Assembly (NCBI GenBank): GCA_020161405.1
Contig: JAIUOD010000002.1
Coordinates: forward strand, 372,001-436,000
Direction of reading: 5' to 3'
Source of the DNA: Pseudomonadota bacterium
GTDB lineage: Bacteria > Pseudomonadota > Alphaproteobacteria > Caulobacterales > Aquidulcibacteraceae
Length of the DNA stretch: 64,000 bases
Shown here: in pieces, positions 1-64,000 of the stretch
How positions within the stretch are numbered: position 1 is the first letter of the stretch
Layout of the letters: each line of letters starts with the position of its first letter
Made by a program: the position numbers and the translations under genes
Notes under the pieces: generated by a model
Told to the model about the DNA's origin: nothing
Database searches by the model: none
Seen by the model: the letters and a program-made list of their open reading frames with translations, nothing else

Positions 1-1389
1 AGTCTTTTAGGTCGTGAAATTTGGTTAATGGCGGCAGTGTTTTCAATCGTTGCACTGCTTGGAATTGCATTTTCTTTTACATTCAAGAAAAAATATGACG
101 CCGAGGCGCGCATTTCCGTTTTAATTGGTCAAGAATATGTCTATAGCCCAACAGTTGGCGAAGTTGGGCAGGGACAAACACCAAAACAAGAAGAAATCGT
201 CCAGTCAGAAATTGAGATTTTATCTTCTGCACAGGTTCGCGCCAACACGTTAAAGGCAATTGGCCTTGACCGTGTTTATGACCCAAAAGATTTGGTTGTA
301 AGTTCAGGACCAGATACGCCAGAACAAAAATTTAATGTTGGCGTTGATGCAATGCGTCAAGATTTTTCAAGTTTTTCAACACCAAATACAACAGTTATAA
401 AATTAGGTTTTTCCAATAAAGACCCACAAGTTGCCGCTGATACTTTAAACAAGCTAATTGAAGAATATCTTGTATATCGCCGCAAAGTTTTGTTTGAAGA
501 TCGCTCGCAAGGTTTGGGTGGTCAAGCGGCTGAATTTGCAAAAGAATTAGATGCTGTTCAAACCCAAATAAATAATTTCTTGGTTGCAAATCATATGTCA
601 GATTATGAAGCAGAAAGGACTGCTAATCAAAATCTGCTTGCAACCACTCGTCAAGAATTAATGGCAACAATTTCACGCCGTACTGAAGCGCAAGGACGTT
701 TTTCATCAACAAATGCCTATTATTCAAAAGAGCCAAGTGAAGTTCGCCTTAGTTTTGAAAGCGATAATTCAAAACGCCTTATAGATTTGCAACAGCAATT
801 AGCTGAATTATTAACAAAATATACCGAAGAAAGCCAACCCGTGCAGGATATGCGCCGCCGCATCGCTGCATTAGAAAATGTATTAAATTCTCCGCAAGGT
901 AAGAATTCTGGCACAATAAGAACTGGCCCAAATCCTGTGCGCGATAGTTTGGCAACTGATAGGGCGCGTAATAATGCCGAGGTTGTGGCATCGCAAGACC
1001 GCGAAAAAATCCTGCAAGAGCAAGTAAATCAACTTGAGGCGCGCGCAATGCAAATCGCGCAAATTCGCCCGCAATATGAAGAATTAATGCGCAAAAAAGC
1101 CGTTTTAGAAGAGCAGGTAAAACAATTTTCCACCCGCGAACTAGCTGCAAGCGCACAAAGCAAATTGAACGCAATGTCAAATGATAATATTCGCGTTATT
1201 GAACATGCCGTTGTTCCAACCAAAGGCTCAAGCCTTAAAAAGTTTGTTGCAATGGGGGCGATTTTATTTGGCTTATTCTGTGGTTTGGTAGCGGGCTTAA
1301 TACGCGTATTATCACGTTCTAGCTTCCCAACATCAAAATCAGTTGGTAGATCTTTAGGTATTCCAGTATTAGCCACTATCAATAGATAA
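1..1389 (+). CDS. hfsA: HfsA/GumC-like polysaccharide co-polymerase (5' partial)
   Basis: This is a Wzz/GumC-type inner-membrane chain-length and export protein, probably the HfsA component of holdfast polysaccharide export. The frame is open to the first base of the window, where it reads SLLGREIWLM, so the N-terminus lies upstream. The first visible segment is a membrane helix (MAAVFSIVALLGIAFSFTF), followed by a periplasmic region with the family motif around DAEARISVLIG. Long coiled-coil stretches follow at roughly residues 170-370 of the visible part. A second helix (FVAMGAILFGLFCGLVAGLI) precedes a short cytoplasmic tail. Only a few tens of residues should be missing. The outer-membrane export protein (HfsD) would be expected just upstream, outside the window. 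It is followed 64 bases later by the kinase-like gene. Family assignment is firm; the holdfast role is inferred from gene order. Confidence 0.85.
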   Translation, partial: SLLGREIWLMAAVFSIVALLGIAFSFTFKKKYDAEARISVLIGQEYVYSPTVGEVGQGQTPKQEEIVQSEIEILSSAQVRANTLKAIGLDRVYDPKDLVVSSGPDTPEQKFNVGVDAMRQDFSSFSTPNTTVIKLGFSNKDPQVAADTLNKLIEEYLVYRRKVLFEDRSQGLGGQAAEFAKELDAVQTQINNFLVANHMSDYEAERTANQNLLATTRQELMATISRRTEAQGRFSSTNAYYSKEPSEVRLSFESDNSKRLIDLQQQLAELLTKYTEESQPVQDMRRRIAALENVLNSPQGKNSGTIRTGPNPVRDSLATDRARNNAEVVASQDREKILQEQVNQLEARAMQIAQIRPQYEELMRKKAVLEEQVKQFSTRELAASAQSKLNAMSNDNIRVIEHAVVPTKGSSLKKFVAMGAILFGLFCGLVAGLIRVLSRSSFPTSKSVGRSLGIPVLATINR

Positions 1390-1453
1390 GTGAATCAATT
1401 TAAGTGCCATAAGATGACTTTTCAAAAGTAAGTAAAAGAATTATCTTAAAAAT

Positions 1454-2113
1454 ATGGATTCTCAAGTTCAAGAATTAAATAATGTCTGGACGGCATTGCA
1501 AAGCGTCGCCAAATTTGGCGGCACTAGCATTATGTTCTTGGGCGTTGGTGTTGGTGATAGTGCATCATTTTGTGCACGCAATTTTGCCCAAATCGCGCAA
1601 AACCGCGCCAATAAAGCCGTTTGGTTATTGGATTTAGATTTTTTCAATAATGGTCAATATAATGAATTAACCAAAATTGGTGCAAATATAAGCGGGCCAT
1701 ATGATATGACTTTTGGGCAAAAACCATTTTGGCGTTTAAGCCCTGCAAATCAAAATATTGACCTCTCAAGCCTTTTGGTTGCAGGTCGGGTTGATCAATC
1801 AAAATTATTTGTAAGCCGCTTTCGGCGCGATAAATTATTGAATAATCAATCAATCCAAATTGGCCCAATGCCCGAATATTGGGCCGCGCTTCGTAATTCG
1901 TTAGACATGGTTATTGTGGATGCACCAAGCGTTGATATTTCACGCGCAGGGCTTGCATTAATCTCTGATATGGATGGCATTGTATTAGTTATAGATTCAG
2001 TGAGTAGCGATGCCAAAGATGTTGCCGCCCTTCGTGATGAGATTTTACAAAGGGGCGGGAATTGCCTTGGCGCAATTATGGTCAATAATTCGCGTTCAAC
2101 AAGTGTTGCATGA
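1454..2113 (+). CDS. hfsB: HfsB-like ParA/BY-kinase fold protein with degenerate P-loop
   Basis: This 219-residue protein resembles the cytoplasmic CpsD/CapB autokinase partner of polysaccharide co-polymerases. A Walker A'-like strand (AVWLLDLDF) and a Walker B-like strand (MVIVDAPS) are present. The Walker A position reads GVGVGDSAS and lacks the catalytic lysine, and the C-terminus (NNSRSTSVA) lacks the tyrosine cluster of active tyrosine autokinases. It is therefore likely a non-catalytic structural partner of the preceding HfsA. It sits between the HfsA-like and polymerase genes, as HfsB does in Caulobacter (recalled gene order). The start is the first ATG; no strong ribosome binding site is visible. 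Confidence 0.72.
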   Translation: MDSQVQELNNVWTALQSVAKFGGTSIMFLGVGVGDSASFCARNFAQIAQNRANKAVWLLDLDFFNNGQYNELTKIGANISGPYDMTFGQKPFWRLSPANQNIDLSSLLVAGRVDQSKLFVSRFRRDKLLNNQSIQIGPMPEYWAALRNSLDMVIVDAPSVDISRAGLALISDMDGIVLVIDSVSSDAKDVAALRDEILQRGGNCLGAIMVNNSRSTSVA

Positions 2114-2197
2114 AAATAATATTATTGCTCTAACAATATTGAAATCTGGGGCGAACCACGCCAACAAGTATCAATATAGTTTTTGGAATGAATATTG

Positions 2198-3331
2198 ATG
2201 CGTCAAAATGTGAAATCTGCGAATAATTTATATGGGGGTGCAAGGGTTGCAACTTCTTATAATGCAGGTGCATTTGGCCTAAATTCACTTGATATATTAT
2301 TCAGTGTTTTAATTATATATTTTTTTAGCCCACGTTTTTGGGAAATTGCGTCTTTATTCCTTCCCGCGTCACGAATATTATCAAATCCCAATAATTTCGA
2401 CTTATTGCAAGCGGCAATCCTAAGCTTAGGTTTTGTTGGAATTGCTGTTAAATGGGAATTGATGGCAAAGATAATTTATCGTTTCACCTTCTTATTTATA
2501 ATGATTGGTGCTGCGTCATTGTCAGTATTTTGGTCAATTGATAAGGCGCAAACGCTAAAAGCTGCGATATATCTTGGCCTTATTATAAGTTTTGCAACTG
2601 CACTTGGTTTACGCTTTGGCGAAAGTAAATTAGCCAATATTGCACTTATTTCCACTTTTAGCCTTATTGTCGTACAAATGCTTTTGTCGATAAGTAAGTT
2701 TTCAAGTGCACAAATGCTTGCGCCAAGTGATTTTGAAATTTCTTATTGTTTGGTATGTGCATTTTGGGCAATGTCATCTAATACTAAATACGCGCTTTTT
2801 TATGCACCAATTGTATTATTTTGCGGTGCAATTGTGCTTTTGAACCAAGATATAATGGGAATAAGTGTATTAATTGCAATTGCGGGCGCATATTGCGTGA
2901 TCTTTTTTTCAAGACTTAATAATGGCGAAATAATATCAATTTCAGGCTCTATTGGTGTTTTGGTTTTATTGGCAACATTTTTGGTTTTAGGTTTTGGTCA
3001 GCAAGGTTTTGAATATGTTGCGCAAACCCTTGGTGATTTTTCGCTAAAATCATTGATTGGTAATGGATATGGCTTGGGGCAAGGAAAAATTCAAACATAT
3101 CTAATTGATGGCCTTGGCCTTATTGGGATTTTGCTTGGTGTGTTTTTTGTGTTTTTTGCTTCTTTAGTTGCAATTTTAAGTGCCAAAAACAGGCCATCAA
3201 TTGTTGTTGCAATATTTGGTTTTATTGCGCTTGTAATGGCAAATTTCCCTGCCATTGGCTATAATTGGGGAATATTGATATTATTGTTTGCGTCTGTAAT
3301 TATCGGTTTAATCCCAATTCGCAAATCCTAA
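2198..3331 (+). CDS. hfsC: HfsC/Wzy-like polysaccharide polymerase
   Basis: This integral membrane protein of about 377 residues has roughly ten hydrophobic segments and the O-antigen polymerase/ligase signature ASLSVFWSIDKAQTLKAA, typical of Wzy-type polymerases that join lipid-linked repeat units in the periplasm. It is somewhat shorter than the usual 400-450 residues. A TTG codon three bases upstream (2195) is in frame; ATG at 2198 was preferred, with GGA at 2185-2187 as a weak ribosome binding site. Its TAA stop overlaps the TAG stop of the opposing glycosyltransferase by two bases (CDS overlap four bases), so no gene lies between the two halves of the locus. The name is inferred from position after HfsA and HfsB. 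Confidence 0.75.
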   Translation: MRQNVKSANNLYGGARVATSYNAGAFGLNSLDILFSVLIIYFFSPRFWEIASLFLPASRILSNPNNFDLLQAAILSLGFVGIAVKWELMAKIIYRFTFLFIMIGAASLSVFWSIDKAQTLKAAIYLGLIISFATALGLRFGESKLANIALISTFSLIVVQMLLSISKFSSAQMLAPSDFEISYCLVCAFWAMSSNTKYALFYAPIVLFCGAIVLLNQDIMGISVLIAIAGAYCVIFFSRLNNGEIISISGSIGVLVLLATFLVLGFGQQGFEYVAQTLGDFSLKSLIGNGYGLGQGKIQTYLIDGLGLIGILLGVFFVFFASLVAILSAKNRPSIVVAIFGFIALVMANFPAIGYNWGILILLFASVIIGLIPIRKS

Positions 3332-4284
3332 TTTTTTTGCAAGATTGATTTTGCGGCATGGGTTGCGCGCCAAAGACGTGTCAAATTTGCCTTAATTTTT
3401 ATTGGTAAATTAGTTTCCAAAATTAAATATTTAAGGGCGGGGGCAAAAGAAACCAAAAACGGTAATTTTGCAATTAAACGCGCCGCTTTTGTACTTTGAA
3501 GTTTAAGCATTTGTGGGTGACGCATTGCAATATGTCGAAAATTTGGCCCAGCTTGTGCAAGTTTGTCCAATAAAACTTCGGGAATATCCAATCCTAAATG
3601 CGTGGCGGAATTTTCAAAATGCACGATGGCAAATTTCGCCTGATGCGCGCGTAAAGCCCAATCAACATCTTCCCAGCCCCAACCTTTAAATCCGCAATCA
3701 AAGGGTACTTCTTGAACAATATCGCGGCGAACCAATAGATTAGACGTAGCAACCGCAAGTGGCCCACGTTCATTACGTTCCATAGCTGAAAGGCAATCTG
3801 TATGCCCTGCCAATTCCTTAGCCAGTGCAAGTTCTTTATTGTCTTCTATTTGCGAGGTTGAAAATCCGCCATAGGCAATTGTAGGAGCACTATTGTCAAT
3901 AAAATCAAGCCATTTAGCAATAAAATTCGGGCAATCAGGCAGCATATCACTATCTAAAAATAGAAGAAATTCCCCACTAGAATTTTCAATCAACGCGTTA
4001 CGCGCCGCAGAACGCCCTTGATTTTCAACAAAAGCAACAAGTTTTGCCGCAATTGATATATTATCTAAATGCGATTTTATTTTTTTAATTAATTCAGGTG
4101 ATTTTGAACCATCATCAACACAAATTAATTCAATATTTTTATCAAAGTTCGAATTATTTATCTCGTCTGAAATTTTTGCAAGCAATGGGCTTGGATCATT
4201 TTTATAGATTGGTGTTACAATTGATAATTTAATTGGCGCTTTGCATGGAAAGTGCGAATTTGTATAGATATTTGCTTTTTCCAT
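3328..4284 (-). CDS. hfsG: HfsG-like family 2 glycosyltransferase
   Basis: This is a GT2-fold, GT-A glycosyltransferase of 318 residues. Visible motifs are the N-terminal LSIVTPIYKND, the nucleotide-sugar site CVDDGS, the metal-binding DSDM (DXD equivalent), and GWGWEDVDWALR, which supplies the acidic catalytic base. The C-terminal 60 residues are basic and amphipathic, suggesting peripheral membrane association. It would add sugars to the lipid-linked holdfast repeat unit. The start ATG overlaps the flippase stop by one base (TAATG), showing translational coupling. The family is certain; HfsG identity rests on locus order. Confidence 0.8.
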   Translation of the reverse strand: MEKANIYTNSHFPCKAPIKLSIVTPIYKNDPSPLLAKISDEINNSNFDKNIELICVDDGSKSPELIKKIKSHLDNISIAAKLVAFVENQGRSAARNALIENSSGEFLLFLDSDMLPDCPNFIAKWLDFIDNSAPTIAYGGFSTSQIEDNKELALAKELAGHTDCLSAMERNERGPLAVATSNLLVRRDIVQEVPFDCGFKGWGWEDVDWALRAHQAKFAIVHFENSATHLGLDIPEVLLDKLAQAGPNFRHIAMRHPQMLKLQSTKAARLIAKLPFLVSFAPALKYLILETNLPIKIKANLTRLWRATHAAKSILQKN

Positions 4285-5723
4285 TACGCCTTCCTTATTT
4301 TATTTAAAATATTATTTGCCATTTCACGTGCATTGGCAAAATCTAACCAATATGCCATCGCCCCATAAATTAACGCGCCAACTATTGCTTTTGCAATTAA
4401 TTCGATGAATGCGCCCCAATTTGGAACTAATAAAACACCCGCCGACATTGCAATAAGTGAAATTATTATTTTTACTATTTCATCAAGCGGAACTGGTAAT
4501 TTTACATGTTTTGAACCACGCCAATACATAAGGGTAAGTGAAACAATATAAGCAATAATTGTTGCTACAATCGCCCCATTTATCCCTAATTTTGGCAATA
4601 GTGTAAAATTAAGCGCGATATTCAAAATAACAGGAAAAAGCATCAAAATTGTACGCTCAAACACATGTTTGGACAACATAAAAGCGTCAGCAAAATAATC
4701 ACTTACACCCAATATAAGGCTTGCGATGGCGATATATGGCGCGATTTTTGCTGCTTCTTCGCGCATACTTGGGCCGATAAGAATTTCACATAAAGGATGT
4801 GCAACCAATGCAATACCTATGGCAATCGGTGCGCCAAGCCCAACCCTTAAGGAAAAATTATGTTTGGCGGTATTTTCAAACCAATCCTTATCCTTACTTT
4901 CAAAGGCGTTTACCAATAATGGGAATGTTGCCGATGAAACATAAAGGAAAAAAGTATCCATAATTCGCGCTGCAACTTGATAGCCTGCTGAATAAATACC
5001 AACCTGTGCATGGCCCAATAATGGCCCCATAATTAATCTATCGCCAGTATATAAAATTGCCGCCGCAATAAGATTTAAAGATATTGGATAGCCAAATTTT
5101 ATATATGAAAGTGCAAGTTTTTTATCAAATTTTCCGCCTTTTGCCGATTTAACTAAATCCGGTAATTCAAGCCCAAGCGCGCACATACCTGCGATCAATG
5201 TCGCAAAGAATGGGCCATCTTGCTTGAAACCTAAAAATACCACCGAAATCGCGGTTAAAATAAAACCAAAAATAATATGAAACCCATCGACAATGGCATA
5301 ACGCATTGCTTGTAAATTCATTCTTCGGGTTTCAAACGCAATTTTCAATAATGAACGTATTATTGAACCTGCAAATGCCGCTGCCAAAGCCCTTCGCGTA
5401 ATAATATCTGATGGTGATATTAAAAGATAAACGACAACGACCAAAGAAAATAATAGGCAGTTTACAAAATAAGCAATAAAAATAGTTTTAAAATGATTGG
5501 CAACATTATTTTCTTCGCGCGCATTGGCAAAAAAGCGTCCCGCTGCCGCCTCTGCCCATGTGAAGAAAATATAGTGAAATATGGTCATTTTAATGAAAAC
5601 ATCATTGAAAAGACCATATCCCTCATTCGATAAATATCGCGTAAGGATAAAAACCGTTCCAAAACTTGCAATAACTTGTGCAAGGTTTGGAAGTAAATAT
5701 GCCAGTAAATGTTTGAAAAGCAT
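4284..5723 (-). CDS. hfsF: HfsF-like Wzx polysaccharide flippase
   Basis: This 479-residue protein of the polysaccharide transporter (MATE/Wzx) superfamily has about 12-14 hydrophobic segments along its whole length. The N-terminus (FGTVFILTRYLSNEGYGLFND) is the conserved first helix and loop of Wzx flippases, and GDRLIMGPLLGHAQVGIYSAG is the conserved helix 7-8 region. It would flip the lipid-linked repeat unit across the inner membrane. Its start overlaps the end of the initiating transferase gene by one base, so hfsE-hfsF-hfsG form one tightly coupled minus-strand transcription unit. Confidence 0.82.
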   Translation of the reverse strand: MLFKHLLAYLLPNLAQVIASFGTVFILTRYLSNEGYGLFNDVFIKMTIFHYIFFTWAEAAAGRFFANAREENNVANHFKTIFIAYFVNCLLFSLVVVVYLLISPSDIITRRALAAAFAGSIIRSLLKIAFETRRMNLQAMRYAIVDGFHIIFGFILTAISVVFLGFKQDGPFFATLIAGMCALGLELPDLVKSAKGGKFDKKLALSYIKFGYPISLNLIAAAILYTGDRLIMGPLLGHAQVGIYSAGYQVAARIMDTFFLYVSSATFPLLVNAFESKDKDWFENTAKHNFSLRVGLGAPIAIGIALVAHPLCEILIGPSMREEAAKIAPYIAIASLILGVSDYFADAFMLSKHVFERTILMLFPVILNIALNFTLLPKLGINGAIVATIIAYIVSLTLMYWRGSKHVKLPVPLDEIVKIIISLIAMSAGVLLVPNWGAFIELIAKAIVGALIYGAMAYWLDFANAREMANNILNKIRKA

Positions 5724-7222
5724 TATCTAATTTTTGCCTTATCGCCTAATAAAGATGGCAAAGTCATTGCCATTATATATATATCCATCCAAAAACTTGA
5801 ATTATCTATATATTCAGTATCTAAGCGAACACGCTCTGCAACTTCTTCTGGCGTATGAACAGGGCCACGCGAACCATGAATTGCCGCCCAGCCAGTGATA
5901 CCAGGTTTAATGCGGTGGCGATGCGCATAATCTGAAACCAATTTTTCGCTTTCAGTATCGCCAGTTTTCATACCAATTGCATGCGGCCTTGGGCCAACTA
6001 ATGACATATCACCCATGAAAACATTGAATAATTGCGGCAATTCATCAATCGAAGTTTTGCGAATGAATTTGCCAACTTTTGTAACGCGCGGGTCATCCTT
6101 TGTTACTTGTTGCGCAGCTGTATAATCGCTTAGCTCGCTTCGCATTGAACGGAACTTCCAACATAAAAATGATTGGTTGTTAAATCCGTGACGCGGCTGC
6201 CTAAAGAAAATGGGGCCTTTTGATTCAAGTTTAATTGCAATTGCTGTGATAACTAAAATCGGGCTTAGAAGCACTATTGCGATTGATGTAATAATTAAGT
6301 CTTGCACACGTTTCCAAAACGCGCGACGCGCATCTTCTGGGGTTCCCGAAACATATGCAACAGGGGTTCCGCCAAGGCGTCCAATTGTTGTGCCATCACA
6401 ATCAAATCCCTGCATATCGATGGCAAGAACCAATTTATTCGGCATTGAACGAAGTTTTTCCACCAATTGAACCACACGTTTTTGCGCCGCAGATGATACA
6501 GTTATTACAACCCTATCAATACTTGGAAGGTTTTCCCAATGCATCAAAGCCTCAAGGTCGCCAATAACAGGTACATCATTAATTGATTTAGGCGCGCGTC
6601 CCAATCTATCATCGAAAATACCAAGGAAATTGATATCACCCTTGCTTTGTCTATTTTCAATAAGTTTTTTTGCTTGATCAGTTGCACCAACAATAACAAC
6701 ATTCATTGAAAACGCGCCGGCTTTGCCTAATTCTTTGACCATATAAGCGGCAATATAATGGGTTATGCTTAATAATAAGCCCGCAACAATTGTTATGAAT
6801 AATGCCTCACTTACGCATTCTGTCCAATGGCGTGCAGAAATTTGCGAAATCATAAGGCCTAATACTATGTTCAAAAGGCATGCAATTAATGTTGCGCCAA
6901 TTGTTTTGAAAAAATGTTTAGAAGCTTTTGGAAATTGCGAAAAACTATAAAGATTATTTTCGCGCATGACCCACCAAAGACCAAGCGCCGCACATGCCAT
7001 TGGCAAAGTAATCGCCAAAGACGCCGATAATAATCTGTCCGCAATATAAATTCTAAGGCTTATTGCAACTACAAAAACAATTGTAATTATATCGACGATT
7101 TCCAACCCATATCCGAAACTTGAGCGAAAAAAACGTGCACCGCGCGCCGCTGTTCGTGCGTGTACATTTCCCAATGTCTTGAAAATAGGTTGTGCACTAT
7201 TGGCCTTATTCATTTTTATCAT
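5723..7222 (-). CDS. hfsE: HfsE-like undecaprenyl-phosphate sugar phosphotransferase
   Basis: This 499-residue polyisoprenyl-phosphate hexose-1-phosphate transferase starts lipid-linked repeat-unit synthesis. It has several N-terminal membrane helices (about residues 45-165) and a Rossmann-like CoA-binding-type domain (VVIVGATDQAKKLIEN). The C-terminal bacterial sugar transferase domain carries ESKGPIFFRQPRHG, CWKFRSMR, RKTSIDELPQLFNVF, MSLVGPRPH and KPGITGWAAI. The domain order matches WcaJ/PssY/HfsE proteins. It is the first gene of the minus-strand half-locus, preceded by a region with nested inverted repeats. An internal ATG three codons downstream is an alternative start. Confidence 0.85.
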   Translation of the reverse strand: MIKMNKANSAQPIFKTLGNVHARTAARGARFFRSSFGYGLEIVDIITIVFVVAISLRIYIADRLLSASLAITLPMACAALGLWWVMRENNLYSFSQFPKASKHFFKTIGATLIACLLNIVLGLMISQISARHWTECVSEALFITIVAGLLLSITHYIAAYMVKELGKAGAFSMNVVIVGATDQAKKLIENRQSKGDINFLGIFDDRLGRAPKSINDVPVIGDLEALMHWENLPSIDRVVITVSSAAQKRVVQLVEKLRSMPNKLVLAIDMQGFDCDGTTIGRLGGTPVAYVSGTPEDARRAFWKRVQDLIITSIAIVLLSPILVITAIAIKLESKGPIFFRQPRHGFNNQSFLCWKFRSMRSELSDYTAAQQVTKDDPRVTKVGKFIRKTSIDELPQLFNVFMGDMSLVGPRPHAIGMKTGDTESEKLVSDYAHRHRIKPGITGWAAIHGSRGPVHTPEEVAERVRLDTEYIDNSSFWMDIYIMAMTLPSLLGDKAKIR

Positions 7223-7256
7223 TCTCCAATAGATTGCATTTTATCATTTTTAAGTA

Positions 7257-7333
7257 TCAATCAGGTTAATGCGGTTTAATTTAACTGCATTAATGACATT
7301 CGAACCAAGATTTTGTGCAATTGACCTGATTGA
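7257..7333. promoter_or_regulatory. Nested inverted repeats upstream of hfsE
   Basis: An outer repeat TCAATCAGGT (7257-7266) is mirrored exactly by ACCTGATTGA (7324-7333). Directly inside, TTAATGC (7266-7272) is mirrored by GCATTAA (7287-7293), with a further GTT/AAC pairing. Several TTAA tetramers lie here, including one pair spaced six bases apart, which is close to but not the TTAA-N7-TTAA CtrA site. It could be the hfsE promoter/operator or a folded leader. The only other neighbour is the tRNA-Ser gene starting at 7379. Confidence 0.4.
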
Positions 7334-7378
7334 GCATCTTGGCATAAGCCATCACATCGTATAACAAAGCTTCGCGCT

Positions 7379-7469
7379 GGAGACGTGGCCGAGAGGCTGA
7401 AGGCACTCGTTTGCTAAATGAGCGTAGTCCAAAAGGCTACCGAGGGTTCGAATCCCTCCGTCTCCGCCA
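7379..7469 (+). tRNA. tRNA-Ser (anticodon GCU)
   Basis: This is a complete type II (long variable arm) tRNA. The acceptor stem GGAGACG (7379-7385) pairs with CGTCTCC (7459-7465). The anticodon stem CTCGT/ATGAG encloses loop TTGCTAA with anticodon GCT at 7413-7415. A variable arm follows, then the T-arm with GGTTCGAATCC, discriminator G and an encoded CCA (7467-7469). It reads AGC/AGU serine codons. The opposing protein gene ends on the base after CCA. Confidence 0.96.
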
Positions 7470-7820
7470 TTATTGTTTTATGAAGTCTAGGATGGCTTTT
7501 TCGTATTTGTCGGTTTTGGCATTTTGGTTTATTCTTTTCATAAGCCACGTATTTTCAACATTTGTTATATTTTCGTCACTTTGAATATCGTTATAACTGT
7601 GATTATTATCCCATGAAGTATCAATTTCAGTTTTGTTGAAATTGAACATTTTGGATAAAAATGTGCCAATACCGCCGCTTTGTGTGCTAAGGAATTTTTC
7701 GTGTTCAATCGCGCGTTGGCGCGATACTTTTGTATAGAAATTATGTGCCATAAGGTGATTGCCAATTGATTTTGCGAAGAATTCACTCCATTCAGGGCAA
7801 TTGTCACCATTAATTACCAT
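7470..7820 (-). CDS. Conserved hypothetical protein; true start probably upstream
   Basis: From its first ATG this gene encodes 116 residues, but the frame stays open back to 7961. The extra codons (SLSQKLNDIINTAKINES, then DVLELRQISYSDGAIKEDE) look like the N-terminus of an alphaproteobacterial family I recognise only by its DVLxLR...DG pattern, possibly TerB-like. The CPEWSEFF segment belongs to the same family pattern. The only codon at the expected start is ATT (7953-7955), which would give 161 residues. The C-terminal part is polar and low in complexity. Function unknown. Either an ATT start is used or the gene has lost its start codon. Confidence 0.5.
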   Translation of the reverse strand: MVINGDNCPEWSEFFAKSIGNHLMAHNFYTKVSRQRAIEHEKFLSTQSGGIGTFLSKMFNFNKTEIDTSWDNNHSYNDIQSDENITNVENTWLMKRINQNAKTDKYEKAILDFIKQ

Positions 7821-8095
7821 ATATTTGATTTCAAATAAAAATTCATCTTCTTTAATTGCGCCATCAGAATAAGATATTTGGCGTAATTCCAGAACATCAC
7901 TTTCGTTTATTTTTGCCGTATTGATGATATCATTTAGTTTTTGTGAAAGTGAAATTCCAAATTAGCCCCCGTTTTTTAAACATAATAAGGTAATTTTGGT
8001 TAAATTTGCGTGAGTTAATAGATAATAAAAAGCAAATGCTTGAAACATTGGCATATTTTTTTTTGCTTGTTAAACTATCAAAAAAGGGGCGGTTT

Positions 8096-9661
8096 ATGAA
8101 GGCGTTTTTTCAACCAATTGATTGGATAGTTTTAATTGGGTTTGTTTTGTTGCTTTTTGGCATTGGTGTTTTTTTTCAACGCACTAAGGCAAAAAATGCC
8201 GAAGACTACTTCCTAGCTGGCCATAATATTGCGCCATGGGTGGTTGCGATTTCAACTATTGCAACTATGCAATCTGCGGCAACATTTCTTGGTGCACCTG
8301 ATTATGGTTATCGTGGCGATTTTACCTATCTTGGAACTAATTTAGGAACAATAATTGCGGCAATATTTGTTGGAAATATACTGATACCGCGCTTTTATAA
8401 AGCGAAAGTTTCGACTGTTTATGAATTGCTAAAGATAAGATATTCGCAAACTGCAATGCGTGCGGCGGGGGCGATGTTTCTTGTGGGCCGTGTTTTCGCG
8501 GAAGGATCAAGAATTTATTTAGCGGCAATTGCGGTATCAATGATGATTTTTTCTGGTGTGAGCTTTCACGGGATTGCGGTCTCATCTTTTTTGATAATAT
8601 TTTTTAGTTTTATAATTTGCTTTTTTGGCGGTTTAAAAAGCGTTATTTGGACAGATTTGATATTATTTCTTGTTTATATTGGCGCCGCAATCGGTGCGTT
8701 TTTTTACCTTCTTTATATTATACCATTAAATTCAAATCAGATTTTTGATACATTATTAAACGCGCCAAACAATATGAATAAATTACAGCTTTTTGATTTC
8801 AAGCTTGATTTTTCAAAGCCGTTTTCAATCTATTCAATATTAACGGGCATGGTATTATTATCAATTGCAAGTTTTGGCCTTGACCAAGATATATCGCAGC
8901 GATTGCTTGCGTCAAAGGATTCAAAAGGTGGCACCAAAAGCCTTTATATGGCAAGTCTTTTGACTATGCCAATTGTTGCACTTTTTATAGCGATTGGTTC
9001 ATTATTATACATATTTTATAGCCGCCCTGATTTAATGGGTAATGGCTTTAGTGCAGGTCTGGAAAATAAGTTCAAAGGCGAGAGTGTAACTGTTTTCATG
9101 TATTTTATAATGACGCAAATCCCACCAGTGCTTAGGGCGCTTGCAACAATTGGTGTATTAAGTGCAGCGATATCAACCGTTAATTCAGGTCTCAATTCAA
9201 TGTCATCGGTTTTGATTCAGGATTTCTATCGCCCCTTCATCGCCAAAAACGCAAAAATTGCAAAAGAAGAAAGTCACTTTGTAAAAGCGGGGCAGGCGGG
9301 AATGGCAATAATTGGTGTTTTCTTATTTGCTATGGCTTTATTATCTTATTTTTGGCAAAAATCACAAGATATCCCGATTTTAAGCTTTGTTTTAGGAATA
9401 ATGACATTTGCTTATGCGGGTTTATTAGGGGTTTATTTTACCGCTATCTTTACCAATAGAGGTTCGACATTATCAATTATAAGCGCATTAATTATTGGCT
9501 TTTTGTCAATATTAATGATGCAGCCTTGGATTGCGCATAAGTTAAATTACCCAATGTTTTTCCAGACTTTGGCCTTCGGTTGGCAATTATGTATCGCAAG
9601 TTTTATTGCTTTTATAGTCGCTTGCTTGGGGAAGCAGGATACAAAAATATTAAATCAATAA
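8096..9661 (+). CDS. Sodium:solute symporter (SSS family)
   Basis: This 521-residue transporter has about 13 membrane segments. Family features include the N-terminal DWIVLIGFVLLLFGIGVFF helix, the KNAEDYFLAGHNIAPW loop after helix 1, the QSAATFLGAP stretch of helix 2, and FGLDQDISQRLLASKD in the central part. Sodium-site residues would lie in TIGVLSAAISTVNSGLNSMSSV. Substrate cannot be named; sugars, sialic acid-type compounds, proline or pantothenate are all used by this family. The ATG at 8096 is preferred over an upstream TTG (8006) because GGGG at 8086-8089 is a good ribosome binding site and the family begins at this helix. Confidence 0.88.
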   Translation: MKAFFQPIDWIVLIGFVLLLFGIGVFFQRTKAKNAEDYFLAGHNIAPWVVAISTIATMQSAATFLGAPDYGYRGDFTYLGTNLGTIIAAIFVGNILIPRFYKAKVSTVYELLKIRYSQTAMRAAGAMFLVGRVFAEGSRIYLAAIAVSMMIFSGVSFHGIAVSSFLIIFFSFIICFFGGLKSVIWTDLILFLVYIGAAIGAFFYLLYIIPLNSNQIFDTLLNAPNNMNKLQLFDFKLDFSKPFSIYSILTGMVLLSIASFGLDQDISQRLLASKDSKGGTKSLYMASLLTMPIVALFIAIGSLLYIFYSRPDLMGNGFSAGLENKFKGESVTVFMYFIMTQIPPVLRALATIGVLSAAISTVNSGLNSMSSVLIQDFYRPFIAKNAKIAKEESHFVKAGQAGMAIIGVFLFAMALLSYFWQKSQDIPILSFVLGIMTFAYAGLLGVYFTAIFTNRGSTLSIISALIIGFLSILMMQPWIAHKLNYPMFFQTLAFGWQLCIASFIAFIVACLGKQDTKILNQ

Positions 9662-9669
9662 TTCTATGA

Positions 9670-9684
9670 TTAAATTATTATTAA
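9670..9684. promoter_or_regulatory. TTAA-N7-TTAA motif (possible CtrA site)
   Basis: TTAAATTATTATTAA matches the full CtrA consensus TTAA-N7-TTAA exactly and lies 36 bases before the first ATG of the TadG-like gene. In Caulobacterales CtrA controls polar surface structures. In DNA this AT-rich, several such matches are expected by chance in 64 kb, so this is weak evidence. Confidence 0.2.
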
Positions 9685-9720
9685 CCAATAAGTTAATTAA
9701 TCACTTACCGGTTATATTGT

Positions 9721-11664
9721 ATGGCAATGAAATTGTTACGCAACTTGGTGGTATATTTGTTTTTAAAATACAAATTATATTTATGTATTAATAATATTCG
9801 TAGAATGATGATTAATTATTGTCATTCTTGTTTATTTAATATTGTTAAAAAAAACAAAAAAATTGATTTTACGCGTAATATTAAAGGCTCTATGGCAATA
9901 AGTGTGGCATTATTGGCGATTCCGCTTTTGATGCTTGTTGGTTCTTCTGTTGATTTGGTTCAGGTCAATAGTTTGCGAACGGAATTACAAAATGCAACTG
10001 ATGGCGCCGCACTTGCTGCTGCGCGTGCAAGTAATTCAGTTACTGATGCAAGCAAAAAAGCGGCATATGATGTTCTAATCGCAAACCTTAATGTTCAAAA
10101 ATATAGGGATATTGAAGCACAATTAACCGAAAGTGATACTGAATTAGGCCATCAATTAAACTATTCAGTTTATACCAAATATAAAACAATGTTTGTTGGA
10201 ATTTTTGGCGTCAATACATTAGAATTAAGCGCCAAAGCATCCGCCGTTAGCGGAACAAAAGGCGCCGAAGTTGTTTTTGTTTTGGATACAACAGGATCCA
10301 TGGCAGAAAATGGTAAAATGACACAATTAAAATCTTCTGTTAATTCTGCTTTAAATGGGGTTTTGAATTCATCAGGGCAAAATATAAATGATGTTAAAGT
10401 TGGTGTTGTACCATTCAATACACAAGTTCGCATCACACCAGATACAAGTGCAGCTTGGATAAATTGGGGCACGGCAGATGTTTGGGAATATTGTAATTAT
10501 GCCGATAAGACACGCCCTATATGGCCGCAATGCCCAATTTTTTGGTATAATTTAGATGCTTTGTGTATAAGTGCACCTAATGAGATGGAATGTCGAAATA
10601 ATGCAATATTTTATGACAGACCAATTTATGGAAATAACTCAAGTGGTTATTTTTACGAACAAATTGCCAAATCCTATGTTGCAACTGGTTCAACTTATGA
10701 AATTCAAAGTCATAGAATGTTGTATAAATGGACTAATTCGGCATGGACATTAATAAGAACCGACGAGACTGGTGACCATTATGGTTGGGTTGGCGGTCAA
10801 TCGTGGATGACCGATGATAGTCAAAGTAATTTATCAGGGCAGCCAACGACAATTGCTATGACTACTGTGCCAACATATGTGGATAATTATGGAAAAACCC
10901 AAAACTTCAATAAGTTAAATCCATTTTATTTTGATATGCGTTATTATGACGGTACTGGAACCCTTAATGGAACGCCTGTCGGTGATATTTGGTATGCTAA
11001 CGGATATGGCCCTGCACAGGCAAAAACATGGAATTATACAATTTATGGCAATAATGTTCCGCGCCGCACAAGAATGCCGGCAACAACTGATCAAAGGGAT
11101 AAATGGCAAGGTTGTATGATTGACAGAAATCAAGATTATGACGTTTCTGCTCTGCCCCCTTTAGTTTCAAATACAAACACATATTATTACGCAAGAAGAT
11201 GCCAAGATTTACCATTAGAGCCTATTTTGGGTCTGACCAATAATATCACAAATGTAAGAAGCAAAATTAATTCGCTTCAACCTGCGGGCTTCACAAACAT
11301 AAGTATTGGTATCCAATGGGGCATGGAGGTTTTGTCCGATACCGCGCCCTTTACAGAAGGTTCGGTTTGGGGTGAAAAACACCATGCAAAATATATTGTT
11401 CTTGTAACTGATGGCTATAATAATAAAAACCGTTTCACAACAAATGTAAGCGACATTGATAAAAGAACGGAAAAGGCATGTGCCAATGCAAAAGCCAAAG
11501 GCATAGAGATTTTTGTTGTCCGTTTAGAGCAAGGGGATACAAATCTTCTTAAAAATTGCGCAACAAGGCCTGGTAATTTTTATGACCTTAATAATGCAAG
11601 TTCTTTGCCTGATGCGATGAAAAATATATTCACATCAATTAATGATTTAAGGTTAGTTCGATAA
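9721..11664 (+). CDS. TadG-like von Willebrand factor A protein (paralog 1)
   Basis: This protein has up to 647 residues. After a basic N-terminus comes the TadE/TadG helix signature (GSMAISVALLAIPLLMLVG, then LRTELQNATDGAALAAA), anchoring it in the inner membrane as a pilin-like or Flp-associated protein. A vWA domain follows with MIDAS residues DTTGS (about residue 187), a threonine in FTNISIG, and VTDGYN (about 562). Between the first and later MIDAS motifs lies an insertion of roughly 250 residues rich in Trp, Tyr and Asn with several cysteines. No other Tad pilus genes are nearby. ATG at 9805 is an equally possible start. Probably an exported or surface protein; its ligand is unknown. 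Confidence 0.75.
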   Translation: MAMKLLRNLVVYLFLKYKLYLCINNIRRMMINYCHSCLFNIVKKNKKIDFTRNIKGSMAISVALLAIPLLMLVGSSVDLVQVNSLRTELQNATDGAALAAARASNSVTDASKKAAYDVLIANLNVQKYRDIEAQLTESDTELGHQLNYSVYTKYKTMFVGIFGVNTLELSAKASAVSGTKGAEVVFVLDTTGSMAENGKMTQLKSSVNSALNGVLNSSGQNINDVKVGVVPFNTQVRITPDTSAAWINWGTADVWEYCNYADKTRPIWPQCPIFWYNLDALCISAPNEMECRNNAIFYDRPIYGNNSSGYFYEQIAKSYVATGSTYEIQSHRMLYKWTNSAWTLIRTDETGDHYGWVGGQSWMTDDSQSNLSGQPTTIAMTTVPTYVDNYGKTQNFNKLNPFYFDMRYYDGTGTLNGTPVGDIWYANGYGPAQAKTWNYTIYGNNVPRRTRMPATTDQRDKWQGCMIDRNQDYDVSALPPLVSNTNTYYYARRCQDLPLEPILGLTNNITNVRSKINSLQPAGFTNISIGIQWGMEVLSDTAPFTEGSVWGEKHHAKYIVLVTDGYNNKNRFTTNVSDIDKRTEKACANAKAKGIEIFVVRLEQGDTNLLKNCATRPGNFYDLNNASSLPDAMKNIFTSINDLRLVR

Positions 11665-11792
11665 AATTTTATATATTCTAATAAAAAAATCTTAAGCTTA
11701 GTTCTTAGACTTTTGGTTATGCTTTGATGATAAGTTTGCTCCCTTATATTGAAGATTTTGTTCCTAAGAAGTTCAATAAGGGTCCGGGGTAA

Positions 11793-13640
11793 ATGCCACA
11801 CAATATTAAAAATCGCTTTATCGGCGCAAAGTCCTTGCGTTTGATTTCAAAGTTTTTGAAATCAACGAGGGGTAATATTGCTTTGGTTTTTGCTTTATTG
11901 CTTGTGCCAATGGTTGGCCTTATTGCTGCTGGTATTGATTTAACGCGTGTTAATTCTATGCAGTCGGAATTGCAAGGTATTACGGATGCCGCGGTTCTTG
12001 CAGCCGCCAAAAGTTCCACTGATTCCACAAGTGCAACCAAAGAGATTGCCGATACTTATCTTAAAGCGCATATTGAAAAAACTGGTTTGGTAAATGTTAC
12101 GACTAATATGTCAAACACAACAACTGAAACCAATGGTAAGCAGTTAAATTATACTGCGACTGGTTATATGTCGTCATCATTAATGAAATTATTCGGCAAT
12201 GAAAATATGGCGGTATCTGCCCAATCTTCTGCAGTTGCCAATAGTTCAGGTTCAGAAGTTGTATTCGTATTGGATACTACTGCATCAATGTCATCAAACA
12301 GCAAAATAACAAATTTGAAGTCTGCGGTTAATGCAACGCTTCAGACATTGGTTGATGCCAATGGTGTAAATGTAAATAATGTAAAGATTGGTGTTGTTCC
12401 GTTTAACGTTCAAGTTAAGGTTGCGCCAAGTGTCACTATGGCCAATGTTGATTGGGGCCCTTCTTGGACAAATCAAGGTTGTGATTATTCTTTTGCAAAT
12501 CAAAGCTATTGGCCACATTGCGAAATTTCTTGGCGAAATATGGACATTGTTTGCTATTATGCAACCAATAGAGAGTCATGCAAGGCTACATCTAAATTTT
12601 TTGATAAACCAGTTTACCAATCAAATGGACGTTATTATTACGAGCAATGGGTAAAAGCCTATGAGACTGTTGGAAGTGAATACAAAATTTACACCCACAA
12701 AATGACATGGTGGTGGTCCAATAGTTCTTGTACCGGTTATTATTATGATGAAACCGGGCAACATTGTAGCGGTTGGTCAGGCGGCGGTTCAGGCCTAAGT
12801 GAAGATGCCCAAACCAATTATACAAGCCCCGTAAGTGGTAATGGCAATGGTAATGGTAATGGCAATGGTAATGGCAATGGTAATGGAAACGGCGGTTCAG
12901 GCCTAAGCCAATATACATCTAAACCCTCTGGCTTTAATAATATGAATTTCCTACCAAAAGTTGATACTTCGACATGGGATGGCTTTGGTGGTCAGCCAGC
13001 AAGAAACTGGAACTACACTTGGTATAATTCTAATTTGCGCAATGCTTCTTTACCTGCATCTACAGACCGTAAAGACCTATGGACTGGCTGCATGATTGAT
13101 CGTGCCCAAAATTATGACACGAATGCAGAGCCTGCAACAGCTGGGACACCAAATTCATATTATCCAGCAAGACGTTGCTATTATGAACCTTTGCAACCAA
13201 TTTTGCCTTTAACAACTGACGTTGCAGCTGTTCGTAATAAAGTTAATTCTTTGCAGCCTGCTGGCTACACTAATATAACTATTGGTATTCAATGGGGAAT
13301 GGAAGTTTTATCGCCAAATGAACCAATGATTGGTGGTGCGCCATTTGGGTCATCTGATGCTAAAAAATACATGGTTATCATTACTGATGGTTATAATAAC
13401 CAAAACCGTTTTTCTTCATCAGTGGCCGCAGTTGATGCTAGAACCAAACTTGCGTGTGAAGCTGCTAAAGCAAAAGGTATTACATTATTTGTGGTAAGGC
13501 TTGAAGAAGGTGATTCGCAATTATTACGTGAATGTGCATCACAACCACCATATTTCTATGACCTTGCAAGTTCATCACAATTAACAAGCGCATTACAAGA
13601 TATGTTCACATCAATTAGTAAGTTGCGCATTGTTAATTAA
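11793..13640 (+). CDS. TadG-like von Willebrand factor A protein (paralog 2, Gly-Asn repeat)
   Basis: This 615-residue paralog of the preceding gene shares its architecture: TadG-type helix (GNIALVFALLLVPMVGLIAAG), MIDAS motif DTTAS (about residue 161), the same cysteine- and aromatic-rich insertion (conserved WPxC, GCMIDR and ARRC positions), and ITDGYNNQNRF (about 530). The C-terminal halves align almost without gaps, so the pair is a tandem duplication. Unlike paralog 1, the insertion carries nine Gly-Asn dipeptides flanked by a duplicated GGSGLS. GGGGT at 11785-11789 is a good ribosome binding site for this ATG. A weak hairpin plus T-run follows the stop. Confidence 0.78.
   Translation: MPHNIKNRFIGAKSLRLISKFLKSTRGNIALVFALLLVPMVGLIAAGIDLTRVNSMQSELQGITDAAVLAAAKSSTDSTSATKEIADTYLKAHIEKTGLVNVTTNMSNTTTETNGKQLNYTATGYMSSSLMKLFGNENMAVSAQSSAVANSSGSEVVFVLDTTASMSSNSKITNLKSAVNATLQTLVDANGVNVNNVKIGVVPFNVQVKVAPSVTMANVDWGPSWTNQGCDYSFANQSYWPHCEISWRNMDIVCYYATNRESCKATSKFFDKPVYQSNGRYYYEQWVKAYETVGSEYKIYTHKMTWWWSNSSCTGYYYDETGQHCSGWSGGGSGLSEDAQTNYTSPVSGNGNGNGNGNGNGNGNGNGGSGLSQYTSKPSGFNNMNFLPKVDTSTWDGFGGQPARNWNYTWYNSNLRNASLPASTDRKDLWTGCMIDRAQNYDTNAEPATAGTPNSYYPARRCYYEPLQPILPLTTDVAAVRNKVNSLQPAGYTNITIGIQWGMEVLSPNEPMIGGAPFGSSDAKKYMVIITDGYNNQNRFSSSVAAVDARTKLACEAAKAKGITLFVVRLEEGDSQLLRECASQPPYFYDLASSSQLTSALQDMFTSISKLRIVN
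12783..12907 (+). repeat. Hexamer tandem repeat with flanking 17-bp direct repeats
   Basis: Nine copies of the hexamer GGYAAT/GGAAAC (12837-12890) encode (Gly-Asn)9 inside paralog 2. The array is bracketed by two identical copies of GGCGGTTCAGGCCTAAG at 12783-12799 and 12891-12907, both read as GGSGLS. The array and one flank look like material inserted by duplication or slippage. All copies are in frame. Confidence 0.9.
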
Positions 13641-13660
13641 TAGAAAAATATTCTATTTTT
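13639..13660 (+). terminator. Weak intrinsic terminator after vWA pair
   Basis: AATAGAA (13639-13645) pairs with TTCTATT (13651-13657) around a five-base loop and runs on into TTT. The left arm overlaps the TAA stop of paralog 2. The stem is all A/U apart from one G/C pair, so efficiency would be low. Confidence 0.4.
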
Positions 13661-13749
13661 AGCCTGTTCAAAGATTTAATTTTGCTTTTATAGCTATTTT
13701 GATTGCAATAAGAAAATATTATTATTGCTAATTAAAATTGGGAAGCAAG

Positions 13750-14526
13750 ATGTGCGAATTATTGGGCATGAGTGCCAATGTACCAACTGATATAAGGTTT
13801 AGTTTCGCTGCCCTTGCAAAACGTGGTGGTGAAACTGGCCCTCATTCTGATGGTTGGGGGATTGTATTCTTTGAAAATAAAGTCGTCCGTGCTTTCCATG
13901 ATCCAAGCCCATCATGCCAATCTAAAATTGCCAGTCTGGTACGCGAATATCCAATTAAATCAAAAAGTGTAATCGCCCATGTTCGCAAGGCAAATCGTGG
14001 GCGCGTTTCACTTGAAAACAACCATCCATTCACACGCGAATTATGGGGTAGGGCATGGGTTTTTGCCCATAATGGACAATTAAAAGGCATTAAGAAATGG
14101 CCTTTATCATTTTACAGGCCAATTGGAACAACTGATTCAGAATATGCATTTTGCTATATTATTGATCAATTACGCCAAAAATTTCCAAAAGAACCAAATT
14201 CGAAAAAACTTGAAAAAGCAATTGAAGATATTTTTAAAAACCTTCGTGAAATTGGCGTTTTCAATGCGCTTTTAAGTCAAGGGCAATTTATCTATGCCTC
14301 TTGTTCAAAAAAATTATGCTATATTACGCGCTGTGCACCTTTTGGCAAAGCAAGTCTTGTTGATGATGATTTACAAGTGGATTTTGCCCAAGAAACCACA
14401 CCAAATGATTGCGTAACAATAATAGCGACCAAACCGCTTACTAAGAATGAAGAATGGCATATTTGCGATAATAATAGCTTTTTAGTATTTAAAGATGGTC
14501 TCTTAATTTCACAAAATTGTAGCTAA
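13750..14526 (+). CDS. Class II glutamine amidotransferase (YafJ-like)
   Basis: This 258-residue Ntn-type glutamine amidotransferase starts MCELLGMS, so removal of Met exposes the catalytic Cys. RGGETGPHSDGWGI, VIAHVRKA and ENNHPF, followed by WVFAHNGQL, are the glutamine-binding motifs of the YafJ/GATase-2 family. No synthase domain is attached, so the amide acceptor is unknown. The ATG at 13750 is chosen over TTG at 13738 because the family requires Cys directly after Met, and GGGAAG lies at a good distance upstream. Confidence 0.88.
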   Translation: MCELLGMSANVPTDIRFSFAALAKRGGETGPHSDGWGIVFFENKVVRAFHDPSPSCQSKIASLVREYPIKSKSVIAHVRKANRGRVSLENNHPFTRELWGRAWVFAHNGQLKGIKKWPLSFYRPIGTTDSEYAFCYIIDQLRQKFPKEPNSKKLEKAIEDIFKNLREIGVFNALLSQGQFIYASCSKKLCYITRCAPFGKASLVDDDLQVDFAQETTPNDCVTIIATKPLTKNEEWHICDNNSFLVFKDGLLISQNCS

Positions 14527-14585
14527 ACCTCCACAGATTTTTCATATGCAGGATTTACCAAACATTGTTATCTATGGGGGGGAAT

Positions 14586-14738
14586 ATGGATATTAAATTT
14601 TTTCTATTTGCAGGGCTTGCAATCTTTCTTGCTAAATCAGCGTTAGCAGGAAGTTTTGAAAATTCAAAATCTGATTTGATTTCATTTAATAAATCATTTC
14701 AAACTGAATGCGCGACAAAAACTGCAAGCGTTAATTAA
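14586..14738 (+). CDS. Small secreted peptide, 50 residues
   Basis: A short gene begins at ATG 14586 behind an unusually strong purine tract, GGGGGGG (14576-14582). The product starts MDIKFFLFAGLAIFLAKSALA, a textbook signal peptide with an Ala-x-Ala cleavage site, followed by a mature part of about 29 residues (GSFENSKSDLISFNKSF and so on) with a single cysteine. No family is recognised. It sits alone between the amidotransferase and the amidohydrolase, reading the same way. The combination of ribosome binding site and signal peptide supports it being real. Confidence 0.55.
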   Translation: MDIKFFLFAGLAIFLAKSALAGSFENSKSDLISFNKSFQTECATKTASVN

Positions 14739-14827
14739 ACTTACGCTTTTTTTTATCTAAATCTTATTAAGCCCCTTGCAATATTCGCCAATTCGGTATG
14801 AATTAAAAAAAAGCCAAGGGGTTATAG

Positions 14828-16132
14828 ATGAATAGACGTGAATTATTAGTAACAACATTTTTACTTAGTAGTTTGGGTGCAAAAAATACATTTGCTGCCG
14901 AAAATAATATTGCGTCTTTAGCTTCTAAAATTTACCCTCAAGTTGTGAAATGGCGTCGCCAAATTCATCAAAATCCTGAATTATCAAACCGCGAATTTAA
15001 AACTTCTGAATTGGTTGCAAATGAATTAAAACGCCTTGGCTTTAAGGTTCGTGAAAAAGTTGCGCATACTGGCGTTGTCGGGGTTTTAGAAGGCGCAAAA
15101 CCTGGCCCTGCGGTTGCACTGCGTGCGGATATGGACGCTTTGCCTGTGTTTGAAAAAACAGGCCTTGAATTTGCGTCGCGTGCCAAGGGTGAATATGAAG
15201 GGCATGAAGTTCCAATTGCCCATGCCTGTGGTCATGATGCGCATACTGCTATGCTTTTGGGTGCGGCAAATGTTTTGGCGTCAATGAAAAATGAAATCGC
15301 GGGTAAAGTTGTTTTCATTTTCCAACCTGCCGAAGAAGGCCTGCCAAAGGGTGAAACTGGCGGTGCAAAAGTAATGATTGAAGAAGGCGCATTACAAAAT
15401 CCAGAGGTTAAATCAATTTTCGGTATTCATATTTGGCCGGGGCCTTCGGGTGAGATTTCTTACCGTCCAAAAGGTTTAATGGCAGGTGCAGATAGGGTTG
15501 AAATTACTTTAAAAGGGCGTCAAACCCATGGCGCCGCACCTTGGTCTGGTATTGATTTATCTTCATTGGCGTCAGAAATTGTCAATTCAATCAATCAAAT
15601 ATTGGCGCGCCAAGTGAATGTAACATCTGAACCTAGTGTTTTATCAATTACAACAATGCATGGCGGTGAAAGATTTAATATTATACCTGAACAATTTGTT
15701 TTGGGTGGTACATTACGTACTTTCTCAGATGCGCGCCGTGATTTAGTTGTGAAGAAAGTTGAAACGACTGTAAAAGCATTGGCGCAAGCATATGGCGCAG
15801 AGGCGACAATAACTTTTGACAGATTTGCCCCACCAACTGTAAACGACCCACAACTTACGCAAAATCTATATGATGCATTGCTAAAAGCGGTAGGCGATGA
15901 GAAATTGTTAAACCCAAATGCAATACCTGTTACTGGCTCTGAAGATTTTTCGGAATTCCAACGAAAAGTTCCGGGTGTTTATGCCTTTTTAGGTAGTTCA
16001 CCTTTAAAAGTTGATCCAAATGCTTTGCCTGTAAATCATTCGCCATATTTTGATATTAATGAGCCTGCGATGGAAACTGGTGTGCGTGCGCATTGTTATG
16101 CGGCGTTGAAAATGCTCACGCTTTATAAATAA
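14828..16132 (+). CDS. M20D-family amidohydrolase (amidase/peptidase), exported
   Basis: This 434-residue metallo-amidohydrolase belongs to the IAA-amino-acid/hippurate hydrolase group. Metal and catalytic motifs are ADMDALPV, HACGHDAHTAMLL, FQPAEEG and a C-terminal TGSEDFSEF; GIHIWPG precedes the dimerisation domain. The N-terminus MNRRELLVTTFLLSSLGAKNT plus TFAAE looks like a Tat-type signal (twin arginine, hydrophobic stretch, Ala-x-Ala), so it probably acts in the periplasm on N-acyl amino acids. AAGGGG at 14815-14820 gives a good ribosome binding site. Confidence 0.88.
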   Translation: MNRRELLVTTFLLSSLGAKNTFAAENNIASLASKIYPQVVKWRRQIHQNPELSNREFKTSELVANELKRLGFKVREKVAHTGVVGVLEGAKPGPAVALRADMDALPVFEKTGLEFASRAKGEYEGHEVPIAHACGHDAHTAMLLGAANVLASMKNEIAGKVVFIFQPAEEGLPKGETGGAKVMIEEGALQNPEVKSIFGIHIWPGPSGEISYRPKGLMAGADRVEITLKGRQTHGAAPWSGIDLSSLASEIVNSINQILARQVNVTSEPSVLSITTMHGGERFNIIPEQFVLGGTLRTFSDARRDLVVKKVETTVKALAQAYGAEATITFDRFAPPTVNDPQLTQNLYDALLKAVGDEKLLNPNAIPVTGSEDFSEFQRKVPGVYAFLGSSPLKVDPNALPVNHSPYFDINEPAMETGVRAHCYAALKMLTLYK

Positions 16133-16200
16133 TTTTATCAATTTTGTTATATCATTTTTCAGTTAGGGGGTGTTAATCGCGTCAAAAACGGTTTAATTTG

Positions 16201-16227
16201 AAACTATTATTTTGAAATAGTTTTTTT
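16201..16227 (+). terminator. Terminator-like hairpin in the gcdH leader
   Basis: AAACTATT (16201-16208) pairs with AATAGTTT (16216-16223) around a seven-base loop, ending in seven Ts (16221-16227). It lies immediately before the gcdH ribosome binding site (GGGG 16229-16232). It could end the upstream amidohydrolase transcript or act as an attenuator for gcdH. The stem is weak (one C-G pair). Confidence 0.35.
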
Positions 16228-16237
16228 AGGGGAAATC

Positions 16238-17425
16238 ATGGGCGCGAAAAACACCTTCAATTGGCAGGATCCATTTTTATTCGAAAATCAATTAAACGAA
16301 GAAGAAAAAATGATTCGTGATACGGCAAATTCATATTGCCAGGGCAAATTATTGCCACGTGTTCGGGATGCATTCCGTAATGAATATACTGACCCTGCTA
16401 TTTTTAGCGAAATGGGTGAACTTGGCCTTTTAGGTGTTACAATACCAGAAGAATTTGGCGGCACTGGCGCAGGTTATGTGTCTTATGGCCTTGTTGCACG
16501 TGAAGTTGAACGTGTTGATTCTGGTTATCGCTCTATGATGTCTGTGCAGGCATCTTTGGTTATGTATCCAATTTATGCCTATGGCTCGCAAGAGCAAAAG
16601 GAAAAATATCTTCCAAAACTTTGCTCTGGCGAATGGATTGGTTGTTTTGGTTTAACCGAACCCGATGCGGGTTCTGACCCTGCGGGAATGAAAACTAAAG
16701 CCACCAAAATTGATGGCGGCTATGTTTTGAACGGCGCAAAAATGTGGATTTCAAATTCACCGATTGCCGATGTTTTTGTAGTTTGGGCAAAATCTGATGC
16801 CCATGATGGCAAAATTCGTGGCTTTGTCCTTGAAAAAGGCATGAAAGGTCTATCTGCGCCAAAAATTGAAGGCAAATTATCACTTCGCGCATCTATCACT
16901 GGTGAAATCGTGATGGATAATGTTGAAGTTCCTGAAAGCGCATTATTACCAAATGCCGAAGGTTTAGGCGGGCCATTTGGCTGTTTGAACCGCGCCCGTT
17001 ATGGCATTGCATGGGGTGTTATGGGGGCGGCGGAAACCTGCTGGCATGCGGCGCGCCAATATGGGATGGACAGGAAGCAATTTGGTCGCCCACTTGCTAA
17101 TAATCAATTATTCCAAGCTAAATTAACCGAAATGATGACCGAAATCACTTTAGGCCTACAGGCTTGTTTACGGGTTGGTCGTTTATTCGAAGAAGGCCAA
17201 ATGGCACCTGAAATGATTTCAATCATCAAACGCAATAATTGCGGCAAAGCCCTTAATATCGCCCGTATGGCGCGCGATATGCACGGCGGAAACGGTATTT
17301 CAGATGAATTCCCAATCATGCGCCACATGGTAAATCTTGAAACTGTAAACACCTATGAAGGTGCTTATGACGTGCACACCCTAATTCTTGGCCGCGCGCA
17401 AACAGGATTGCAGGCGTTCTTTTAG
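16238..17425 (+). CDS. gcdH: Glutaryl-CoA dehydrogenase
   Basis: This acyl-CoA dehydrogenase of 395 residues oxidises and decarboxylates glutaryl-CoA to crotonyl-CoA in lysine and tryptophan breakdown. FAD and substrate motifs are [32 protein letters not shown] and [14 protein letters not shown]. The catalytic glutamate lies in [10 protein letters not shown] (about residue 372), where GCDH-type enzymes carry it. The N-terminus ([21 protein letters not shown]) is the characteristic GCDH opening. AGGGG precedes the ATG. It stands alone, with no ETF or CoA-transferase gene beside it. Confidence 0.9.
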
Positions 17426-17429
17426 CGCT

Positions 17430-17521
17430 CAACTTGCCACCTTCGGCGCTTCGCGCCTCACTCAGCAAGTTGGTTTATTCGGACATTAAAAATCAAAAAG
17501 CGTGGTTTTTGATTTTTAATG
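17430..17521. repeat. Bipartite stem-loop element, copy 1
   Basis: Two adjacent hairpins start five bases after the gcdH stop. Hairpin A: CAACTTGC (17430-17437) with GCAAGTTG (17465-17472), enclosing a small GGCGC-TTC-GCGCC hairpin and the text TCACTCAG. Hairpin B: a perfect 16-bp stem (17484-17499 with 17506-17521) around loop GCGTGG. A copy with the same geometry lies after cysD (29025-29108). Hairpin B has no U-tract, so it is not a standard terminator. Confidence 0.75.
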
Positions 17522-17531
17522 GCATGTTTTT

Positions 17532-17567
17532 AAAATGGGCTTGAAACTTTGGTTTCAAGCCCATTTT
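17532..17567. terminator. Strong 16-bp hairpin, probable terminator
   Basis: AAAATGGGCTTGAAAC (17532-17547) pairs perfectly with GTTTCAAGCCCATTTT (17552-17567) around loop TTTG. The A-rich left and T-rich right ends fit an intrinsic terminator for gcdH, although the U-run is only four bases. It is the third stem-loop in 140 bases. Confidence 0.6.
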
Positions 17568-17651
17568 ATTTCAATTGAAAGCCTCAAGTTAATAATTTTA
17601 ATTTACTTAATATTGCTTAAACTTAATAGTGCAATATTCATTTAATAAATA

Positions 17652-19550
17652 ATGGATGTGTACTTGGAAAAGCGTTTATTAAAAGTGTTTTTACTATTGT
17701 TGTTGCCAGCTTTAGTAATTTTATCATTCCCAGATTTATATGTTATAGCAATCGTTACAATTGTTGGGATAGTTTTTGTACCGTTTTTCTACGCAATTAT
17801 ATTTGCCGAAATTGTCTGCTTTGGAACTATTTTCTTCTCTTTTTTTATTGGCAGAATGTTTTGGAATAGCGAAGACGAAGCTTCGCAAAGGTCAAGAATT
17901 TTTATCGGTCTTTCACTAACTATATTAACTATGGTTGGAATTCCATTTTTTGTTAACAAATCCACAAATGAAAAACTAAATCAATTTAATGCCCAAAATA
18001 TAAATCTGATTGATAATTATCCCTTAGGCACGCGCATCGCAATTGTGAATAATGCAAGAAGGTATAATGGCTCTCAAGCAATTTGCGATGGCATGTGTGT
18101 AAGATTATTATATTCTGGCCGCTTCACAGAAGTGATAGTTCTTGAAGATTATCCAAATACAAATATCGCGCCAAGTGAAGAATATAGATCTTTTCATATT
18201 GAAAATAGAACTAATTGCCCATTAATTGACATTCAGGATAATGATGTTGGGTCTTTGAAGCGGTCTTATGATAATGAGAATGTCAAAAATGAACCTTCAA
18301 TCTCGCCAGAAAAATTTGCCCTTGGTAAAGTTGCGCAAAACCAATGTATTGTTGAAAGGAAGACTAAATTACAAAATGGCGATACTATTATTTTTGATAA
18401 TGTTGGACAAATAAGTCAAAGGCGCAATAAGTTCGATATCGCTTTCTATCGCACGCGCAGCGCATTAGCTTATAGAATTATTGATGATAAATTTCTAAAA
18501 ATATATCAATTTTCTGAAGCAGAACATTATCCGTTGGCGCCGATTTTGATGATTGTGCCTTCATATTCGGGCATGTCAGCTTCAAACAGTTTATGGCGGG
18601 TTTCAGATAAATCTAGTAATAAGGTTAAAAATGATGACAAACGTTCATTATTGGTTGCCACCCTAATTGATAAAATGGGCATTAATCTTGAATTGCCAGA
18701 TATTAACATTGATTATATGGAAGAAAAAAATGTCGATAAATTTATAAATAATACAAATTATAATGAAAACTCGCAAAAAATAGCAGAAAATTATTTGGAA
18801 ACACTAACTAACCGCGAAACCACAATTTCATACAGATACTCAAAATATAGTGAAGAAGAATTGTCGCGCGTTTTTAAAATTTATATTAATCCAAACATCA
18901 ATGTGCCTGACCAAATGAGTGTTTTTGTAGCGCATGTAAAAAGGGATGAAACTGATTTTTTTGAAAAAATGGCAAATGCATCATTTACCAAACTAGAAAA
19001 ATATAATCAAAATTTTAGCGGCGACAAATACAAAGCAAAATCTGAAATTTCTGAAATCGCTATGATTTTCAACCAAATGCCTGATGACATTATAATTAAG
19101 CATCAAAATGAGTTTGTAAAAACACTTGAAAAACCTAAAATAATGTTTGGTTTCAAACAATTGTTACCAAAGTTTGCACTTTTTGGTGATGCAGCGAAGC
19201 CAATGGCTCTGAACCTAATTGACAATGGGCTTATGGTTTCAAAATATTCAAAAAACTTAGATGTTTTTGATGAATCTGCTCGTGAAACAGCATATAGTGC
19301 TTTAAATATAATTTGTCTATTATCCGATAAATCCGACATAAAAATGAAAAATGAAATAGTCAATAGGGTTATGGACAACCCTGAATTTAATTCTCAATCT
19401 GTCGCTATTACACTTTATCAACTTGGTGCGTCTAGGGGCGAAATAGTGTCTGTTTTAAAATGGCAGGATAAAACAGAAGAACAAAATCATTTTGATGTAA
19501 AAATAAATTATAATGGCAAAAAAAGAAAAGAGGAAATATGTAATTTTTGA
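17652..19550 (+). CDS. Large membrane-anchored protein of unknown function
   Basis: This 632-residue protein is not recognised. Residues 1-110 hold about four hydrophobic helices (LLKVFLLLLLPALVILSF, VIAIVTIVGIVFVPFFYAII, a third near 60-75, and IFIGLSLTILTMVGIPFFV). The remaining 520 residues are soluble and probably periplasmic, with a few cysteines (QAICDGMC, TNCPLID, QNQCIVE). The middle contains a conserved-looking segment around FDIAFYRTRSALAYRI. The C-terminal third is helical and charged. Only about 225 bases of hairpin-rich DNA separate it from gcdH, and a minus-strand operon converges on it 26 bases downstream. A weakly AT-richer composition than neighbours is visible but not measured. 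Confidence 0.7.
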   Translation: MDVYLEKRLLKVFLLLLLPALVILSFPDLYVIAIVTIVGIVFVPFFYAIIFAEIVCFGTIFFSFFIGRMFWNSEDEASQRSRIFIGLSLTILTMVGIPFFVNKSTNEKLNQFNAQNINLIDNYPLGTRIAIVNNARRYNGSQAICDGMCVRLLYSGRFTEVIVLEDYPNTNIAPSEEYRSFHIENRTNCPLIDIQDNDVGSLKRSYDNENVKNEPSISPEKFALGKVAQNQCIVERKTKLQNGDTIIFDNVGQISQRRNKFDIAFYRTRSALAYRIIDDKFLKIYQFSEAEHYPLAPILMIVPSYSGMSASNSLWRVSDKSSNKVKNDDKRSLLVATLIDKMGINLELPDINIDYMEEKNVDKFINNTNYNENSQKIAENYLETLTNRETTISYRYSKYSEEELSRVFKIYINPNINVPDQMSVFVAHVKRDETDFFEKMANASFTKLEKYNQNFSGDKYKAKSEISEIAMIFNQMPDDIIIKHQNEFVKTLEKPKIMFGFKQLLPKFALFGDAAKPMALNLIDNGLMVSKYSKNLDVFDESARETAYSALNIICLLSDKSDIKMKNEIVNRVMDNPEFNSQSVAITLYQLGASRGEIVSVLKWQDKTEEQNHFDVKINYNGKKRKEEICNF

Positions 19551-19576
19551 TTGCGAATAAATTTGCAAATTTTCAA

Positions 19577-20017
19577 TTATTGTTGACTTTGTTTCGCAAT
19601 TTCTAATGCTTCCAATTTTTCCTTATTTTCATCAAGTAAATTATCATATTTATCGACATAGACTTGGCAGCCGTTTTTATAGGCTTCGGTTTTGCCGCCG
19701 CAGTCGCTTGTTTCGTTGAAATCTTGTGATTTGGCCCATTCAAAACCTGCATTGGTATCTTGGCAATTTTCGGTACATTTTTCACCTTTCGCAGTATCAT
19801 AAGTAAGAGTGGAAAGGGTGGTTTTAGTTAATTCGCGCGCTTTTAATTCGATTGCTTCATCGCGTTTTTTCTCTTGTTCTTCGAGTATTTTTTGCTTTTC
19901 TAATTGTGCAGCATCAATGGTTTTTTGAATTTCATGGCTATTAATTGGCTTAATGCGCATATTATATCCAAGCAAAGCAGCACCAAATAAAATAGCCACT
20001 AAAACATAATTTTTCAT
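19577..20017 (-). CDS. Hypothetical membrane-anchored coiled-coil protein
   Basis: This 146-residue protein has an N-terminal hydrophobic segment (YVLVAILFGAALLGYNM), then a charged coiled coil (about residues 30-65, rich in Glu, Lys and Gln), and a domain with five cysteines (EKCTENC, SDCGGK, NGCQVYV) that could form disulfides in the periplasm. It ends with another charged helix. It is one base from the acyltransferase gene upstream, so it is the last gene of a three-gene minus-strand unit. No function can be assigned. Confidence 0.65.
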   Translation of the reverse strand: MKNYVLVAILFGAALLGYNMRIKPINSHEIQKTIDAAQLEKQKILEEQEKKRDEAIELKARELTKTTLSTLTYDTAKGEKCTENCQDTNAGFEWAKSQDFNETSDCGGKTEAYKNGCQVYVDKYDNLLDENKEKLEALEIAKQSQQ

Positions 20018-20018
20018 A

Positions 20019-21128
20019 TCAAACCTTTATAATTATATTTTTTCTATCAAGCCAATAAGCGAATATATAGCATATTAGCATTATGAAAATTGAAAAAATT
20101 AAACTTCCAAATGCCCCAGGAATTAAAATATTTGCAAAATCGGCGCTTAAAAAACTATATAGGTTTTTCCCTTTTGCCACTTGGATTGTCATCATAATTT
20201 TTAATAAAGCGATTGAAAAAATATAAACCACCAATGGGTTTTTGCCAAAACTTTCAAAGAATTTGGCACCAAATTTAAACTTTTGATAGAAAACCATAAT
20301 CAAAGCCAAAACCAAAATATCAAGCCCATTGCAAAGCATGACATAGCTTGAAGTCCATAGTTTTTTTGATATTGGGAAAAATTGCCCCCAAATAATTCCA
20401 ATTAAAATCGCCAAAGCCCCGAACATGAAAAGTGATTTTATGGTTTGGTTGGTATTGTTTGAGTTTCGAATAAAATTAGTTGTCAAAAACCCTGCCAAAA
20501 TATTGGCTATAGCGGGGATTGTTCCTAAAAGCCCTTCGGGTTCAAAGCCGCCATCACGACGAAAAATATGGGATTTTGGAATGATTAAATTATCAATATA
20601 AGTGCCAAAATTTGCCATTTTATCATATTGAAGCCCATTTGGTGCACCAAAATATAAAATCCCCCAATAGGCAAATAATAAAACAAACATCGCAATCAAA
20701 ACCCAATTAGGTTTTAAATATCTTATTATAAAACTTGCGAAAAAATAACAAAGCGCGATGCGTTGCAAAACCCCCATAAATCTTAGGTTTTCAAAATATT
20801 TCCATTCAAAATTCCCATCCTTATTGAATAGAAAAAACGGAAACCACGCCAATATAAGGCCAATTAGAAAAATCAAAATCGTTCGTTTAAATACTTTGGC
20901 AAAATATTGTGCATCCGAAAATTTGCCCATATTCATAAAGGCAATTGAACTTCCGGTGGCAAACAAAAATGATGGAAATACCCAATCGGCAATTGTAAAA
21001 CCAAACCATTCGGCATGATCAAGCAATGGAAAAGGGGGCGCGCCTGTCCCTTGCGAATTAACAATTATCATCAAAACAATTGTTAAGCCCCGAAAAATAT
21101 CAAGTGAAAGGTAACGCCCATTATTCAT
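20019..21128 (-). CDS. HGSNAT-like membrane acyltransferase
   Basis: This 369-residue multispanning protein of the heparan-alpha-glucosaminide N-acetyltransferase/DUF5009 group has about ten membrane helices. The diagnostic opening is RYLSLDIFRGLTIVLMIIVN, then PLLDHAEWFGFTIADWVFPSFLF. Family members transfer acetyl groups from cytoplasmic acetyl-CoA to a sugar across the membrane, and the conserved His in DHAEW would be the acetyl carrier. The substrate is unknown; an envelope or scavenged sugar is plausible. It lies ten bases after the cupin gene in the same unit. Confidence 0.85.
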   Translation of the reverse strand: MNNGRYLSLDIFRGLTIVLMIIVNSQGTGAPPFPLLDHAEWFGFTIADWVFPSFLFATGSSIAFMNMGKFSDAQYFAKVFKRTILIFLIGLILAWFPFFLFNKDGNFEWKYFENLRFMGVLQRIALCYFFASFIIRYLKPNWVLIAMFVLLFAYWGILYFGAPNGLQYDKMANFGTYIDNLIIPKSHIFRRDGGFEPEGLLGTIPAIANILAGFLTTNFIRNSNNTNQTIKSLFMFGALAILIGIIWGQFFPISKKLWTSSYVMLCNGLDILVLALIMVFYQKFKFGAKFFESFGKNPLVVYIFSIALLKIMMTIQVAKGKNLYSFLSADFANILIPGAFGSLIFSIFIMLICYIFAYWLDRKNIIIKV

Positions 21129-21138
21129 ATAATCACTC

Positions 21139-21609
21139 TTAATAATCGCTGCCGTCTTTATGGGTAAAGCGCCATTTTTTATTTTTGTCTTGAAATGCTT
21201 TTAAATCATCATTTGGATATTCGGCACTGTCATCGGGTAATCTATCACCGATTTCAAGATAGATTACATCTTTGTTGCTTTTATTTACTAAATGATGCGC
21301 GCTTTCGCCCGCTTTGAAGCCTGCACACATTCCGGGCGCTAATTCATATTCACCAGATTCGGTTTTCAAAGTCGGATTGCCTTCAAGAATATAAATAAAT
21401 TCATCTTGAACTGAATGCCTATGAAAAAGTGCTGACATACAATTTGGGGGTAATCTTGTATGATTTACACCAAATGACGATAGGCCAAAAGCATCACCAA
21501 GCCGACGCTTTACCCTATCTTTTACCAATGAATAAAATGGTTCAGGATAGTTGGATAAGGGGAGGGTTCTTTCAACTTCCTCGGCAATTAAATATTCTTT
21601 CTTACTCAT
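21139..21609 (-). CDS. Cupin-domain protein
   Basis: This 156-residue single-domain cupin has the first cupin motif LFHRHSVQDEFIYILEG, with metal-ligand His and Glu residues, and a second motif near PGMCAGFKAGESAHHLVNKS. The C-terminal tail (YLEIGDRLPDDSAEYPNDDL) is typical of alphaproteobacterial cupins annotated only by fold. It probably binds a divalent metal and a small ligand. First gene of the minus-strand unit with the acyltransferase and coiled-coil protein, divergent from the hydrolase gene at 21697. Confidence 0.8.
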   Translation of the reverse strand: MSKKEYLIAEEVERTLPLSNYPEPFYSLVKDRVKRRLGDAFGLSSFGVNHTRLPPNCMSALFHRHSVQDEFIYILEGNPTLKTESGEYELAPGMCAGFKAGESAHHLVNKSNKDVIYLEIGDRLPDDSAEYPNDDLKAFQDKNKKWRFTHKDGSDY

Positions 21610-21696
21610 AAAAACTTCCTGACATTTGTTTTGCGAATATTTTGCAATATCATAGGTTTGATGATAGCAATAAACAAAAATAATTTCAGGTGCTAA

Positions 21697-23610
21697 ATGA
21701 CAAATAATCGTAAAATCATATCATATATCGCATTAAGTTTGGCAATTTCTTCATTGCCTTATTGTGTTATGGCGCAAGATGCTTCTGCAAAAATCGTTAC
21801 TCCTATGACGCCTGAAATGCTTGGTAAGTATGAAAATATCAGGGAAGAAGCCGATTTTATAAAGCGTGTTGAAATGATTCCAATGCGCGATGGTGTGAAA
21901 CTTTATACCGTTATTGTCATGAAAAAGGGCACGACTAATGGCCCGATTTTAATGTCGCGCACACCATATAATGCCAAACGCTCGACTTCGCGCAATATAA
22001 GCCAAAAAATAAAAGAAATTTTGCCCGTTATGGATGCCGAATTTGTCGATGATGGCTATATTCGCATTTATCAAGATATTCGTGGGCGCAATAATTCCGA
22101 AGGCGAATTTATTATGAACCGCCCAATCATTGGCGAATTGAATAAAACCAATGTTGATGAAGCAACAGATGCCTATGACACAATTGATTGGCTTGTGAAA
22201 AATGTCAAAGAAACAAATGGTCGTGTCGCTATAACGGGTTCAAGCTATGTTGGTTTTACGGCATTGGTTGCGACAATTAACCCGCATCCTGCGCTTAAAG
22301 CATCTGTTCCGCAAAGCCCGATGGTTGATGGTTGGATGGGCGATGATTGGTTTCATAATGGCGCATTTCGTCAGCCGAATTTTGATTATATAACTTCTAT
22401 GACCACTGATAAGGGTGATAATGATGATGTGCCATATGGTAATGGCGATGATTATTTGAAATTTTTATCGGCAGGCTCTGCGGGCGATTTTGCAAAAAAA
22501 TGGGGTCTTGATAAATTTCCATTTGCGCAAAAATTTATGCAAAACCCTGCATATACAGATTTTTGGTCAAAACAGGCGGTTGATAAATGGCTTGTAAATA
22601 CGCCATTAAAAGTTCCAACCATGCTTGTAGTTGGGCAATGGGATCAAGAGGATTCTTATGGCGCCCCTGCAGCTTATAAGGTTTTAGAGGGCAAAGATAA
22701 AAATAATGACATGGTGTCATTGGTTATCGGCCCTTGGCGTCATTCACAGGTTAATTATGATGGTTCAAACCTTGGTGCATTAAAATGGGCAGGGGACACC
22801 GCCAGAGAGTTTCGTGTTAAATATATGAAACCATTTTTGGATCATTATTTAAAAGATGCGCCAGATCCAAATACACCGCCAGTTTTAACCTATGATAGCG
22901 GTAAAAACCATTGGAACATTTCCCAAAGCTGGACGGGTGGAACACCAACACCAATCTATTTCAATGAAAATAACACACTTTCGTTCAAAGCGCCTTCAAG
23001 GACTGGTAGTGAAACCTATATTTCCGACCCTAAAAAACCAATTCCTTATGTTGCGCGCCCAATTCACACGCGTGATGCAAATGTGTGGAAACCATGGCTT
23101 GTTAGCGATCAAAGATGGGCGGCTACCCGAACCGATGTTGCAGTTTTTGAAACCCCTGAACTTGATAAGGATATTCATATTCAGGGCGCACCATTGGTGA
23201 ATTTATTTGCTTCAACAAGTGGAACGGATGGTGATTATGTTGTTAAACTAATTGATGTTTATCCTGATGAAGATACTTATTCACCTGATATGGCGGGTTA
23301 TCAACTTGCGGTGGGTCTTGAAATATTCCGTGGGCGTTATGTTGATGGTTTTGATAAGCCGCGCGCTTTAAAAGCGGGGCAGGTTGAGAATTTCAAATTT
23401 GGCCTTCCAAATGTTGATCACACCTTCAAAAAGGGCCATAAAATTATGGTTCAAGTGCAATCAACTTTATTCCCACTTTATGACAGAAACCCGCAAAAAT
23501 TTGTTCCAAACATCTTTTACGCAAAGCCTGAGGATTATCAAAAGGCAGAGATAAAAGTTCAATTTGGCGGTAACGCAAGTTCTTCGGTGATTTTGCCAGT
23601 GGTGAAATAA
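21697..23610 (+). CDS. CocE/NonD-family serine hydrolase (X-Pro dipeptidyl-peptidase type)
   Basis: This 637-residue exported alpha/beta hydrolase has a signal peptide (about residues 1-26, ending YCVMAQD). The catalytic serine sits in GSSYVGFTAL, with the acid in VVGQWDQED and the His in GPWRHSQV. DIRGRNNSEGEF and the C-terminal jelly-roll domain (from about residue 450) are typical of the family, which covers cocaine esterase, cephalosporin-acylase-like and X-Pro peptidases. It is expected to cleave an amide or ester in the periplasm; the substrate is not predictable. Confidence 0.88.
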   Translation: MTNNRKIISYIALSLAISSLPYCVMAQDASAKIVTPMTPEMLGKYENIREEADFIKRVEMIPMRDGVKLYTVIVMKKGTTNGPILMSRTPYNAKRSTSRNISQKIKEILPVMDAEFVDDGYIRIYQDIRGRNNSEGEFIMNRPIIGELNKTNVDEATDAYDTIDWLVKNVKETNGRVAITGSSYVGFTALVATINPHPALKASVPQSPMVDGWMGDDWFHNGAFRQPNFDYITSMTTDKGDNDDVPYGNGDDYLKFLSAGSAGDFAKKWGLDKFPFAQKFMQNPAYTDFWSKQAVDKWLVNTPLKVPTMLVVGQWDQEDSYGAPAAYKVLEGKDKNNDMVSLVIGPWRHSQVNYDGSNLGALKWAGDTAREFRVKYMKPFLDHYLKDAPDPNTPPVLTYDSGKNHWNISQSWTGGTPTPIYFNENNTLSFKAPSRTGSETYISDPKKPIPYVARPIHTRDANVWKPWLVSDQRWAATRTDVAVFETPELDKDIHIQGAPLVNLFASTSGTDGDYVVKLIDVYPDEDTYSPDMAGYQLAVGLEIFRGRYVDGFDKPRALKAGQVENFKFGLPNVDHTFKKGHKIMVQVQSTLFPLYDRNPQKFVPNIFYAKPEDYQKAEIKVQFGGNASSSVILPVVK

Positions 23611-23659
23611 TATTTTTTTACCCTTGATTTCTGTGCTAATGTTACTTTATAACATAGCA

Positions 23660-24064
23660 ATGGAATGTCACCACGAACATAATGAAATACTCCCCAAAGA
23701 GCCGCATTTTTTTGATAAGATTGCGGTTATAATATCGGCAATATGCCTTGCGCATTGCCTTATTGTTCCTGCGATAATTATCATCTTGCCATTTTTGGGT
23801 TTTTTAGCTCATGATGGGTGGGTTCATGCAACGCTGATTTTTATGGCGGCACCAATAAGCGCGTTTGCCCTTTGGCGTAATGGTGGATGGCGCGACCCAA
23901 TTAATTTAGTGCTTGCGATTATTGGTATTTTGTTTCTTGGAATTGGCGCTTTTGCATCGCACTTAAGCTATTGGGAAACTCCATTAAGTGTTTGCGGTGC
24001 CTTACTTGTCGGTTATGTGCATTTACGCAATTTACACCTCCATACCGGCGGGTTGTCACATTAA
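23660..24064 (+). CDS. MerC-domain membrane protein
   Basis: This protein of about 134 residues has four hydrophobic helices and the MerC hallmark cysteine/histidine segment ISAICLAHCLIVPAI in helix 1. MerC proteins take up mercuric ion, but stand-alone chromosomal copies without mer genes, as here, are widespread and their substrate is unproven. The N-terminus (MECHHEHNE) and C-terminus (HLRNLHLHTGGLSH) are rich in histidine, which fits metal handling. The ATG at 23660 is preferred over an upstream TTG at 23624. Confidence 0.78.
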   Translation: MECHHEHNEILPKEPHFFDKIAVIISAICLAHCLIVPAIIIILPFLGFLAHDGWVHATLIFMAAPISAFALWRNGGWRDPINLVLAIIGILFLGIGAFASHLSYWETPLSVCGALLVGYVHLRNLHLHTGGLSH

Positions 24065-24124
24065 ATTTACTTGTTAAGCCTCCGAAACTGTAATAGAAGT
24101 CAGTGCCATAAACGGAGGTTTACA

Positions 24125-24523
24125 ATGGGTATTTTTAGTAAAATTAAAGACGCAATTTTTGGTCACAAAGCACAAGCTGCGCCAGCACCTGCACCAGTAC
24201 AAGCTGCGCCAGAAGCCGCACCTGCACCAGTTGCGCCAGTTGAAGTAAAACCTACTGCGATTGACGCCGTTGATGTTGCCGTAATTCTTGACAATATGGT
24301 TGATGTTAAAGGCGTTCCATCTAATTGGCGTTCTTCTATTGTTGATTTGATGAAATTACTTGATATCGATTCATCGCTTGCACACCGCAAAGAATTGGCC
24401 ACTGAATTGGGCTATACTGGCGATAAAGATGATAGCGCGACAATGAATATCTGGCTTCATAAAGAAGTTATGAAACAATTGGCGGCGAATGGCGGTGTTG
24501 TTCCTGCTGGCCTTGCTGATTAG
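24125..24523 (+). CDS. DUF3597-family protein
   Basis: This 132-residue protein starts MGIFSKIKDAIFG, followed by an Ala/Pro-rich linker (about residues 17-42) and the compact helical DUF3597 domain (from DAVDVAVILDNMVD to the end), with the conserved NWRSSIVDLMKLLDIDSSL core. It resembles the stand-alone form of a domain found in LysM proteins; no biochemical role is known. The start is fixed by the strong ribosome binding site ACGGAGGT. A strong hairpin terminator follows. Confidence 0.88.
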   Translation: MGIFSKIKDAIFGHKAQAAPAPAPVQAAPEAAPAPVAPVEVKPTAIDAVDVAVILDNMVDVKGVPSNWRSSIVDLMKLLDIDSSLAHRKELATELGYTGDKDDSATMNIWLHKEVMKQLAANGGVVPAGLAD

Positions 24524-24548
24524 TTTTTCTTGACAATTTAATTCTTAT

Positions 24549-24570
24549 AAGCCCCCAATTTTGGGGGCTT
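24549..24570. terminator. Bidirectional intrinsic terminator
   Basis: AAGCCCCCAA (24549-24558) pairs with TTGGGGGCTT (24561-24570) and is followed by a T-rich stretch on the plus strand, with an A-rich stretch before it. It lies between the convergent DUF3597 and cutA genes and touches the cutA stop codon, so it can serve both. Confidence 0.8.
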
Positions 24571-24875
24571 TATTCTTCTAACCACGCTAAATAATCGACT
24601 GAAATTGCGCTTATTGGCGTGGCAATAATTTCTGGAACTTCATATTTATGGTTCTCTTTTATTATTTTGGAAATTTCGCCAAAAGATGTTTCGCTTGCCT
24701 TCACGCTAAGCGAAAACTCATTTTCATGGCAAAATTCACCATCCCAAATGTAAAGGCTTTCAATCTTTGCAATATGTGCGCATTTGCAAAGACCCGCTTC
24801 AACCAAAAGGCGTGCCATTTTTGTGGCTTCTTCATGGGTTGCATGGGTTGTTCTTATTAAAATATAACCGCTCAT
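24570..24875 (-). CDS. cutA: Divalent-cation tolerance protein CutA
   Basis: This 101-residue CutA1 protein is a small trimeric ferredoxin-fold protein linked to copper and other metal tolerance. The family pattern is visible in ILIRTTHATHEEATKMARLLVE, GLCKCAHI, IESLYIWDGE and HKYEVPEIIATP. The ATG giving MSGYILIRTT is chosen because upstream codons (to 24965) do not resemble the family. Confidence 0.9.
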   Translation of the reverse strand: MSGYILIRTTHATHEEATKMARLLVEAGLCKCAHIAKIESLYIWDGEFCHENEFSLSVKASETSFGEISKIIKENHKYEVPEIIATPISAISVDYLAWLEE

Positions 24876-24928
24876 AATTTTTGGCCTCAATTTTAAGTTT
24901 AAATCAAAGGCTATTCTAAAATAATTTA

Positions 24929-25017
24929 TAAAAGAAAAATTTTCTTTTAAATTACATGAATGCAAGATTTTTAGCTAATTTGCGCAATTGTAATGATGCG
25001 TATCAAATGCGATATGC
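24929..25017. promoter_or_regulatory. Palindromes in the cutA/cys operon divergent promoter region
   Basis: Two dyads lie in the 186-base gap. A 21-base palindrome (24929-24949, arms TAAAAGAAAA and TTTTCTTTTA) is nearest to cutA. GCGTATC-AAATGC-GATATGC (24998-25017, one mismatch) lies 45 bases before the first gene of the sulfate operon. Just before it is a CGCAAT...ATGCG pair that resembles the dyads found upstream of the second Lrp gene. One may be the operator for the Lrp regulator that ends the cys operon. Confidence 0.35.
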
Positions 25018-25061
25018 CAGATAAATAATATAAAACTTCAAATGAAGTATGGCCAAATTTA

Positions 25062-25355
25062 ATGAGTAAAAAAATAAAATATCCCGCAATACTTATCGCC
25101 CATGATTTATTATCAGGGCAGGTTATTTATTGGGCGGGTGAAAAATGGGAAAAAGAATTTTCGGGCGCAATTACCGCCAATAATGACGATGATGCAGGCA
25201 TTCTTGAAAATATTGCCCAAAAATATATTTCGCAAAATCAAGTCGTTGATGCCGAATTAGTGTCGGTCAATATAATCGACAATAAAATAACCCCCGAACA
25301 TTTTCGCGTGAAAATCAAAGTTTCAGGGCCAACAATTATTTATGGGGCTATATAA
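25062..25355 (+). CDS. DUF2849 protein, first gene of the sulfate operon
   Basis: This 97-residue protein belongs to DUF2849, a small alphaproteobacterial family almost always found just before the sulfite reductase gene. Conserved elements are AILIAHDLLSGQVIYW and the C-terminal PEHFRVKIKVSGP. No activity is known; a role in sulfite reductase assembly or sulfur handling is inferred from context only. Its stop overlaps the cysI start by one base (TAATG). Confidence 0.85.
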   Translation: MSKKIKYPAILIAHDLLSGQVIYWAGEKWEKEFSGAITANNDDDAGILENIAQKYISQNQVVDAELVSVNIIDNKITPEHFRVKIKVSGPTIIYGAI

Positions 25356-27013
25356 TGTATCGTTATGATGAATTTGACCATGAATTTGTATGCGACCGCG
25401 TAAATCAATTCAAAGAACAAATTGAACGCCGCCTAAAAGGCGCTTTATCCGAAGAAGAATTTCGCCCAATTCGCCTAAGGAATGGGCTTTATCTTCAATT
25501 ACACGCCTATATGTTAAGGGTTGCAATTCCTTATGGCACTTTAAACTCAAAACAATTGCGGGTTTTGGCAGATATTGGTGATAAATATGATAAAGGCTAT
25601 GGCCATTTCACAACTCGCCAAAATATCCAATATAATTGGATAAAACTTACCGATGTTGCAGACATTTTGGCAGATTTAGCGCAAGTGGAAATGCATGCCA
25701 TTCAAACTTCTGGCAATTGTATTCGTAATGTAACATCTGACCATCTTGCTGGAGTTGCGAAAGATGAAATTATTGATCCGCGCCCTATTGCCGAAACTAT
25801 CCGTCAATGGTCATCAAATCACCCTGAATTTTCATATTTAGGGCGTAAATTCAAAATTGCGGTAACTGGCGCAAAAATTGACCGCGCGGCAATTCGTTCA
25901 AACGATGTAGGCATTGAATTGGTTGAACAAAATGGCAAAATCGGCGCACGCGTATTCGCAGGTGGCGGCCTTGGAAGAACGCCTATCATTGGCAAAGAAA
26001 TCAAACCTTTTGTCGAACTAGAAAAATTATTATCATATCTTGATGCGGTCTTGCGTGTATTCAACCTACTTGGTCGCCGCGATAATAAATATAAAGCACG
26101 CATAAAAATCTTGGTCGAAGAAACTGGTCTTGAAGAATTTATCCGCCTTGTTGAAGAAGAATATGCATTAAATAATGGTTCGCAAATCAATGTCCCTAAA
26201 GAAGAAATCGCACGCATAGAAGCCTATTTTGCAAGCCCAAAATTGCCAAATCGTGAACATATTAATTTAGAAAATCATATACAAAATAGTGAGTTTGCGG
26301 CTTTTGTTAAAAATAACACTTTTGCCCATAAAAATGATGATTATGTTGCTTTAATGATTTCATTAAAGCCAATTGGCGGCATACCTGGTGATGCAACAGG
26401 TGTTCAAATGCGTGCCATTGCCGATATTGCCGATCAATATTCATTTGGTGAAATTCGTATTTCACATACGCAAAATATCGTTCTGCCTTACGTTGCTAAG
26501 GCGGATTTATTTGAAATTTGGCGAAAACTTGGTGAATATAATCTTGCGACCGCCAATATTGGTTTGATTTCCGATATTATTGCCTGCCCTGGTTTGGATT
26601 ATTGCGCATTGGCAACGGCGCGCGCAATCCCGATCGCGCAAGAGATTTCCCAAAAATTTGCGCAGCAAAATCTTCAAGATGAAATTGGTCAATTAGGTAT
26701 AAAAATTTCAGGCTGTATTAATGCCTGTGGTCATCACCATATTGGCAATATTGGTATTTTGGGTCTTGAAAAGGCGGGTCGTGAAAATTACCAAATCACA
26801 ATTGGCGGCGATGCATCGGAAAATATGTCACTTGGTGAAAGATTAGGGCCGGGGATTGATGGTGACCAAGTTCCCGATGCGATTTTGCGTCTTGTAAATA
26901 AATATCGTGAATTGCGCACATCGGGTGAGAGTTTCATTGAAACCTATCGCCGTGTGGGTGTTGCTGATTTTCAAGCTGCCTTTTTAAATGGGGGTGAAAA
27001 TGCCAATAATTAA
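25355..27013 (+). CDS. cysI: Sulfite reductase hemoprotein (nitrite/sulfite reductase family)
   Basis: This 552-residue siroheme and 4Fe-4S enzyme reduces sulfite to sulfide in assimilation. The cluster/siroheme ligands are CPGLDYC (about residue 410) and CINAC (about 452), the CX5C...CX3C pattern of the family. The duplicated ferredoxin-like half-domains show as GHFTTRQNIQYNWIKL and FGEIRISHTQNIVLPYV. There is no cysJ flavoprotein nearby, so electrons probably come from ferredoxin. Nitrite reduction cannot be excluded from sequence, but the flanking cysH, cysD, cysN and cysG genes argue strongly for sulfite. Confidence 0.92.
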   Translation: MYRYDEFDHEFVCDRVNQFKEQIERRLKGALSEEEFRPIRLRNGLYLQLHAYMLRVAIPYGTLNSKQLRVLADIGDKYDKGYGHFTTRQNIQYNWIKLTDVADILADLAQVEMHAIQTSGNCIRNVTSDHLAGVAKDEIIDPRPIAETIRQWSSNHPEFSYLGRKFKIAVTGAKIDRAAIRSNDVGIELVEQNGKIGARVFAGGGLGRTPIIGKEIKPFVELEKLLSYLDAVLRVFNLLGRRDNKYKARIKILVEETGLEEFIRLVEEEYALNNGSQINVPKEEIARIEAYFASPKLPNREHINLENHIQNSEFAAFVKNNTFAHKNDDYVALMISLKPIGGIPGDATGVQMRAIADIADQYSFGEIRISHTQNIVLPYVAKADLFEIWRKLGEYNLATANIGLISDIIACPGLDYCALATARAIPIAQEISQKFAQQNLQDEIGQLGIKISGCINACGHHHIGNIGILGLEKAGRENYQITIGGDASENMSLGERLGPGIDGDQVPDAILRLVNKYRELRTSGESFIETYRRVGVADFQAAFLNGGENANN

Positions 27014-27398
27014 TTCAAATGGGCAAATCATCCAATCTGATATTCAATTTAATTTAATTTCCAATAATATTGATGCCGATGAAATAATCCAAAAATATTC
27101 AAAAACTGGTGCAATCGCAATCGAATTTCCATCTCATGCCGATGGGCGCGGCTTCTCACTTGCCAAAGCGCTTAGGATTAAGGGTTTTGAAGGGCAATTA
27201 CGCGCTATCGGCCCCGTAATACCCGATCAATTCCCAGACCTTCTATCTTGCGGTTTTAATGAAGTTGAAATTTGCGATGAACAATTAGTGCGCCAACCAA
27301 TTGAGCAATGGCAAAAAGCCCTAAAAACCTATTCACTTTCATATCAGCGCTTAAATGGCGAAAAAAAATCAATCCTTGAGGCGCGCCATGACAAATAA
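27000..27398 (+). CDS. DUF934 protein (sulfite reductase-associated)
   Basis: This 132-residue DUF934 protein has the family core AIEFPSHADGRGFSLAKALR, then LRAIGPVIPDQFPDLLSCGF. DUF934 genes sit between cysI and cysH in many alpha- and betaproteobacteria and are presumed accessory to sulfite reduction, without a proven role. ATG at 27000 is preferred over ATG at 26988 because GGGGGTG lies at proper distance; it overlaps the end of cysI by 14 bases. Confidence 0.88.
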   Translation: MPIINSNGQIIQSDIQFNLISNNIDADEIIQKYSKTGAIAIEFPSHADGRGFSLAKALRIKGFEGQLRAIGPVIPDQFPDLLSCGFNEVEICDEQLVRQPIEQWQKALKTYSLSYQRLNGEKKSILEARHDK

Positions 27399-28113
27399 TT
27401 ATTCAAATCTTGACATTGGCGCGCGCCTTAAAAAATTGCGTGATGAAACCAATGGGCGCATTGTTTTCACAACTTCATTAGGTATCGAAGATCAATTAAT
27501 CACCCATCATATTGCCACCCAAAAACTTGATATTGAATTCGTAACACTTGATACAGGCCGCTTGTTTGATGAAAGCCATAATCTTTGGCAAGAGGCCGAG
27601 GATAATTACGGAATTACTATCAAAGGTTTTTATCCCGACCCCGAAGCAATTTCAAAATGGGTGCGCGCCAATGGCACAAATGGTTTTAAAAACTCGCCTG
27701 ATGCCCGCAAATCGTGCTGTGCAATTCGCAAGATTGAACCATTAAACCGCGCTCTTAATGGGGCAGTGGTTTGGATTACTGGCCTTAGAGCCGATGCATC
27801 CGATACACGCGCACAAATAGAGATTTTCCAAGACGATGCACGCGGCCTTAAGAAATTTAACCCGCTTTATGATTATTCACGTGATAAGGTCGTAACCGAA
27901 GTTAAAGCCTTAAATATCCCATATAATCCATTGCATGATAAAGGCTTTTTATCAATCGGCTGCGCCCCTTGTACACGCGCCATTGTGGCGGGTGAAGATG
28001 AACGCGCAGGGCGCTGGTGGTGGGAAAGTGAAATCGCGGGCAAAAAAGAATGTGGCCTTCATGTCGATGATAATGGTCAATTAAGCCGCCTAACCAAAGA
28101 AATACAAGGCTAG
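27388..28113 (+). CDS. cysH: Adenylylsulfate (APS) reductase, thioredoxin-dependent
   Basis: This 241-residue enzyme is a PAPS/APS reductase. Conserved features are the P-loop-like [13 protein letters not shown], the LDTGRLFDE motif, [12 protein letters not shown], and GCAPCTRAI. The paired cysteines CC and CAPC bind a 4Fe-4S cluster in assimilatory APS reductases and are absent from PAPS-specific enzymes, so APS is the likely substrate. This matches the absence of an APS kinase in the operon. ATG at 27388 overlaps the DUF934 gene by 11 bases; GAGG lies just upstream. Confidence 0.9.
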
Positions 28114-28117
28114 AATA

Positions 28118-29020
28118 ATGAAACAATTAAGCCATTTAGACCGCCTAGAGGCTGAATCAATTCGCATAATCCGTGAAGTGGCGGCATTGGCGGACAAGCC
28201 TGTAATGCTTTATTCAATCGGTAAAGATAGTGCGGTTATGCTTCATCTTGCGATGAAGGCATTTTACCCATCAAAGCCGCCATTTCCACTTTTGCATGTT
28301 GATACGGGCTGGAAGTTTAAGGAAATGATTGAATTTCGTGACCGCCACACCAAAGAACTTGGGGTTGAACTTTTGGTTCATATTAATCCCGATGGTCTGG
28401 CACAGGGGATTTCACCTTTAAAACATGGTTCAAAAGTCCATACTGATGTAATGAAAACCCAAGGGCTTAAACAGGCACTTGATAAATATGGTTTTGACGC
28501 AGCTTTCGGCGGTGCGCGCCGCGATGAAGAAAAATCACGCGCAAAAGAGCGTATCTTCTCATTCCGTGCGGCTGGGCATATTTGGGATCCGAAAAATCAA
28601 CGCCCTGAACCTTGGAATTTGTTTAATACGCTTAAGGATAAGGGTGAATCATTTCGCGTTTTCCCGCTTTCAAATTGGACTGAATATGATGTTTGGGCCT
28701 ATATTGAGCGCGAAAATATCCCAGTTGTGCCATTATATTTTGCCAAAGAACGCCCAATTATCGAACGCGATGGCGCACTTATTATGGCTGATGATGAACG
28801 CCTTGAATTGCGCGATGGTGAAAAAATTGAAAACCGCCTTGTACGCTTTAGAACCCTTGGCTGTTACCCTTTAACTGGTGCGGTTGAATCAAGTGCCAAA
28901 AATTTGCCCGAAATTGTTGATGAGATGTTTGCCGCCAAGGTTTCCGAGCGCCAGGGGCGAATTATCGACCAAGATTCAGGTGCATCAATGGAACAAAAGA
29001 AAGCGGAAGGCTATTTTTAG
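28118..29020 (+). CDS. cysD: Sulfate adenylyltransferase subunit 2
   Basis: This 300-residue small subunit of ATP sulfurylase adenylylates sulfate to APS together with CysN. The PP-loop motif is [46 protein letters not shown] and the C-terminal [17 protein letters not shown] are family hallmarks. It follows cysH by four bases. After its stop there is a 149-base gap to cysN holding a stem-loop element, which is unusual for a gene pair whose products form a complex. Confidence 0.94.
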
Positions 29021-29024
29021 ATTT

Positions 29025-29108
29025 CAAATTCCCGCCCTCGCTTCTCTCACTTAGGAAATTGGGAAGTAGAAAATAATTTTTGAAAAGCGTGGTTTTCAAA
29101 AATTATTT
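29025..29108. repeat. Bipartite stem-loop element, copy 2 (cysD-cysN gap)
   Basis: Hairpin A: CAAATTCC (29025-29032) with GGAAATTG (29054-29061), 7 of 8 pairs, loop containing TCACTTAG. Hairpin B: AAATAATTTTTGAAAA (29071-29086) pairs perfectly with 29093-29108 around loop GCGTGG. Sequence and spacing match copy 1 at 17430-17521, and both begin five bases after a stop codon. No U-run follows. Here it sits inside an operon, where it may stabilise the cysD mRNA or cut transcription into cysN. Confidence 0.75.
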
Positions 29109-29169
29109 GCATTTTGATTTAGCGCTTCGCGCATTGAATTACGCAGACAATATAAACGAATTTAGAACA

Positions 29170-30720
29170 ATGAAAAATATAATTGAAGAAAATAGTTTAG
29201 GGCTTTTGAAATTCATCACCTGTGGGTCGGTTGATGATGGCAAATCGACACTTATTGGGCGTCTGCTATTTGATGCAGGGCAGGTTTATGAAGATCATCT
29301 TGATGCCCTTGATGATGCCAGTAAAAAGTTCGGTACAACAGGTGAAAACCGCGATTTCGCCCTTCTTGTTGATGGCCTTTCGGCAGAGCGCGAGCAGGGG
29401 ATAACGATTGACGTTGCCTATCGCTATTTTCGCACCAAAAAGCGCGCTTTCATTGTTGCCGATACACCGGGGCATGAACAATATACGCGCAATATGGCAA
29501 CGGGTGCATCAAATTGCGACCTTGCCGTAATTTTGATTGATGCGCGCAAAGGTGTTTTGGTGCAAACCCGCCGCCATGCGCTTATCGTTGCCAAAATGGG
29601 CGTTAAGAAAATTGTTTTAGCCATCAATAAGATGGATTTAATCGGTTATGATAAAAATATTTTTGAAAATATCAAAAAAGATTTCCAAAAATATGCCGAT
29701 ATTTTCAAATTTGAAGAAATACAGGCCATTCCAATCGCCGCGCCAAATGGTGAAAATGTTGCCAAATTGGCAAGTGAAAATATGGCTTGGTATAATGGCC
29801 CATATTTACTTGAATATTTAGAAAATGTTCAACCTTCAAAACCACAGGCATTAAATTTTAGATTCCCCGTTCAATGGGTAAATCGCCCCGATTTAGATTT
29901 TCGTGGCTTTGCAGGTTATGTCTCAAGTGGGATTGTGAAAATTGGCGATGTAATCAAAGTTTCATCATCAGGTGAAAAAGCCAAAGTTGCGCGCATAGTA
30001 ACCCAAAATGGCGATTTAGATGCCGCAATCGCAGGCCAAGCGCCAACAATTTGCCTTGATAAAGAAATTGATGTTTCGCGCGGCGATGTATTAATTGCCG
30101 CCAATGATCCAATTGAAACACAAAGCAAATTCAAAGCCTCAATTTTTTGGATGTCGGCGGATAAATCAAGTGAATATAAGGAATATGCCTTCAAACTTGG
30201 CACATCATTCACCAATGCCAAATTGAAAGTCGAAAAAACAATTGATTTTAACGACCTTCAAGAAATACCAAATAAATCTTTATCAATGAATGCAATCGGT
30301 TCGGTGCAAATTACTCTTTCAAAGCCTGTTTTGTTGGATACATATTCCAAAGATCGTGAATTGGGGGCTTTTATCCTTATTGATAAAATCACTAATGAAA
30401 CTGTTGGCCTTGGCATGGTTGAAACGATTGTTAAGGGTGAGAATAAAACAAATCGCTTTGACGAAATTGCCCATTATTTAATGCCGCACCATGCAAATCC
30501 AAATTCAGCCTTAAAATATCTTATTAATTGGCGAATTTTTGCGGCAATTGCGTTTAGTGCTTTGGTTTGGATTGTGACCAAGAATTTGGGTTATTTTGCA
30601 CTTGCAATTTTGGCGGAATTTATTTTGCGCCCGATTTTACAATATGTGCACTATAATCTTTATTATAATGATGCTAAAAATTCCGAAAATGACAATATTT
30701 CTGACGGCTCGGGCATATGA
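29170..30720 (+). CDS. cysN: Sulfate adenylyltransferase subunit 1 fused to a DUF2061-like membrane domain
   Basis: This 516-residue GTPase subunit of ATP sulfurylase has G-domain motifs CGSVDDGKSTLIGRLLF, ADTPGHEQYTRNM and AINKMDL, followed by two beta-barrel domains. Bifunctional CysNC proteins carry an APS kinase next; here no GxxGxGKS/T kinase motif exists. Instead the last 75 residues hold a motif NSALKYLINWRIFAA and two hydrophobic helices (FSALVWIVTKNLGYFAL, ILAEFILRPILQYVHYNLYY) resembling DUF2061. ATG at 29170 is chosen; the upstream codons (from 29080) run through the stem-loop and do not match the family. Stop overlaps cysG. Confidence 0.88.
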   Translation: MKNIIEENSLGLLKFITCGSVDDGKSTLIGRLLFDAGQVYEDHLDALDDASKKFGTTGENRDFALLVDGLSAEREQGITIDVAYRYFRTKKRAFIVADTPGHEQYTRNMATGASNCDLAVILIDARKGVLVQTRRHALIVAKMGVKKIVLAINKMDLIGYDKNIFENIKKDFQKYADIFKFEEIQAIPIAAPNGENVAKLASENMAWYNGPYLLEYLENVQPSKPQALNFRFPVQWVNRPDLDFRGFAGYVSSGIVKIGDVIKVSSSGEKAKVARIVTQNGDLDAAIAGQAPTICLDKEIDVSRGDVLIAANDPIETQSKFKASIFWMSADKSSEYKEYAFKLGTSFTNAKLKVEKTIDFNDLQEIPNKSLSMNAIGSVQITLSKPVLLDTYSKDRELGAFILIDKITNETVGLGMVETIVKGENKTNRFDEIAHYLMPHHANPNSALKYLINWRIFAAIAFSALVWIVTKNLGYFALAILAEFILRPILQYVHYNLYYNDAKNSENDNISDGSGI

Positions 30721-32111
30721 TGCGAAACGCGCAATTCATTAATTCGCCGCGTATGCAAGAAATTGCTGCTTTGCCGCTTTTTCATAAATTACGCGGTCAA
30801 AAAATTGTGGTCGCAGGGCTTGGCGAGGCTGCGTTTTGGAAAGCTGAATTGGTTGCCGCAACAGGCGCCAATGTCGAATTTTATTGCGGCAATAGTGATT
30901 TATCGCAAACCCAAATTGAAAACCTTCAATATATAGACCGCGAATGGCAAGAAGGTGATTTAGAAAATACCCGTATCGCCATTTTGCAATCACAAAATGA
31001 TGAAGAAGCCCAAAACTTCATAAAAGCGGCGCGCAAATACGGTGCGGCGGTTAATATTATCGACCGCCCTGAATTCTGTGATTTTCAATTTGGCGCAATT
31101 GTTAATCGTTCGCCACTTGTAATTGGGGTTTCAACTGATGGCGCATCACCCGCCTTGGGACAGCAAATAAGGGCAAGGCTAGAGGCCATGTTTCCACCCG
31201 CCATTACAAAATGGCTTAAAGCTGCGCAAAATTTACGCCCATTGATAAAAAAGCGTGAATTAGATTTTGGAACACGCCGCAATTTTTGGCATAATTTTGC
31301 CAAACAAGCCCTCGAAAATCCCAATTCAAAACCAGATGAAGCCCAATTAATCGACCAAATTGACCACGCCCAACCAATAAAGGGTGAAGTAATCCTTATG
31401 GGTGCGGGGCCGGGGGATGCCGAATTACTAACCCTAAAGGCCGTTCGCGCATTGGGGCGCGCCGATGTGATAATGTATGATGATTTGGTCACTAAAGAGG
31501 TTTTGGATTTTGCACGCCGCGAAGCCCAATTAATCAATGTTGGAAAACGCGGTGGTAAACCAAGTGTGGCACAACAAGAAATTAATCAAATGCTGGTTGA
31601 TTTTGCGCTGCAAGATAAAGTTGTAGTGCGCGTAAAGGGCGGCGATGCCCTGATTTTTGGGCGCTTAACTGAGGAATTGGATGCATGCCGTAATGCGGGT
31701 ATAAAATATGAAATCATCCCTGGTATTTCATCACCGCAAGGTGCGGCGGCGGCACTTGGTTTTTCATTGACCGATAGGCAATATGCCAAACGTGTTCAAT
31801 TCGTAACCGCCCATTCTGCCAAGGGTGATTTGCCAGATGATATAAATTGGGGTGCGATTGCATCCCATGATACAACAACAATAGTTTTCATGCCGCGCGC
31901 GACAATTGGTGCTTTTGTTAAAAAAGCACTTGAAAATGGTATGGAAAAAGATTTTCCCGCCGCTATTATTTCCAATGCCACGCGCGAAAATCAAACAATT
32001 ATTGAATGTAATTTTGAAGATTTGCCAAAAACTTTCACGGCGACTTCCCCAATTGGCCCAGAAATGGTAATTATTGGGCGAGTCTTAAATAATTTAAGAA
32101 AAGAGAATTAG
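30717..32111 (+). CDS. cysG: Siroheme synthase
   Basis: This 464-residue multifunctional enzyme makes siroheme for CysI. The N-terminal half (to about 210) is precorrin-2 dehydrogenase/ferrochelatase, with the dinucleotide site IVVAGLGEAAFWKAE and IGVSTDGASPALGQQIR. The C-terminal half is uroporphyrinogen-III methyltransferase, with VILMGAGPGDAELLTLKA, YDDLVT, VRVKGGDALIFGR and IIPGISSPQGAAAALG. It starts at ATG 30717, overlapping the cysN stop by four bases (a second ATG follows directly). Confidence 0.93.
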   Translation: MMRNAQFINSPRMQEIAALPLFHKLRGQKIVVAGLGEAAFWKAELVAATGANVEFYCGNSDLSQTQIENLQYIDREWQEGDLENTRIAILQSQNDEEAQNFIKAARKYGAAVNIIDRPEFCDFQFGAIVNRSPLVIGVSTDGASPALGQQIRARLEAMFPPAITKWLKAAQNLRPLIKKRELDFGTRRNFWHNFAKQALENPNSKPDEAQLIDQIDHAQPIKGEVILMGAGPGDAELLTLKAVRALGRADVIMYDDLVTKEVLDFARREAQLINVGKRGGKPSVAQQEINQMLVDFALQDKVVVRVKGGDALIFGRLTEELDACRNAGIKYEIIPGISSPQGAAAALGFSLTDRQYAKRVQFVTAHSAKGDLPDDINWGAIASHDTTTIVFMPRATIGAFVKKALENGMEKDFPAAIISNATRENQTIIECNFEDLPKTFTATSPIGPEMVIIGRVLNNLRKEN

Positions 32112-32600
32112 ATGGGTGCGCGTAAACCAAATAAATTAGATGCTATCGACAGGAAGATTTTACGCGAACTTATGGAACGCGTTGATATTCCTTTGGCGGA
32201 ACTATCAAAAAAAGTAGGACTTTCGCAAACCCCATGTTGGCAACGTGTTCAAAAACTTGAACAATCGGGCATAATTAAAAAGCGCGTGGCAATTGTTGAC
32301 CCGCCATCAGTTGGTCTTGGCCTGACTATTGTCGTGGCAATTGAAGCGAATGAACATACTGCCAATTGGCTTGCAAAATTCACCCATTATATCAACCGCT
32401 GCCCCGAAGTGGCGGAGGTTTTGAGAATGGCGGGTGATGTTGATTATATTTTAAAATTAATTGTTCCCGACATGTCACATTATGATAAATTCTATAAATC
32501 CTTGATTGATAATGTGCCATTGAAAAACGTTTCATCACGCTTTGTAATGGAAACCATAAAATCAACCACAACTTTGGCAATTCCTGATTTTGAAGGATAA
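32112..32600 (+). CDS. Lrp/AsnC-family regulator closing the sulfate operon
   Basis: This 162-residue regulator has an N-terminal helix-turn-helix (LDAIDRKILRELMERVDIP, then LAELSKKVGLSQTPCWQRVQ) and a C-terminal RAM ligand-binding domain (AEVLRMAGDVDYILKLIVPD). Its ATG directly follows the cysG stop codon, so it is co-transcribed with the cys genes and probably senses an amino acid or sulfur metabolite to control them. The related regulator at 59197 shares the PCWxR recognition-helix text. Confidence 0.88.
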   Translation: MGARKPNKLDAIDRKILRELMERVDIPLAELSKKVGLSQTPCWQRVQKLEQSGIIKKRVAIVDPPSVGLGLTIVVAIEANEHTANWLAKFTHYINRCPEVAEVLRMAGDVDYILKLIVPDMSHYDKFYKSLIDNVPLKNVSSRFVMETIKSTTTLAIPDFEG

Positions 32601-32747
32601 AACATTTTAGTTTGGATTTTATGTAAAGCGCTTAGCATATAAATTTTACCACTTGTAATAATGATAAATTTCAATGGGATTTGTCATTTAGTTTTATCTT
32701 TTATGCGCAAAATCCCAATATTGGTTTGTGATCAAAGCTAAATTAGG

Positions 32748-33182
32748 ATGAAAAACATGAATACGGGAAAAACACAACAAAATTTATTAGAAGACCTAAG
32801 GGTCAATATGAAGCTTGCTGCACTTTGGGCAAGTTTTATGTTCCTTTATATTTATGTGGATTATTTCCATTTATATATGCCAGGTTCACTACAAGATATG
32901 TTAGCGGGTAAGGTGTTCACATTTGATGTTTCGCAAACATTTTTAGTAATTTCACTGATTTCAGTATCCATTCCTGCCATTATGATATCTTTATCGGTAA
33001 TTTTGCCCGCTAATGCCAATCGTTTGACAAATATAATTATTGCCGCAATTTACATTCCATATTCATTATTCAACTTAGCAGGTTTGGCATGGATACATAT
33101 GTATATTGGCGCAGCTATTGAAGTTGCACTTCTTTTGTTAATCATAAATTTCGCATTGAAATGGCCGCGTATTAATTCTTAA
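32748..33182 (+). CDS. DUF6326-like four-helix membrane protein
   Basis: This 144-residue protein has four hydrophobic helices and the pattern LRVNMKLAALWASFMFLYIY, YVDYFHLY and PANANRLTNI, typical of DUF6326 proteins. No function is known for the family. It is flanked by a 147-base gap upstream with no clear signal and a 15-bp inverted repeat downstream. It is monocistronic. Confidence 0.7.
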   Translation: MKNMNTGKTQQNLLEDLRVNMKLAALWASFMFLYIYVDYFHLYMPGSLQDMLAGKVFTFDVSQTFLVISLISVSIPAIMISLSVILPANANRLTNIIIAAIYIPYSLFNLAGLAWIHMYIGAAIEVALLLLIINFALKWPRINS

Positions 33183-33186
33183 ATTA

Positions 33187-33244
33187 CATGATGTGAAATA
33201 TATAGTTTTTATACCGACAGGTTGAAATGATATTTCACATCATG
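33187..33244. terminator. Perfect 15-bp inverted repeat between convergent genes
   Basis: CATGATGTGAAATAT (33187-33201) is mirrored exactly by ATATTTCACATCATG (33230-33244), with 28 bases between. It lies between the ends of the DUF6326 (+) and DUF302 (-) genes, so it could end both transcripts. The long loop and lack of a U-run make a classic terminator doubtful; it may also be a small mobile or protein-binding palindrome. Confidence 0.4.
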
Positions 33245-33263
33245 CCAAAGAATTGCAAAGATT

Positions 33264-33734
33264 TTATTTTAGTGCATTCATTATAATTTGCTTTTGGTCA
33301 TTGGCAACGTCGGTTCCAAATATTTTACCAACTTTGCCACCCATGAGTTTTCCTAAAATACTAGCATTCATAGCACCGACAATTGTTGCACCTTTATCGT
33401 TTTTATAGACACTGATTGTGCAGGGCATCATAACTGATAGTTTGCGCCATGTGTCCATTTTCAAAATGGCCGAAGCATGATGTGCTTGGCATAATTCTAC
33501 TAGAATGGTTTCTGCTACAACCTCGCCACCATTTTTTTTGATGGAGGCGTCTAATTGTTTAGTACCACTTACAACCCACCCTTTAGAAATTGCGCTTTGG
33601 GCTATCTTTTCAGCTGTGGTTTTTACATCATAATTGCTTTTGTATTCTATGACCATCAATGATGGGAAAGATAAAGAAATAGCAATAATTATGATTACGG
33701 TTGCGCTTACAAAACCTTTTATAAAATTTTTCAT
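33264..33734 (-). CDS. DUF302-family exported protein
   Basis: This 156-residue protein has one N-terminal hydrophobic segment (GFVSATVIIIIAISLSF) followed by a DUF302 domain. Visible motifs are LVELCQAHHASAIL, then VMMPCTISVYKNDKGATIVGAMNASILGK. The paired Cys and His positions suggest possible metal or heme/small-molecule binding, but function is unknown. The ATG of MKNFIKGFV is chosen; codons further upstream (to 33797) do not look like a signal peptide. Confidence 0.75.
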   Translation of the reverse strand: MKNFIKGFVSATVIIIIAISLSFPSLMVIEYKSNYDVKTTAEKIAQSAISKGWVVSGTKQLDASIKKNGGEVVAETILVELCQAHHASAILKMDTWRKLSVMMPCTISVYKNDKGATIVGAMNASILGKLMGGKVGKIFGTDVANDQKQIIMNALK

Positions 33735-34104
33735 GAGAATTTTAGTCCTTAACCTAGTTTCAATTGGTGTTATAATATAACACTCAATTAATATCAAGAT
33801 ATTATAATTTACTAATATACAAGTTCGCTAGGCTTGTTTCAGACTTATCTTCTTCCGTGATTAACTGACATAATTATTAGATGTGTGAATGTGAGATAGG
33901 ATATGAATAATTGAAACTTGCAATGTCAATTTTTGTTTTAAAATTTAAATTTAATATACTATGCGTATAAATTATTGTAATTATTATTGTTTTTATGCTT
34001 ATTGTAAATGCTAATATTTATGAGGCTAGATAAAATTTATTTTTCCCCTATGTTAAAGAATAACTAATTAATAAACAAAAACTTAGTCGAAATAGGGATT
34101 TGAA
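33735..34104. other. 370-base divergent intergenic region
   Basis: Very AT-rich spacer between the DUF302 gene (-) and the SDR gene (+). I see no convincing open frame, RNA gene or strong dyad. The 3' end holds the SDR ribosome binding site (AGGGAT before 34105). Confidence 0.6.
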
Positions 34105-34887
34105 ATGCTTGAAGAATTATTTGGCCTTAAAGGAAAAGTATGTCTTGTAACTGGTGGTAATGGCGGTATTGGCCTTGGCATGGCGAAGGCTTTGGCTGGT
34201 GCGGGGGCAGATGTTGTAATTTGGGGCACAAATCCTGAAAAAAATTCAAATGCCCTTGAAGAACTTGCAAAGTTTGGAACCCGCGTTGCAGCAATGAATG
34301 TTGATGTATCGAATGAAAATCAAATCATTGAAAATATGTCTAAAATCATAGAAAATTTTGGGCGCATTGATACAATTATTGCCAATTCAGGAATTGCCCG
34401 CCCCGCAAGATCTTTCATACATACCAGCACGCAAAATTGGCGCGATGTTATGGCGGTAAATCTTGATGGTGTATTCTGGACCTTGCGTGAAGGTTTAAAA
34501 TATATGGTCGAGCGTGCAAAAAATGGTGATTTGGGCGGTTCGCTCATCGTGACATCATCAATAAGTGCTTATTTTGGAATGCCTGCTAATGAAGCCTATC
34601 CCGCGTCAAAGGCGGCGGTAATTTCGCTTATTAAAGGGCTTGCGGTTGAATATGCGCGTTTTGGTATTCGTGCCAATGCTATTTGCCCTGGTTGGGTTGA
34701 AACCGATATGACCAAGCCGCTTCAAGAAAGCGATAAATTCGGCCCAGCAATCATAAGCCGTGTTCCACAGGGGCGGTGGGGTAATGCCGATGAATTTGGC
34801 GGAATTGCAATATATCTTGCGTCAAATGCATCGAGTTTTCATACAGGTGATGAGATTAAGATTGATGGTGGTTATGCAATCGGCTGA
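34105..34887 (+). CDS. Short-chain dehydrogenase/reductase
   Basis: This 260-residue classical SDR has the nucleotide-binding motif [12 protein letters not shown], the NSGIA strand (NNAG equivalent), catalytic Ser in TSSIS, and YPASK (about residue 163) with the catalytic Tyr and Lys. CPGWVETDM and the C-terminal [13 protein letters not shown] are typical of sugar/polyol or 3-oxoacyl type SDRs. The substrate is not predictable. Its 3' end overlaps the convergent coaX gene by 16 bases. Confidence 0.88.
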
Positions 34888-35657
34888 TTAATTTCAATTG
34901 CAGTTTTTAGCCCCATGAATACTAAATCAGGTTCAATTGTATCGAAAATTTCGGCATCTTTGAAAAGGCTTGAAAAACCACCAGTGCCTATTATGAATGG
35001 CTTTTGACCTTCAAAACATTCATACGTCATCTTGCCAATAATTTCGCGCATAGCCCCCAAATGTCCATAATAAAGGCCAGATTGCAAACTCTCTATTGTT
35101 GAATTACCCATAATGTTTTTTGGTGCGATAACTTCGAATGATGGCAATTTTGAAGTTTTGGATACAAGGCTTTCCATATTAAGTCTTAGACCTGAAAGTA
35201 TTGCGCCGCCTAAATAATCGCGGGTTTTGGTAATGGCGCAAAATGTGGTTGCCGTTCCTAAATCAACGATAATCAGGTTTTTATTGGGGTATAGTTTTGT
35301 TCCCGCGATTGCATTGGCAATTCTATCAGCACCAACTTCTTTAGGGTTGGCATATTTATTATTAAGGCCCGTTTTAACATCATTATTGACGGCAAAGGGG
35401 TGAATATCAAAATATTTCACACAGGCCGAACCAATTGAATGAACAACTTCGGGAACAACTGAACAAAGCGCAATTTGCTTGATTTCTTTATATTCAAAAC
35501 CATTTTCACGAATTACAGCGCGCAAAAAAAGCCCGATTTCATCCGATGAAGCACCGGTTTTTGATGCTTTACGAAAACGAAATAGAATTTCACCATTTTC
35601 ATTCATTAGACCGCCGTAAATTTGGCTATTGCCTACATCAAGTAATAAATACATCAT
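34872..35657 (-). CDS. coaX: Type III pantothenate kinase
   Basis: This protein of about 261 residues phosphorylates pantothenate in coenzyme A synthesis. Family motifs are [14 protein letters not shown] (phosphate-binding loop), [12 protein letters not shown] and [10 protein letters not shown], near the catalytic Asp. It is the last gene of the minus-strand operon. Two adjacent ATG codons (35657 and 35654) are possible starts; GGGGG of the coaBC end serves as ribosome binding site, and the coding regions overlap by four bases. Confidence 0.92.
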
Positions 35658-36886
35658 TTCCCCCACAGAAATTCCCAAAGCGCAGTTGATAATGAACTAA
35701 CGCCTATGCAATCGGCAATTTTATCGCCACTATTATTATAAATATGAAACGAATGCCGCGACTTATTTTGGCTGGTTTCTGATAAATCATTATGAATTAC
35801 AAAATCAGATTTTGCGCTTTTTATTTGTTTTGTAACAGCCGTCAGTATTTCATCTTCATCGGCATTTGATGTCAGTTTAAAACCAACCAATTTTGCGCTT
35901 GATAGCTTCTTACATTCATCAATTAATTTTGGATTTTTCTTTAAATGAATATGCATTTCATCAATATCGGATGAAATTTTATCACCAGATACATCAATGC
36001 CGTTTGCAGTAACTTTGGACACCGAATAATCGGCAATCGCTGCGATATTTATGATTGCATCAAATTGGTTTTGTTTAATTAAATCAATTGCTTGATTATA
36101 TAGGCTTTGAAAGTTTGTGAATTCATATGTTTCGCAATCAATATCAGGGCGTGCACCATTTTTGGCAGTTAAGAACGCAATTTGTGCGCCCATTGCATCA
36201 AAAAATTGCGCCATATTTGCGCCAGTTTTACCTGATGATGTATTGGTAATTGCGCGCACATTATCAATCGGTTCAACTGTTCCGCCAGAGATTATCAAAA
36301 CCCTTTTTTGTTTGGTTTCTAAAGGTTTTTTCGGGGCAGGGGCGCTTGCACCCAATGCATCAATAATCGCATCATAAATCGCATCGGGGTCAAGTAATTT
36401 GCCAAGGCCGACTTCGCCACATGCCAAAACCCCACTTTGGGTTTCCAAGATTTCAAAGCCATATTCGCGCAAATTCTTGATTGATTTTTGCGTTGCAGGG
36501 TGAAGATACATTTGCGTATTCATTGCCGGGCAAATCAAAAATGGCTTTTTAAAATCATGGGCAAGAACAAGGGTGGAAATCAAATCATCGCCAATTCCAT
36601 TGGCGATACGATTGATAAAATTGGCACTTGCGGGGGCGGCAATTATTAAATCGGCCCAGCGCACCAAATTAATATGATCCATTGCCCCGCCATCTTCAAA
36701 AGTATCATGGGCAATTTTATTTCCTGATAATCCTTCTAAAGAGGCCAAGCCAACAAATTCAAGCGCAGATTTAGAGGCCGCAATCTTAATCTCAAAGCCA
36801 TTTTGTTTAAGTTTTGAAACCAAATAACAGGCTTTATATGCAGCAATTGAACCCGTGACCAAAACTAAGATTTTAGATTTCGACAT
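35654..36886 (-). CDS. coaBC: Phosphopantothenoylcysteine decarboxylase/phosphopantothenate-cysteine ligase
   Basis: This bifunctional enzyme of 410 residues carries both activities. The N-terminal flavin decarboxylase has [11 protein letters not shown], the active-site His in [16 protein letters not shown] and [13 protein letters not shown]. The C-terminal CTP-dependent ligase has [17 protein letters not shown] with [18 protein letters not shown] and VGFKLTSN. The ATG of [10 protein letters not shown] is chosen over a TTG two codons upstream. It overlaps the 3' end of panC by 14 bases. Confidence 0.93.
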
Positions 36887-37643
36887 TATCAATAAGCCTT
36901 AATTCATTGCCTGTTTTGGTAAGATTAGTGAAAATTGCCACCAATCTTCGCCCCCAAATTTCTTCTAAATAGTCGATTTTGAAGCCCAAGTCTTCTAATT
37001 GTTTTTTGGCTTCATCAATATTCTTGGCGCTTTTGATTATTTCATAGATTTTTGGTGCAATTTTTCGCCCTTCATCTGATAAATGCACATTGCGTGATGA
37101 TAATGCTAAACCATCAAATTCACGAACAATTGCAACAGGAATAATTTCAACTGGAATAAAAAACGCCGCAACCATGCCGCGAATAAGGCTTAATTGCTGA
37201 AAATCTTTTTCCCCAAAATAGGCGCGGTTTGGTTTTAAGATATTCAATAATTTCAAAACAATCGTCAAAACTCCATCAAAATGCCCAGGGCGCGATGCAC
37301 CACAAAGCACTTTTGATTTATCATTTTCACTTATTATATATGAATAATTATCGGGATAAATGCTTTCAAAATCGGGATAAAAAATTACATCAACCCCATT
37401 TTTTTTGGCGATTTCCAAATCTTGTTCCCAAGTTTTGGGGTAATTTTGTAAATCTTTTTTATCGTTAAATTGGGTTGGATTCACGAAAATTGACAAAGCC
37501 ACCAATTCATTATTGGCGCGTGCATTTTTCAATAATTCTTCATGCCCCAAATGCAATGCGCCCATAGTTGGCACAAAGCCCAAACTTTGTTGGTTTTCAT
37601 TGCGCCATGCAATGAAATCAGCAGGTGTCGTGATTATTTTCAT
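36873..37643 (-). CDS. panC: Pantothenate synthetase
   Basis: This 256-residue enzyme joins pantoate and beta-alanine with ATP. HIGH-type and KMSK-type regions are recognisable: FVPTMGALHLGHEELL, IFVNPTQFN, YFGEKDFQQL and LALSSRNVHLS. It is coupled to panB by a four-base overlap (ATGA) and to coaBC downstream. It is slightly shorter than the usual 280 residues, with the loss at the C-terminal domain. Confidence 0.93.
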   Translation of the reverse strand: MKIITTPADFIAWRNENQQSLGFVPTMGALHLGHEELLKNARANNELVALSIFVNPTQFNDKKDLQNYPKTWEQDLEIAKKNGVDVIFYPDFESIYPDNYSYIISENDKSKVLCGASRPGHFDGVLTIVLKLLNILKPNRAYFGEKDFQQLSLIRGMVAAFFIPVEIIPVAIVREFDGLALSSRNVHLSDEGRKIAPKIYEIIKSAKNIDEAKKQLEDLGFKIDYLEEIWGRRLVAIFTNLTKTGNELRLIDNVEI

Positions 37644-38452
37644 TTGAAGCTTTCGCTTTCATTGGGGAAAGTGCCATTTACAACTTCATTGTGAAAATCA
37701 TTTAACGCATTGGTAAAAGCATCCGCACCATTGGCAAATTTGCGCACAAATTTGGGTTTAAATTCGGTATTTAGACCCAATAAATCCTGCCACACCAAAA
37801 CCTGTGCATCGGTTACATTGCCTGCACCAATGCCAATTGTTGGGATATTAATTGTATTTGTAATTTGGCGCGCAAGTTCGGTTGGAACACATTCTAAAAC
37901 AATTGCAAAACAGCCTGCGTCCTCTAGTTTTTTGGCATCATCAAGAATTTTTTGAAATTGGGCATCATTTTTACCCTGAACCTTATAGCCCCCAAGCACG
38001 TTAACCGATTGTGGCGTCAAACCCAAATGCCCACAAACAGGCACGCCAGATTGCACCAAATGCGTGATTAATTCCAAATTACCATCCGCACCCTCAATTT
38101 TAATTGCATGGGCGCCAGATTGCATAATCTCACGCGCGGCATCAATATTTGTGGCAAGATCGGACCTTGCCGCCAAAAATGGAACATCACCAATTACAAA
38201 GATTTTTGACTTAACACTTTCAAGGCCGCGCATTACCCATTTTGTGTGCAATGCAATATCGCTTATATTTGCGAAAACCGTTGATTTATGCCCTTGCATG
38301 GTCATTGCAAGACTATCGCCAACCAAAATAACGTCAATATCACTTGCCGCAGCGATAAGTGCAGAAGTGTAATCATAACAAGTGATTACCGAAAATTTTT
38401 GTGATTTCGCTTTTAGATTTGCAAAATCCAAAATGCTTTGAATCTGGGTCAT
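37640..38452 (-). CDS. panB: 3-methyl-2-oxobutanoate hydroxymethyltransferase
   Basis: This 270-residue enzyme makes ketopantoate from ketoisovalerate and methylene-tetrahydrofolate. Conserved text includes VITCYDYTSALIAAASDID, ILVGDSLAMTMQGH, IKIEGADGN, CGHLGLTPQSVN and IGIGAGNVTDAQVLVWQD, containing the Mg and substrate ligands. It heads the panB-panC-coaBC-coaX operon. Ketopantoate reductase and the last two CoA steps are not in the window. Confidence 0.94.
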   Translation of the reverse strand: MTQIQSILDFANLKAKSQKFSVITCYDYTSALIAAASDIDVILVGDSLAMTMQGHKSTVFANISDIALHTKWVMRGLESVKSKIFVIGDVPFLAARSDLATNIDAAREIMQSGAHAIKIEGADGNLELITHLVQSGVPVCGHLGLTPQSVNVLGGYKVQGKNDAQFQKILDDAKKLEDAGCFAIVLECVPTELARQITNTINIPTIGIGAGNVTDAQVLVWQDLLGLNTEFKPKFVRKFANGADAFTNALNDFHNEVVNGTFPNESESFK

Positions 38453-38733
38453 TATGGCCTCTATTCAAATTGCGGATTGTTAAAAGCCCGCAATGCCGTG
38501 TGGTGTGAAATAAATGGCAATTAATTAAAATTTTGCAAGTGCGAAAAGCGGTTTATTTTCTGAATCAGTATTCAAATTGTATTTAAACTACAAGAAATTT
38601 TTTTGGCACATGAATAATAATGATAATTGGGGAGGGTGCTTATAAATTATAGAGGTTGAAAATGGAGAAATTCATTTATTTTGAGATTTAATAGATAAAA
38701 TTTATTCGTTTGATAATTTGTATTTTTCTTGTG

Positions 38734-38949
38734 ATGTATTTTATAATCGTGAAACCACATAATGCCATCGCGCAAACATATATTTTCGTTTCTTGCCCAA
38801 GGTCAGGGGAAGTTATGGTTATCACAGCACAAGATGGGAATGGAATTGTACCTGTACCAATAAGTGCCCAAGATAATTCACAAAATTCAAATTCAAATTC
38901 GGTTCACAAATCACGTGGCGCATCTATTGATAATTATATATTGCGATGA
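38734..38949 (+). CDS. Possible small exported protein
   Basis: A 71-residue frame starts at ATG 38734 (an in-frame TTG lies at 38710). It opens with a short hydrophobic stretch ending in NAIAQT, a possible signal peptide, then a segment with one cysteine (FVSCPRSGEVMVITAQDGNG) and a low-complexity Asn/Ser tail (QDNSQNSNSNSVH). No ribosome binding site is evident and no family is recognised. Its end overlaps the opposing SDR by 16 bases. The 281 bases between panB and this frame show no other gene. Confidence 0.3.
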   Translation: MYFIIVKPHNAIAQTYIFVSCPRSGEVMVITAQDGNGIVPVPISAQDNSQNSNSNSVHKSRGASIDNYILR

Positions 38950-39710
38950 ATTGCAAACCCTGCAAACGCTTGCTGCACAGGCATAATTTCGATTGTGTTG
39001 ACATTTATATGGCTTGGAAGGCGTAAAATCCCTTCGATTGTTAGTGCCACATCATCGGCACTTAGGGCGTGAACACCTTCATAAACTTTTGCCGCTTTTT
39101 CTTTGTCGCCTTCAAAGCGAACTTCGGAAAATTCTGTTTCACACATTCCGGGTTCGATAGAGGTTACACGAATATTTTTACCCAATAAATCGGCGCGCAA
39201 ATTTAATGAAAATTGATGAACAAATGCTTTGGTCGCACCATAAACATTACCGCCAAAATATGGATATGTTCCGGCGACCGAGCCAACATTTACAATATCA
39301 CCGCTATTACGCGCTGCCATGCCACGTAAAATTATGTTGGTAATATGAACCAAGCCTTTGATATTTGTGTCAATCATTGTGTTCCAATCGCTAAGGCTTG
39401 CCTCGTGCGCGCCCTTAAGGCCAAGGGCAAGGCCAGCATTATTGAATAAAATATCGATTTCTTGAAATGCAGCCGGAAGGGATGATAGGCCATCCTCAAT
39501 TGATTGTGGATCAGTAACATCCATTTCCAAGCAAAAAAGGTTTTGATTATTCATTTCTTGGGAAAAAGCATCAAGGCGGTCTTTACGGCGACCTGTTGCA
39601 ATAACTTTGCCGCCCGCATTTAAAATGCGCCGCGCCAAAGCCTGCCCAAAGCCAGATGTTGCACCAGATATAAATGCAATCTTGCCATTCGCCCAATTAT
39701 CAATACTCAT
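38934..39710 (-). CDS. YdfG-like short-chain dehydrogenase
   Basis: This 258-residue classical SDR has the cofactor motif SGATSGFGQALARR, the ATGRRKDRL loop that fits NADP (basic residues after strand 2), NNAGLALG, catalytic Ser in VGSVAG and YGATK. RVTSIEPGMCETEFS plus VNTIEIMPVQQAF at the end match the E. coli YdfG/serine 3-dehydrogenase group, which oxidises serine, allo-threonine and related 3-hydroxy acids. The ATG of MSIDNWANGK is preferred over one nine codons upstream. Confidence 0.87.
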   Translation of the reverse strand: MSIDNWANGKIAFISGATSGFGQALARRILNAGGKVIATGRRKDRLDAFSQEMNNQNLFCLEMDVTDPQSIEDGLSSLPAAFQEIDILFNNAGLALGLKGAHEASLSDWNTMIDTNIKGLVHITNIILRGMAARNSGDIVNVGSVAGTYPYFGGNVYGATKAFVHQFSLNLRADLLGKNIRVTSIEPGMCETEFSEVRFEGDKEKAAKVYEGVHALSADDVALTIEGILRLPSHINVNTIEIMPVQQAFAGFAIHRNI

Positions 39711-39742
39711 TTTCGCCCCGCAAAGAATGGTGAACATCGGCC

Positions 39743-40357
39743 TTAGTCTTTAGTGGGTTCGATTGAAATGGCAAATAATTTTTGTGCGTAATTTCTAATA
39801 TCTTTTGGCCAATTTTGCATTAGCTTGCGCATTTTTTCAAAATCATCGGCAAATATAGCACGTAAAACCTCTTCGTAGTTTTCAAAATCACCCGCGATAT
39901 TTTGTAGGAAACTATAAGTTGAATTTTGTGCGTTTTTACGTGCTTCAATGCTTATGCTTTCTTTTGCCGCCAATTCTACAAGTCGTCGTAATGTTGCAGA
40001 TACACCGCCGCGTTGTGCCGCAAGCCATTCCCAATGGCGTGGAAGAAGCGTGACTTCTTTAGCGGTAACACCAAGTTTTGGGCGGCCAGATTTTGGCGTG
40101 TGAGTGATTTCGTCTTCTTTTTTATCAATTGCTTTTGGCGCGTTATTTGCCAATAATTTTGCAATTACCTGTTCATTCGTGCCTGATAAATCAAAATCGA
40201 CCATTGAGCCGGTTTCATCAAGGATGCAAAGAATTTGGGCAAATTTATCTTTTGCCGCTTCTTCTTTCATGGCCAAAACAACTTCTATTAATGGGCCAGT
40301 TTTTAGCAATTTATGACCTATAAATGCACTTGCCTGTTGTGTGATGCTTGTATTCAT
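39743..40357 (-). CDS. DUF2239-family protein
   Basis: This 204-residue protein is a clear DUF2239 member: SAFIGHKLLKTGPLIEVVLAMKE has been extended into a domain with CILDETGSMVDFDLSGT, then the strongly conserved GRPKLGVTAKEVTLLPRHWEWLA and SATLRRLVELA. The GRPKLGV...LPRHWEWL part resembles a DNA-binding motif, and the family is often beside pirin or GIY-YIG genes; function unproven. ATG at 40357 is chosen because the preceding 63 codons run through the palindromic promoter region. Confidence 0.87.
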   Translation of the reverse strand: MNTSITQQASAFIGHKLLKTGPLIEVVLAMKEEAAKDKFAQILCILDETGSMVDFDLSGTNEQVIAKLLANNAPKAIDKKEDEITHTPKSGRPKLGVTAKEVTLLPRHWEWLAAQRGGVSATLRRLVELAAKESISIEARKNAQNSTYSFLQNIAGDFENYEEVLRAIFADDFEKMRKLMQNWPKDIRNYAQKLFAISIEPTKD

Positions 40358-40360
40358 AAT

Positions 40361-40398
40361 TTTTATCCGTATATTACCCGTATAAAATACGGATAAAA
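40361..40398. promoter_or_regulatory. Candidate operator between DUF2239 and GIY-YIG genes
   Basis: TTTTATCCGTAT (40361-40372) is mirrored exactly by ATACGGATAAAA (40387-40398). Between them lies a further copy of CCGTATA, giving direct repeats at 40367-40373 and 40378-40384, 11 bases apart (one helical turn). The site starts three bases upstream of the DUF2239 start and ends 21 bases before the opposite gene, so a bound protein could control both. Confidence 0.6.
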
Positions 40399-40419
40399 TT
40401 AGGCTTGTAAAGGTGGCAA

Positions 40420-40761
40420 ATGTCAAAACAACAGAATAAAGATTTAAAAACGCAATTTTTAGAGCGAAAACAAGAAATGGGAATCTTCCAAATTTCCTTT
40501 GAAGATAGTGAAAGTTTATGGGTAGGTGGGGCGCCGGATATTTCAACTATACAAAATCGTATAGTTTTCACACTAAAACATAGCAATGCAATCGATAATG
40601 ATTTATCCTATATGTATAAACATCATGGCGAGGCTAAAATGCGCTTTGAAATTTTGGAAAAATTTGAATTTGAACCTGATGCCTATTTAAGGCGCGGCAT
40701 TCTAAAAACTAAAATTACGCATTGGGCCGAAACAAGAAATGCAAAAATTATGAGGATATGA
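40420..40761 (+). CDS. GIY-YIG-type nuclease family protein
   Basis: This 113-residue protein matches an alphaproteobacterial GIY-YIG subgroup: GIFQISFEDSESLWVGGAP replaces the usual GIY...YIG text, followed by QNRIVFTLKHSN, KHHGEAKMRFEILEKFE and LRRGILKTKITHWAE. The first two signature tyrosines are altered (GIF, WVG), so nuclease activity is uncertain. The stop overlaps the pirin start, and the gene is divergent from DUF2239 across a shared palindrome. Confidence 0.75.
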   Translation: MSKQQNKDLKTQFLERKQEMGIFQISFEDSESLWVGGAPDISTIQNRIVFTLKHSNAIDNDLSYMYKHHGEAKMRFEILEKFEFEPDAYLRRGILKTKITHWAETRNAKIMRI

Positions 40762-41462
40762 TGAATATTGTAAAACGCGGCGCAGATGAAAGAGGTAAAG
40801 CAGATCATGGCTGGTTGAAAACCGCCCATTCTTTTTCATTTGCAAATTATTATGATGAGAATTTCATGGGCTTTGGCCCATTGCGGGTAATTAATGATGA
40901 CTATATCGCAGGTGGCGCAGGTTTCCCAACCCATCCACATGATAATATGGAAATTGTAACCTATGTGCTTGATGGCGCTTTGGAACATAAGGATAGTCTG
41001 GGTAACGGAAGCGTTATTCAAGCAGGCGATGTTCAAAGAATGACAGCGGGTACAGGAATTCGCCATTCGGAATTTAACCCGTCCAAAACGCAAACTTGCC
41101 ATTTGCTTCAAATTTGGATTTTGCCTGATAAAAATGGATATCAACCATCTTATGAGCAAAAGCAATTTAGCCGTGAAGATAAATTGGGCAAATTGCGCCT
41201 TATCGCATCAAATGATGGACGCGATGGTTCGGTAACAATCAACCAAAAGGCCAGTGTCTATGCTTCTATTTTCAATGATGGCGACACGCATAGCATGAAA
41301 GTTGTACAAGGACACGGCATTTGGATACAAATGGCAAAAGGTGGCATGATGGTCAATGATGTCGAATTGGTCGAAGGTGATGGCCTTGCAATTTGGGATG
41401 AAGGTGAAATCACAATCAAGGGTAAAGGCGAAAGCGAATTTATCTTGTTTGATTTAGGCTAA
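40761..41462 (+). CDS. Pirin-family protein (YhhW-like)
   Basis: This bicupin of 233 residues has metal ligands in FPTHPHDNMEIVTYVLDGALEHKDSLG and the conserved GTGIRHSEFNPS. E. coli YhhW-type pirins have quercetinase activity in vitro; some pirins act as redox or transcription cofactors. GAGG at 40752-40755 serves the ATG at 40761 (ATG at 40758 is an alternative). Co-transcribed with the GIY-YIG gene and followed by a strong terminator. Confidence 0.9.
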   Translation: MNIVKRGADERGKADHGWLKTAHSFSFANYYDENFMGFGPLRVINDDYIAGGAGFPTHPHDNMEIVTYVLDGALEHKDSLGNGSVIQAGDVQRMTAGTGIRHSEFNPSKTQTCHLLQIWILPDKNGYQPSYEQKQFSREDKLGKLRLIASNDGRDGSVTINQKASVYASIFNDGDTHSMKVVQGHGIWIQMAKGGMMVNDVELVEGDGLAIWDEGEITIKGKGESEFILFDLG

Positions 41463-41467
41463 AGAAT

Positions 41468-41498
41468 AAGGCTTGGGATTAATCCCAAGCCTTTTTTT
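41468..41498. terminator. Strong bidirectional terminator
   Basis: AAGGCTTGGGATT (41468-41480) and AATCCCAAGCCTT (41481-41493) form a perfect hairpin followed by a run of seven Ts. It lies six bases after the pirin stop and overlaps the end of the convergent DUF1501 gene by two bases. Confidence 0.9.
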
Positions 41499-42621
41499 AT
41501 GCATTGAACATTTTTACATTTGGCACTTGGGCGAAAATATTTTGTGCCACTTTTTGTGGTTCAATATTAAAACCCTTGCCAAGATAATAAGAAATCACGC
41601 CAAATAAATCAGTGGTGGGTTTCAGATCGCGCCCTTCATAAAGAGAAGATTGCGCAAGACCTGGCCAATCGGTATGAACTTTTCCACCTTCAATTTTGCC
41701 GCCCAAAATCATTGCGCATGATGCTGTTCCGTGATCTGTGCCACCAGTTCCATTGGCATGGGCGGTGCGGCCAAATTCGGTGGCAATAATGATTATTGTT
41801 TTGCCCCATGCATCGCCAAGCTCGGTTTTCATTGCGCCTATTGCAGTGTCTATATCTTTTAGATTTCCATTAAGGCGGTTATTTTGCCCTGAATGCGTGT
41901 CCCAACCTTGGGATTCTATCATGGCAATTCTTGGGCCATCGGGTTTTGCAAGGAAACTGCCGACCATTTTGCCGACGGCTGCTGCGCCCTGACCACTTAT
42001 GCTTTGCCCCATATTTCTTGTGGCTTCGGCCTTTAGCCATAAATCATATAATTTGGCATCATTTTCATATAGGTTTGAAATTCGCATCATCAAATCTTCA
42101 TTAGCATCAGGAATATTTGATGGCGCATAAGAAGTAACCGAGTTTGTGCCGCGCATTGCAAGCGGTATGGTTTGCATAAAGGCAATTGGTTCGCTTTTTT
42201 GCTTTGGAATAATGCCGATAAAGCGATTAAGCCAACCATTATCCAATTCATAGGCGCGGGTGAAGCCGCCTTCTAAAATATTCTGCCCATCAAAATGCGA
42301 ACGCTCACGATAGGGTGAGGCGGTGGCATGAACAAAACTTGCCTGTTTTTGCAAATATAATTGATAGATATTTTGCAAAGCAGGATGAAGGGCAAAAGTG
42401 CCATCCAATTTATTGCCATTTTCAATCGCCAATTCTTTGCGAATGTTGCGATAATTTGGGTCGGCATAAGGTATAACAATGTTAAGGCCGTCGGCTGCAC
42501 CGCGTTGAATTATAAAAATAAAACGCGTGTCATTGGCTTCATTTGCAAAACTAAAAGAAGGGGCAAGTAAAGATAGACCTAATGTGCCTGCACCGATTTG
42601 AAGAAACTTACGTCTTTGCAT
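41497..42621 (-). CDS. DUF1501-family exported protein
   Basis: This 374-residue protein has a twin-arginine signal (MQRRKFLQIGAGTLGLSLL, cleavage after FSFA). The DUF1501 (sulfatase/alkaline phosphatase-like fold) core shows FIIQRGAADGLNIVIPY, LHPALQNIY, SPYRERSHFDGQNILEGG, GWDTHSGQ, and TEFGRTAHANGTGGTDHG. These proteins always pair with DUF1800 and are periplasmic; no reaction is proven. It lies ten bases after the DUF1800 gene. Confidence 0.9.
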   Translation of the reverse strand: MQRRKFLQIGAGTLGLSLLAPSFSFANEANDTRFIFIIQRGAADGLNIVIPYADPNYRNIRKELAIENGNKLDGTFALHPALQNIYQLYLQKQASFVHATASPYRERSHFDGQNILEGGFTRAYELDNGWLNRFIGIIPKQKSEPIAFMQTIPLAMRGTNSVTSYAPSNIPDANEDLMMRISNLYENDAKLYDLWLKAEATRNMGQSISGQGAAAVGKMVGSFLAKPDGPRIAMIESQGWDTHSGQNNRLNGNLKDIDTAIGAMKTELGDAWGKTIIIIATEFGRTAHANGTGGTDHGTASCAMILGGKIEGGKVHTDWPGLAQSSLYEGRDLKPTTDLFGVISYYLGKGFNIEPQKVAQNIFAQVPNVKMFNA

Positions 42622-42631
42622 TTCTATCTTC

Positions 42632-44002
42632 CTATCTTCTTAAAAATTCGGGGCTGATTAATAATAAAGCAATGCCTGATTGTATGGATTCAGCGCGTGA
42701 AATCGCAATTTTTGTATGTTCGCTTAAGTGATTACCTAATAATTTTGGCGCTAATTGATTGGGGTTTAATGGCGCATCAAAATATTTTGCAATTAGATTT
42801 GCGGTTTCTGCGCGCCTTAATAAGGCATCAGGCGCGGCCCATGCATCTTCAATATCATCAAATCCTTTTGGCGACTTTGGTTGCCACGAGGTTTGACCAA
42901 GGTTTTCTAAAACGGTTGGCGTTTCAATTCTTGAAGTTTCATCAATACCCATTGCACGCAAAGAAGATACAAGCCATTCCCATGAGGTTTTAAACTTAAC
43001 ATTATTTGTAACCCAACATTCGGGCGCCTTTATCAATGTCAAATAAATTGATTTTAAATCACCATTGGATGAAATAAAGCTTTGTTTTAATTTATCAATT
43101 AGCGTTTGGGGTGGGTTGTCGCCCGCAAAATGACGCGCAAGTTTTGTTGCGATATTTTTTGCCGTTGATGGATGGCTTGCAGCAAATTCAAGAATTGCGG
43201 CGCCTTGGTCTGCGCCTGATTGGTTGAATTTTTTACCCATAATTGTTCTTGAACCGGGTTCATGCATTAAAGGTTCAAAAACAAAATTTCCAATTTCACC
43301 ACTATTTCCAAATTGTTTGCGTTTGCCGTTTGCGATTGTAAAACCTGTTAAAGCGCGGGCAAATTCGGTTACGTCCTGTTGCGTATAGCCGCCATTAACG
43401 CCCAAAGTGTGAAGTTCAAAAATTTCACGTGCAAGATTTTCATTAAGGCCAATTTCTTTATCGGGGTTATTTTTTGCCCGTCTTTGCCCCGCCATTGAAT
43501 TTGGCCCAATAGATTGAATTTGATCAAGATAGGCAAGCATAGCAGGATGGGTAACAACACCCCTTATTAAATCACGAAAATTACCAAGAACATTTGGCCT
43601 TATGGCTTCATTTTCATAAGCACCTGCAAGGGCACGAACTTCTATTTTATCAGCGGAAACGGCAAAATGATTTGACCAAAAATGAACCAATCTTTCGATG
43701 AAAGGTGTGTTGGTTGTAACACTTATATTAAGTCTATTATTAGTTTCGGATAAATAAATGTCACGAAGGATTTTTGCTTCTTTTTTAAAAATCTGCGGAT
43801 TATCCTTATTTTTGCGTTTTAGCTCTTGCACCTCAAGATATTGGCGAACAATTTCTTTTGAATTTGGGCTTGATTTTATGGCTGTTGGTTTTGCTTCATA
43901 AATTTGGGTTTGTTTTTCAAACCAATTCATATCTTGAAAGCTGTCATTATCCCTTGGGTTAATTCCTAGCCCAAACCTATTTTTTGCAATGATTTCGTCC
44001 AT
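42632..44002 (-). CDS. DUF1800-family protein
   Basis: This 456-residue protein has the family features NRFGLGINPRD, LVHFWSNHFAVS, NENLAREIFELHTLGVNGGYTQQDVTEFARALTG and the C-terminal ESIQSGIALLLISPEFLRR. No signal peptide is evident, in contrast to its DUF1501 partner; it may be exported in complex with it. The pair is common in alphaproteobacteria and planctomycetes, sometimes linked to cell-surface or polysaccharide biology, but remains uncharacterised. Confidence 0.9.
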   Translation of the reverse strand: MDEIIAKNRFGLGINPRDNDSFQDMNWFEKQTQIYEAKPTAIKSSPNSKEIVRQYLEVQELKRKNKDNPQIFKKEAKILRDIYLSETNNRLNISVTTNTPFIERLVHFWSNHFAVSADKIEVRALAGAYENEAIRPNVLGNFRDLIRGVVTHPAMLAYLDQIQSIGPNSMAGQRRAKNNPDKEIGLNENLAREIFELHTLGVNGGYTQQDVTEFARALTGFTIANGKRKQFGNSGEIGNFVFEPLMHEPGSRTIMGKKFNQSGADQGAAILEFAASHPSTAKNIATKLARHFAGDNPPQTLIDKLKQSFISSNGDLKSIYLTLIKAPECWVTNNVKFKTSWEWLVSSLRAMGIDETSRIETPTVLENLGQTSWQPKSPKGFDDIEDAWAAPDALLRRAETANLIAKYFDAPLNPNQLAPKLLGNHLSEHTKIAISRAESIQSGIALLLISPEFLRR

Positions 44003-44038
44003 GATTTTAATCGCCTTTATTGTATTTTAACAGACAAA

Positions 44039-44065
44039 AAAGGGTGGCGCTATACGCCACCCTTT
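44039..44065 (-). terminator. Intrinsic terminator of the 44070 gene
   Basis: AAAGGGTGGCG (44039-44049) pairs with CGCCACCCTTT (44055-44065) around CTATA. On the minus strand it ends in a T-run (complement of the A-tract before 44041), five bases after the stop of the gene at 44070. Confidence 0.85.
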
Positions 44066-44069
44066 ATTT

Positions 44070-44384
44070 TTAATCATTGCGTTGTTTGTGGATTTGGCGG
44101 CTTGAGTGGTCTTGCATATTATCAAGACGGGCACGCTCTTTTAAGCTTAGGCCACCATCATCAGCACGCATTCTTTTTTCAGTTTTCGCGATTTGAATTT
44201 GTTGTTTTTCAAGTTTAACAGCTTCTTTATTGCTTAAGTCACCGCTTTTTAGGCCTTGCGCGATACGTTCTTGCTGATTTTTTTGACGCTCATTAATGCC
44301 GCGATAATCTTTTGCATTTGCGCCAACAACGCCAACAGAAAGTGCCAAAGTGATTGCTGCGACTGTATTAATAATTTTAGACAT
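44070..44384 (-). CDS. Small periplasmic protein, charged helical repeats
   Basis: This 104-residue protein has a signal peptide (MSKIINTVAAITLALSVGVVGANA) and a mature part of about 80 residues with two related segments: RIAQGLKSGDLSNKEAVKLEKQQ and DGGLSLKERARLDNMQ, each like the widespread QxRIxxGxxSGxLTxxEAxxL pattern of unknown small periplasmic proteins. No enzyme motif. The ATG giving the signal peptide is chosen over one 34 codons upstream. It has its own terminator. Confidence 0.75.
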   Translation of the reverse strand: MSKIINTVAAITLALSVGVVGANAKDYRGINERQKNQQERIAQGLKSGDLSNKEAVKLEKQQIQIAKTEKRMRADDGGLSLKERARLDNMQDHSSRQIHKQRND

Positions 44385-44557
44385 TTCATTCTCCAGTTTG
44401 AGTTTTGTTGATGCCCACCCGATATATCCAACTATTGAAATTAAAATTTCCGTCGCAAAAACAAAAAATAAATTCACCTTACGCATTTTTCACTTTATAA
44501 CGACGGAAAACAAACTTATTATCGTTAAAGGATAATATGATATAAGGCCTCCTCTAA

Positions 44558-46795
44558 ATGAATATAAATAATAAAAAGTGCTTTGCCCGTTTTGGTGTTT
44601 CATCATTGGCAATATTAACTATGATTTCTATGGCTTCACCAAGTTTTGCACAAAATGCAGATAGTAAGGAACAAGAAGTAAAGCCAGCGCAAACAAATGG
44701 TAAAGCTGATGTGGTTGTAACTGGCAAAAAACCAACCAATAAAATTGACCGCCAAACTTATGATTTAACCAATGATATTGCTGCACAAACGGGAAGTGCG
44801 GCTGATGCTTTAAACAAAGTTCCTTCGGTTACTGTTGATACAGATGGCAATGTTGCATTGCGTGGCAATACGAATGTTCAGGTTCTTATTAATGGCAAAC
44901 AAAATGCGATGATGAAAGGTGATAATCGCGGCGCCGCAATTCTTTCAATGTCAGGTGGTGATATTGAATCGGTTGAAGTTATGAATAATCCGGGTGCAGC
45001 TTTTTCATCAGAAGGTTCTGCTGGTATTATTAATTTAGTTATGAAAAAGAACCGCCGCCCTGGGAAGTTTTTGACTTTAACATCAACTGCAGGTGAAAAT
45101 GGTCGCTTTAATTTTTCTTCTACGGGTTCATATACAAGTGGCAAGTTAAGCCTGACAGGTGGGCTTTCATATCGCAAAGATAGCAGGCTTGTGGAAAGCA
45201 ATTCGATAGCTACTTATAAAACCCCAAGAAGCTCTGGTATTCAAAATACATTGCAATCTGGCGAAATACTTGGCCGCCGTGAATCTTGGCAAGGTAATAT
45301 TGGCCTTGATTATAATTTTACCGACAATGATACTATCGGGACGCAAATAAGCTATTTGTGGCAAGAGTCTATGCCATTGGCAAAGCGTGAATATGAAGGC
45401 TTTAATTCTTCAAATTCGCTAATTAGTAATTATGATCTACTTACCGATAGAGATGATATCGTTAAATCTAAAAGTGCATCATTAAATTGGGAACATAAAT
45501 TCAAAACCGCAAGTCGTACATTAAAGGCGGATTTGCGCTATTCGAATGATGATTCAGATTCAAAATATATTGATAAATTCGCTTTTACTTTACCGACAAC
45601 TCGAAATTATATTGGCCAAATAAACCAAAAAGCAAATCGTGAAAATTACACATTTAGCCTTGATTACACCACGCCCGTTGGTGAAGACACGTTAACAAGC
45701 GGTTGGCAAACCAGTATTGATGACGCTAAAATCGATAATAATGGTGTTAAAATTGAAAATGGCATAACTACACCTGATAATAGTAAAATAAATAAATTTG
45801 ATTATAATCAATTGGTTAACGCTACTTTTTTCACGTATCAAAAGCAATTAAATCCAAAATGGGGCGCGCAGGCTGGTATTCGTATTGAAGACACTGAAGT
45901 TAATACAAACAACCCAATTTCTGGAATCTATAGTTCAACTCATTATACGAATGTAAACCCATCTGCATTTGCGACATATTTCTTGACTGAAAAATCAAAA
46001 TTACGTTTTAGCTATTCAAGAAGGCTTCAAAGACCACGTGCAAATGATTTAAACCCAACCCCACAATATTTAGGTGCTGAAAGCGTTAGAATTGGTAATC
46101 CTGACTTACGCCCTATGACAACTGATGCATTTGAAATTGGCTATGAATGGGCAAAGGGGCAAGAATCTTTAACTATGCGTGGTTTTTATCGTTTAAATGA
46201 TGATATTATAACGACATATTCTAATATTTTAACCGGTAATATTATCCAAACTCAAAGCATAAATGCAGGACAAAGCCAATCGGGTGGCGTTGAAATAAAT
46301 GCATCAAAAAAATTCTTTGATAAATTGACGGTTTCGGTAAATTCAACAATTTCCTATACGCAATTAGATGCGCTTTACGGAAGTAAAGATAAAATTGGCG
46401 GCACTTCTATTGGTGGTCGTATGATGATTAATTATGATGTAACGCCAAAAGACAAAATACAATTCATGATGGGCGCACGCGGCAAAGAATATACACCGCA
46501 AGGTTATACAACAGCCCAAAACATGAGTATGATGTCTTATAGCCACCAAATTAATCCCGCGATTTATTTTGTTGCCAATATGACCAACCCATTTGATTTA
46601 GAAAAAGTCAAAACAGTGGTTGAAACTGATACTTTAAAATCATTTTCTTATCGCAACACAGAACCACGCGTATTCTATGTTGGTTTCAGAATGATGATTG
46701 GTGCAAAGCCTAAAAACCTAAAAACTGATCCTAATATGCCGCCAATGATGCCACAAGGACGCCCTATGGGTGCTGGCCCTGGACCTATGATGTAA
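44558..46795 (+). CDS. TonB-dependent outer-membrane receptor (outer membrane beta-barrel family)
   Basis: This 745-residue receptor has a signal peptide (about 1-31, ending SFAQ), then a plug domain (DVVVTGKKPTNKIDRQTYDL, VPSVTVDTDGNVALRGN, VLINGKQNAMM, and PGAAFSSEGSAGIINLVMKKN), then a barrel of repeated aromatic strands, including RLRFSYSRRL-type text at residues 480-495 (KLRFSYSRRLQRP). The plug resembles the receptors that lack a carboxypeptidase-like extension. The last barrel strand (RVFYVGFRMMIGA) is followed by a Pro/Met/Gly-rich tail instead of ending at the strand. Substrate unknown. Confidence 0.85.
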   Translation: MNINNKKCFARFGVSSLAILTMISMASPSFAQNADSKEQEVKPAQTNGKADVVVTGKKPTNKIDRQTYDLTNDIAAQTGSAADALNKVPSVTVDTDGNVALRGNTNVQVLINGKQNAMMKGDNRGAAILSMSGGDIESVEVMNNPGAAFSSEGSAGIINLVMKKNRRPGKFLTLTSTAGENGRFNFSSTGSYTSGKLSLTGGLSYRKDSRLVESNSIATYKTPRSSGIQNTLQSGEILGRRESWQGNIGLDYNFTDNDTIGTQISYLWQESMPLAKREYEGFNSSNSLISNYDLLTDRDDIVKSKSASLNWEHKFKTASRTLKADLRYSNDDSDSKYIDKFAFTLPTTRNYIGQINQKANRENYTFSLDYTTPVGEDTLTSGWQTSIDDAKIDNNGVKIENGITTPDNSKINKFDYNQLVNATFFTYQKQLNPKWGAQAGIRIEDTEVNTNNPISGIYSSTHYTNVNPSAFATYFLTEKSKLRFSYSRRLQRPRANDLNPTPQYLGAESVRIGNPDLRPMTTDAFEIGYEWAKGQESLTMRGFYRLNDDIITTYSNILTGNIIQTQSINAGQSQSGGVEINASKKFFDKLTVSVNSTISYTQLDALYGSKDKIGGTSIGGRMMINYDVTPKDKIQFMMGARGKEYTPQGYTTAQNMSMMSYSHQINPAIYFVANMTNPFDLEKVKTVVETDTLKSFSYRNTEPRVFYVGFRMMIGAKPKNLKTDPNMPPMMPQGRPMGAGPGPMM

Positions 46796-47572
46796 TTATT
46801 TTTTCGTTCCGTATAAATCGACCCCAAAATTTGGATCTTCTGAATTTTGGGCGATTGCGGCTTCTATATTTTCAATATGTTTTTTGACGCTTTTGGGGTC
46901 AAAATTCTTTTTTGAATTTGCAAGCGGGACTGATTTTTTGATTTCATCAAGGCGTTTTTGTGCATCTTCAAATTGCCCAAGCTCTCTTTGGGCATTGGCG
47001 GCATAAATTTTAAAATTAACGCGTGAATATTTATCAAAACTATTTGAGTTTTTATCTATATATTGAACAAATTCCTTTAAAATGTTCACAGTTCGCAAAT
47101 CTTCATAGTCAATATTTTTGGTTGAAACTGAAAGCTCCCATGTGGCTTTAAGTAATGCATCTGCTGCATCTAATTTCGAATATCCGCCTTTTTCTAGCTG
47201 TAAAAAAAGCAAATAATGTTGTGGATATTTTTGCGGTTCATTATTTCGCGCTTCGATAAATTCTTTGCTTTCAATGATGTTTTTTAGTTTTACTAATTCC
47301 TTTGGGCTATAATTATCTTTAAAATCAATAAAGCCATTTTTAGGACATTGTTTTAATTTAATAGGGAAGCCAATCATCCCAATTGGCTTGCCGTCAAGGC
47401 GTATATCCCATGTTGTCGTTGATAATAGTTTTGAATATTGAAATTCTTCACCACCTATTGGGCATTTAAAAGTTTTTGGTGCAGAAATATAAGTTGCATT
47501 GGCTGGCGCCGCAAAAGGCAAAGCAAATTGAAGCACAAATAGCCCAAGCATATATTTATTTTTTTTTTTCAT
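46796..47572 (-). CDS. Exported hypothetical protein with CPIGG motif
   Basis: This 258-residue protein has a signal peptide (MKKKNKYMLGLFVLQFALPF, then AAPANA). The mature N-terminus carries TFKCPIGGEEFQY and KQCPKNGFIDFKD, two Cys-Pro sites that could bind a metal or form a disulfide. The second half is helical with TPR-like character (FKIYAANAQRELGQFEDAQKRLDEI). No function is known. It ends back to back with the TonB receptor, with no bases between the stop codons. ATG at 47572 is preferred over 47584. Confidence 0.68.
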   Translation of the reverse strand: MKKKNKYMLGLFVLQFALPFAAPANATYISAPKTFKCPIGGEEFQYSKLLSTTTWDIRLDGKPIGMIGFPIKLKQCPKNGFIDFKDNYSPKELVKLKNIIESKEFIEARNNEPQKYPQHYLLFLQLEKGGYSKLDAADALLKATWELSVSTKNIDYEDLRTVNILKEFVQYIDKNSNSFDKYSRVNFKIYAANAQRELGQFEDAQKRLDEIKKSVPLANSKKNFDPKSVKKHIENIEAAIAQNSEDPNFGVDLYGTKK

Positions 47573-47666
47573 TATAGCCTCCATTCATATTACATGCTTT
47601 ATGACTTTGTCTAAAATCAGGCAGAAATAAGACCATAAGAAAAATTTTATATAATAAATATAGGTT

Positions 47667-49478
47667 TTATGTGAATATACGATATTTCTGTGAATTTTGC
47701 CCTGCATCGGCAAAAGTTTTGAAAATTGCGCTTTGGTCAATATTATCAACTTTAACGCCAATTTTTACTTTGAAAGAAACATCCATATCAATAATATCAA
47801 TACTTCCTTGGTAGTTTGCTGATTTAAATTCTTTTAACCATGGGTTTTCGCTGTCTTCCAATGCCATAATATAAGGCCCCCAAGACATATATTGTTCTTT
47901 TCCTGTTTCTGTTTCAATTACAGGCTCAAAAGAAAATGGGATTTTTATATGGGAATTATCGGCAAATTTTTGTGGCTCTATTATAACCCAGCCATCAATG
48001 ATTTTTGCACCTTTTATGGTCATATTTTTTGACCAATTTGGAATTCTAATTTTAAATCCAAACTCGGCGCCATTGATATTTGTAATATATATTTTTGAAG
48101 ATCCATATTTCGGGAAGGAGCTTAATTGTTCAATTTCAATATTCTTGCCGCCAATATTGAATTTTGCTTTTGACGCTTCAAATGAATTTACAATAATATA
48201 GTATGCGCCATTTTGTGATTGTAATAAATATGAACATATTGGTGCCATTGCGATGCCGCGTGGCCCACTTGAATGGCAGCAAGTAATGTTTTTATCGAAT
48301 TTTTTTACCCCATTCAAAGGTGTGAAATAACACCAATCATTCCCATTTAAACTTTGTGCCGCACTTAAATGATTATAAATGGTTTTTTCGATTTGTTCCC
48401 CATATTTTGCCTCTGCTTTAAGTTCAAAAAGCGCCATATTTAGTGATAGCCATGTGACCGTTACGCAGGTTTCACCAACATTATTTTCTTGTTCACGTGG
48501 CAGAATGTGATCATCTTGGAAATGCTCATCACTTGATGTTGTTCCAGTAATATAAAGGCGGTTTTTAACAATATCATTCCATGCAATATCAACAATTTGG
48601 ATTATGTCGTCACGTCCTGTCACTTTTGCATATTCAACCAATCCAACAAGGTTTGAAATCATTTCATAAGATTTTGCATTGGCGGTTTTATATACACTTG
48701 AAGTTGTTTTTAGGCTTTCAAGTATTTTAGAACCATTATCCGCACTCATCGCGCTAACAATATAAGTTGCAAAATCAAGATATTTTTGTTCGCCAGTGAA
48801 ACGGTAAAGCGTCACAATTGGTTCCAAAACACTTGTGGCGGCCATGCCCATATGTGTGCCCGCTTCATTTATACTTTTTTGGGCAGGGAAGGTGGCAATT
48901 AATAAATCTGCGGCCTTCTTGCTTGCCAGAAGCGCATTTTTATCGCCATAAAATTTATAATAGGTCAAAAGGCCAATCATGCAATATTTATGTGACCAAA
49001 CATCCCAATCGGCATCTTGATAAAGGCCAAAGCGTTTTTCTTTAACATAAGTTCCAAGGTAGCCGTCTTTTTCCTGCGCCGCGATTAATGCAACTACAGT
49101 TGATTTGAGTTTGGCAATTAGTTTTTCATCATTATTATTGGCGCTTGTTAAGGTTGACGCATATATCCATTTCCCCACATGCTCACCTATCCAAGGATGA
49201 ACACCTGGTTTAGCTTTAAAACCCGCCAATAATTCGTTTGTATCAATATTCAAAAGGCGATTTTGTGCACTAAGGTTAAAACGATTTCCAAGCCAGCCAG
49301 ACATTTCAATTTCAAAAGGTGCAACAAATTGTGCCTTATTTTCTATTTTTTGCTTTATCAAATAAGGCGTTAGTTTATTAAGTTTTGTGGTAGCAGCAGT
49401 CGCAATTTTAGGAATTAAACTTGCAATAGCAGCACCGGCTAATAGATTGCGCCTATTGATTTGTAATGAATTTTCCAT
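47667..49478 (-). CDS. GH127-type glycoside hydrolase (beta-L-arabinofuranosidase-like)
   Basis: This 603-residue protein has an N-terminal Tat-like signal (NRRNLLAGAAIASLIPKIATA). The catalytic (alpha/alpha)6 barrel carries GETCVTVTWL (about residue 336) and ITCCHSSGPRG (about 401), matching the Glu-x-Cys and Cys-Cys ligands and cysteine nucleophile of HypBA1-type GH127 enzymes. A C-terminal beta-sandwich follows. Substrate could be beta-L-arabinofuranose or another furanoside; the nearby TonB receptor may be functionally linked. ATG at 49478 is chosen from the signal peptide. Confidence 0.85.
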   Translation of the reverse strand: MENSLQINRRNLLAGAAIASLIPKIATAATTKLNKLTPYLIKQKIENKAQFVAPFEIEMSGWLGNRFNLSAQNRLLNIDTNELLAGFKAKPGVHPWIGEHVGKWIYASTLTSANNNDEKLIAKLKSTVVALIAAQEKDGYLGTYVKEKRFGLYQDADWDVWSHKYCMIGLLTYYKFYGDKNALLASKKAADLLIATFPAQKSINEAGTHMGMAATSVLEPIVTLYRFTGEQKYLDFATYIVSAMSADNGSKILESLKTTSSVYKTANAKSYEMISNLVGLVEYAKVTGRDDIIQIVDIAWNDIVKNRLYITGTTSSDEHFQDDHILPREQENNVGETCVTVTWLSLNMALFELKAEAKYGEQIEKTIYNHLSAAQSLNGNDWCYFTPLNGVKKFDKNITCCHSSGPRGIAMAPICSYLLQSQNGAYYIIVNSFEASKAKFNIGGKNIEIEQLSSFPKYGSSKIYITNINGAEFGFKIRIPNWSKNMTIKGAKIIDGWVIIEPQKFADNSHIKIPFSFEPVIETETGKEQYMSWGPYIMALEDSENPWLKEFKSANYQGSIDIIDMDVSFKVKIGVKVDNIDQSAIFKTFADAGQNSQKYRIFT

Positions 49479-49640
49479 GACCTTGAACCTTACTTTTTTG
49501 TAATGAATTGCATGGAATGTGAGGTTTGGCAAATCACAAGATTTTACGTATTGAAAAAATAAAATGAACAAAGGGGCTTGGAAAATTTTAGATAGTCATT
49601 AGTGTCGATTTTTGAGACTTAAAAAATAATAGGGGCAATT

Positions 49641-50885
49641 ATGAATAAGAATTTTGCGGGTTTAATTATCGGGGCAATGGTGCTTGGTATCGCTATTGGC
49701 CTTGGCCTTAATTACACACAAGATGCTGCATTGATTAAACAATGGGCGGACATTTTCGGTCTTTTGCCTAAAGTTTTCATAATGCTTATAAAAATGATTA
49801 TCGCCCCATTGGTTTTATTCACTTTAATTGCAGGCATTGGCCATATGGAAGATGCCGCCGAAGTTGGGCGGGTTGGCATTAAAGCACTCGCATGGTTTAT
49901 TGCTGCTTCTGTGATTTCGCTTACTCTTGGCATGGTAATTGTTGATTGGCTAAAACCTGGCGTTGGTATGAATTTGCAACTAGCTGCAGGCGAAGTTGCA
50001 AAAGTTCCTTCAACTGATGGTTTCACATTTGAAAAATTCATCGAACATGTGATTCCAACCTCAATCATCAAAGCAATGGCGGAAAATGAGATTTTACAAA
50101 TCGTAATTTTTGCGGTTTTCGTAGGTACAGCAATCGCTGCTCTTGATAATAAATCACCAAAAATTATGGAACTTGCCGAAGAAGCCGCAAGCATTATGCT
50201 TAAAGTTACTGAAATCGTTATGAAATTTGCCCCGTTTGCAATTTTTGGTTCTTTGGCAAAAGTTGTTGCGATGCAAGGTCCGGATATTCTTAAAAGATAT
50301 GCGATTTTCATGGGCGAATTTTATGGTGCACTTGTTTTGCTTTGGGGTATCTTATTATTTGCGGGCTTTGTATTTTTGGGTCGCGAAATGGTTGGAAAAC
50401 TTATCAAAGTTATTACTGAACCTTTGCTTTTGGCATTTTCAACCGCATCATCGGAAGCTGCATATCCAAAACTATTAGCAGGCCTTCCAACAATTGGGGT
50501 TTCGCGTAAAATTACTTCTTTTGTTTTGCCGCTTGGTTATTCTTTCAATCTTGACGGTTCGATGATGTATTGCACATTCGCAACCCTTTTCATTGCGCAG
50601 GCACATGGTGTTGAGTTTTCAATGGCGCAAAAAATCATGATGCTATTTTTGCTTTTGATAACTTCAAAAGGTATCGCAGGTGTGCCACGTGCAAGCCTTG
50701 TTGTTATTATGGCAACTTTGGCATATTTCGGCCTTCCAACTGAATGGATTATTGTTGTCCTTGGTGTTGACCAATTATTAGACATGGGCCGCAGCGCCAC
50801 AAATGTTGTCGGCAATAGCGTTGCCGCCGCAGTAATCGCCAAATTTGAAGGACAGTTGGAGGAACAACCAATCAAAAATACTTAA
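49641..50885 (+). CDS. Dicarboxylate/amino acid:cation symporter (DAACS family)
   Basis: This 414-residue GltP/DctA-type symporter has eight membrane helices and two re-entrant hairpins. Diagnostic motifs are FIMLIKMIIAPLVLFTLIAGI, the Ser-rich hairpin LAFSTASSEAAYPKLLAG, GYSFNLDGSMMY and DMGRSATNVVGNSVAAAVIAK. It takes up glutamate, aspartate or C4-dicarboxylates with Na+ or H+. AGGGGC precedes the ATG. The following gene starts 21 bases later. Confidence 0.92.
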   Translation: MNKNFAGLIIGAMVLGIAIGLGLNYTQDAALIKQWADIFGLLPKVFIMLIKMIIAPLVLFTLIAGIGHMEDAAEVGRVGIKALAWFIAASVISLTLGMVIVDWLKPGVGMNLQLAAGEVAKVPSTDGFTFEKFIEHVIPTSIIKAMAENEILQIVIFAVFVGTAIAALDNKSPKIMELAEEAASIMLKVTEIVMKFAPFAIFGSLAKVVAMQGPDILKRYAIFMGEFYGALVLLWGILLFAGFVFLGREMVGKLIKVITEPLLLAFSTASSEAAYPKLLAGLPTIGVSRKITSFVLPLGYSFNLDGSMMYCTFATLFIAQAHGVEFSMAQKIMMLFLLLITSKGIAGVPRASLVVIMATLAYFGLPTEWIIVVLGVDQLLDMGRSATNVVGNSVAAAVIAKFEGQLEEQPIKNT

Positions 50886-50905
50886 GACGGTATTTTCGGT
50901 TTAAT

Positions 50906-52534
50906 ATGCCAAATAACCCAACGCGTTTAATACTTCTTGATATTGCGACCAAGGCAATTCCAAAATTCTTTGCGATTTTAATGTTTTGCCTTGGTATGTG
51001 GTTTTTATATTCATTGCATAGACCAATGAACCCACCCGATATAAAAATTATTCGTGATATTTTGCCGCTTTCTTTAGTTGAGGCTTCGCATATTGGGGAA
51101 ATTATCGTTGCAACATTAATGCTTTTGCTCGCGCGTGGCCTATGGGAGCGTATTGATGCCGCTTATTATATCGCCTTATCTTTATTCATTGTTGGCGGTA
51201 TTTTGGCAATTGCACGTTCGCTTGATGTGTTTGCGGCGGGCATTTTATTTGCATGCGCACTTTTGATTTTACCTTGCAAAACGGCCTTTGTTCGCAAATC
51301 AAAATTGATGGAATTAAGTTTTTCCCCAATTTGGATTTTTATAACTTTGGCTGCAATTGGCGCCGCGATTTGGGCAAGTTCTTATGCCTATGTTCGCATT
51401 CCACTTACCAAAGAGATTTTAGAACGTTTTGCCTATGATGATGATACGCCGCGCTTTGTTCGTGGCCTTCCTGCGGTTGCTGTGACAATGATTGCTATAG
51501 GCCTTTGGCGGATGCTGGGTATTGCACGCGCACGCCCCGATTTGCCAGATGATGAAGAAATGCAAAAGCTTTCAAGCCTTGTGCAACATGCCGATGATGG
51601 TCAAAATTGGTTGGCATTAATGGGTGACAAATATATTTTTTGGCACCCAAATGAAAAGGCGTTTTTGGCATATGGGGTTTCGGGGCGCAATTATATTGTA
51701 ATGGGCGAACCATTTGGGAATGAAAAAGAAATAGAAGAAACCTGCCTTAATTTCAAAGAATTTGTCGGGATAAATCGCGGCAAATTAGGGTTTTATAGCG
51801 TTTCAGTTTCCAAACTTCCTTTAATGATTGATCTTGGTCTTTCGCTTTTTAAAATTGGTGAAGAAGCCATGGTGGATTTAAGTGAATTCACATTGGCAGG
51901 CAAAAAGAATTATGGTTTTCGCGCCACTTTAAAAAAATATGATGAAATGGGCGCGAAATTTTGCGTGCTTTCAAAAGAAGAAGCGCAATTGAATATTCAA
52001 AAATTGCGCCAAATTTCAAATCAATGGCTTGCCAATAAGGGCACAAAAGAACGTGGATTTTCACTTGGCAGTTTTGATAGTGAATATATTCAAAAATTTC
52101 CGATAGCGGTGGTTAAATTAAATGGTGATATTTTTGCCTTTGCCAATCTTTTAAGTTCGGACAATCCCAAAACTTTGGGCATTGATTTGATGCGATATGG
52201 CGAAAATGCGCCGCCGCAATGTATGGAATATCTTTTCTTAAAGCTGATTGAATATGCAAAATGCGAGGGGTATGAATATTTCTCCCTTGGGCTTGCGCCA
52301 TTATCTGGGCTTGAACCAACAAAGATTGCGCCTGCTTGGGCAAAAATTGGCAATTTGATTTATCATTTGGGCGCCGAATTTTATAATTTTCAAGGTCTTA
52401 GAGCCTATAAGCAAAAATTTCACCCGCAATGGTCGCCGCGCTATGTTGCAATTGAAGGACGTGATACAAGCCTTTTAAGTGCTTTATTGGCGGTGGTGAA
52501 TTTGGGATCTAAGGGTAAAAATAATGAAGTTTGA
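50906..52534 (+). CDS. MprF-like phosphatidylglycerol aminoacyltransferase-domain protein
   Basis: This 542-residue protein has about six membrane helices (residues 20-220) followed by a soluble DUF2156/lysyl-phosphatidylglycerol synthase domain. Motifs are FLAYGVSGRNYIVMGEPFG, LIDLGLSLFKIGEEAMVDL, LKKYDEMGAKFCVL, SLGLAPLSGLEP and YNFQGLRAYKQKFHPQWSPRY. Full MprF has about 14 helices in a flippase unit; here only about six remain, so it may be a synthase-type short version. It would modify membrane lipid headgroups with lysine, alanine or another residue. Confidence 0.85.
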   Translation: MPNNPTRLILLDIATKAIPKFFAILMFCLGMWFLYSLHRPMNPPDIKIIRDILPLSLVEASHIGEIIVATLMLLLARGLWERIDAAYYIALSLFIVGGILAIARSLDVFAAGILFACALLILPCKTAFVRKSKLMELSFSPIWIFITLAAIGAAIWASSYAYVRIPLTKEILERFAYDDDTPRFVRGLPAVAVTMIAIGLWRMLGIARARPDLPDDEEMQKLSSLVQHADDGQNWLALMGDKYIFWHPNEKAFLAYGVSGRNYIVMGEPFGNEKEIEETCLNFKEFVGINRGKLGFYSVSVSKLPLMIDLGLSLFKIGEEAMVDLSEFTLAGKKNYGFRATLKKYDEMGAKFCVLSKEEAQLNIQKLRQISNQWLANKGTKERGFSLGSFDSEYIQKFPIAVVKLNGDIFAFANLLSSDNPKTLGIDLMRYGENAPPQCMEYLFLKLIEYAKCEGYEYFSLGLAPLSGLEPTKIAPAWAKIGNLIYHLGAEFYNFQGLRAYKQKFHPQWSPRYVAIEGRDTSLLSALLAVVNLGSKGKNNEV

Positions 52535-52988
52535 CTTTTTAAAACATAAGATTCCACCCCCAGTAATCTTACTTATTGCAGGGCTTGCAATATGGCTTTT
52601 AAGGAATATCGCGCCTTTACCTTTTGCGTATTCGGTGCGGGCGATTTTGGGCGCTTTATTCATTATTTTTGGGTTTGGCCTTGATTTATCTGGGCTTTTG
52701 GAATTTCGAAAATTTCAAACCACAATGAACCCACTAAAACCCGAAAACGCAAGTAAGATTGTTCAAACTGGCATTTATTCAAAAACCCGCAACCCAATGT
52801 ATTTGGGTATGGTTTTTATTCTAATTGGCTGGTCAATAATTACCAAAGCATCATTTGGAATTTTAATAATCCCTATTTTCATAAAATATATCGAAACCTT
52901 TCAAATAAAACCCGAAGAAGAAATTTTATCTTCCCAATTCGGGACTGAATATGATAATTATCTTTCAAAGACTTCGCGCTGGATCTAG
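52524..52988 (+). CDS. Isoprenylcysteine carboxyl methyltransferase-family protein
   Basis: This 154-residue membrane methyltransferase has four hydrophobic helices and the ICMT/PEMT C-terminal motif QTGIYSKTRNPMYLGMVF, then RI-type tail EEEILSSQFGTEYDNY. Family members methylate lipids, prenylcysteine analogues or other membrane-embedded groups using SAM. Substrate is unknown. It overlaps the MprF-like gene by 11 bases, so the two are probably translationally coupled and may both work on lipids. Confidence 0.85.
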   Translation: MKFDFLKHKIPPPVILLIAGLAIWLLRNIAPLPFAYSVRAILGALFIIFGFGLDLSGLLEFRKFQTTMNPLKPENASKIVQTGIYSKTRNPMYLGMVFILIGWSIITKASFGILIIPIFIKYIETFQIKPEEEILSSQFGTEYDNYLSKTSRWI

Positions 52989-52997
52989 GGGGCAAAT

Positions 52998-53495
52998 ATG
53001 ACAAATTTAACCGGTGGCTGTGATTGTAAAAAAATACGCTACGAACTTTTAAATCGCCCAATGTTTGTTAATTGTTGCAATTGTACATGGTGCCAACGCG
53101 AAACAGGTTCGGCCTTTGTTATTAATGGCGTTATTGAAAGCGATAATATCAAACATCATGGTCAAATCCCTGAAACTAAAATTATCCCATCAAATAGTGG
53201 GAAGGGGCAGACACTTCATTTTTGCCCCGATTGCAAAGTAAATCTCTATTCAAACTATAATGGTGCAAGCCCATTTTTTAGCTTTGTTCGCATCGGCACA
53301 TTGGACAATCCCGATGAATGCCCGCCAAATGCAATAATATTTACAAGCACCAAACAAAAATGGGTCTGCTACCCCGATAATATCCCCCAATTCGAAGAAT
53401 ATTACGACATGAAAGCCCTATATCCCGCCGAAAGCTGGGCAAGAAGGGCGGCATTAAAGCCAAAGATTGATGAATGGAAAGCGGGATTGGGGTAA
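52998..53495 (+). CDS. GFA-family protein (glutathione-dependent formaldehyde-activating fold)
   Basis: This 165-residue Zn-binding protein has the GFA pattern TGGCDCKKIRYEL, NCCNCTWCQRETGSAF and LHFCPDCKVNLYS, with cysteines in CxC, CxxC and CxxC arrangement. The family includes carbon-sulfur lyases such as centromere protein V-like and glutathione-S-hydroxymethyl formation enzymes; most members have no known substrate. It lies nine bases after the methyltransferase gene. A small hairpin (GGGTAA/TTACCC, 53490-53507) overlaps its stop. Confidence 0.87.
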   Translation: MTNLTGGCDCKKIRYELLNRPMFVNCCNCTWCQRETGSAFVINGVIESDNIKHHGQIPETKIIPSNSGKGQTLHFCPDCKVNLYSNYNGASPFFSFVRIGTLDNPDECPPNAIIFTSTKQKWVCYPDNIPQFEEYYDMKALYPAESWARRAALKPKIDEWKAGLG

Positions 53496-53817
53496 TATCT
53501 TTTACCCTAATTCATGATAATTTTGAAACTTTTGATAGCATAATAATCATGCCAAATTTCTGCTTTTTGTTTTGCTAACTTATTGATTTTTAATCATTTA
53601 AAACAAATTCTATTTTCCCTCCCTAATCTCAAAGCCCTTTAATTATATTAAAAATGCTATCATTTGCTATCAAATGTGAAGAATAATAATTAAGATAACC
53701 CAGAACTAGCGCAGTTTAGCGTTACACTGAAACTTCAAACTATTTTGCCTTGATTTTCTAATGTTTGAATTTGATGATTATAATACTAGATAAAGCATAG
53801 TGGATAATGAACACTTT
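53496..53817. other. Gene-free AT-rich spacer
   Basis: About 320 bases between the GFA gene and the left inverted repeat hold no open frame with a ribosome binding site and no RNA gene that I recognise. GCTATCA occurs twice 12 bases apart (about 53650-53670), without further structure. Confidence 0.55.
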
Positions 53818-53879
53818 GCCCTCCCCTTGCGGGAGGGCCGAGATTCTAAGGGCAAAGCCCGAAGAATTCGGGGTGGGGT
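53818..53879 (+). repeat. Left inverted repeat (REP-like), 62 bp
   Basis: A GC-rich block with internal dyads (CCCTCCC/GGGAGGG and GGGCAAAGCCC) that reads nearly the same as the reverse complement of 55405-55467, with about eight differences over 62 positions. It lies 19 bases after the end of the pentapeptide-repeat gene (minus strand). Confidence 0.85.
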
Positions 53880-53898
53880 ATTATGCGGCAATAAATAG

Positions 53899-55350
53899 TT
53901 ACTTAATTTTGAAATAATTACGAATGGCAAGGCCGAATAGGAAGATAAGCAAGCCTACAAATATATTTTGGATTACAAGGGTCAAATCATAAAAGTGAGG
54001 CGGAACGCACAATTCACTTTGTTTTGGAATATATCCACAAAACAACACTTTTTTCATATCATTATCGAGCGAGAGTTGACCGACAATTGGCAAATTGTTC
54101 GCCAAATTTGAAGCTTGGGCTATCCGATTATAGGTTTCAGGTGAAACTATTTGGTCTTTGTTCAAGGTTTTCGTAATTTCCAGCATATGAGACCAAACAT
54201 TTTTGAACATTATGCGGTTATAGATGTTAGAAAAGCCAATTAATGACGCAAACCAAATTAATGGCGGACGAAACAATGACTTGCCATAGTTTGAAATAAT
54301 TTTGTAGCCTAAATCAAGAATTGAAATTAACGCAAATTCGACGTTGCTTAAAAAAGCTGAAAACCGCTCATGATTTGATTTTGCGCCTACAAGGTTGCTT
54401 TTTGAAATTTCAAGAGTGCATTTTCGCTCTAATATATTCAAATCATTTTCAAGTTCGGCACAAAGAGTTTGTTCCGCAATTCGTCGTAATGCCCTAATTT
54501 TCGCCAAATCTAAAGTGCTATTGTGCTTTGCTTTTGCGACTTGAATCTTTTGTAAAAAAGGAAATTCGGCGTTTGTAAGGTCTGATAAATCTGTATCAAA
54601 ACTTGAGGTAAAATCAGGGAGTGCGTGAAAGCGGCAATCAAGCATAGTCGTATTTAGACTTCTACCTCTTAAGATTGCTTCCCCTAAAAATGCTGTAAAA
54701 TCTAAACTAGGCAATCTTTTAATTTGATGTTGGTTTGAATCTAATGTAACTTCAAAACTTGCTAATTGTTTAAATTTCGTAAATTCTATTCTTGATTCAT
54801 TACCAAAGCTTGTATCCCTAAAGCTTGCGTCCCTTTCAAAAATAGATTGAAATATTTTCAATTTTTCAAATCTAGATTTTGAAAAATCTGCATCTCTATT
54901 AAAAATAACTTGATTAAATTTAACTTCCCCAGGTGCGTAAACGCCTATAAAATCAAGTTGCTCAAATTGGGAGTTGTAGAAGTCAACCTCCCCATGAAAT
55001 TGACAACTGTCGAACCGTGCGTATCTGCCGAAGTCGCAATTACTAAAGTTTGCAAAACGCGAAAATGACGCGCCTTCAAATGTGACCTCTCCATCAAAAA
55101 AGGAGCAATCTGAAAAATCGGCGTCCGAACCAAAATCAAATCCTGAAAAATCGGAATGACCATCAAAAGCGCATAAGAAAGCACCTTTGAATGATACCCG
55201 ATTTGTGTATTTTGCTGTTTTTATGTCAAACGTTTGCGGGTGTAAATTCCTCCATTTATTCCACGCATTCTTTCCTTGCTTTGCAAGTTCAATGAAGAAT
55301 TTCGTTTCCTCAGATATTTCATTATGCTGACTCATACCAATATTTGGCAT
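53899..55350 (-). CDS. Pentapeptide-repeat protein with C-terminal membrane segments
   Basis: This 483-residue protein has a central array of about 20 pentapeptide units (roughly residues 50-225; for example DFSDCSFFDGEVTFEGASF, CDFGRYARFDSCQF). The units favour Phe or Leu at the centre with Ala/Cys/Ser two before, forming a right-handed quadrilateral helix. A charged helical region follows, then hydrophobic segments (PLIWFASLIGFSNIYNR, and the C-terminal LVIQNIFVGLLIFLFGLAI). Such proteins can be structural or mimic DNA; membrane forms are unexplained. It is enclosed by inverted repeats at 53818 and 55405, suggesting acquisition as a unit. Confidence 0.83.
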   Translation of the reverse strand: MPNIGMSQHNEISEETKFFIELAKQGKNAWNKWRNLHPQTFDIKTAKYTNRVSFKGAFLCAFDGHSDFSGFDFGSDADFSDCSFFDGEVTFEGASFSRFANFSNCDFGRYARFDSCQFHGEVDFYNSQFEQLDFIGVYAPGEVKFNQVIFNRDADFSKSRFEKLKIFQSIFERDASFRDTSFGNESRIEFTKFKQLASFEVTLDSNQHQIKRLPSLDFTAFLGEAILRGRSLNTTMLDCRFHALPDFTSSFDTDLSDLTNAEFPFLQKIQVAKAKHNSTLDLAKIRALRRIAEQTLCAELENDLNILERKCTLEISKSNLVGAKSNHERFSAFLSNVEFALISILDLGYKIISNYGKSLFRPPLIWFASLIGFSNIYNRIMFKNVWSHMLEITKTLNKDQIVSPETYNRIAQASNLANNLPIVGQLSLDNDMKKVLFCGYIPKQSELCVPPHFYDLTLVIQNIFVGLLIFLFGLAIRNYFKIK

Positions 55351-55404
55351 TTGATTTGTTCATTTGTCAAATACTAAAGCAATATTTCTTGTGGTTAAAT
55401 TTTA

Positions 55405-55467
55405 ACCCCACCGGCGAATTCTTCGGGCAAAGCCCTCAGAATTTCGGCCCTCCCACAAGGGGAGGGC
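55405..55467 (-). repeat. Right inverted repeat (REP-like), 63 bp
   Basis: Inverted partner of 53818-53879; read on the minus strand it begins GCCCTCCCCTTGTGGGAGGG and ends GGTGGGGT. It lies between the pentapeptide gene start and the rmuC stop (55481). Similar CCCTCCCC...GGGTGGGGT intergenic repeats are common in alphaproteobacteria, so it could also be an ordinary REP element. Confidence 0.85.
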
Positions 55468-55480
55468 GGTAGCGAAGGAA

Positions 55481-56908
55481 TTAGTTTTCTTCCTCAAACG
55501 GCAATACCAACATATCCTCCGCCACGCTTGGTAATTCCACCGCTTCTACATCCCTTAGTTTGCGTTCGATAACGCGTGTTCTTCGACCCGCTTGGTCAAC
55601 GGTGTTTTGGGCGCTTTCTAGTTGTTTTTTTAGTTTATCCCATACTTCGCCATATTTGCTAAATTCGGATTTTGCCGCGCCCAAAATTTGCCAAACCTCG
55701 CTAGAGCGTTTTTCAATCGCCAAAGTCCTAAAACCCATTTGGAGGGAGGAGAGGGTGGCCGCCAATGTGGTCGGCCCCGTAACCATTATGCGAAATTCTG
55801 ATTGCAATGATTGGGTAAAGCCTGCCTTGCGCACCACTTCGGCAAAAAGCCCCTCGGTTGGAAGATACATGATTGCAAAGTCGGTTGTATGCGGTGGGGC
55901 GATGTATTTTTCACATATTGTTTTGGCCTGAAGGCGGATTGCACGCTCCAAAACCACTTCGGCCTTGTCTATATCTTCGGGCGTGCCATTTTCTTGGGCA
56001 ATTACAAGGCGTTCGTAATCTTCCTGTGGGAATTTAGCGTCGATTGGAAGATAAACGGGCACATCTTCAAATTTCCCTGGAAGTTTAATAGCAAACTCAA
56101 CAATTCCATTCTTTTCAGGATTAACTTTGGCATTTTTTTCATATTGGTCGCGATGAAGCATATCATCAAGCAGCATTTCAAGCTGCACCTCGCCCCATGT
56201 GCCGCGCGATTTGACGTTTGTAAGCACCTTTTTCAAATCGCCTACACCAGTGGCCAGATTTTGCATTTCGCCAAGGCCCTTATGAACCAAATCAAGGCGA
56301 TCCGAAACCAATTTGAAACTTTCGCCAAGGCGTTGTTCAAGTGTGCCTTGCAATTTTTCATCAACTGTTTGGCGCATTTTTTCCAGTTTTTCTTCGTTTT
56401 CTTTACGAAGTTGGGTCAATTGCGTGGTAAGGGTTTCGCGTATTACTTCGCCGCGTTTTTCGTTTAATTCGACCAATGCCTTTATGGTTTCATCAATTTT
56501 ATGAAGCGCCATTGATTGGCTTTGGGCAAAAGTGTCAAATACCATTTTTTGCGCTTCATCCTGTTTTTGCCGTCCCTCAAGATTTTCACTTCTTAGGGTT
56601 GCAAGTGTGTTTGATTGAAGTTGAGTAAAACCATCAAATTTCTGATTTAAACCATTGTCTAATTTAGATAAATTACCAGTTAAATCGGCTTTTAACGCAA
56701 GTGAGTTTTCGCCTAAATTTTGAAAATTATGCTTTAATGCGCTTTCCAAAACCGCCAATGCAGTTTTTGTATCATTCGCCGAATTTTGGGCGATATTTTT
56801 TGCTCCCGCCGCATTTTGATAGGCGAAAAATGCAAATATCAAACCCAAAAGCCCAATAACAATCAATGCCAAAAGCGTGAAAAACAATGTATCAATCGAA
56901 ATATTCAT
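55481..56908 (-). CDS. rmuC: DNA recombination protein RmuC
   Basis: This 475-residue protein has an N-terminal membrane helix (TLFFTLLALIVIGLLGLIF), a long coiled coil (about residues 35-230) and the PD-(D/E)XK nuclease-like RmuC domain (about 240-430). Conserved text is NVKSRGTWGEVQLEMLLDDML, VYLPIDAKFPQEDYERL, FAIMYLPTEGLFAEV and TGPTTLAATLSSLQMGFRTLAIEK. RmuC limits inverted-repeat recombination, and the flanking inverted repeats are a coincidence worth noting. Confidence 0.93.
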   Translation of the reverse strand: MNISIDTLFFTLLALIVIGLLGLIFAFFAYQNAAGAKNIAQNSANDTKTALAVLESALKHNFQNLGENSLALKADLTGNLSKLDNGLNQKFDGFTQLQSNTLATLRSENLEGRQKQDEAQKMVFDTFAQSQSMALHKIDETIKALVELNEKRGEVIRETLTTQLTQLRKENEEKLEKMRQTVDEKLQGTLEQRLGESFKLVSDRLDLVHKGLGEMQNLATGVGDLKKVLTNVKSRGTWGEVQLEMLLDDMLHRDQYEKNAKVNPEKNGIVEFAIKLPGKFEDVPVYLPIDAKFPQEDYERLVIAQENGTPEDIDKAEVVLERAIRLQAKTICEKYIAPPHTTDFAIMYLPTEGLFAEVVRKAGFTQSLQSEFRIMVTGPTTLAATLSSLQMGFRTLAIEKRSSEVWQILGAAKSEFSKYGEVWDKLKKQLESAQNTVDQAGRRTRVIERKLRDVEAVELPSVAEDMLVLPFEEEN

Positions 56909-56969
56909 TCAAAACCCCAATGCACAAATCGGGTTAAACCTATTCGATTAAGACGTCAAAAACGGGCGT

Positions 56970-58031
56970 TTATTTGCACGCTTTTTTAATTTGCGCAAAT
57001 TCATTATCTTGAATTAAATCGCCGCCATTATTATCAACAAATTTTTGAGCATTTGAAATACGTTTTCTAGGGTCGGGGTGGCTTGCAAATAGATTGTCAA
57101 TTCCAAAAGAATAACCATAGCCTTCATTTATAAAGGTTTCGAACGTTGGAACTGCGCCACTTGAATTATAGCCATTGTCTTTCAGTATAGAGATACCAGT
57201 TGTATCGGCATTTTGTTCAAGTTTACGATTATAAGTAAGGTTTCCCATATTGTTTAGGAATTTAGAATTCACATTTGAATTTGCGCCAGAAGCTGCAGCA
57301 GTAAGTGCATTTATGCCAAGCATTTTAATATATTGTGTCATGGCATCGCGGTTTTTAATGTGTGCCATTTCGTGCGATAAAATGAATGATAATTGTTTAT
57401 TATCAACTTTTTGAACAAGGCCGCAATAAAGCACAATTCGCCCACCAGGAAGCGCAAAGGCATTGAATGTGTCCTCATTTAGTAGGCTTACTAATATTTG
57501 ATGTGGGATTTTTTCTTTATGGGCGATTATATTAAGTCTTTTATCGATTGCTTCACCAAGTGCTGCATTTTCGTTTTCAATGAAAAGATCATCTTTTAGG
57601 ATAATTTTATCCATGCTTTTTGAAATATTTTCTTCTAAATCACTGCTGACAAGGCTTGTTAAAGCTGGTGCAAAAAGTGGCCAAATAAATATTACAAATG
57701 ATAAGCTTCCCCATGCAAAATAGCTTATTTTCTTTATAAGTTTTTTATGTTCAGGTGAGGGTGGTGGTGCTTTTGCAAGGCTTGGAATTTTAGATTGTAA
57801 TAAATCTAATAATTGCTCGGAAAATGGGAAAACAATATTGCCATGAGGGGCAATTTTAAACCTTATATCATTTACTTCTGCAAGTGTGTTACGCGATAAA
57901 TTAAAGTAAGGATATTGGCAGATTAAGTTTTTTGAAGTGTCAAAAATTGCAAGATTATTGTCATTAAATTCGATAAAAACGTCATTTGGTGTTGCGCTTT
58001 TGGCATCAAAATATCGTGCTTCATATTGCAT
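56970..58031 (-). CDS. M48-family metalloprotease
   Basis: This 353-residue zinc protease has HEMAH (about residue 218) in FILSHEMAHIKNRDAM, the M48 HExxH site, with a downstream Glu in QNADTTGISILKDNGY serving as third ligand region and ASHPDPRKRISNA. The N-terminal 90 residues are a small beta domain, then one helix (FVIFIWPLFAPALTSLV). It is paired with DUF898 by a one-base overlap of start and stop, an association common in proteobacteria, where the protease may process a membrane target. Confidence 0.88.
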   Translation of the reverse strand: MQYEARYFDAKSATPNDVFIEFNDNNLAIFDTSKNLICQYPYFNLSRNTLAEVNDIRFKIAPHGNIVFPFSEQLLDLLQSKIPSLAKAPPPSPEHKKLIKKISYFAWGSLSFVIFIWPLFAPALTSLVSSDLEENISKSMDKIILKDDLFIENENAALGEAIDKRLNIIAHKEKIPHQILVSLLNEDTFNAFALPGGRIVLYCGLVQKVDNKQLSFILSHEMAHIKNRDAMTQYIKMLGINALTAAASGANSNVNSKFLNNMGNLTYNRKLEQNADTTGISILKDNGYNSSGAVPTFETFINEGYGYSFGIDNLFASHPDPRKRISNAQKFVDNNGGDLIQDNEFAQIKKACK

Positions 58032-59113
58032 TATACGGGGCTCATATCAAAAAGTGGAAGTTCGAACGAATCCTCAATCCCCTCTGCGGAGGAGGCAATA
58101 TCGTGTTGAACCGCATAAATTGTTCTAATGCCGCCAGGTGGTAGCTCGAATGATAAGTGATTTATAATGCAATTCCAAAACCTTAATTGCATGAAAGGCG
58201 CATAAAGCCCAAATGTAATAATCATCATGAAGGCATTTTTGACACTTATTCCAAATAGTTCGGTTCCATGAAGGCTTAATTCGATTTTAGTATCATCAAT
58301 ATGTATGGATTTCGTGATAAAGCGCAAAATTGCCGCGCGATATGAGCCAAAACAAAAGCTCGTTAAAAGCCAAAAATATGCAAATATTAAATAAGACATT
58401 AAAGTAAGTAGAAATGGCGATGTGCTTTTCAATTTAGTCTCAAAAATATTGCCAAAACCTGCCAAAAAAAAGCCAATTACTAAAAAAGTAACAATGGACA
58501 AGAATATTGTTCCAAACCAACCGACTGCAAATGAACCATAAACACCTTTAGCATCGCTTGGGGTGGAATATCTGAATTTTAAATTTCCCCAATAAGTGTT
58601 TGACCATAGGTCTTTTGAAATACTTTTGCGCATTGCAGGATGCCACCATCCCAATGTAAGGCCTAATAATATTGAATGAAGTACAAATTTAAAGGCAAAA
58701 CGTATTGCGCGCTTTTCAAGGCCAAAATTCACACCGCGCCAATATGTACGCGTTAAAATATATGCGCGTGCGCGCCATATTCCAAGACCGCCTATAAATG
58801 AAATGAAGAAATAAGTGGCCAAACCCATTAAGGTAAGAAGGCCTTGGTTATCAGAAAATTCAATGGCTATTTTGACGACATAGAATGGCGCAAATATCCC
58901 AAGTAATGCCATCCAAAAGCCTTTGAATAATTCATCGCCAGTGCCGCGATATTCAAAAGGTTCACCATCAAGGCGGGTTTTAGCCCATAAATATTCACGC
59001 ACATTGGCGCGCGCCCAAAATCTATAAATAGATAATGTCATAATATTATGCCTAATGTTAGAGAAGGCAAGTGGCTTTATATTTTCAAAATTACCGCTGA
59101 AATCAAAATACAT
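58031..59113 (-). CDS. DUF898 (YjgN-like) membrane protein
   Basis: This 360-residue protein has six or more membrane helices. The family pattern repeats LSIYRFWARANVREYLWAKT and GLTLGWWHPAMRKSISKDLWSNTYWGNLKF, and later FGLYAPFMQLRFWNCIINHLSFE (each similar). Function unknown. First gene of the DUF898-M48 pair. Confidence 0.88.
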   Translation of the reverse strand: MYFDFSGNFENIKPLAFSNIRHNIMTLSIYRFWARANVREYLWAKTRLDGEPFEYRGTGDELFKGFWMALLGIFAPFYVVKIAIEFSDNQGLLTLMGLATYFFISFIGGLGIWRARAYILTRTYWRGVNFGLEKRAIRFAFKFVLHSILLGLTLGWWHPAMRKSISKDLWSNTYWGNLKFRYSTPSDAKGVYGSFAVGWFGTIFLSIVTFLVIGFFLAGFGNIFETKLKSTSPFLLTLMSYLIFAYFWLLTSFCFGSYRAAILRFITKSIHIDDTKIELSLHGTELFGISVKNAFMMIITFGLYAPFMQLRFWNCIINHLSFELPPGGIRTIYAVQHDIASSAEGIEDSFELPLFDMSPV

Positions 59114-59196
59114 TTTACTATATTTGCATAAACAAATAAAAATGCAAGTAAATATAATAAAAATTACACTAAATAATGGCTAATATGTAATGTAGA

Positions 59197-59685
59197 TTAT
59201 GCTATACGAACTTTTGAATGTTGTAATGGAATTGCGCTTGTGCGTTTTGAAACATTGATTACAATGCGTGATTGCACATCAGATACAAGGCCAATTCCCA
59301 ATAATTTATCGCGCAAGAATGCATCATATGCATGCATGTCAGAAGTTATGACACGTATCATATAATCAACCGCACCCGTTACGGTTGCACAATCAACAAC
59401 TTCGGGCCAGCCCGCAACCGCAGATTCAAATTTTTCAAGATTTTCACGGTTAGGAAGGGCAAGTTTCACACTTGCCATAACTTCAAAATCAAGCCCCAAA
59501 GCTTCGCGGTCAAGAAGGGTTACACGCTTTGCAATAACATTGATTTCCTCAAGGCGTTTTATGCGGCGCCAGCAAGGTGAAGACGAAAGTCCGATTCTGT
59601 CTGCTATTTCGGCAACTGAAAGCCCTGCATCTTCTTGAATTAGTTCAAGAATTCTAAAATCAATGCTATCAAGTTCAATTGTCAT
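59197..59685 (-). CDS. Lrp/AsnC-family regulator, divergent from the oxidoreductase
   Basis: This 162-residue regulator has the helix-turn-helix LDSIDFRILELIQEDAGLS, VAEIADRIGLSSSPCWRRIK and a RAM domain with VVDCATVTGAVDYMIRVIT. It is transcribed away from the indolepyruvate oxidoreductase gene across a 276-base gap with several dyads, the normal arrangement for an Lrp-type regulator controlling amino-acid breakdown. ATG at 59685 is used; one codon pair upstream is an alternative. Confidence 0.88.
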   Translation of the reverse strand: MTIELDSIDFRILELIQEDAGLSVAEIADRIGLSSSPCWRRIKRLEEINVIAKRVTLLDREALGLDFEVMASVKLALPNRENLEKFESAVAGWPEVVDCATVTGAVDYMIRVITSDMHAYDAFLRDKLLGIGLVSDVQSRIVINVSKRTSAIPLQHSKVRIA

Positions 59686-59723
59686 ATTCAAAACCTTGCG
59701 TCAGAAGCTGTAATTTCGGTAAT

Positions 59724-59856
59724 ATTTCGCACACGCAGCGAAATAGGTGGGTTATTTTTGCGTAAACAGTCTAATAGGCGCAATAATATTGCGTGTCAAT
59801 GGCTGTCTATAGAATATTTAGGTGAGATTTTCTTTTGCTTTTCTGCGCATAATATT
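59724..59856. promoter_or_regulatory. Candidate Lrp boxes in the divergent promoter
   Basis: ATTTCGC-N7-GCGAAAT (59724-59744) is a perfect dyad. CGCAATA-A-TATTGCG (59779-59793) is a 15-base perfect palindrome. GCGCATAATATT (59845-59856) repeats its left part. All share a GCGnAAtATT-like core and are spread over the gap between lrp and the oxidoreductase, as expected for an Lrp-family operator region. Confidence 0.55.
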
Positions 59857-59961
59857 AAGGCACAAAATAGAGGCAAAAATTTATGTTAAGACGCCATAAC
59901 ACAAAGTTTTGCAAACATACATGAATAATAAGTCTAAGACTGTAATATTTCGAGGGAATGA

Positions 59962-62900
59962 ATGCAACATCGCGAAGTAAATTTATCCGACAAGTATGAA
60001 TTAAACCAAAATCGTGTATTTTTAAGCGGTATTCAAGCATTAGTTCGACTACCCCTTGAGCAAAGACATCGTGATAAATTAAATTCAATAAATAGTGCGG
60101 GCTTTATTTCGGGCTATCGTGGTTCGCCGCTTGGTGGCTATGATATGCAACTTAATGCGGCAAAAAAATACCTTCAAGAAAGCAATGTTCATTTCTGGCC
60201 AGGGCTTAATGAAGATTTGGGCGCTACTGCGGTTTGGGGTTCGCAAGCTTTGGGGCTGTTTTCGGGCGCGAAAGTTGATGGCGTATTTGGCATTTGGTAT
60301 GGCAAAGCACCGGGTGTTGATAGGTGCGGTGACGTTTTCAAACATGCAAACTTTGCGGGCACTTCAAAATTTGGTGGTGCGCTTGCAATTGCAGGTGATG
60401 ACCATAATTGCAAATCTTCAACTTTGCCAAGTCAGTCTGAATTTGCGTTCGCGGATGCTGAAATTCCAATTTTAAACCCATCAAATATCCAAGAAGTTCT
60501 TGATTATGGGCTTTATGGTATTGAAATGTCACGTTTTTGTGGTGCATGGGTGGCATTGATTGCGGTTGCTGACACAATGGATAGTGGTGCGGTAATTAAT
60601 GTAAATATTGATAGAATTGAAATTAAAAAACCTGATGTATCAACTTTGCCACCAAGTGGGGTATCAATTCGTCGTAATGATGACCCAATGGCAAAAGAAG
60701 CACGCCTTCGCCAATTTAAAATCCCTGCGGCACAAGAATTTGTTCGAATTAATGGCCTTGATAAAATTACTTTAGAAGCCAAAAAACGCAAATTTGGTAT
60801 TATCGCATCGGGTCAGGCTTATAATGATGTGCTCGAAGCGCTTGATTTCATGGGGCTTAGTTTTGAAACCCTATCAAAAAATGGGATTTCGCTTTATAAA
60901 GTTGCAATGCCATGGCCGCTTGAACCAAAGGGGCTTTTGGAGTTTGCAAAAGGGCATGAAACCCTATTGGTGGTTGAACACAAGCGTCCATTAATTGAAA
61001 ACCAAGTCAAAAATATTCTTTATGATAATCAAGATGGCAAAAGACCAAAAGTCTTGGGTAAAAAAGACGAAAATGGTCATGCTTATTTAAATGATATTGC
61101 CACTTTGCAAGTTCATGAAATTGGGCGCGCAATTTTGCGCCTTATTGATGATGGCAAAAACTTCAAACAAGCCAATGAAGCATTGGAACGTGCAAAATCA
61201 ACGCTTACAAACGCCTATTCTTTAGAAGGTGATAGCAAACGCAATCCACATTTCTGTTCTGGTTGCCCGCATAATACTTCTACAATGGTTCCAGAAGGTT
61301 CGCGGGCATTGGCAGGTATTGGCTGTCATTATATGGCAAATTTCATGCCTAATCGTAATACCGATATGACATCGCACATGGGCGGTGAGGGTGTAACATG
61401 GATAGGCCAAGCGCCATTTACCGATGAAGAGCATATTTTCGCAAATCTTGGAGATGGCACATATTCGCATTCAGGCTCGCTCGCTATTCGTGCGGCGGTT
61501 ACGGCGGGAATTAATATAACTTATAAATTGCTTTATAATGATGCGGTTGCCATGACGGGCGGTCAATCAACTGAAAGCGGGCAATCTGTTCCCCAAATCG
61601 CAAAACAATTATTAGGTGAGGGGGTTGCACAAGTTGTTATCGTTGCCGATGATATAAGTCGCTACAACCACGTTCGCCTTGAACCAAGTGTTCGTGTCTA
61701 TCACCGCAGCCTTTTGAACGAAGTGCAAGAAAAAATGCGCAAATCAAAAGGTGTAAGCGTTTTGATTTATGATCAAATGTGCGCAACCGAAAAACGTCGC
61801 CGTATTAAACGCGGCCTTATGCAGGCAAAGGACACACGTGTTTTCATCAATAAAATGGTTTGCGAAGGTTGTGGCGATTGTGGTGTGAAATCTAATTGCC
61901 TATCACTTCATCCTGTTGAAACTGAATTTGGTACCAAGCGTGAGATTGATCAATCAAGCTGTAATCAAGATACAAGATGCGTTGATGGCTTTTGCCCATC
62001 ATTTGTGACTGTCGAAGGGGCAATAAACGCCAAACGCCAAAGGCCGCGCCCTGAATTTGATGCAACGCTTTTGCCGCTGCCTGAAATGCCAAGCCTTGAA
62101 AAACCATATTCAATGATTTTCGCGGGTGTCGGTGGAACTGGTGTTACTACTGTATCGGCGATTATTGGCATGGCGGCGCATGTTGATGGTAAAAACTCAA
62201 CTACATTGGATATGACCGGCCTTGCACAAAAGGGCGGTCAGGTTTTGGCCCATATTCGCATTGCCAAAGGTGATGTACCAATTCATTCGGGGCGTGTGCC
62301 TGTTTCAATGGCAAATGCGGCAATTATTGGTGATTTGATTGTTGCCACTAATTTGGATGCGTTGAAATTGGTTTCAAAAGATGTTTCGGCGGCGGTTTGT
62401 AATTCCGATATTGCCCCAACTTCTGAATTTATTTTTGATAGAAATCGCAAATATCAAAATGTTCCAAAAATCGAATTATTTGCCAAAGCAGTAAATTCAA
62501 TCGCCACAATTAATGCCGAGGCGATTGCAAATGAATATCTTTATGATGCCATGTTCTCAAATATGGTTTTGATGGGCTTTGCATGGCAAAAAGGGCTTAT
62601 TCCTGTGTCATTGCGCGGTATTTATCGTGCTATCAAAATGAATGGGGCGGCGGTTGTTGATAATATGCTTGCCTTTGACCTTGGGCGTATTGCGGCGCAT
62701 GACCCTGCGCGTTTGATTGAATTAGTGCCGCCACGCAAAGTTCCCGATAAAAAGACTTTGCCTGATTTAATTAATCACCGCGCAAAATTCTTATTTGATT
62801 ATCAGGATAAAAAACTTGCCGATAAATTCATCTCAATAATTGAAAGTGCGTCAAAAATTGAAAAAGAAAAAGTTGGAAGCGATGAATTATCATATGCAAT

Positions 62901-63387
62901 CGCCGAAAATCTTTTCAAATTAATGGCCTATAAGGATGAATATGAGGTTGCGCGCCTTTATTCGCAAGATGAATATTGGAATGAACTTAGATCAACCCTT
63001 GGCGGTGATATAAAAATCAATCTTTGGCTTGCGCCGCCTTTATTTGCCAAGAAAGACCCAATCACTGGTGAAATGATTAAGCAAAAATATGGAAGTTCAA
63101 TGTTTGCATTCTTCAAAATTATGAAGAATTTCAAATTCCTTCGCGGCTCTGCGCTTGATATTTTTGGCTATAGTGAAGAACGTAAAACCGAACGCGCCTT
63201 AATTGCGCAATATATTGAAGATATTGATGTTTTAATGTCAGGATTAAATTCAAACAATTTTGCTTTAGCGCTTAAAATTGCCCAAATTCCACAAGAAATC
63301 CGTGGCTATGGGCATGTTAAGGAAAAATCCGTTATGAAAAGTGCAAAATTACGTGAAGAATTATTAAAGCAATATAAAGCTAAATAA
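59962..63387 (+). CDS. Fused indolepyruvate ferredoxin oxidoreductase (IorA-IorB type)
   Basis: This 1141-residue protein oxidatively decarboxylates aryl or branched 2-oxo acids to acyl-CoA with ferredoxin. The N-terminal part holds the pyrimidine-binding domain (SAGFISGYRGSPLGGYDMQL). ThDP binding follows near residue 490 (CSGCPHNTSTMVPEGSRALA, ANLGDGTYSHSGSLAI, NDAVAMTGGQ). A four-cysteine motif (CEGCGDC, NC, then DTRCVDGFC) comes next (about 633), then the gamma domain (AGVGGTGVTTVSAIIG, from about 715) and a C-terminal DUF6537-like tail. GAGGGA precedes the ATG. Its stop overlaps the next, opposing gene by eight bases. Confidence 0.92.
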   Translation: MQHREVNLSDKYELNQNRVFLSGIQALVRLPLEQRHRDKLNSINSAGFISGYRGSPLGGYDMQLNAAKKYLQESNVHFWPGLNEDLGATAVWGSQALGLFSGAKVDGVFGIWYGKAPGVDRCGDVFKHANFAGTSKFGGALAIAGDDHNCKSSTLPSQSEFAFADAEIPILNPSNIQEVLDYGLYGIEMSRFCGAWVALIAVADTMDSGAVINVNIDRIEIKKPDVSTLPPSGVSIRRNDDPMAKEARLRQFKIPAAQEFVRINGLDKITLEAKKRKFGIIASGQAYNDVLEALDFMGLSFETLSKNGISLYKVAMPWPLEPKGLLEFAKGHETLLVVEHKRPLIENQVKNILYDNQDGKRPKVLGKKDENGHAYLNDIATLQVHEIGRAILRLIDDGKNFKQANEALERAKSTLTNAYSLEGDSKRNPHFCSGCPHNTSTMVPEGSRALAGIGCHYMANFMPNRNTDMTSHMGGEGVTWIGQAPFTDEEHIFANLGDGTYSHSGSLAIRAAVTAGINITYKLLYNDAVAMTGGQSTESGQSVPQIAKQLLGEGVAQVVIVADDISRYNHVRLEPSVRVYHRSLLNEVQEKMRKSKGVSVLIYDQMCATEKRRRIKRGLMQAKDTRVFINKMVCEGCGDCGVKSNCLSLHPVETEFGTKREIDQSSCNQDTRCVDGFCPSFVTVEGAINAKRQRPRPEFDATLLPLPEMPSLEKPYSMIFAGVGGTGVTTVSAIIGMAAHVDGKNSTTLDMTGLAQKGGQVLAHIRIAKGDVPIHSGRVPVSMANAAIIGDLIVATNLDALKLVSKDVSAAVCNSDIAPTSEFIFDRNRKYQNVPKIELFAKAVNSIATINAEAIANEYLYDAMFSNMVLMGFAWQKGLIPVSLRGIYRAIKMNGAAVVDNMLAFDLGRIAAHDPARLIELVPPRKVPDKKTLPDLINHRAKFLFDYQDKKLADKFISIIESASKIEKEKVGSDELSYAIAENLFKLMAYKDEYEVARLYSQDEYWNELRSTLGGDIKINLWLAPPLFAKKDPITGEMIKQKYGSSMFAFFKIMKNFKFLRGSALDIFGYSEERKTERALIAQYIEDIDVLMSGLNSNNFALALKIAQIPQEIRGYGHVKEKSVMKSAKLREELLKQYKAK

Positions 63388-64000
63388 TAATTGCATTTTG
63401 ACTTGTGGTCTTGCCTAAAACATTGGCGCCATTAAAACTGGCGTCATCCGTTTTAGCATTTGCAAAATTAGCCTCATGTAGAAATGCATTATCAAAACAT
63501 GCATAGCGAAGGTCAGCATTTGAAAAATCGGCTATCTTATTTTGATTGCCTATAATTAAGCTTCCAAGGTTTGAATGGCTAAAATTGGCTTTTATTAGAC
63601 GTGCATTTCTAAAATTGGCGCCGCGTAAATCTGCTTTTATGAATGATGCGCCGCGTAAATCTGCATTTTCAAAATTGGCGCCCTGTAGTTGCGATTCTAA
63701 GAATAGAATTCCTGCCGCAATACAGCCTTTTGCATTAAGCGCGGTAAGACATCTTTCTTTGAAATATTGCGAGATTCCCCTTAAATCTAAGTTTTCAAAT
63801 ATTGCAACATTGCCAGAATTGCCATTGGTTTCATACCAGGTTTGATGGTTAATTAGGGCTTGTATAAGATTGTTTTTATTTATATTTTCATCTTTGTTTA
63901 TGCTTAATAAAGCGCCGGTTAAATTATCCGATGCAGGAAGGTTCTGCCCGAAATTTGTTCCTGTTAATATTGCGTCATAGAAGATAGCGCCATCAATAAG
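63380..64000 (-). CDS. Pentapeptide-repeat protein (5' partial, cut by window end)
   Basis: The minus strand is open from the window end to the stop at 63380-63382. The last 207 residues show about ten pentapeptides, such as GANFENADLRGASF, KADLRGANFRNARL, and IADFSNADLRYACF. Two segments before them (about 64000-63740) are less regular and contain Trp and Cys. The start lies beyond the window. Unlike the gene at 53899, this stretch has no membrane helix and its repeats follow the classic A(D/N)LxG pattern. Confidence 0.8.
   Translation of the reverse strand, partial: LIDGAIFYDAILTGTNFGQNLPASDNLTGALLSINKDENINKNNLIQALINHQTWYETNGNSGNVAIFENLDLRGISQYFKERCLTALNAKGCIAAGILFLESQLQGANFENADLRGASFIKADLRGANFRNARLIKANFSHSNLGSLIIGNQNKIADFSNADLRYACFDNAFLHEANFANAKTDDASFNGANVLGKTTSQNAIII

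Follow-up and report, generated by a model that had tools for sequence, protein, structure and literature searches.

A genus-specific family of two-hairpin elements at gene ends in Hyphomonadaceae

We found a family of short two-hairpin elements that is real, genus-wide and structurally selected, and that is apparently undescribed. Two copies lie in the window, the 64,000-nt stretch of DNA analyzed here, and many more lie in the same genome and in the other genomes of the genus. Judged from the sequence, we tentatively prefer to read the family as a structured element, specific to the genus, that would act in cis and in RNA at the 3′ ends of transcripts. No description of the element was found in the open-licence literature; this silence is weak evidence for novelty because only open-licence papers were covered.

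The two window copies carry the parts that a preliminary description had assigned to them, at the same positions (Table 1). Each adjoins a stop codon as described, with an exact spacing of 4 nt before the first paired base instead of a start five bases past the stop. The outer arms of hairpin 1, described as shared, hold in copy 1, whereas in copy 2 they pair at 7 of 8 positions only; with its inner stem broken as well, hairpin 1 of copy 2 is damaged, and it is not the predicted minimum-energy fold. The 16-bp stems of hairpin 2 differ in sequence between the copies and yet are both fully complementary, as had been noted. The folding z-scores of copy 1 are −5.2 (RNA) and −6.4 (DNA). A search of the whole window for perfect hairpins with stems of 12 bp or more and loops of 3-8 nt gave one besides these, the terminator-like one directly 3′ of copy 1. 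An open reading frame of 632 codons, also 3′ of copy 1 (17652-19550), has no NCBIfam or Pfam match.

Table 1. Parts of the two element copies and neighboring features in the window.
Feature	Position	Strand	Remarks
Copy 1, whole element	17430-17521	+	location verified in the window
Copy 1, hairpin 1, outer stem, 5′ arm	17430-17437	+	CAACTTGC; from sequence and family alignment
Copy 1, internal-loop strand	17438-17444	+	conserved CRCCYTC, here CACCTTC
Copy 1, inner stem	17445-17457	+	GGCGC TTC GCGCC, TTC triloop (GAA triloop on the opposite strand)
Copy 1, internal-loop strand	17458-17464	+	conserved TCACTYR, here TCACTCA
Copy 1, hairpin 1, outer stem, 3′ arm	17465-17472	+	GCAAGTTG
Copy 1, linker	17473-17483	+	3′ end is the conserved GGA; final A opposite a purine across the stem base
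Copy 1, hairpin 2	17484-17521	+	perfect 16-bp stem; GCGTGG tip at 17500-17505
Copy 1, hairpin 2, arms	17484-17499, 17506-17521	+	CATTAAAAATCAAAAA, TTTTTGATTTTTAATG
Gene upstream of copy 1	16238-17425	+	acyl-CoA dehydrogenase family; stop codon 17423-17425
Terminator-like hairpin 3′ of copy 1	17531-17568	+	17 bp, TAAAATGGGCTTGAAAC TTTG GTTTCAAGCCCATTTTA; outside the element
Copy 2, whole element	29025-29108	+	location verified in the window
Copy 2, hairpin 1	29025-29061	+	outer arms 29025-29032 and 29054-29061, 7 of 8 paired
Copy 2, internal loop and inner stem	within 29025-29061	+	CGCCCTC and TCACTTA; inner stem GCTTCTC imperfect
Copy 2, linker	29062-29070	+	short; GGAAGTAGA
Copy 2, hairpin 2	29071-29108	+	perfect 16-bp stem 29071-29086 and 29093-29108; GCGTGG tip at 29087-29092
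cysD, gene upstream of copy 2	28118-29020	+	stop codon 29018-29020
cysN, next gene after copy 2	29170-30720	+	alternatively from 29080

The element occurs beyond chance in its genome. The query AAAGCGTGGTTT gave 44 matches in the 2.98-Mb genome, mostly full elements, against one for the reversed control, and the hairpin-1 motif gave 32 against none. A covariance model built from 28 copies recovered ~57 full copies on either strand, the other matches being antisense readings of those stems. Each of the five genus genomes (G000 to G004; Hyphomonadaceae) has at least 29-34 copies, and the counts in the relatives are lower bounds as 34 candidates were scored per genome. Among 120 relatives scored with the model, none outside the genus reaches such numbers. 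In a survey of 398 genomes from the order, the five genus genomes had 21-34 occurrences of the hairpin-1 motif and the others 0-10 (mostly 0-3); for AAAGCGTSGTTT the numbers were 12-49 and at most 6, respectively. The ~390 other genomes of the order are thus at background level and the element is genus-specific. With the queries used, no copy was found in viral, phage and plasmid collections, and a phage or plasmid origin was rejected on that account.

The anatomy of the family was drawn from 119-136 copies. Hairpin 1 consists of an 8-bp outer stem, a 7 × 7 internal loop (5′-CRCCYTC / TCACTYR-3′) and an inner stem of variable length closed by a TTC, TTT, TAC or TGC triloop; in a minority of copies the first hairpin is of a different kind, AAAATATCA...TGAAACCTTTT in some and a perfect hairpin in others. 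A linker of 11-12 nt ending in GGA or AGA leads to hairpin 2, which has 16 stem positions, all paired in 55 of 136 copies and 15 paired in 60. Its stem is A/U-rich and is followed by the letters RCAT. Directly outside the 16 bp stands a purine·purine mismatch (A·A in 62 copies, A·G in 38, G·A in 12), and beyond it a G-C pair in 116 of 124. The GCGTGG tip, called fixed in the preliminary description, is indeed the same in both window copies, whereas the family has GCGTGG in 80 copies, GCGTCG in 16 and then rarer forms such as GCGCGG, GTGTCA and GTGTGA. Tip positions 2 and 6 are C-G in 112 of 124 copies and T-A in 6 (118 of 124 together); since these positions pair, the tip is best interpreted as a bulged G and a single pair with a triloop.

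Several variants of this plan were observed. Copies behind tRNA- or tmRNA-like genes (L005, L022, L029, L039, L141, L142) frequently have a mismatch at stem 2 pair 13, a layout of 12 bp, mismatch and 3 bp, whereas in most copies behind ORFs this pair is formed; this is possibly a subtype linked to the kind of gene. The copies behind both EF-Tu genes (L107:4026-4125(-) and L108:2003-2100(-)), each at a contig end, share the rare tip GTGTCA and differ in their stems. In G002, the orthologue (L243) of L145 has an extra short hairpin, CTCGTACTTGTTTCGAG, inserted within the stem 2 tip. A second repeat family, AAAATTTGC...GCAAATTTTGGCTCTTCGCCTTGTCC...AAAGTCTGCAACTTTT...GGGGCTCATCG, is nested in hairpin 1, within its inner hairpin, and two species have it there at the same gene (L116:1924-2097(+) in G000 and L156:1925-2095(+) in G004), and its relatives were found after other copies of the element (L020, L039).

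The placement of the copies is closely tied to gene ends. Of 102 copies, 70 begin no more than 12 nt past the stop codon of a sense ORF of at least 60 codons and 14 begin after a tRNA end, so that a sense ORF or tRNA immediately precedes 84 of them, against a random baseline of 4%; 9 copies have such an ORF end on the antisense side. Among the other 18, several were judged by eye to follow a gene end (tmRNA-like ends, and tuf at contig ends). The median offset after the stop codon is 5 nt, with 4-6 nt in 47 of the 70 ORF cases, and the offset after tRNA ends, on the sense strand, is 5-11 nt. The upstream genes include rpoC, gyrB, sdhA, sdhB, atpD, coxC, lpd, polA, both tuf genes, cysD and tRNAs. 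Copies facing each other were seen only where two convergent genes each own one, and copy 2 separates cysD from cysN. A terminator-like hairpin comes ~12 nt after about half of the G000 copies. The preliminary description had named a lack of further copies, or a placement that ignores gene ends, as what would speak against it; checked on both counts, copies abound in all five genomes and placement after stop codons held across the family.

Pairing is kept in the stems while their letters change. An initial alignment had Watson-Crick pairs in 97.9% of its stem cells, and both sides had changed in 149 cells, compared with 40 after shuffling. Orthologous genes were then located in the relatives through the C-terminal ends of 48 upstream proteins, and reading their 3′ flanks gave 29 orthologous sites with the element in both G000 and G003. 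Under a stricter parse of the hairpin-1 register, the outer stem of class-A hairpin 1 (20 sites, 160 pairs) had 121 unchanged pairs, 36 double changes and 3 single changes, and stem 2 (28 sites) had 380, 46 and 22, respectively. Four-fold-degenerate sites in orthologues of these two genomes are 69% identical, and at this divergence, if the two sides changed independently, single changes should outnumber double ones about fourfold. The stem letters therefore turn over at a roughly neutral rate and the pairing constraint is exceptional; the earlier claim of a selected structure, drawn from covarying stems around a fixed loop, is well supported, and the stems do covary around fixed unpaired parts. 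Orthologous copies of hairpin 1 often look wholly different, and an accelerated, wholesale swapping of hairpins was considered; it was dropped because the four-fold sites themselves are only 69% identical. Copying of the whole hairpin 1 between loci was also rejected, exact duplicates being rare (1-2 pairs per genome).

One pair in the internal loop is conserved in a non-Watson-Crick form. A·C and G·T pairs share wobble geometry. In 119 copies the pair is A·C in 66, G·T in 48, G·C in 4 and A·T in 1, that is, a wobble in 114 and Watson-Crick in 5 (Fisher p = 2e-27, uncorrected for shared ancestry). Between orthologous copies the wobble flips from A·C to G·T or back in 7 of 20 pairs, and one G·C was seen. 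Watson-Crick pairing is avoided at this position. Template switching during replication can create and keep perfect stems with multi-base compensatory changes (PMC8794818). It would, however, erase the wobble, the internal loop and the purine mismatch, so that selection on the folded form is needed; the conservation of a non-Watson-Crick pair indicates that the fold is selected, beyond any mirroring by replication.

The features differ in the strand on which they pair better. Two internal-loop positions are canonical in 116 and 117 of 119 copies on the strand opposite the transcript, against 17 and 45 of 119 on the sense strand, and the inner loop, read on the opposite strand, is a GNA triloop in most copies. 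For the purine mismatch at the base of stem 2 the sense strand gives the more natural reading, and the placement at gene ends favors the transcript as the folded molecule. G·U pairs are normally tolerated in RNA. Among 22 one-sided changes in stem 2, none gives G·U and 7 give A·C, which, like the two internal-loop positions and the GNA triloop, speaks against a simple RNA reading; the G·U share is 0.6% in stem 2, 1.4% in hairpin 1 and 3.0% in nearby terminators. Because those terminators, in the same genomes, are also so poor in G·U, the shortage is partly general, which weakens the absence of G·U as proof of a DNA element.

The element has been gained or lost at many genes, being present in G000 and G003 and absent in G001, G002 or G004. 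The clearest case is that of window copy 2, which lies between cysD and cysN here, whereas the cysD stop and the cysN start are 0-2 nt apart in G001, G002 and G004, the other species with both genes; the element is thus not generally needed there. Remnants and partial deletions exist (atpD in G004, the L041 orthologue in G003). When filled and empty sites were compared for a target-site duplication, the flanks were too diverged to display one. Within any genome no two copies are more than 93% identical, a tandem gene duplication in G004 excepted, and there has thus been no recent burst. In that duplication, the gene was copied together with its element (L145:2000-2092(-) and 2908-3000(-)), and the two are 97% identical. 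None of the five genomes matches the Y1 transposase (PF01797), positive controls having been detected, and mobilisation by a RAYT was rejected since the genus has no Y1 gene.

The preliminary description had offered either an RNA-processing signal or a small mobile element; placement at gene ends favors a role in the transcript, gain and loss among the species show that the element can reach new genes, and several pairing features suit the opposite strand better. In the reading that we prefer, the element, once transcribed, would fold and so give mRNAs and tRNA precursors a fixed 3′ boundary, where a putative host protein or nuclease would recognize the internal loop and the tip and would thereby stabilize or process the 3′ end. 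The element would reach new genes at a low rate and then be kept; we infer the low-rate copying because these genes also occur in related genomes that lack the element there. A serious rival is a DNA-hairpin element, since several features pair better on the opposite strand. It is possible, but rather less probable than the transcript reading, that the two hairpins form in single-stranded DNA, on the strand complementary to the transcript, and we hold it similarly doubtful that a candidate recombinase, nuclease or host DNA protein recognizes them, as REP transposases, integron integrases and gyrase recognize their sites, and that placement at gene ends reflects targeting or tolerance. The two internal-loop positions, the C(GNA)G-type triloops, the excess of A·C over G·T among stem-2 mismatches and the gain and loss at orthologous genes all fit this rival, and known REPs likewise cluster near ORF 3′ ends (PMC3733652). 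Against it stand the missing Y1 transposase, the lack of a recent burst, the maintenance of old copies that are not decaying, the essentially fixed orientation to the upstream gene and the empty searches of viral, phage and plasmid collections. We regard as unlikely a bolder possibility, that the wobble itself is selected and that the element folds opposite the transcript and is read as single-stranded DNA by a non-Y1 enzyme, which would install it precisely behind stop codons and tRNA ends.

The family might instead be a functionless relic of a miniature transposon or REP family whose perfect stems are kept solely by template switching. Such switching does create and maintain perfect stems (PMC8794818), and G·U intermediates are rare, as this reading expects. 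It is disfavored and seems improbable to us, because the wobble pair, internal loop, purine mismatch and tip are kept although switching would erase them, the loop is never seen inverted, and positions next to gene ends are conserved in orthologues. Least probable of all is an unusual intrinsic terminator: although the hairpins stand at gene ends and are followed by T-rich sequence, stem 2 is A/U-rich without an immediate U tract, hairpin 1 lacks a U tract as well, a distinct terminator-like hairpin is often found further on, and one copy occupies the cysD-cysN gap.

If functional, the element would represent a novel kind of signal at gene ends, serving core genes, tRNAs and both elongation-factor Tu genes. 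It also allows one to ask how transcript 3′ ends are marked where a bacterial lineage has no resident REP transposases. With ~50 copies in each genome, many of them at corresponding orthologous sites, the family is a natural experiment in which fold and sequence evolve apart. It lets one test how compensatory change passes without G·U intermediates, and whether wobble geometry is selected for itself.

The preliminary description knew of no named family with these features, which agrees with our comparisons, in which no Rfam match, REP tag or REP transposase was found. In the Rfam search of the window only tRNA scored above the gathering threshold, and the element, there and at four loci, was nowhere near it; the weak matches were set aside as noise on A/T-rich hairpins. 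Intrinsic terminators have a G+C-rich stem followed directly by a U tract, whereas stem 2 of the element has neither. Repetitive hairpin-forming (double-hairpin) elements of mitochondria are tandem, intergenic and thought to be mobile (PMC2800124). They lie in organelle genomes and are not known to be linked to gene 3′ ends. Repeats of the ERIC/NEMIS type are short, structured, found beside stop codons and able to alter mRNA stability as 3′ UTR RNA, but they are longer than our element and MITE-like, with terminal inverted repeats, and we saw no termini of that kind in ours. Integron attC sites also follow the stop codon in gene orientation and are recognized as a folded bottom strand with unpaired bases. 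They stand in cassette arrays, whereas our element lies outside such arrays and also behind tRNAs, and inspection of the element alignment revealed no attC core (RYYYAAC/GTTRRRY) at the hairpin ends.

The nearest kind is the REP class, and the element is REP-like in place and perhaps in role, although we do not class it as a REP. REPs are dispersed, intergenic palindromic repeats that mostly adjoin ORF 3′ ends and are probably transcribed, and those of E. coli have an essential mismatch within the stem (PMC3733652, PMC8266576). The element resembles REPs and BIMEs in its location at ORF 3′ ends (the 84 of 102 copies beside an ORF or tRNA end) and in its stem mismatches. However, the GTAG tag was found before hairpin 1 in 1 of 136 copies and in the linker in 5 of 136, and the CGTC tag in 1, 0 and 1 of 136. 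GTAG REPs are linked to RAYTs, whose gene the genus lacks; BIMEs are head-to-head or tail-to-tail dimers, whereas the element has two unlike hairpins in fixed order. Its stems are also far more divergent between copies than those of REPs, and it has a single orientation to the upstream gene. Separate from the element, the 3′ flanks of rpoC in G001 (L191) and sdhA in G002 (L197) contain GTCATCCCGCACTTG(A/T)TGCGGGATC repeats that resemble the CGTC-type REPs of alphaproteobacteria, and in G002 one such repeat occupies the place where G004 has the element.
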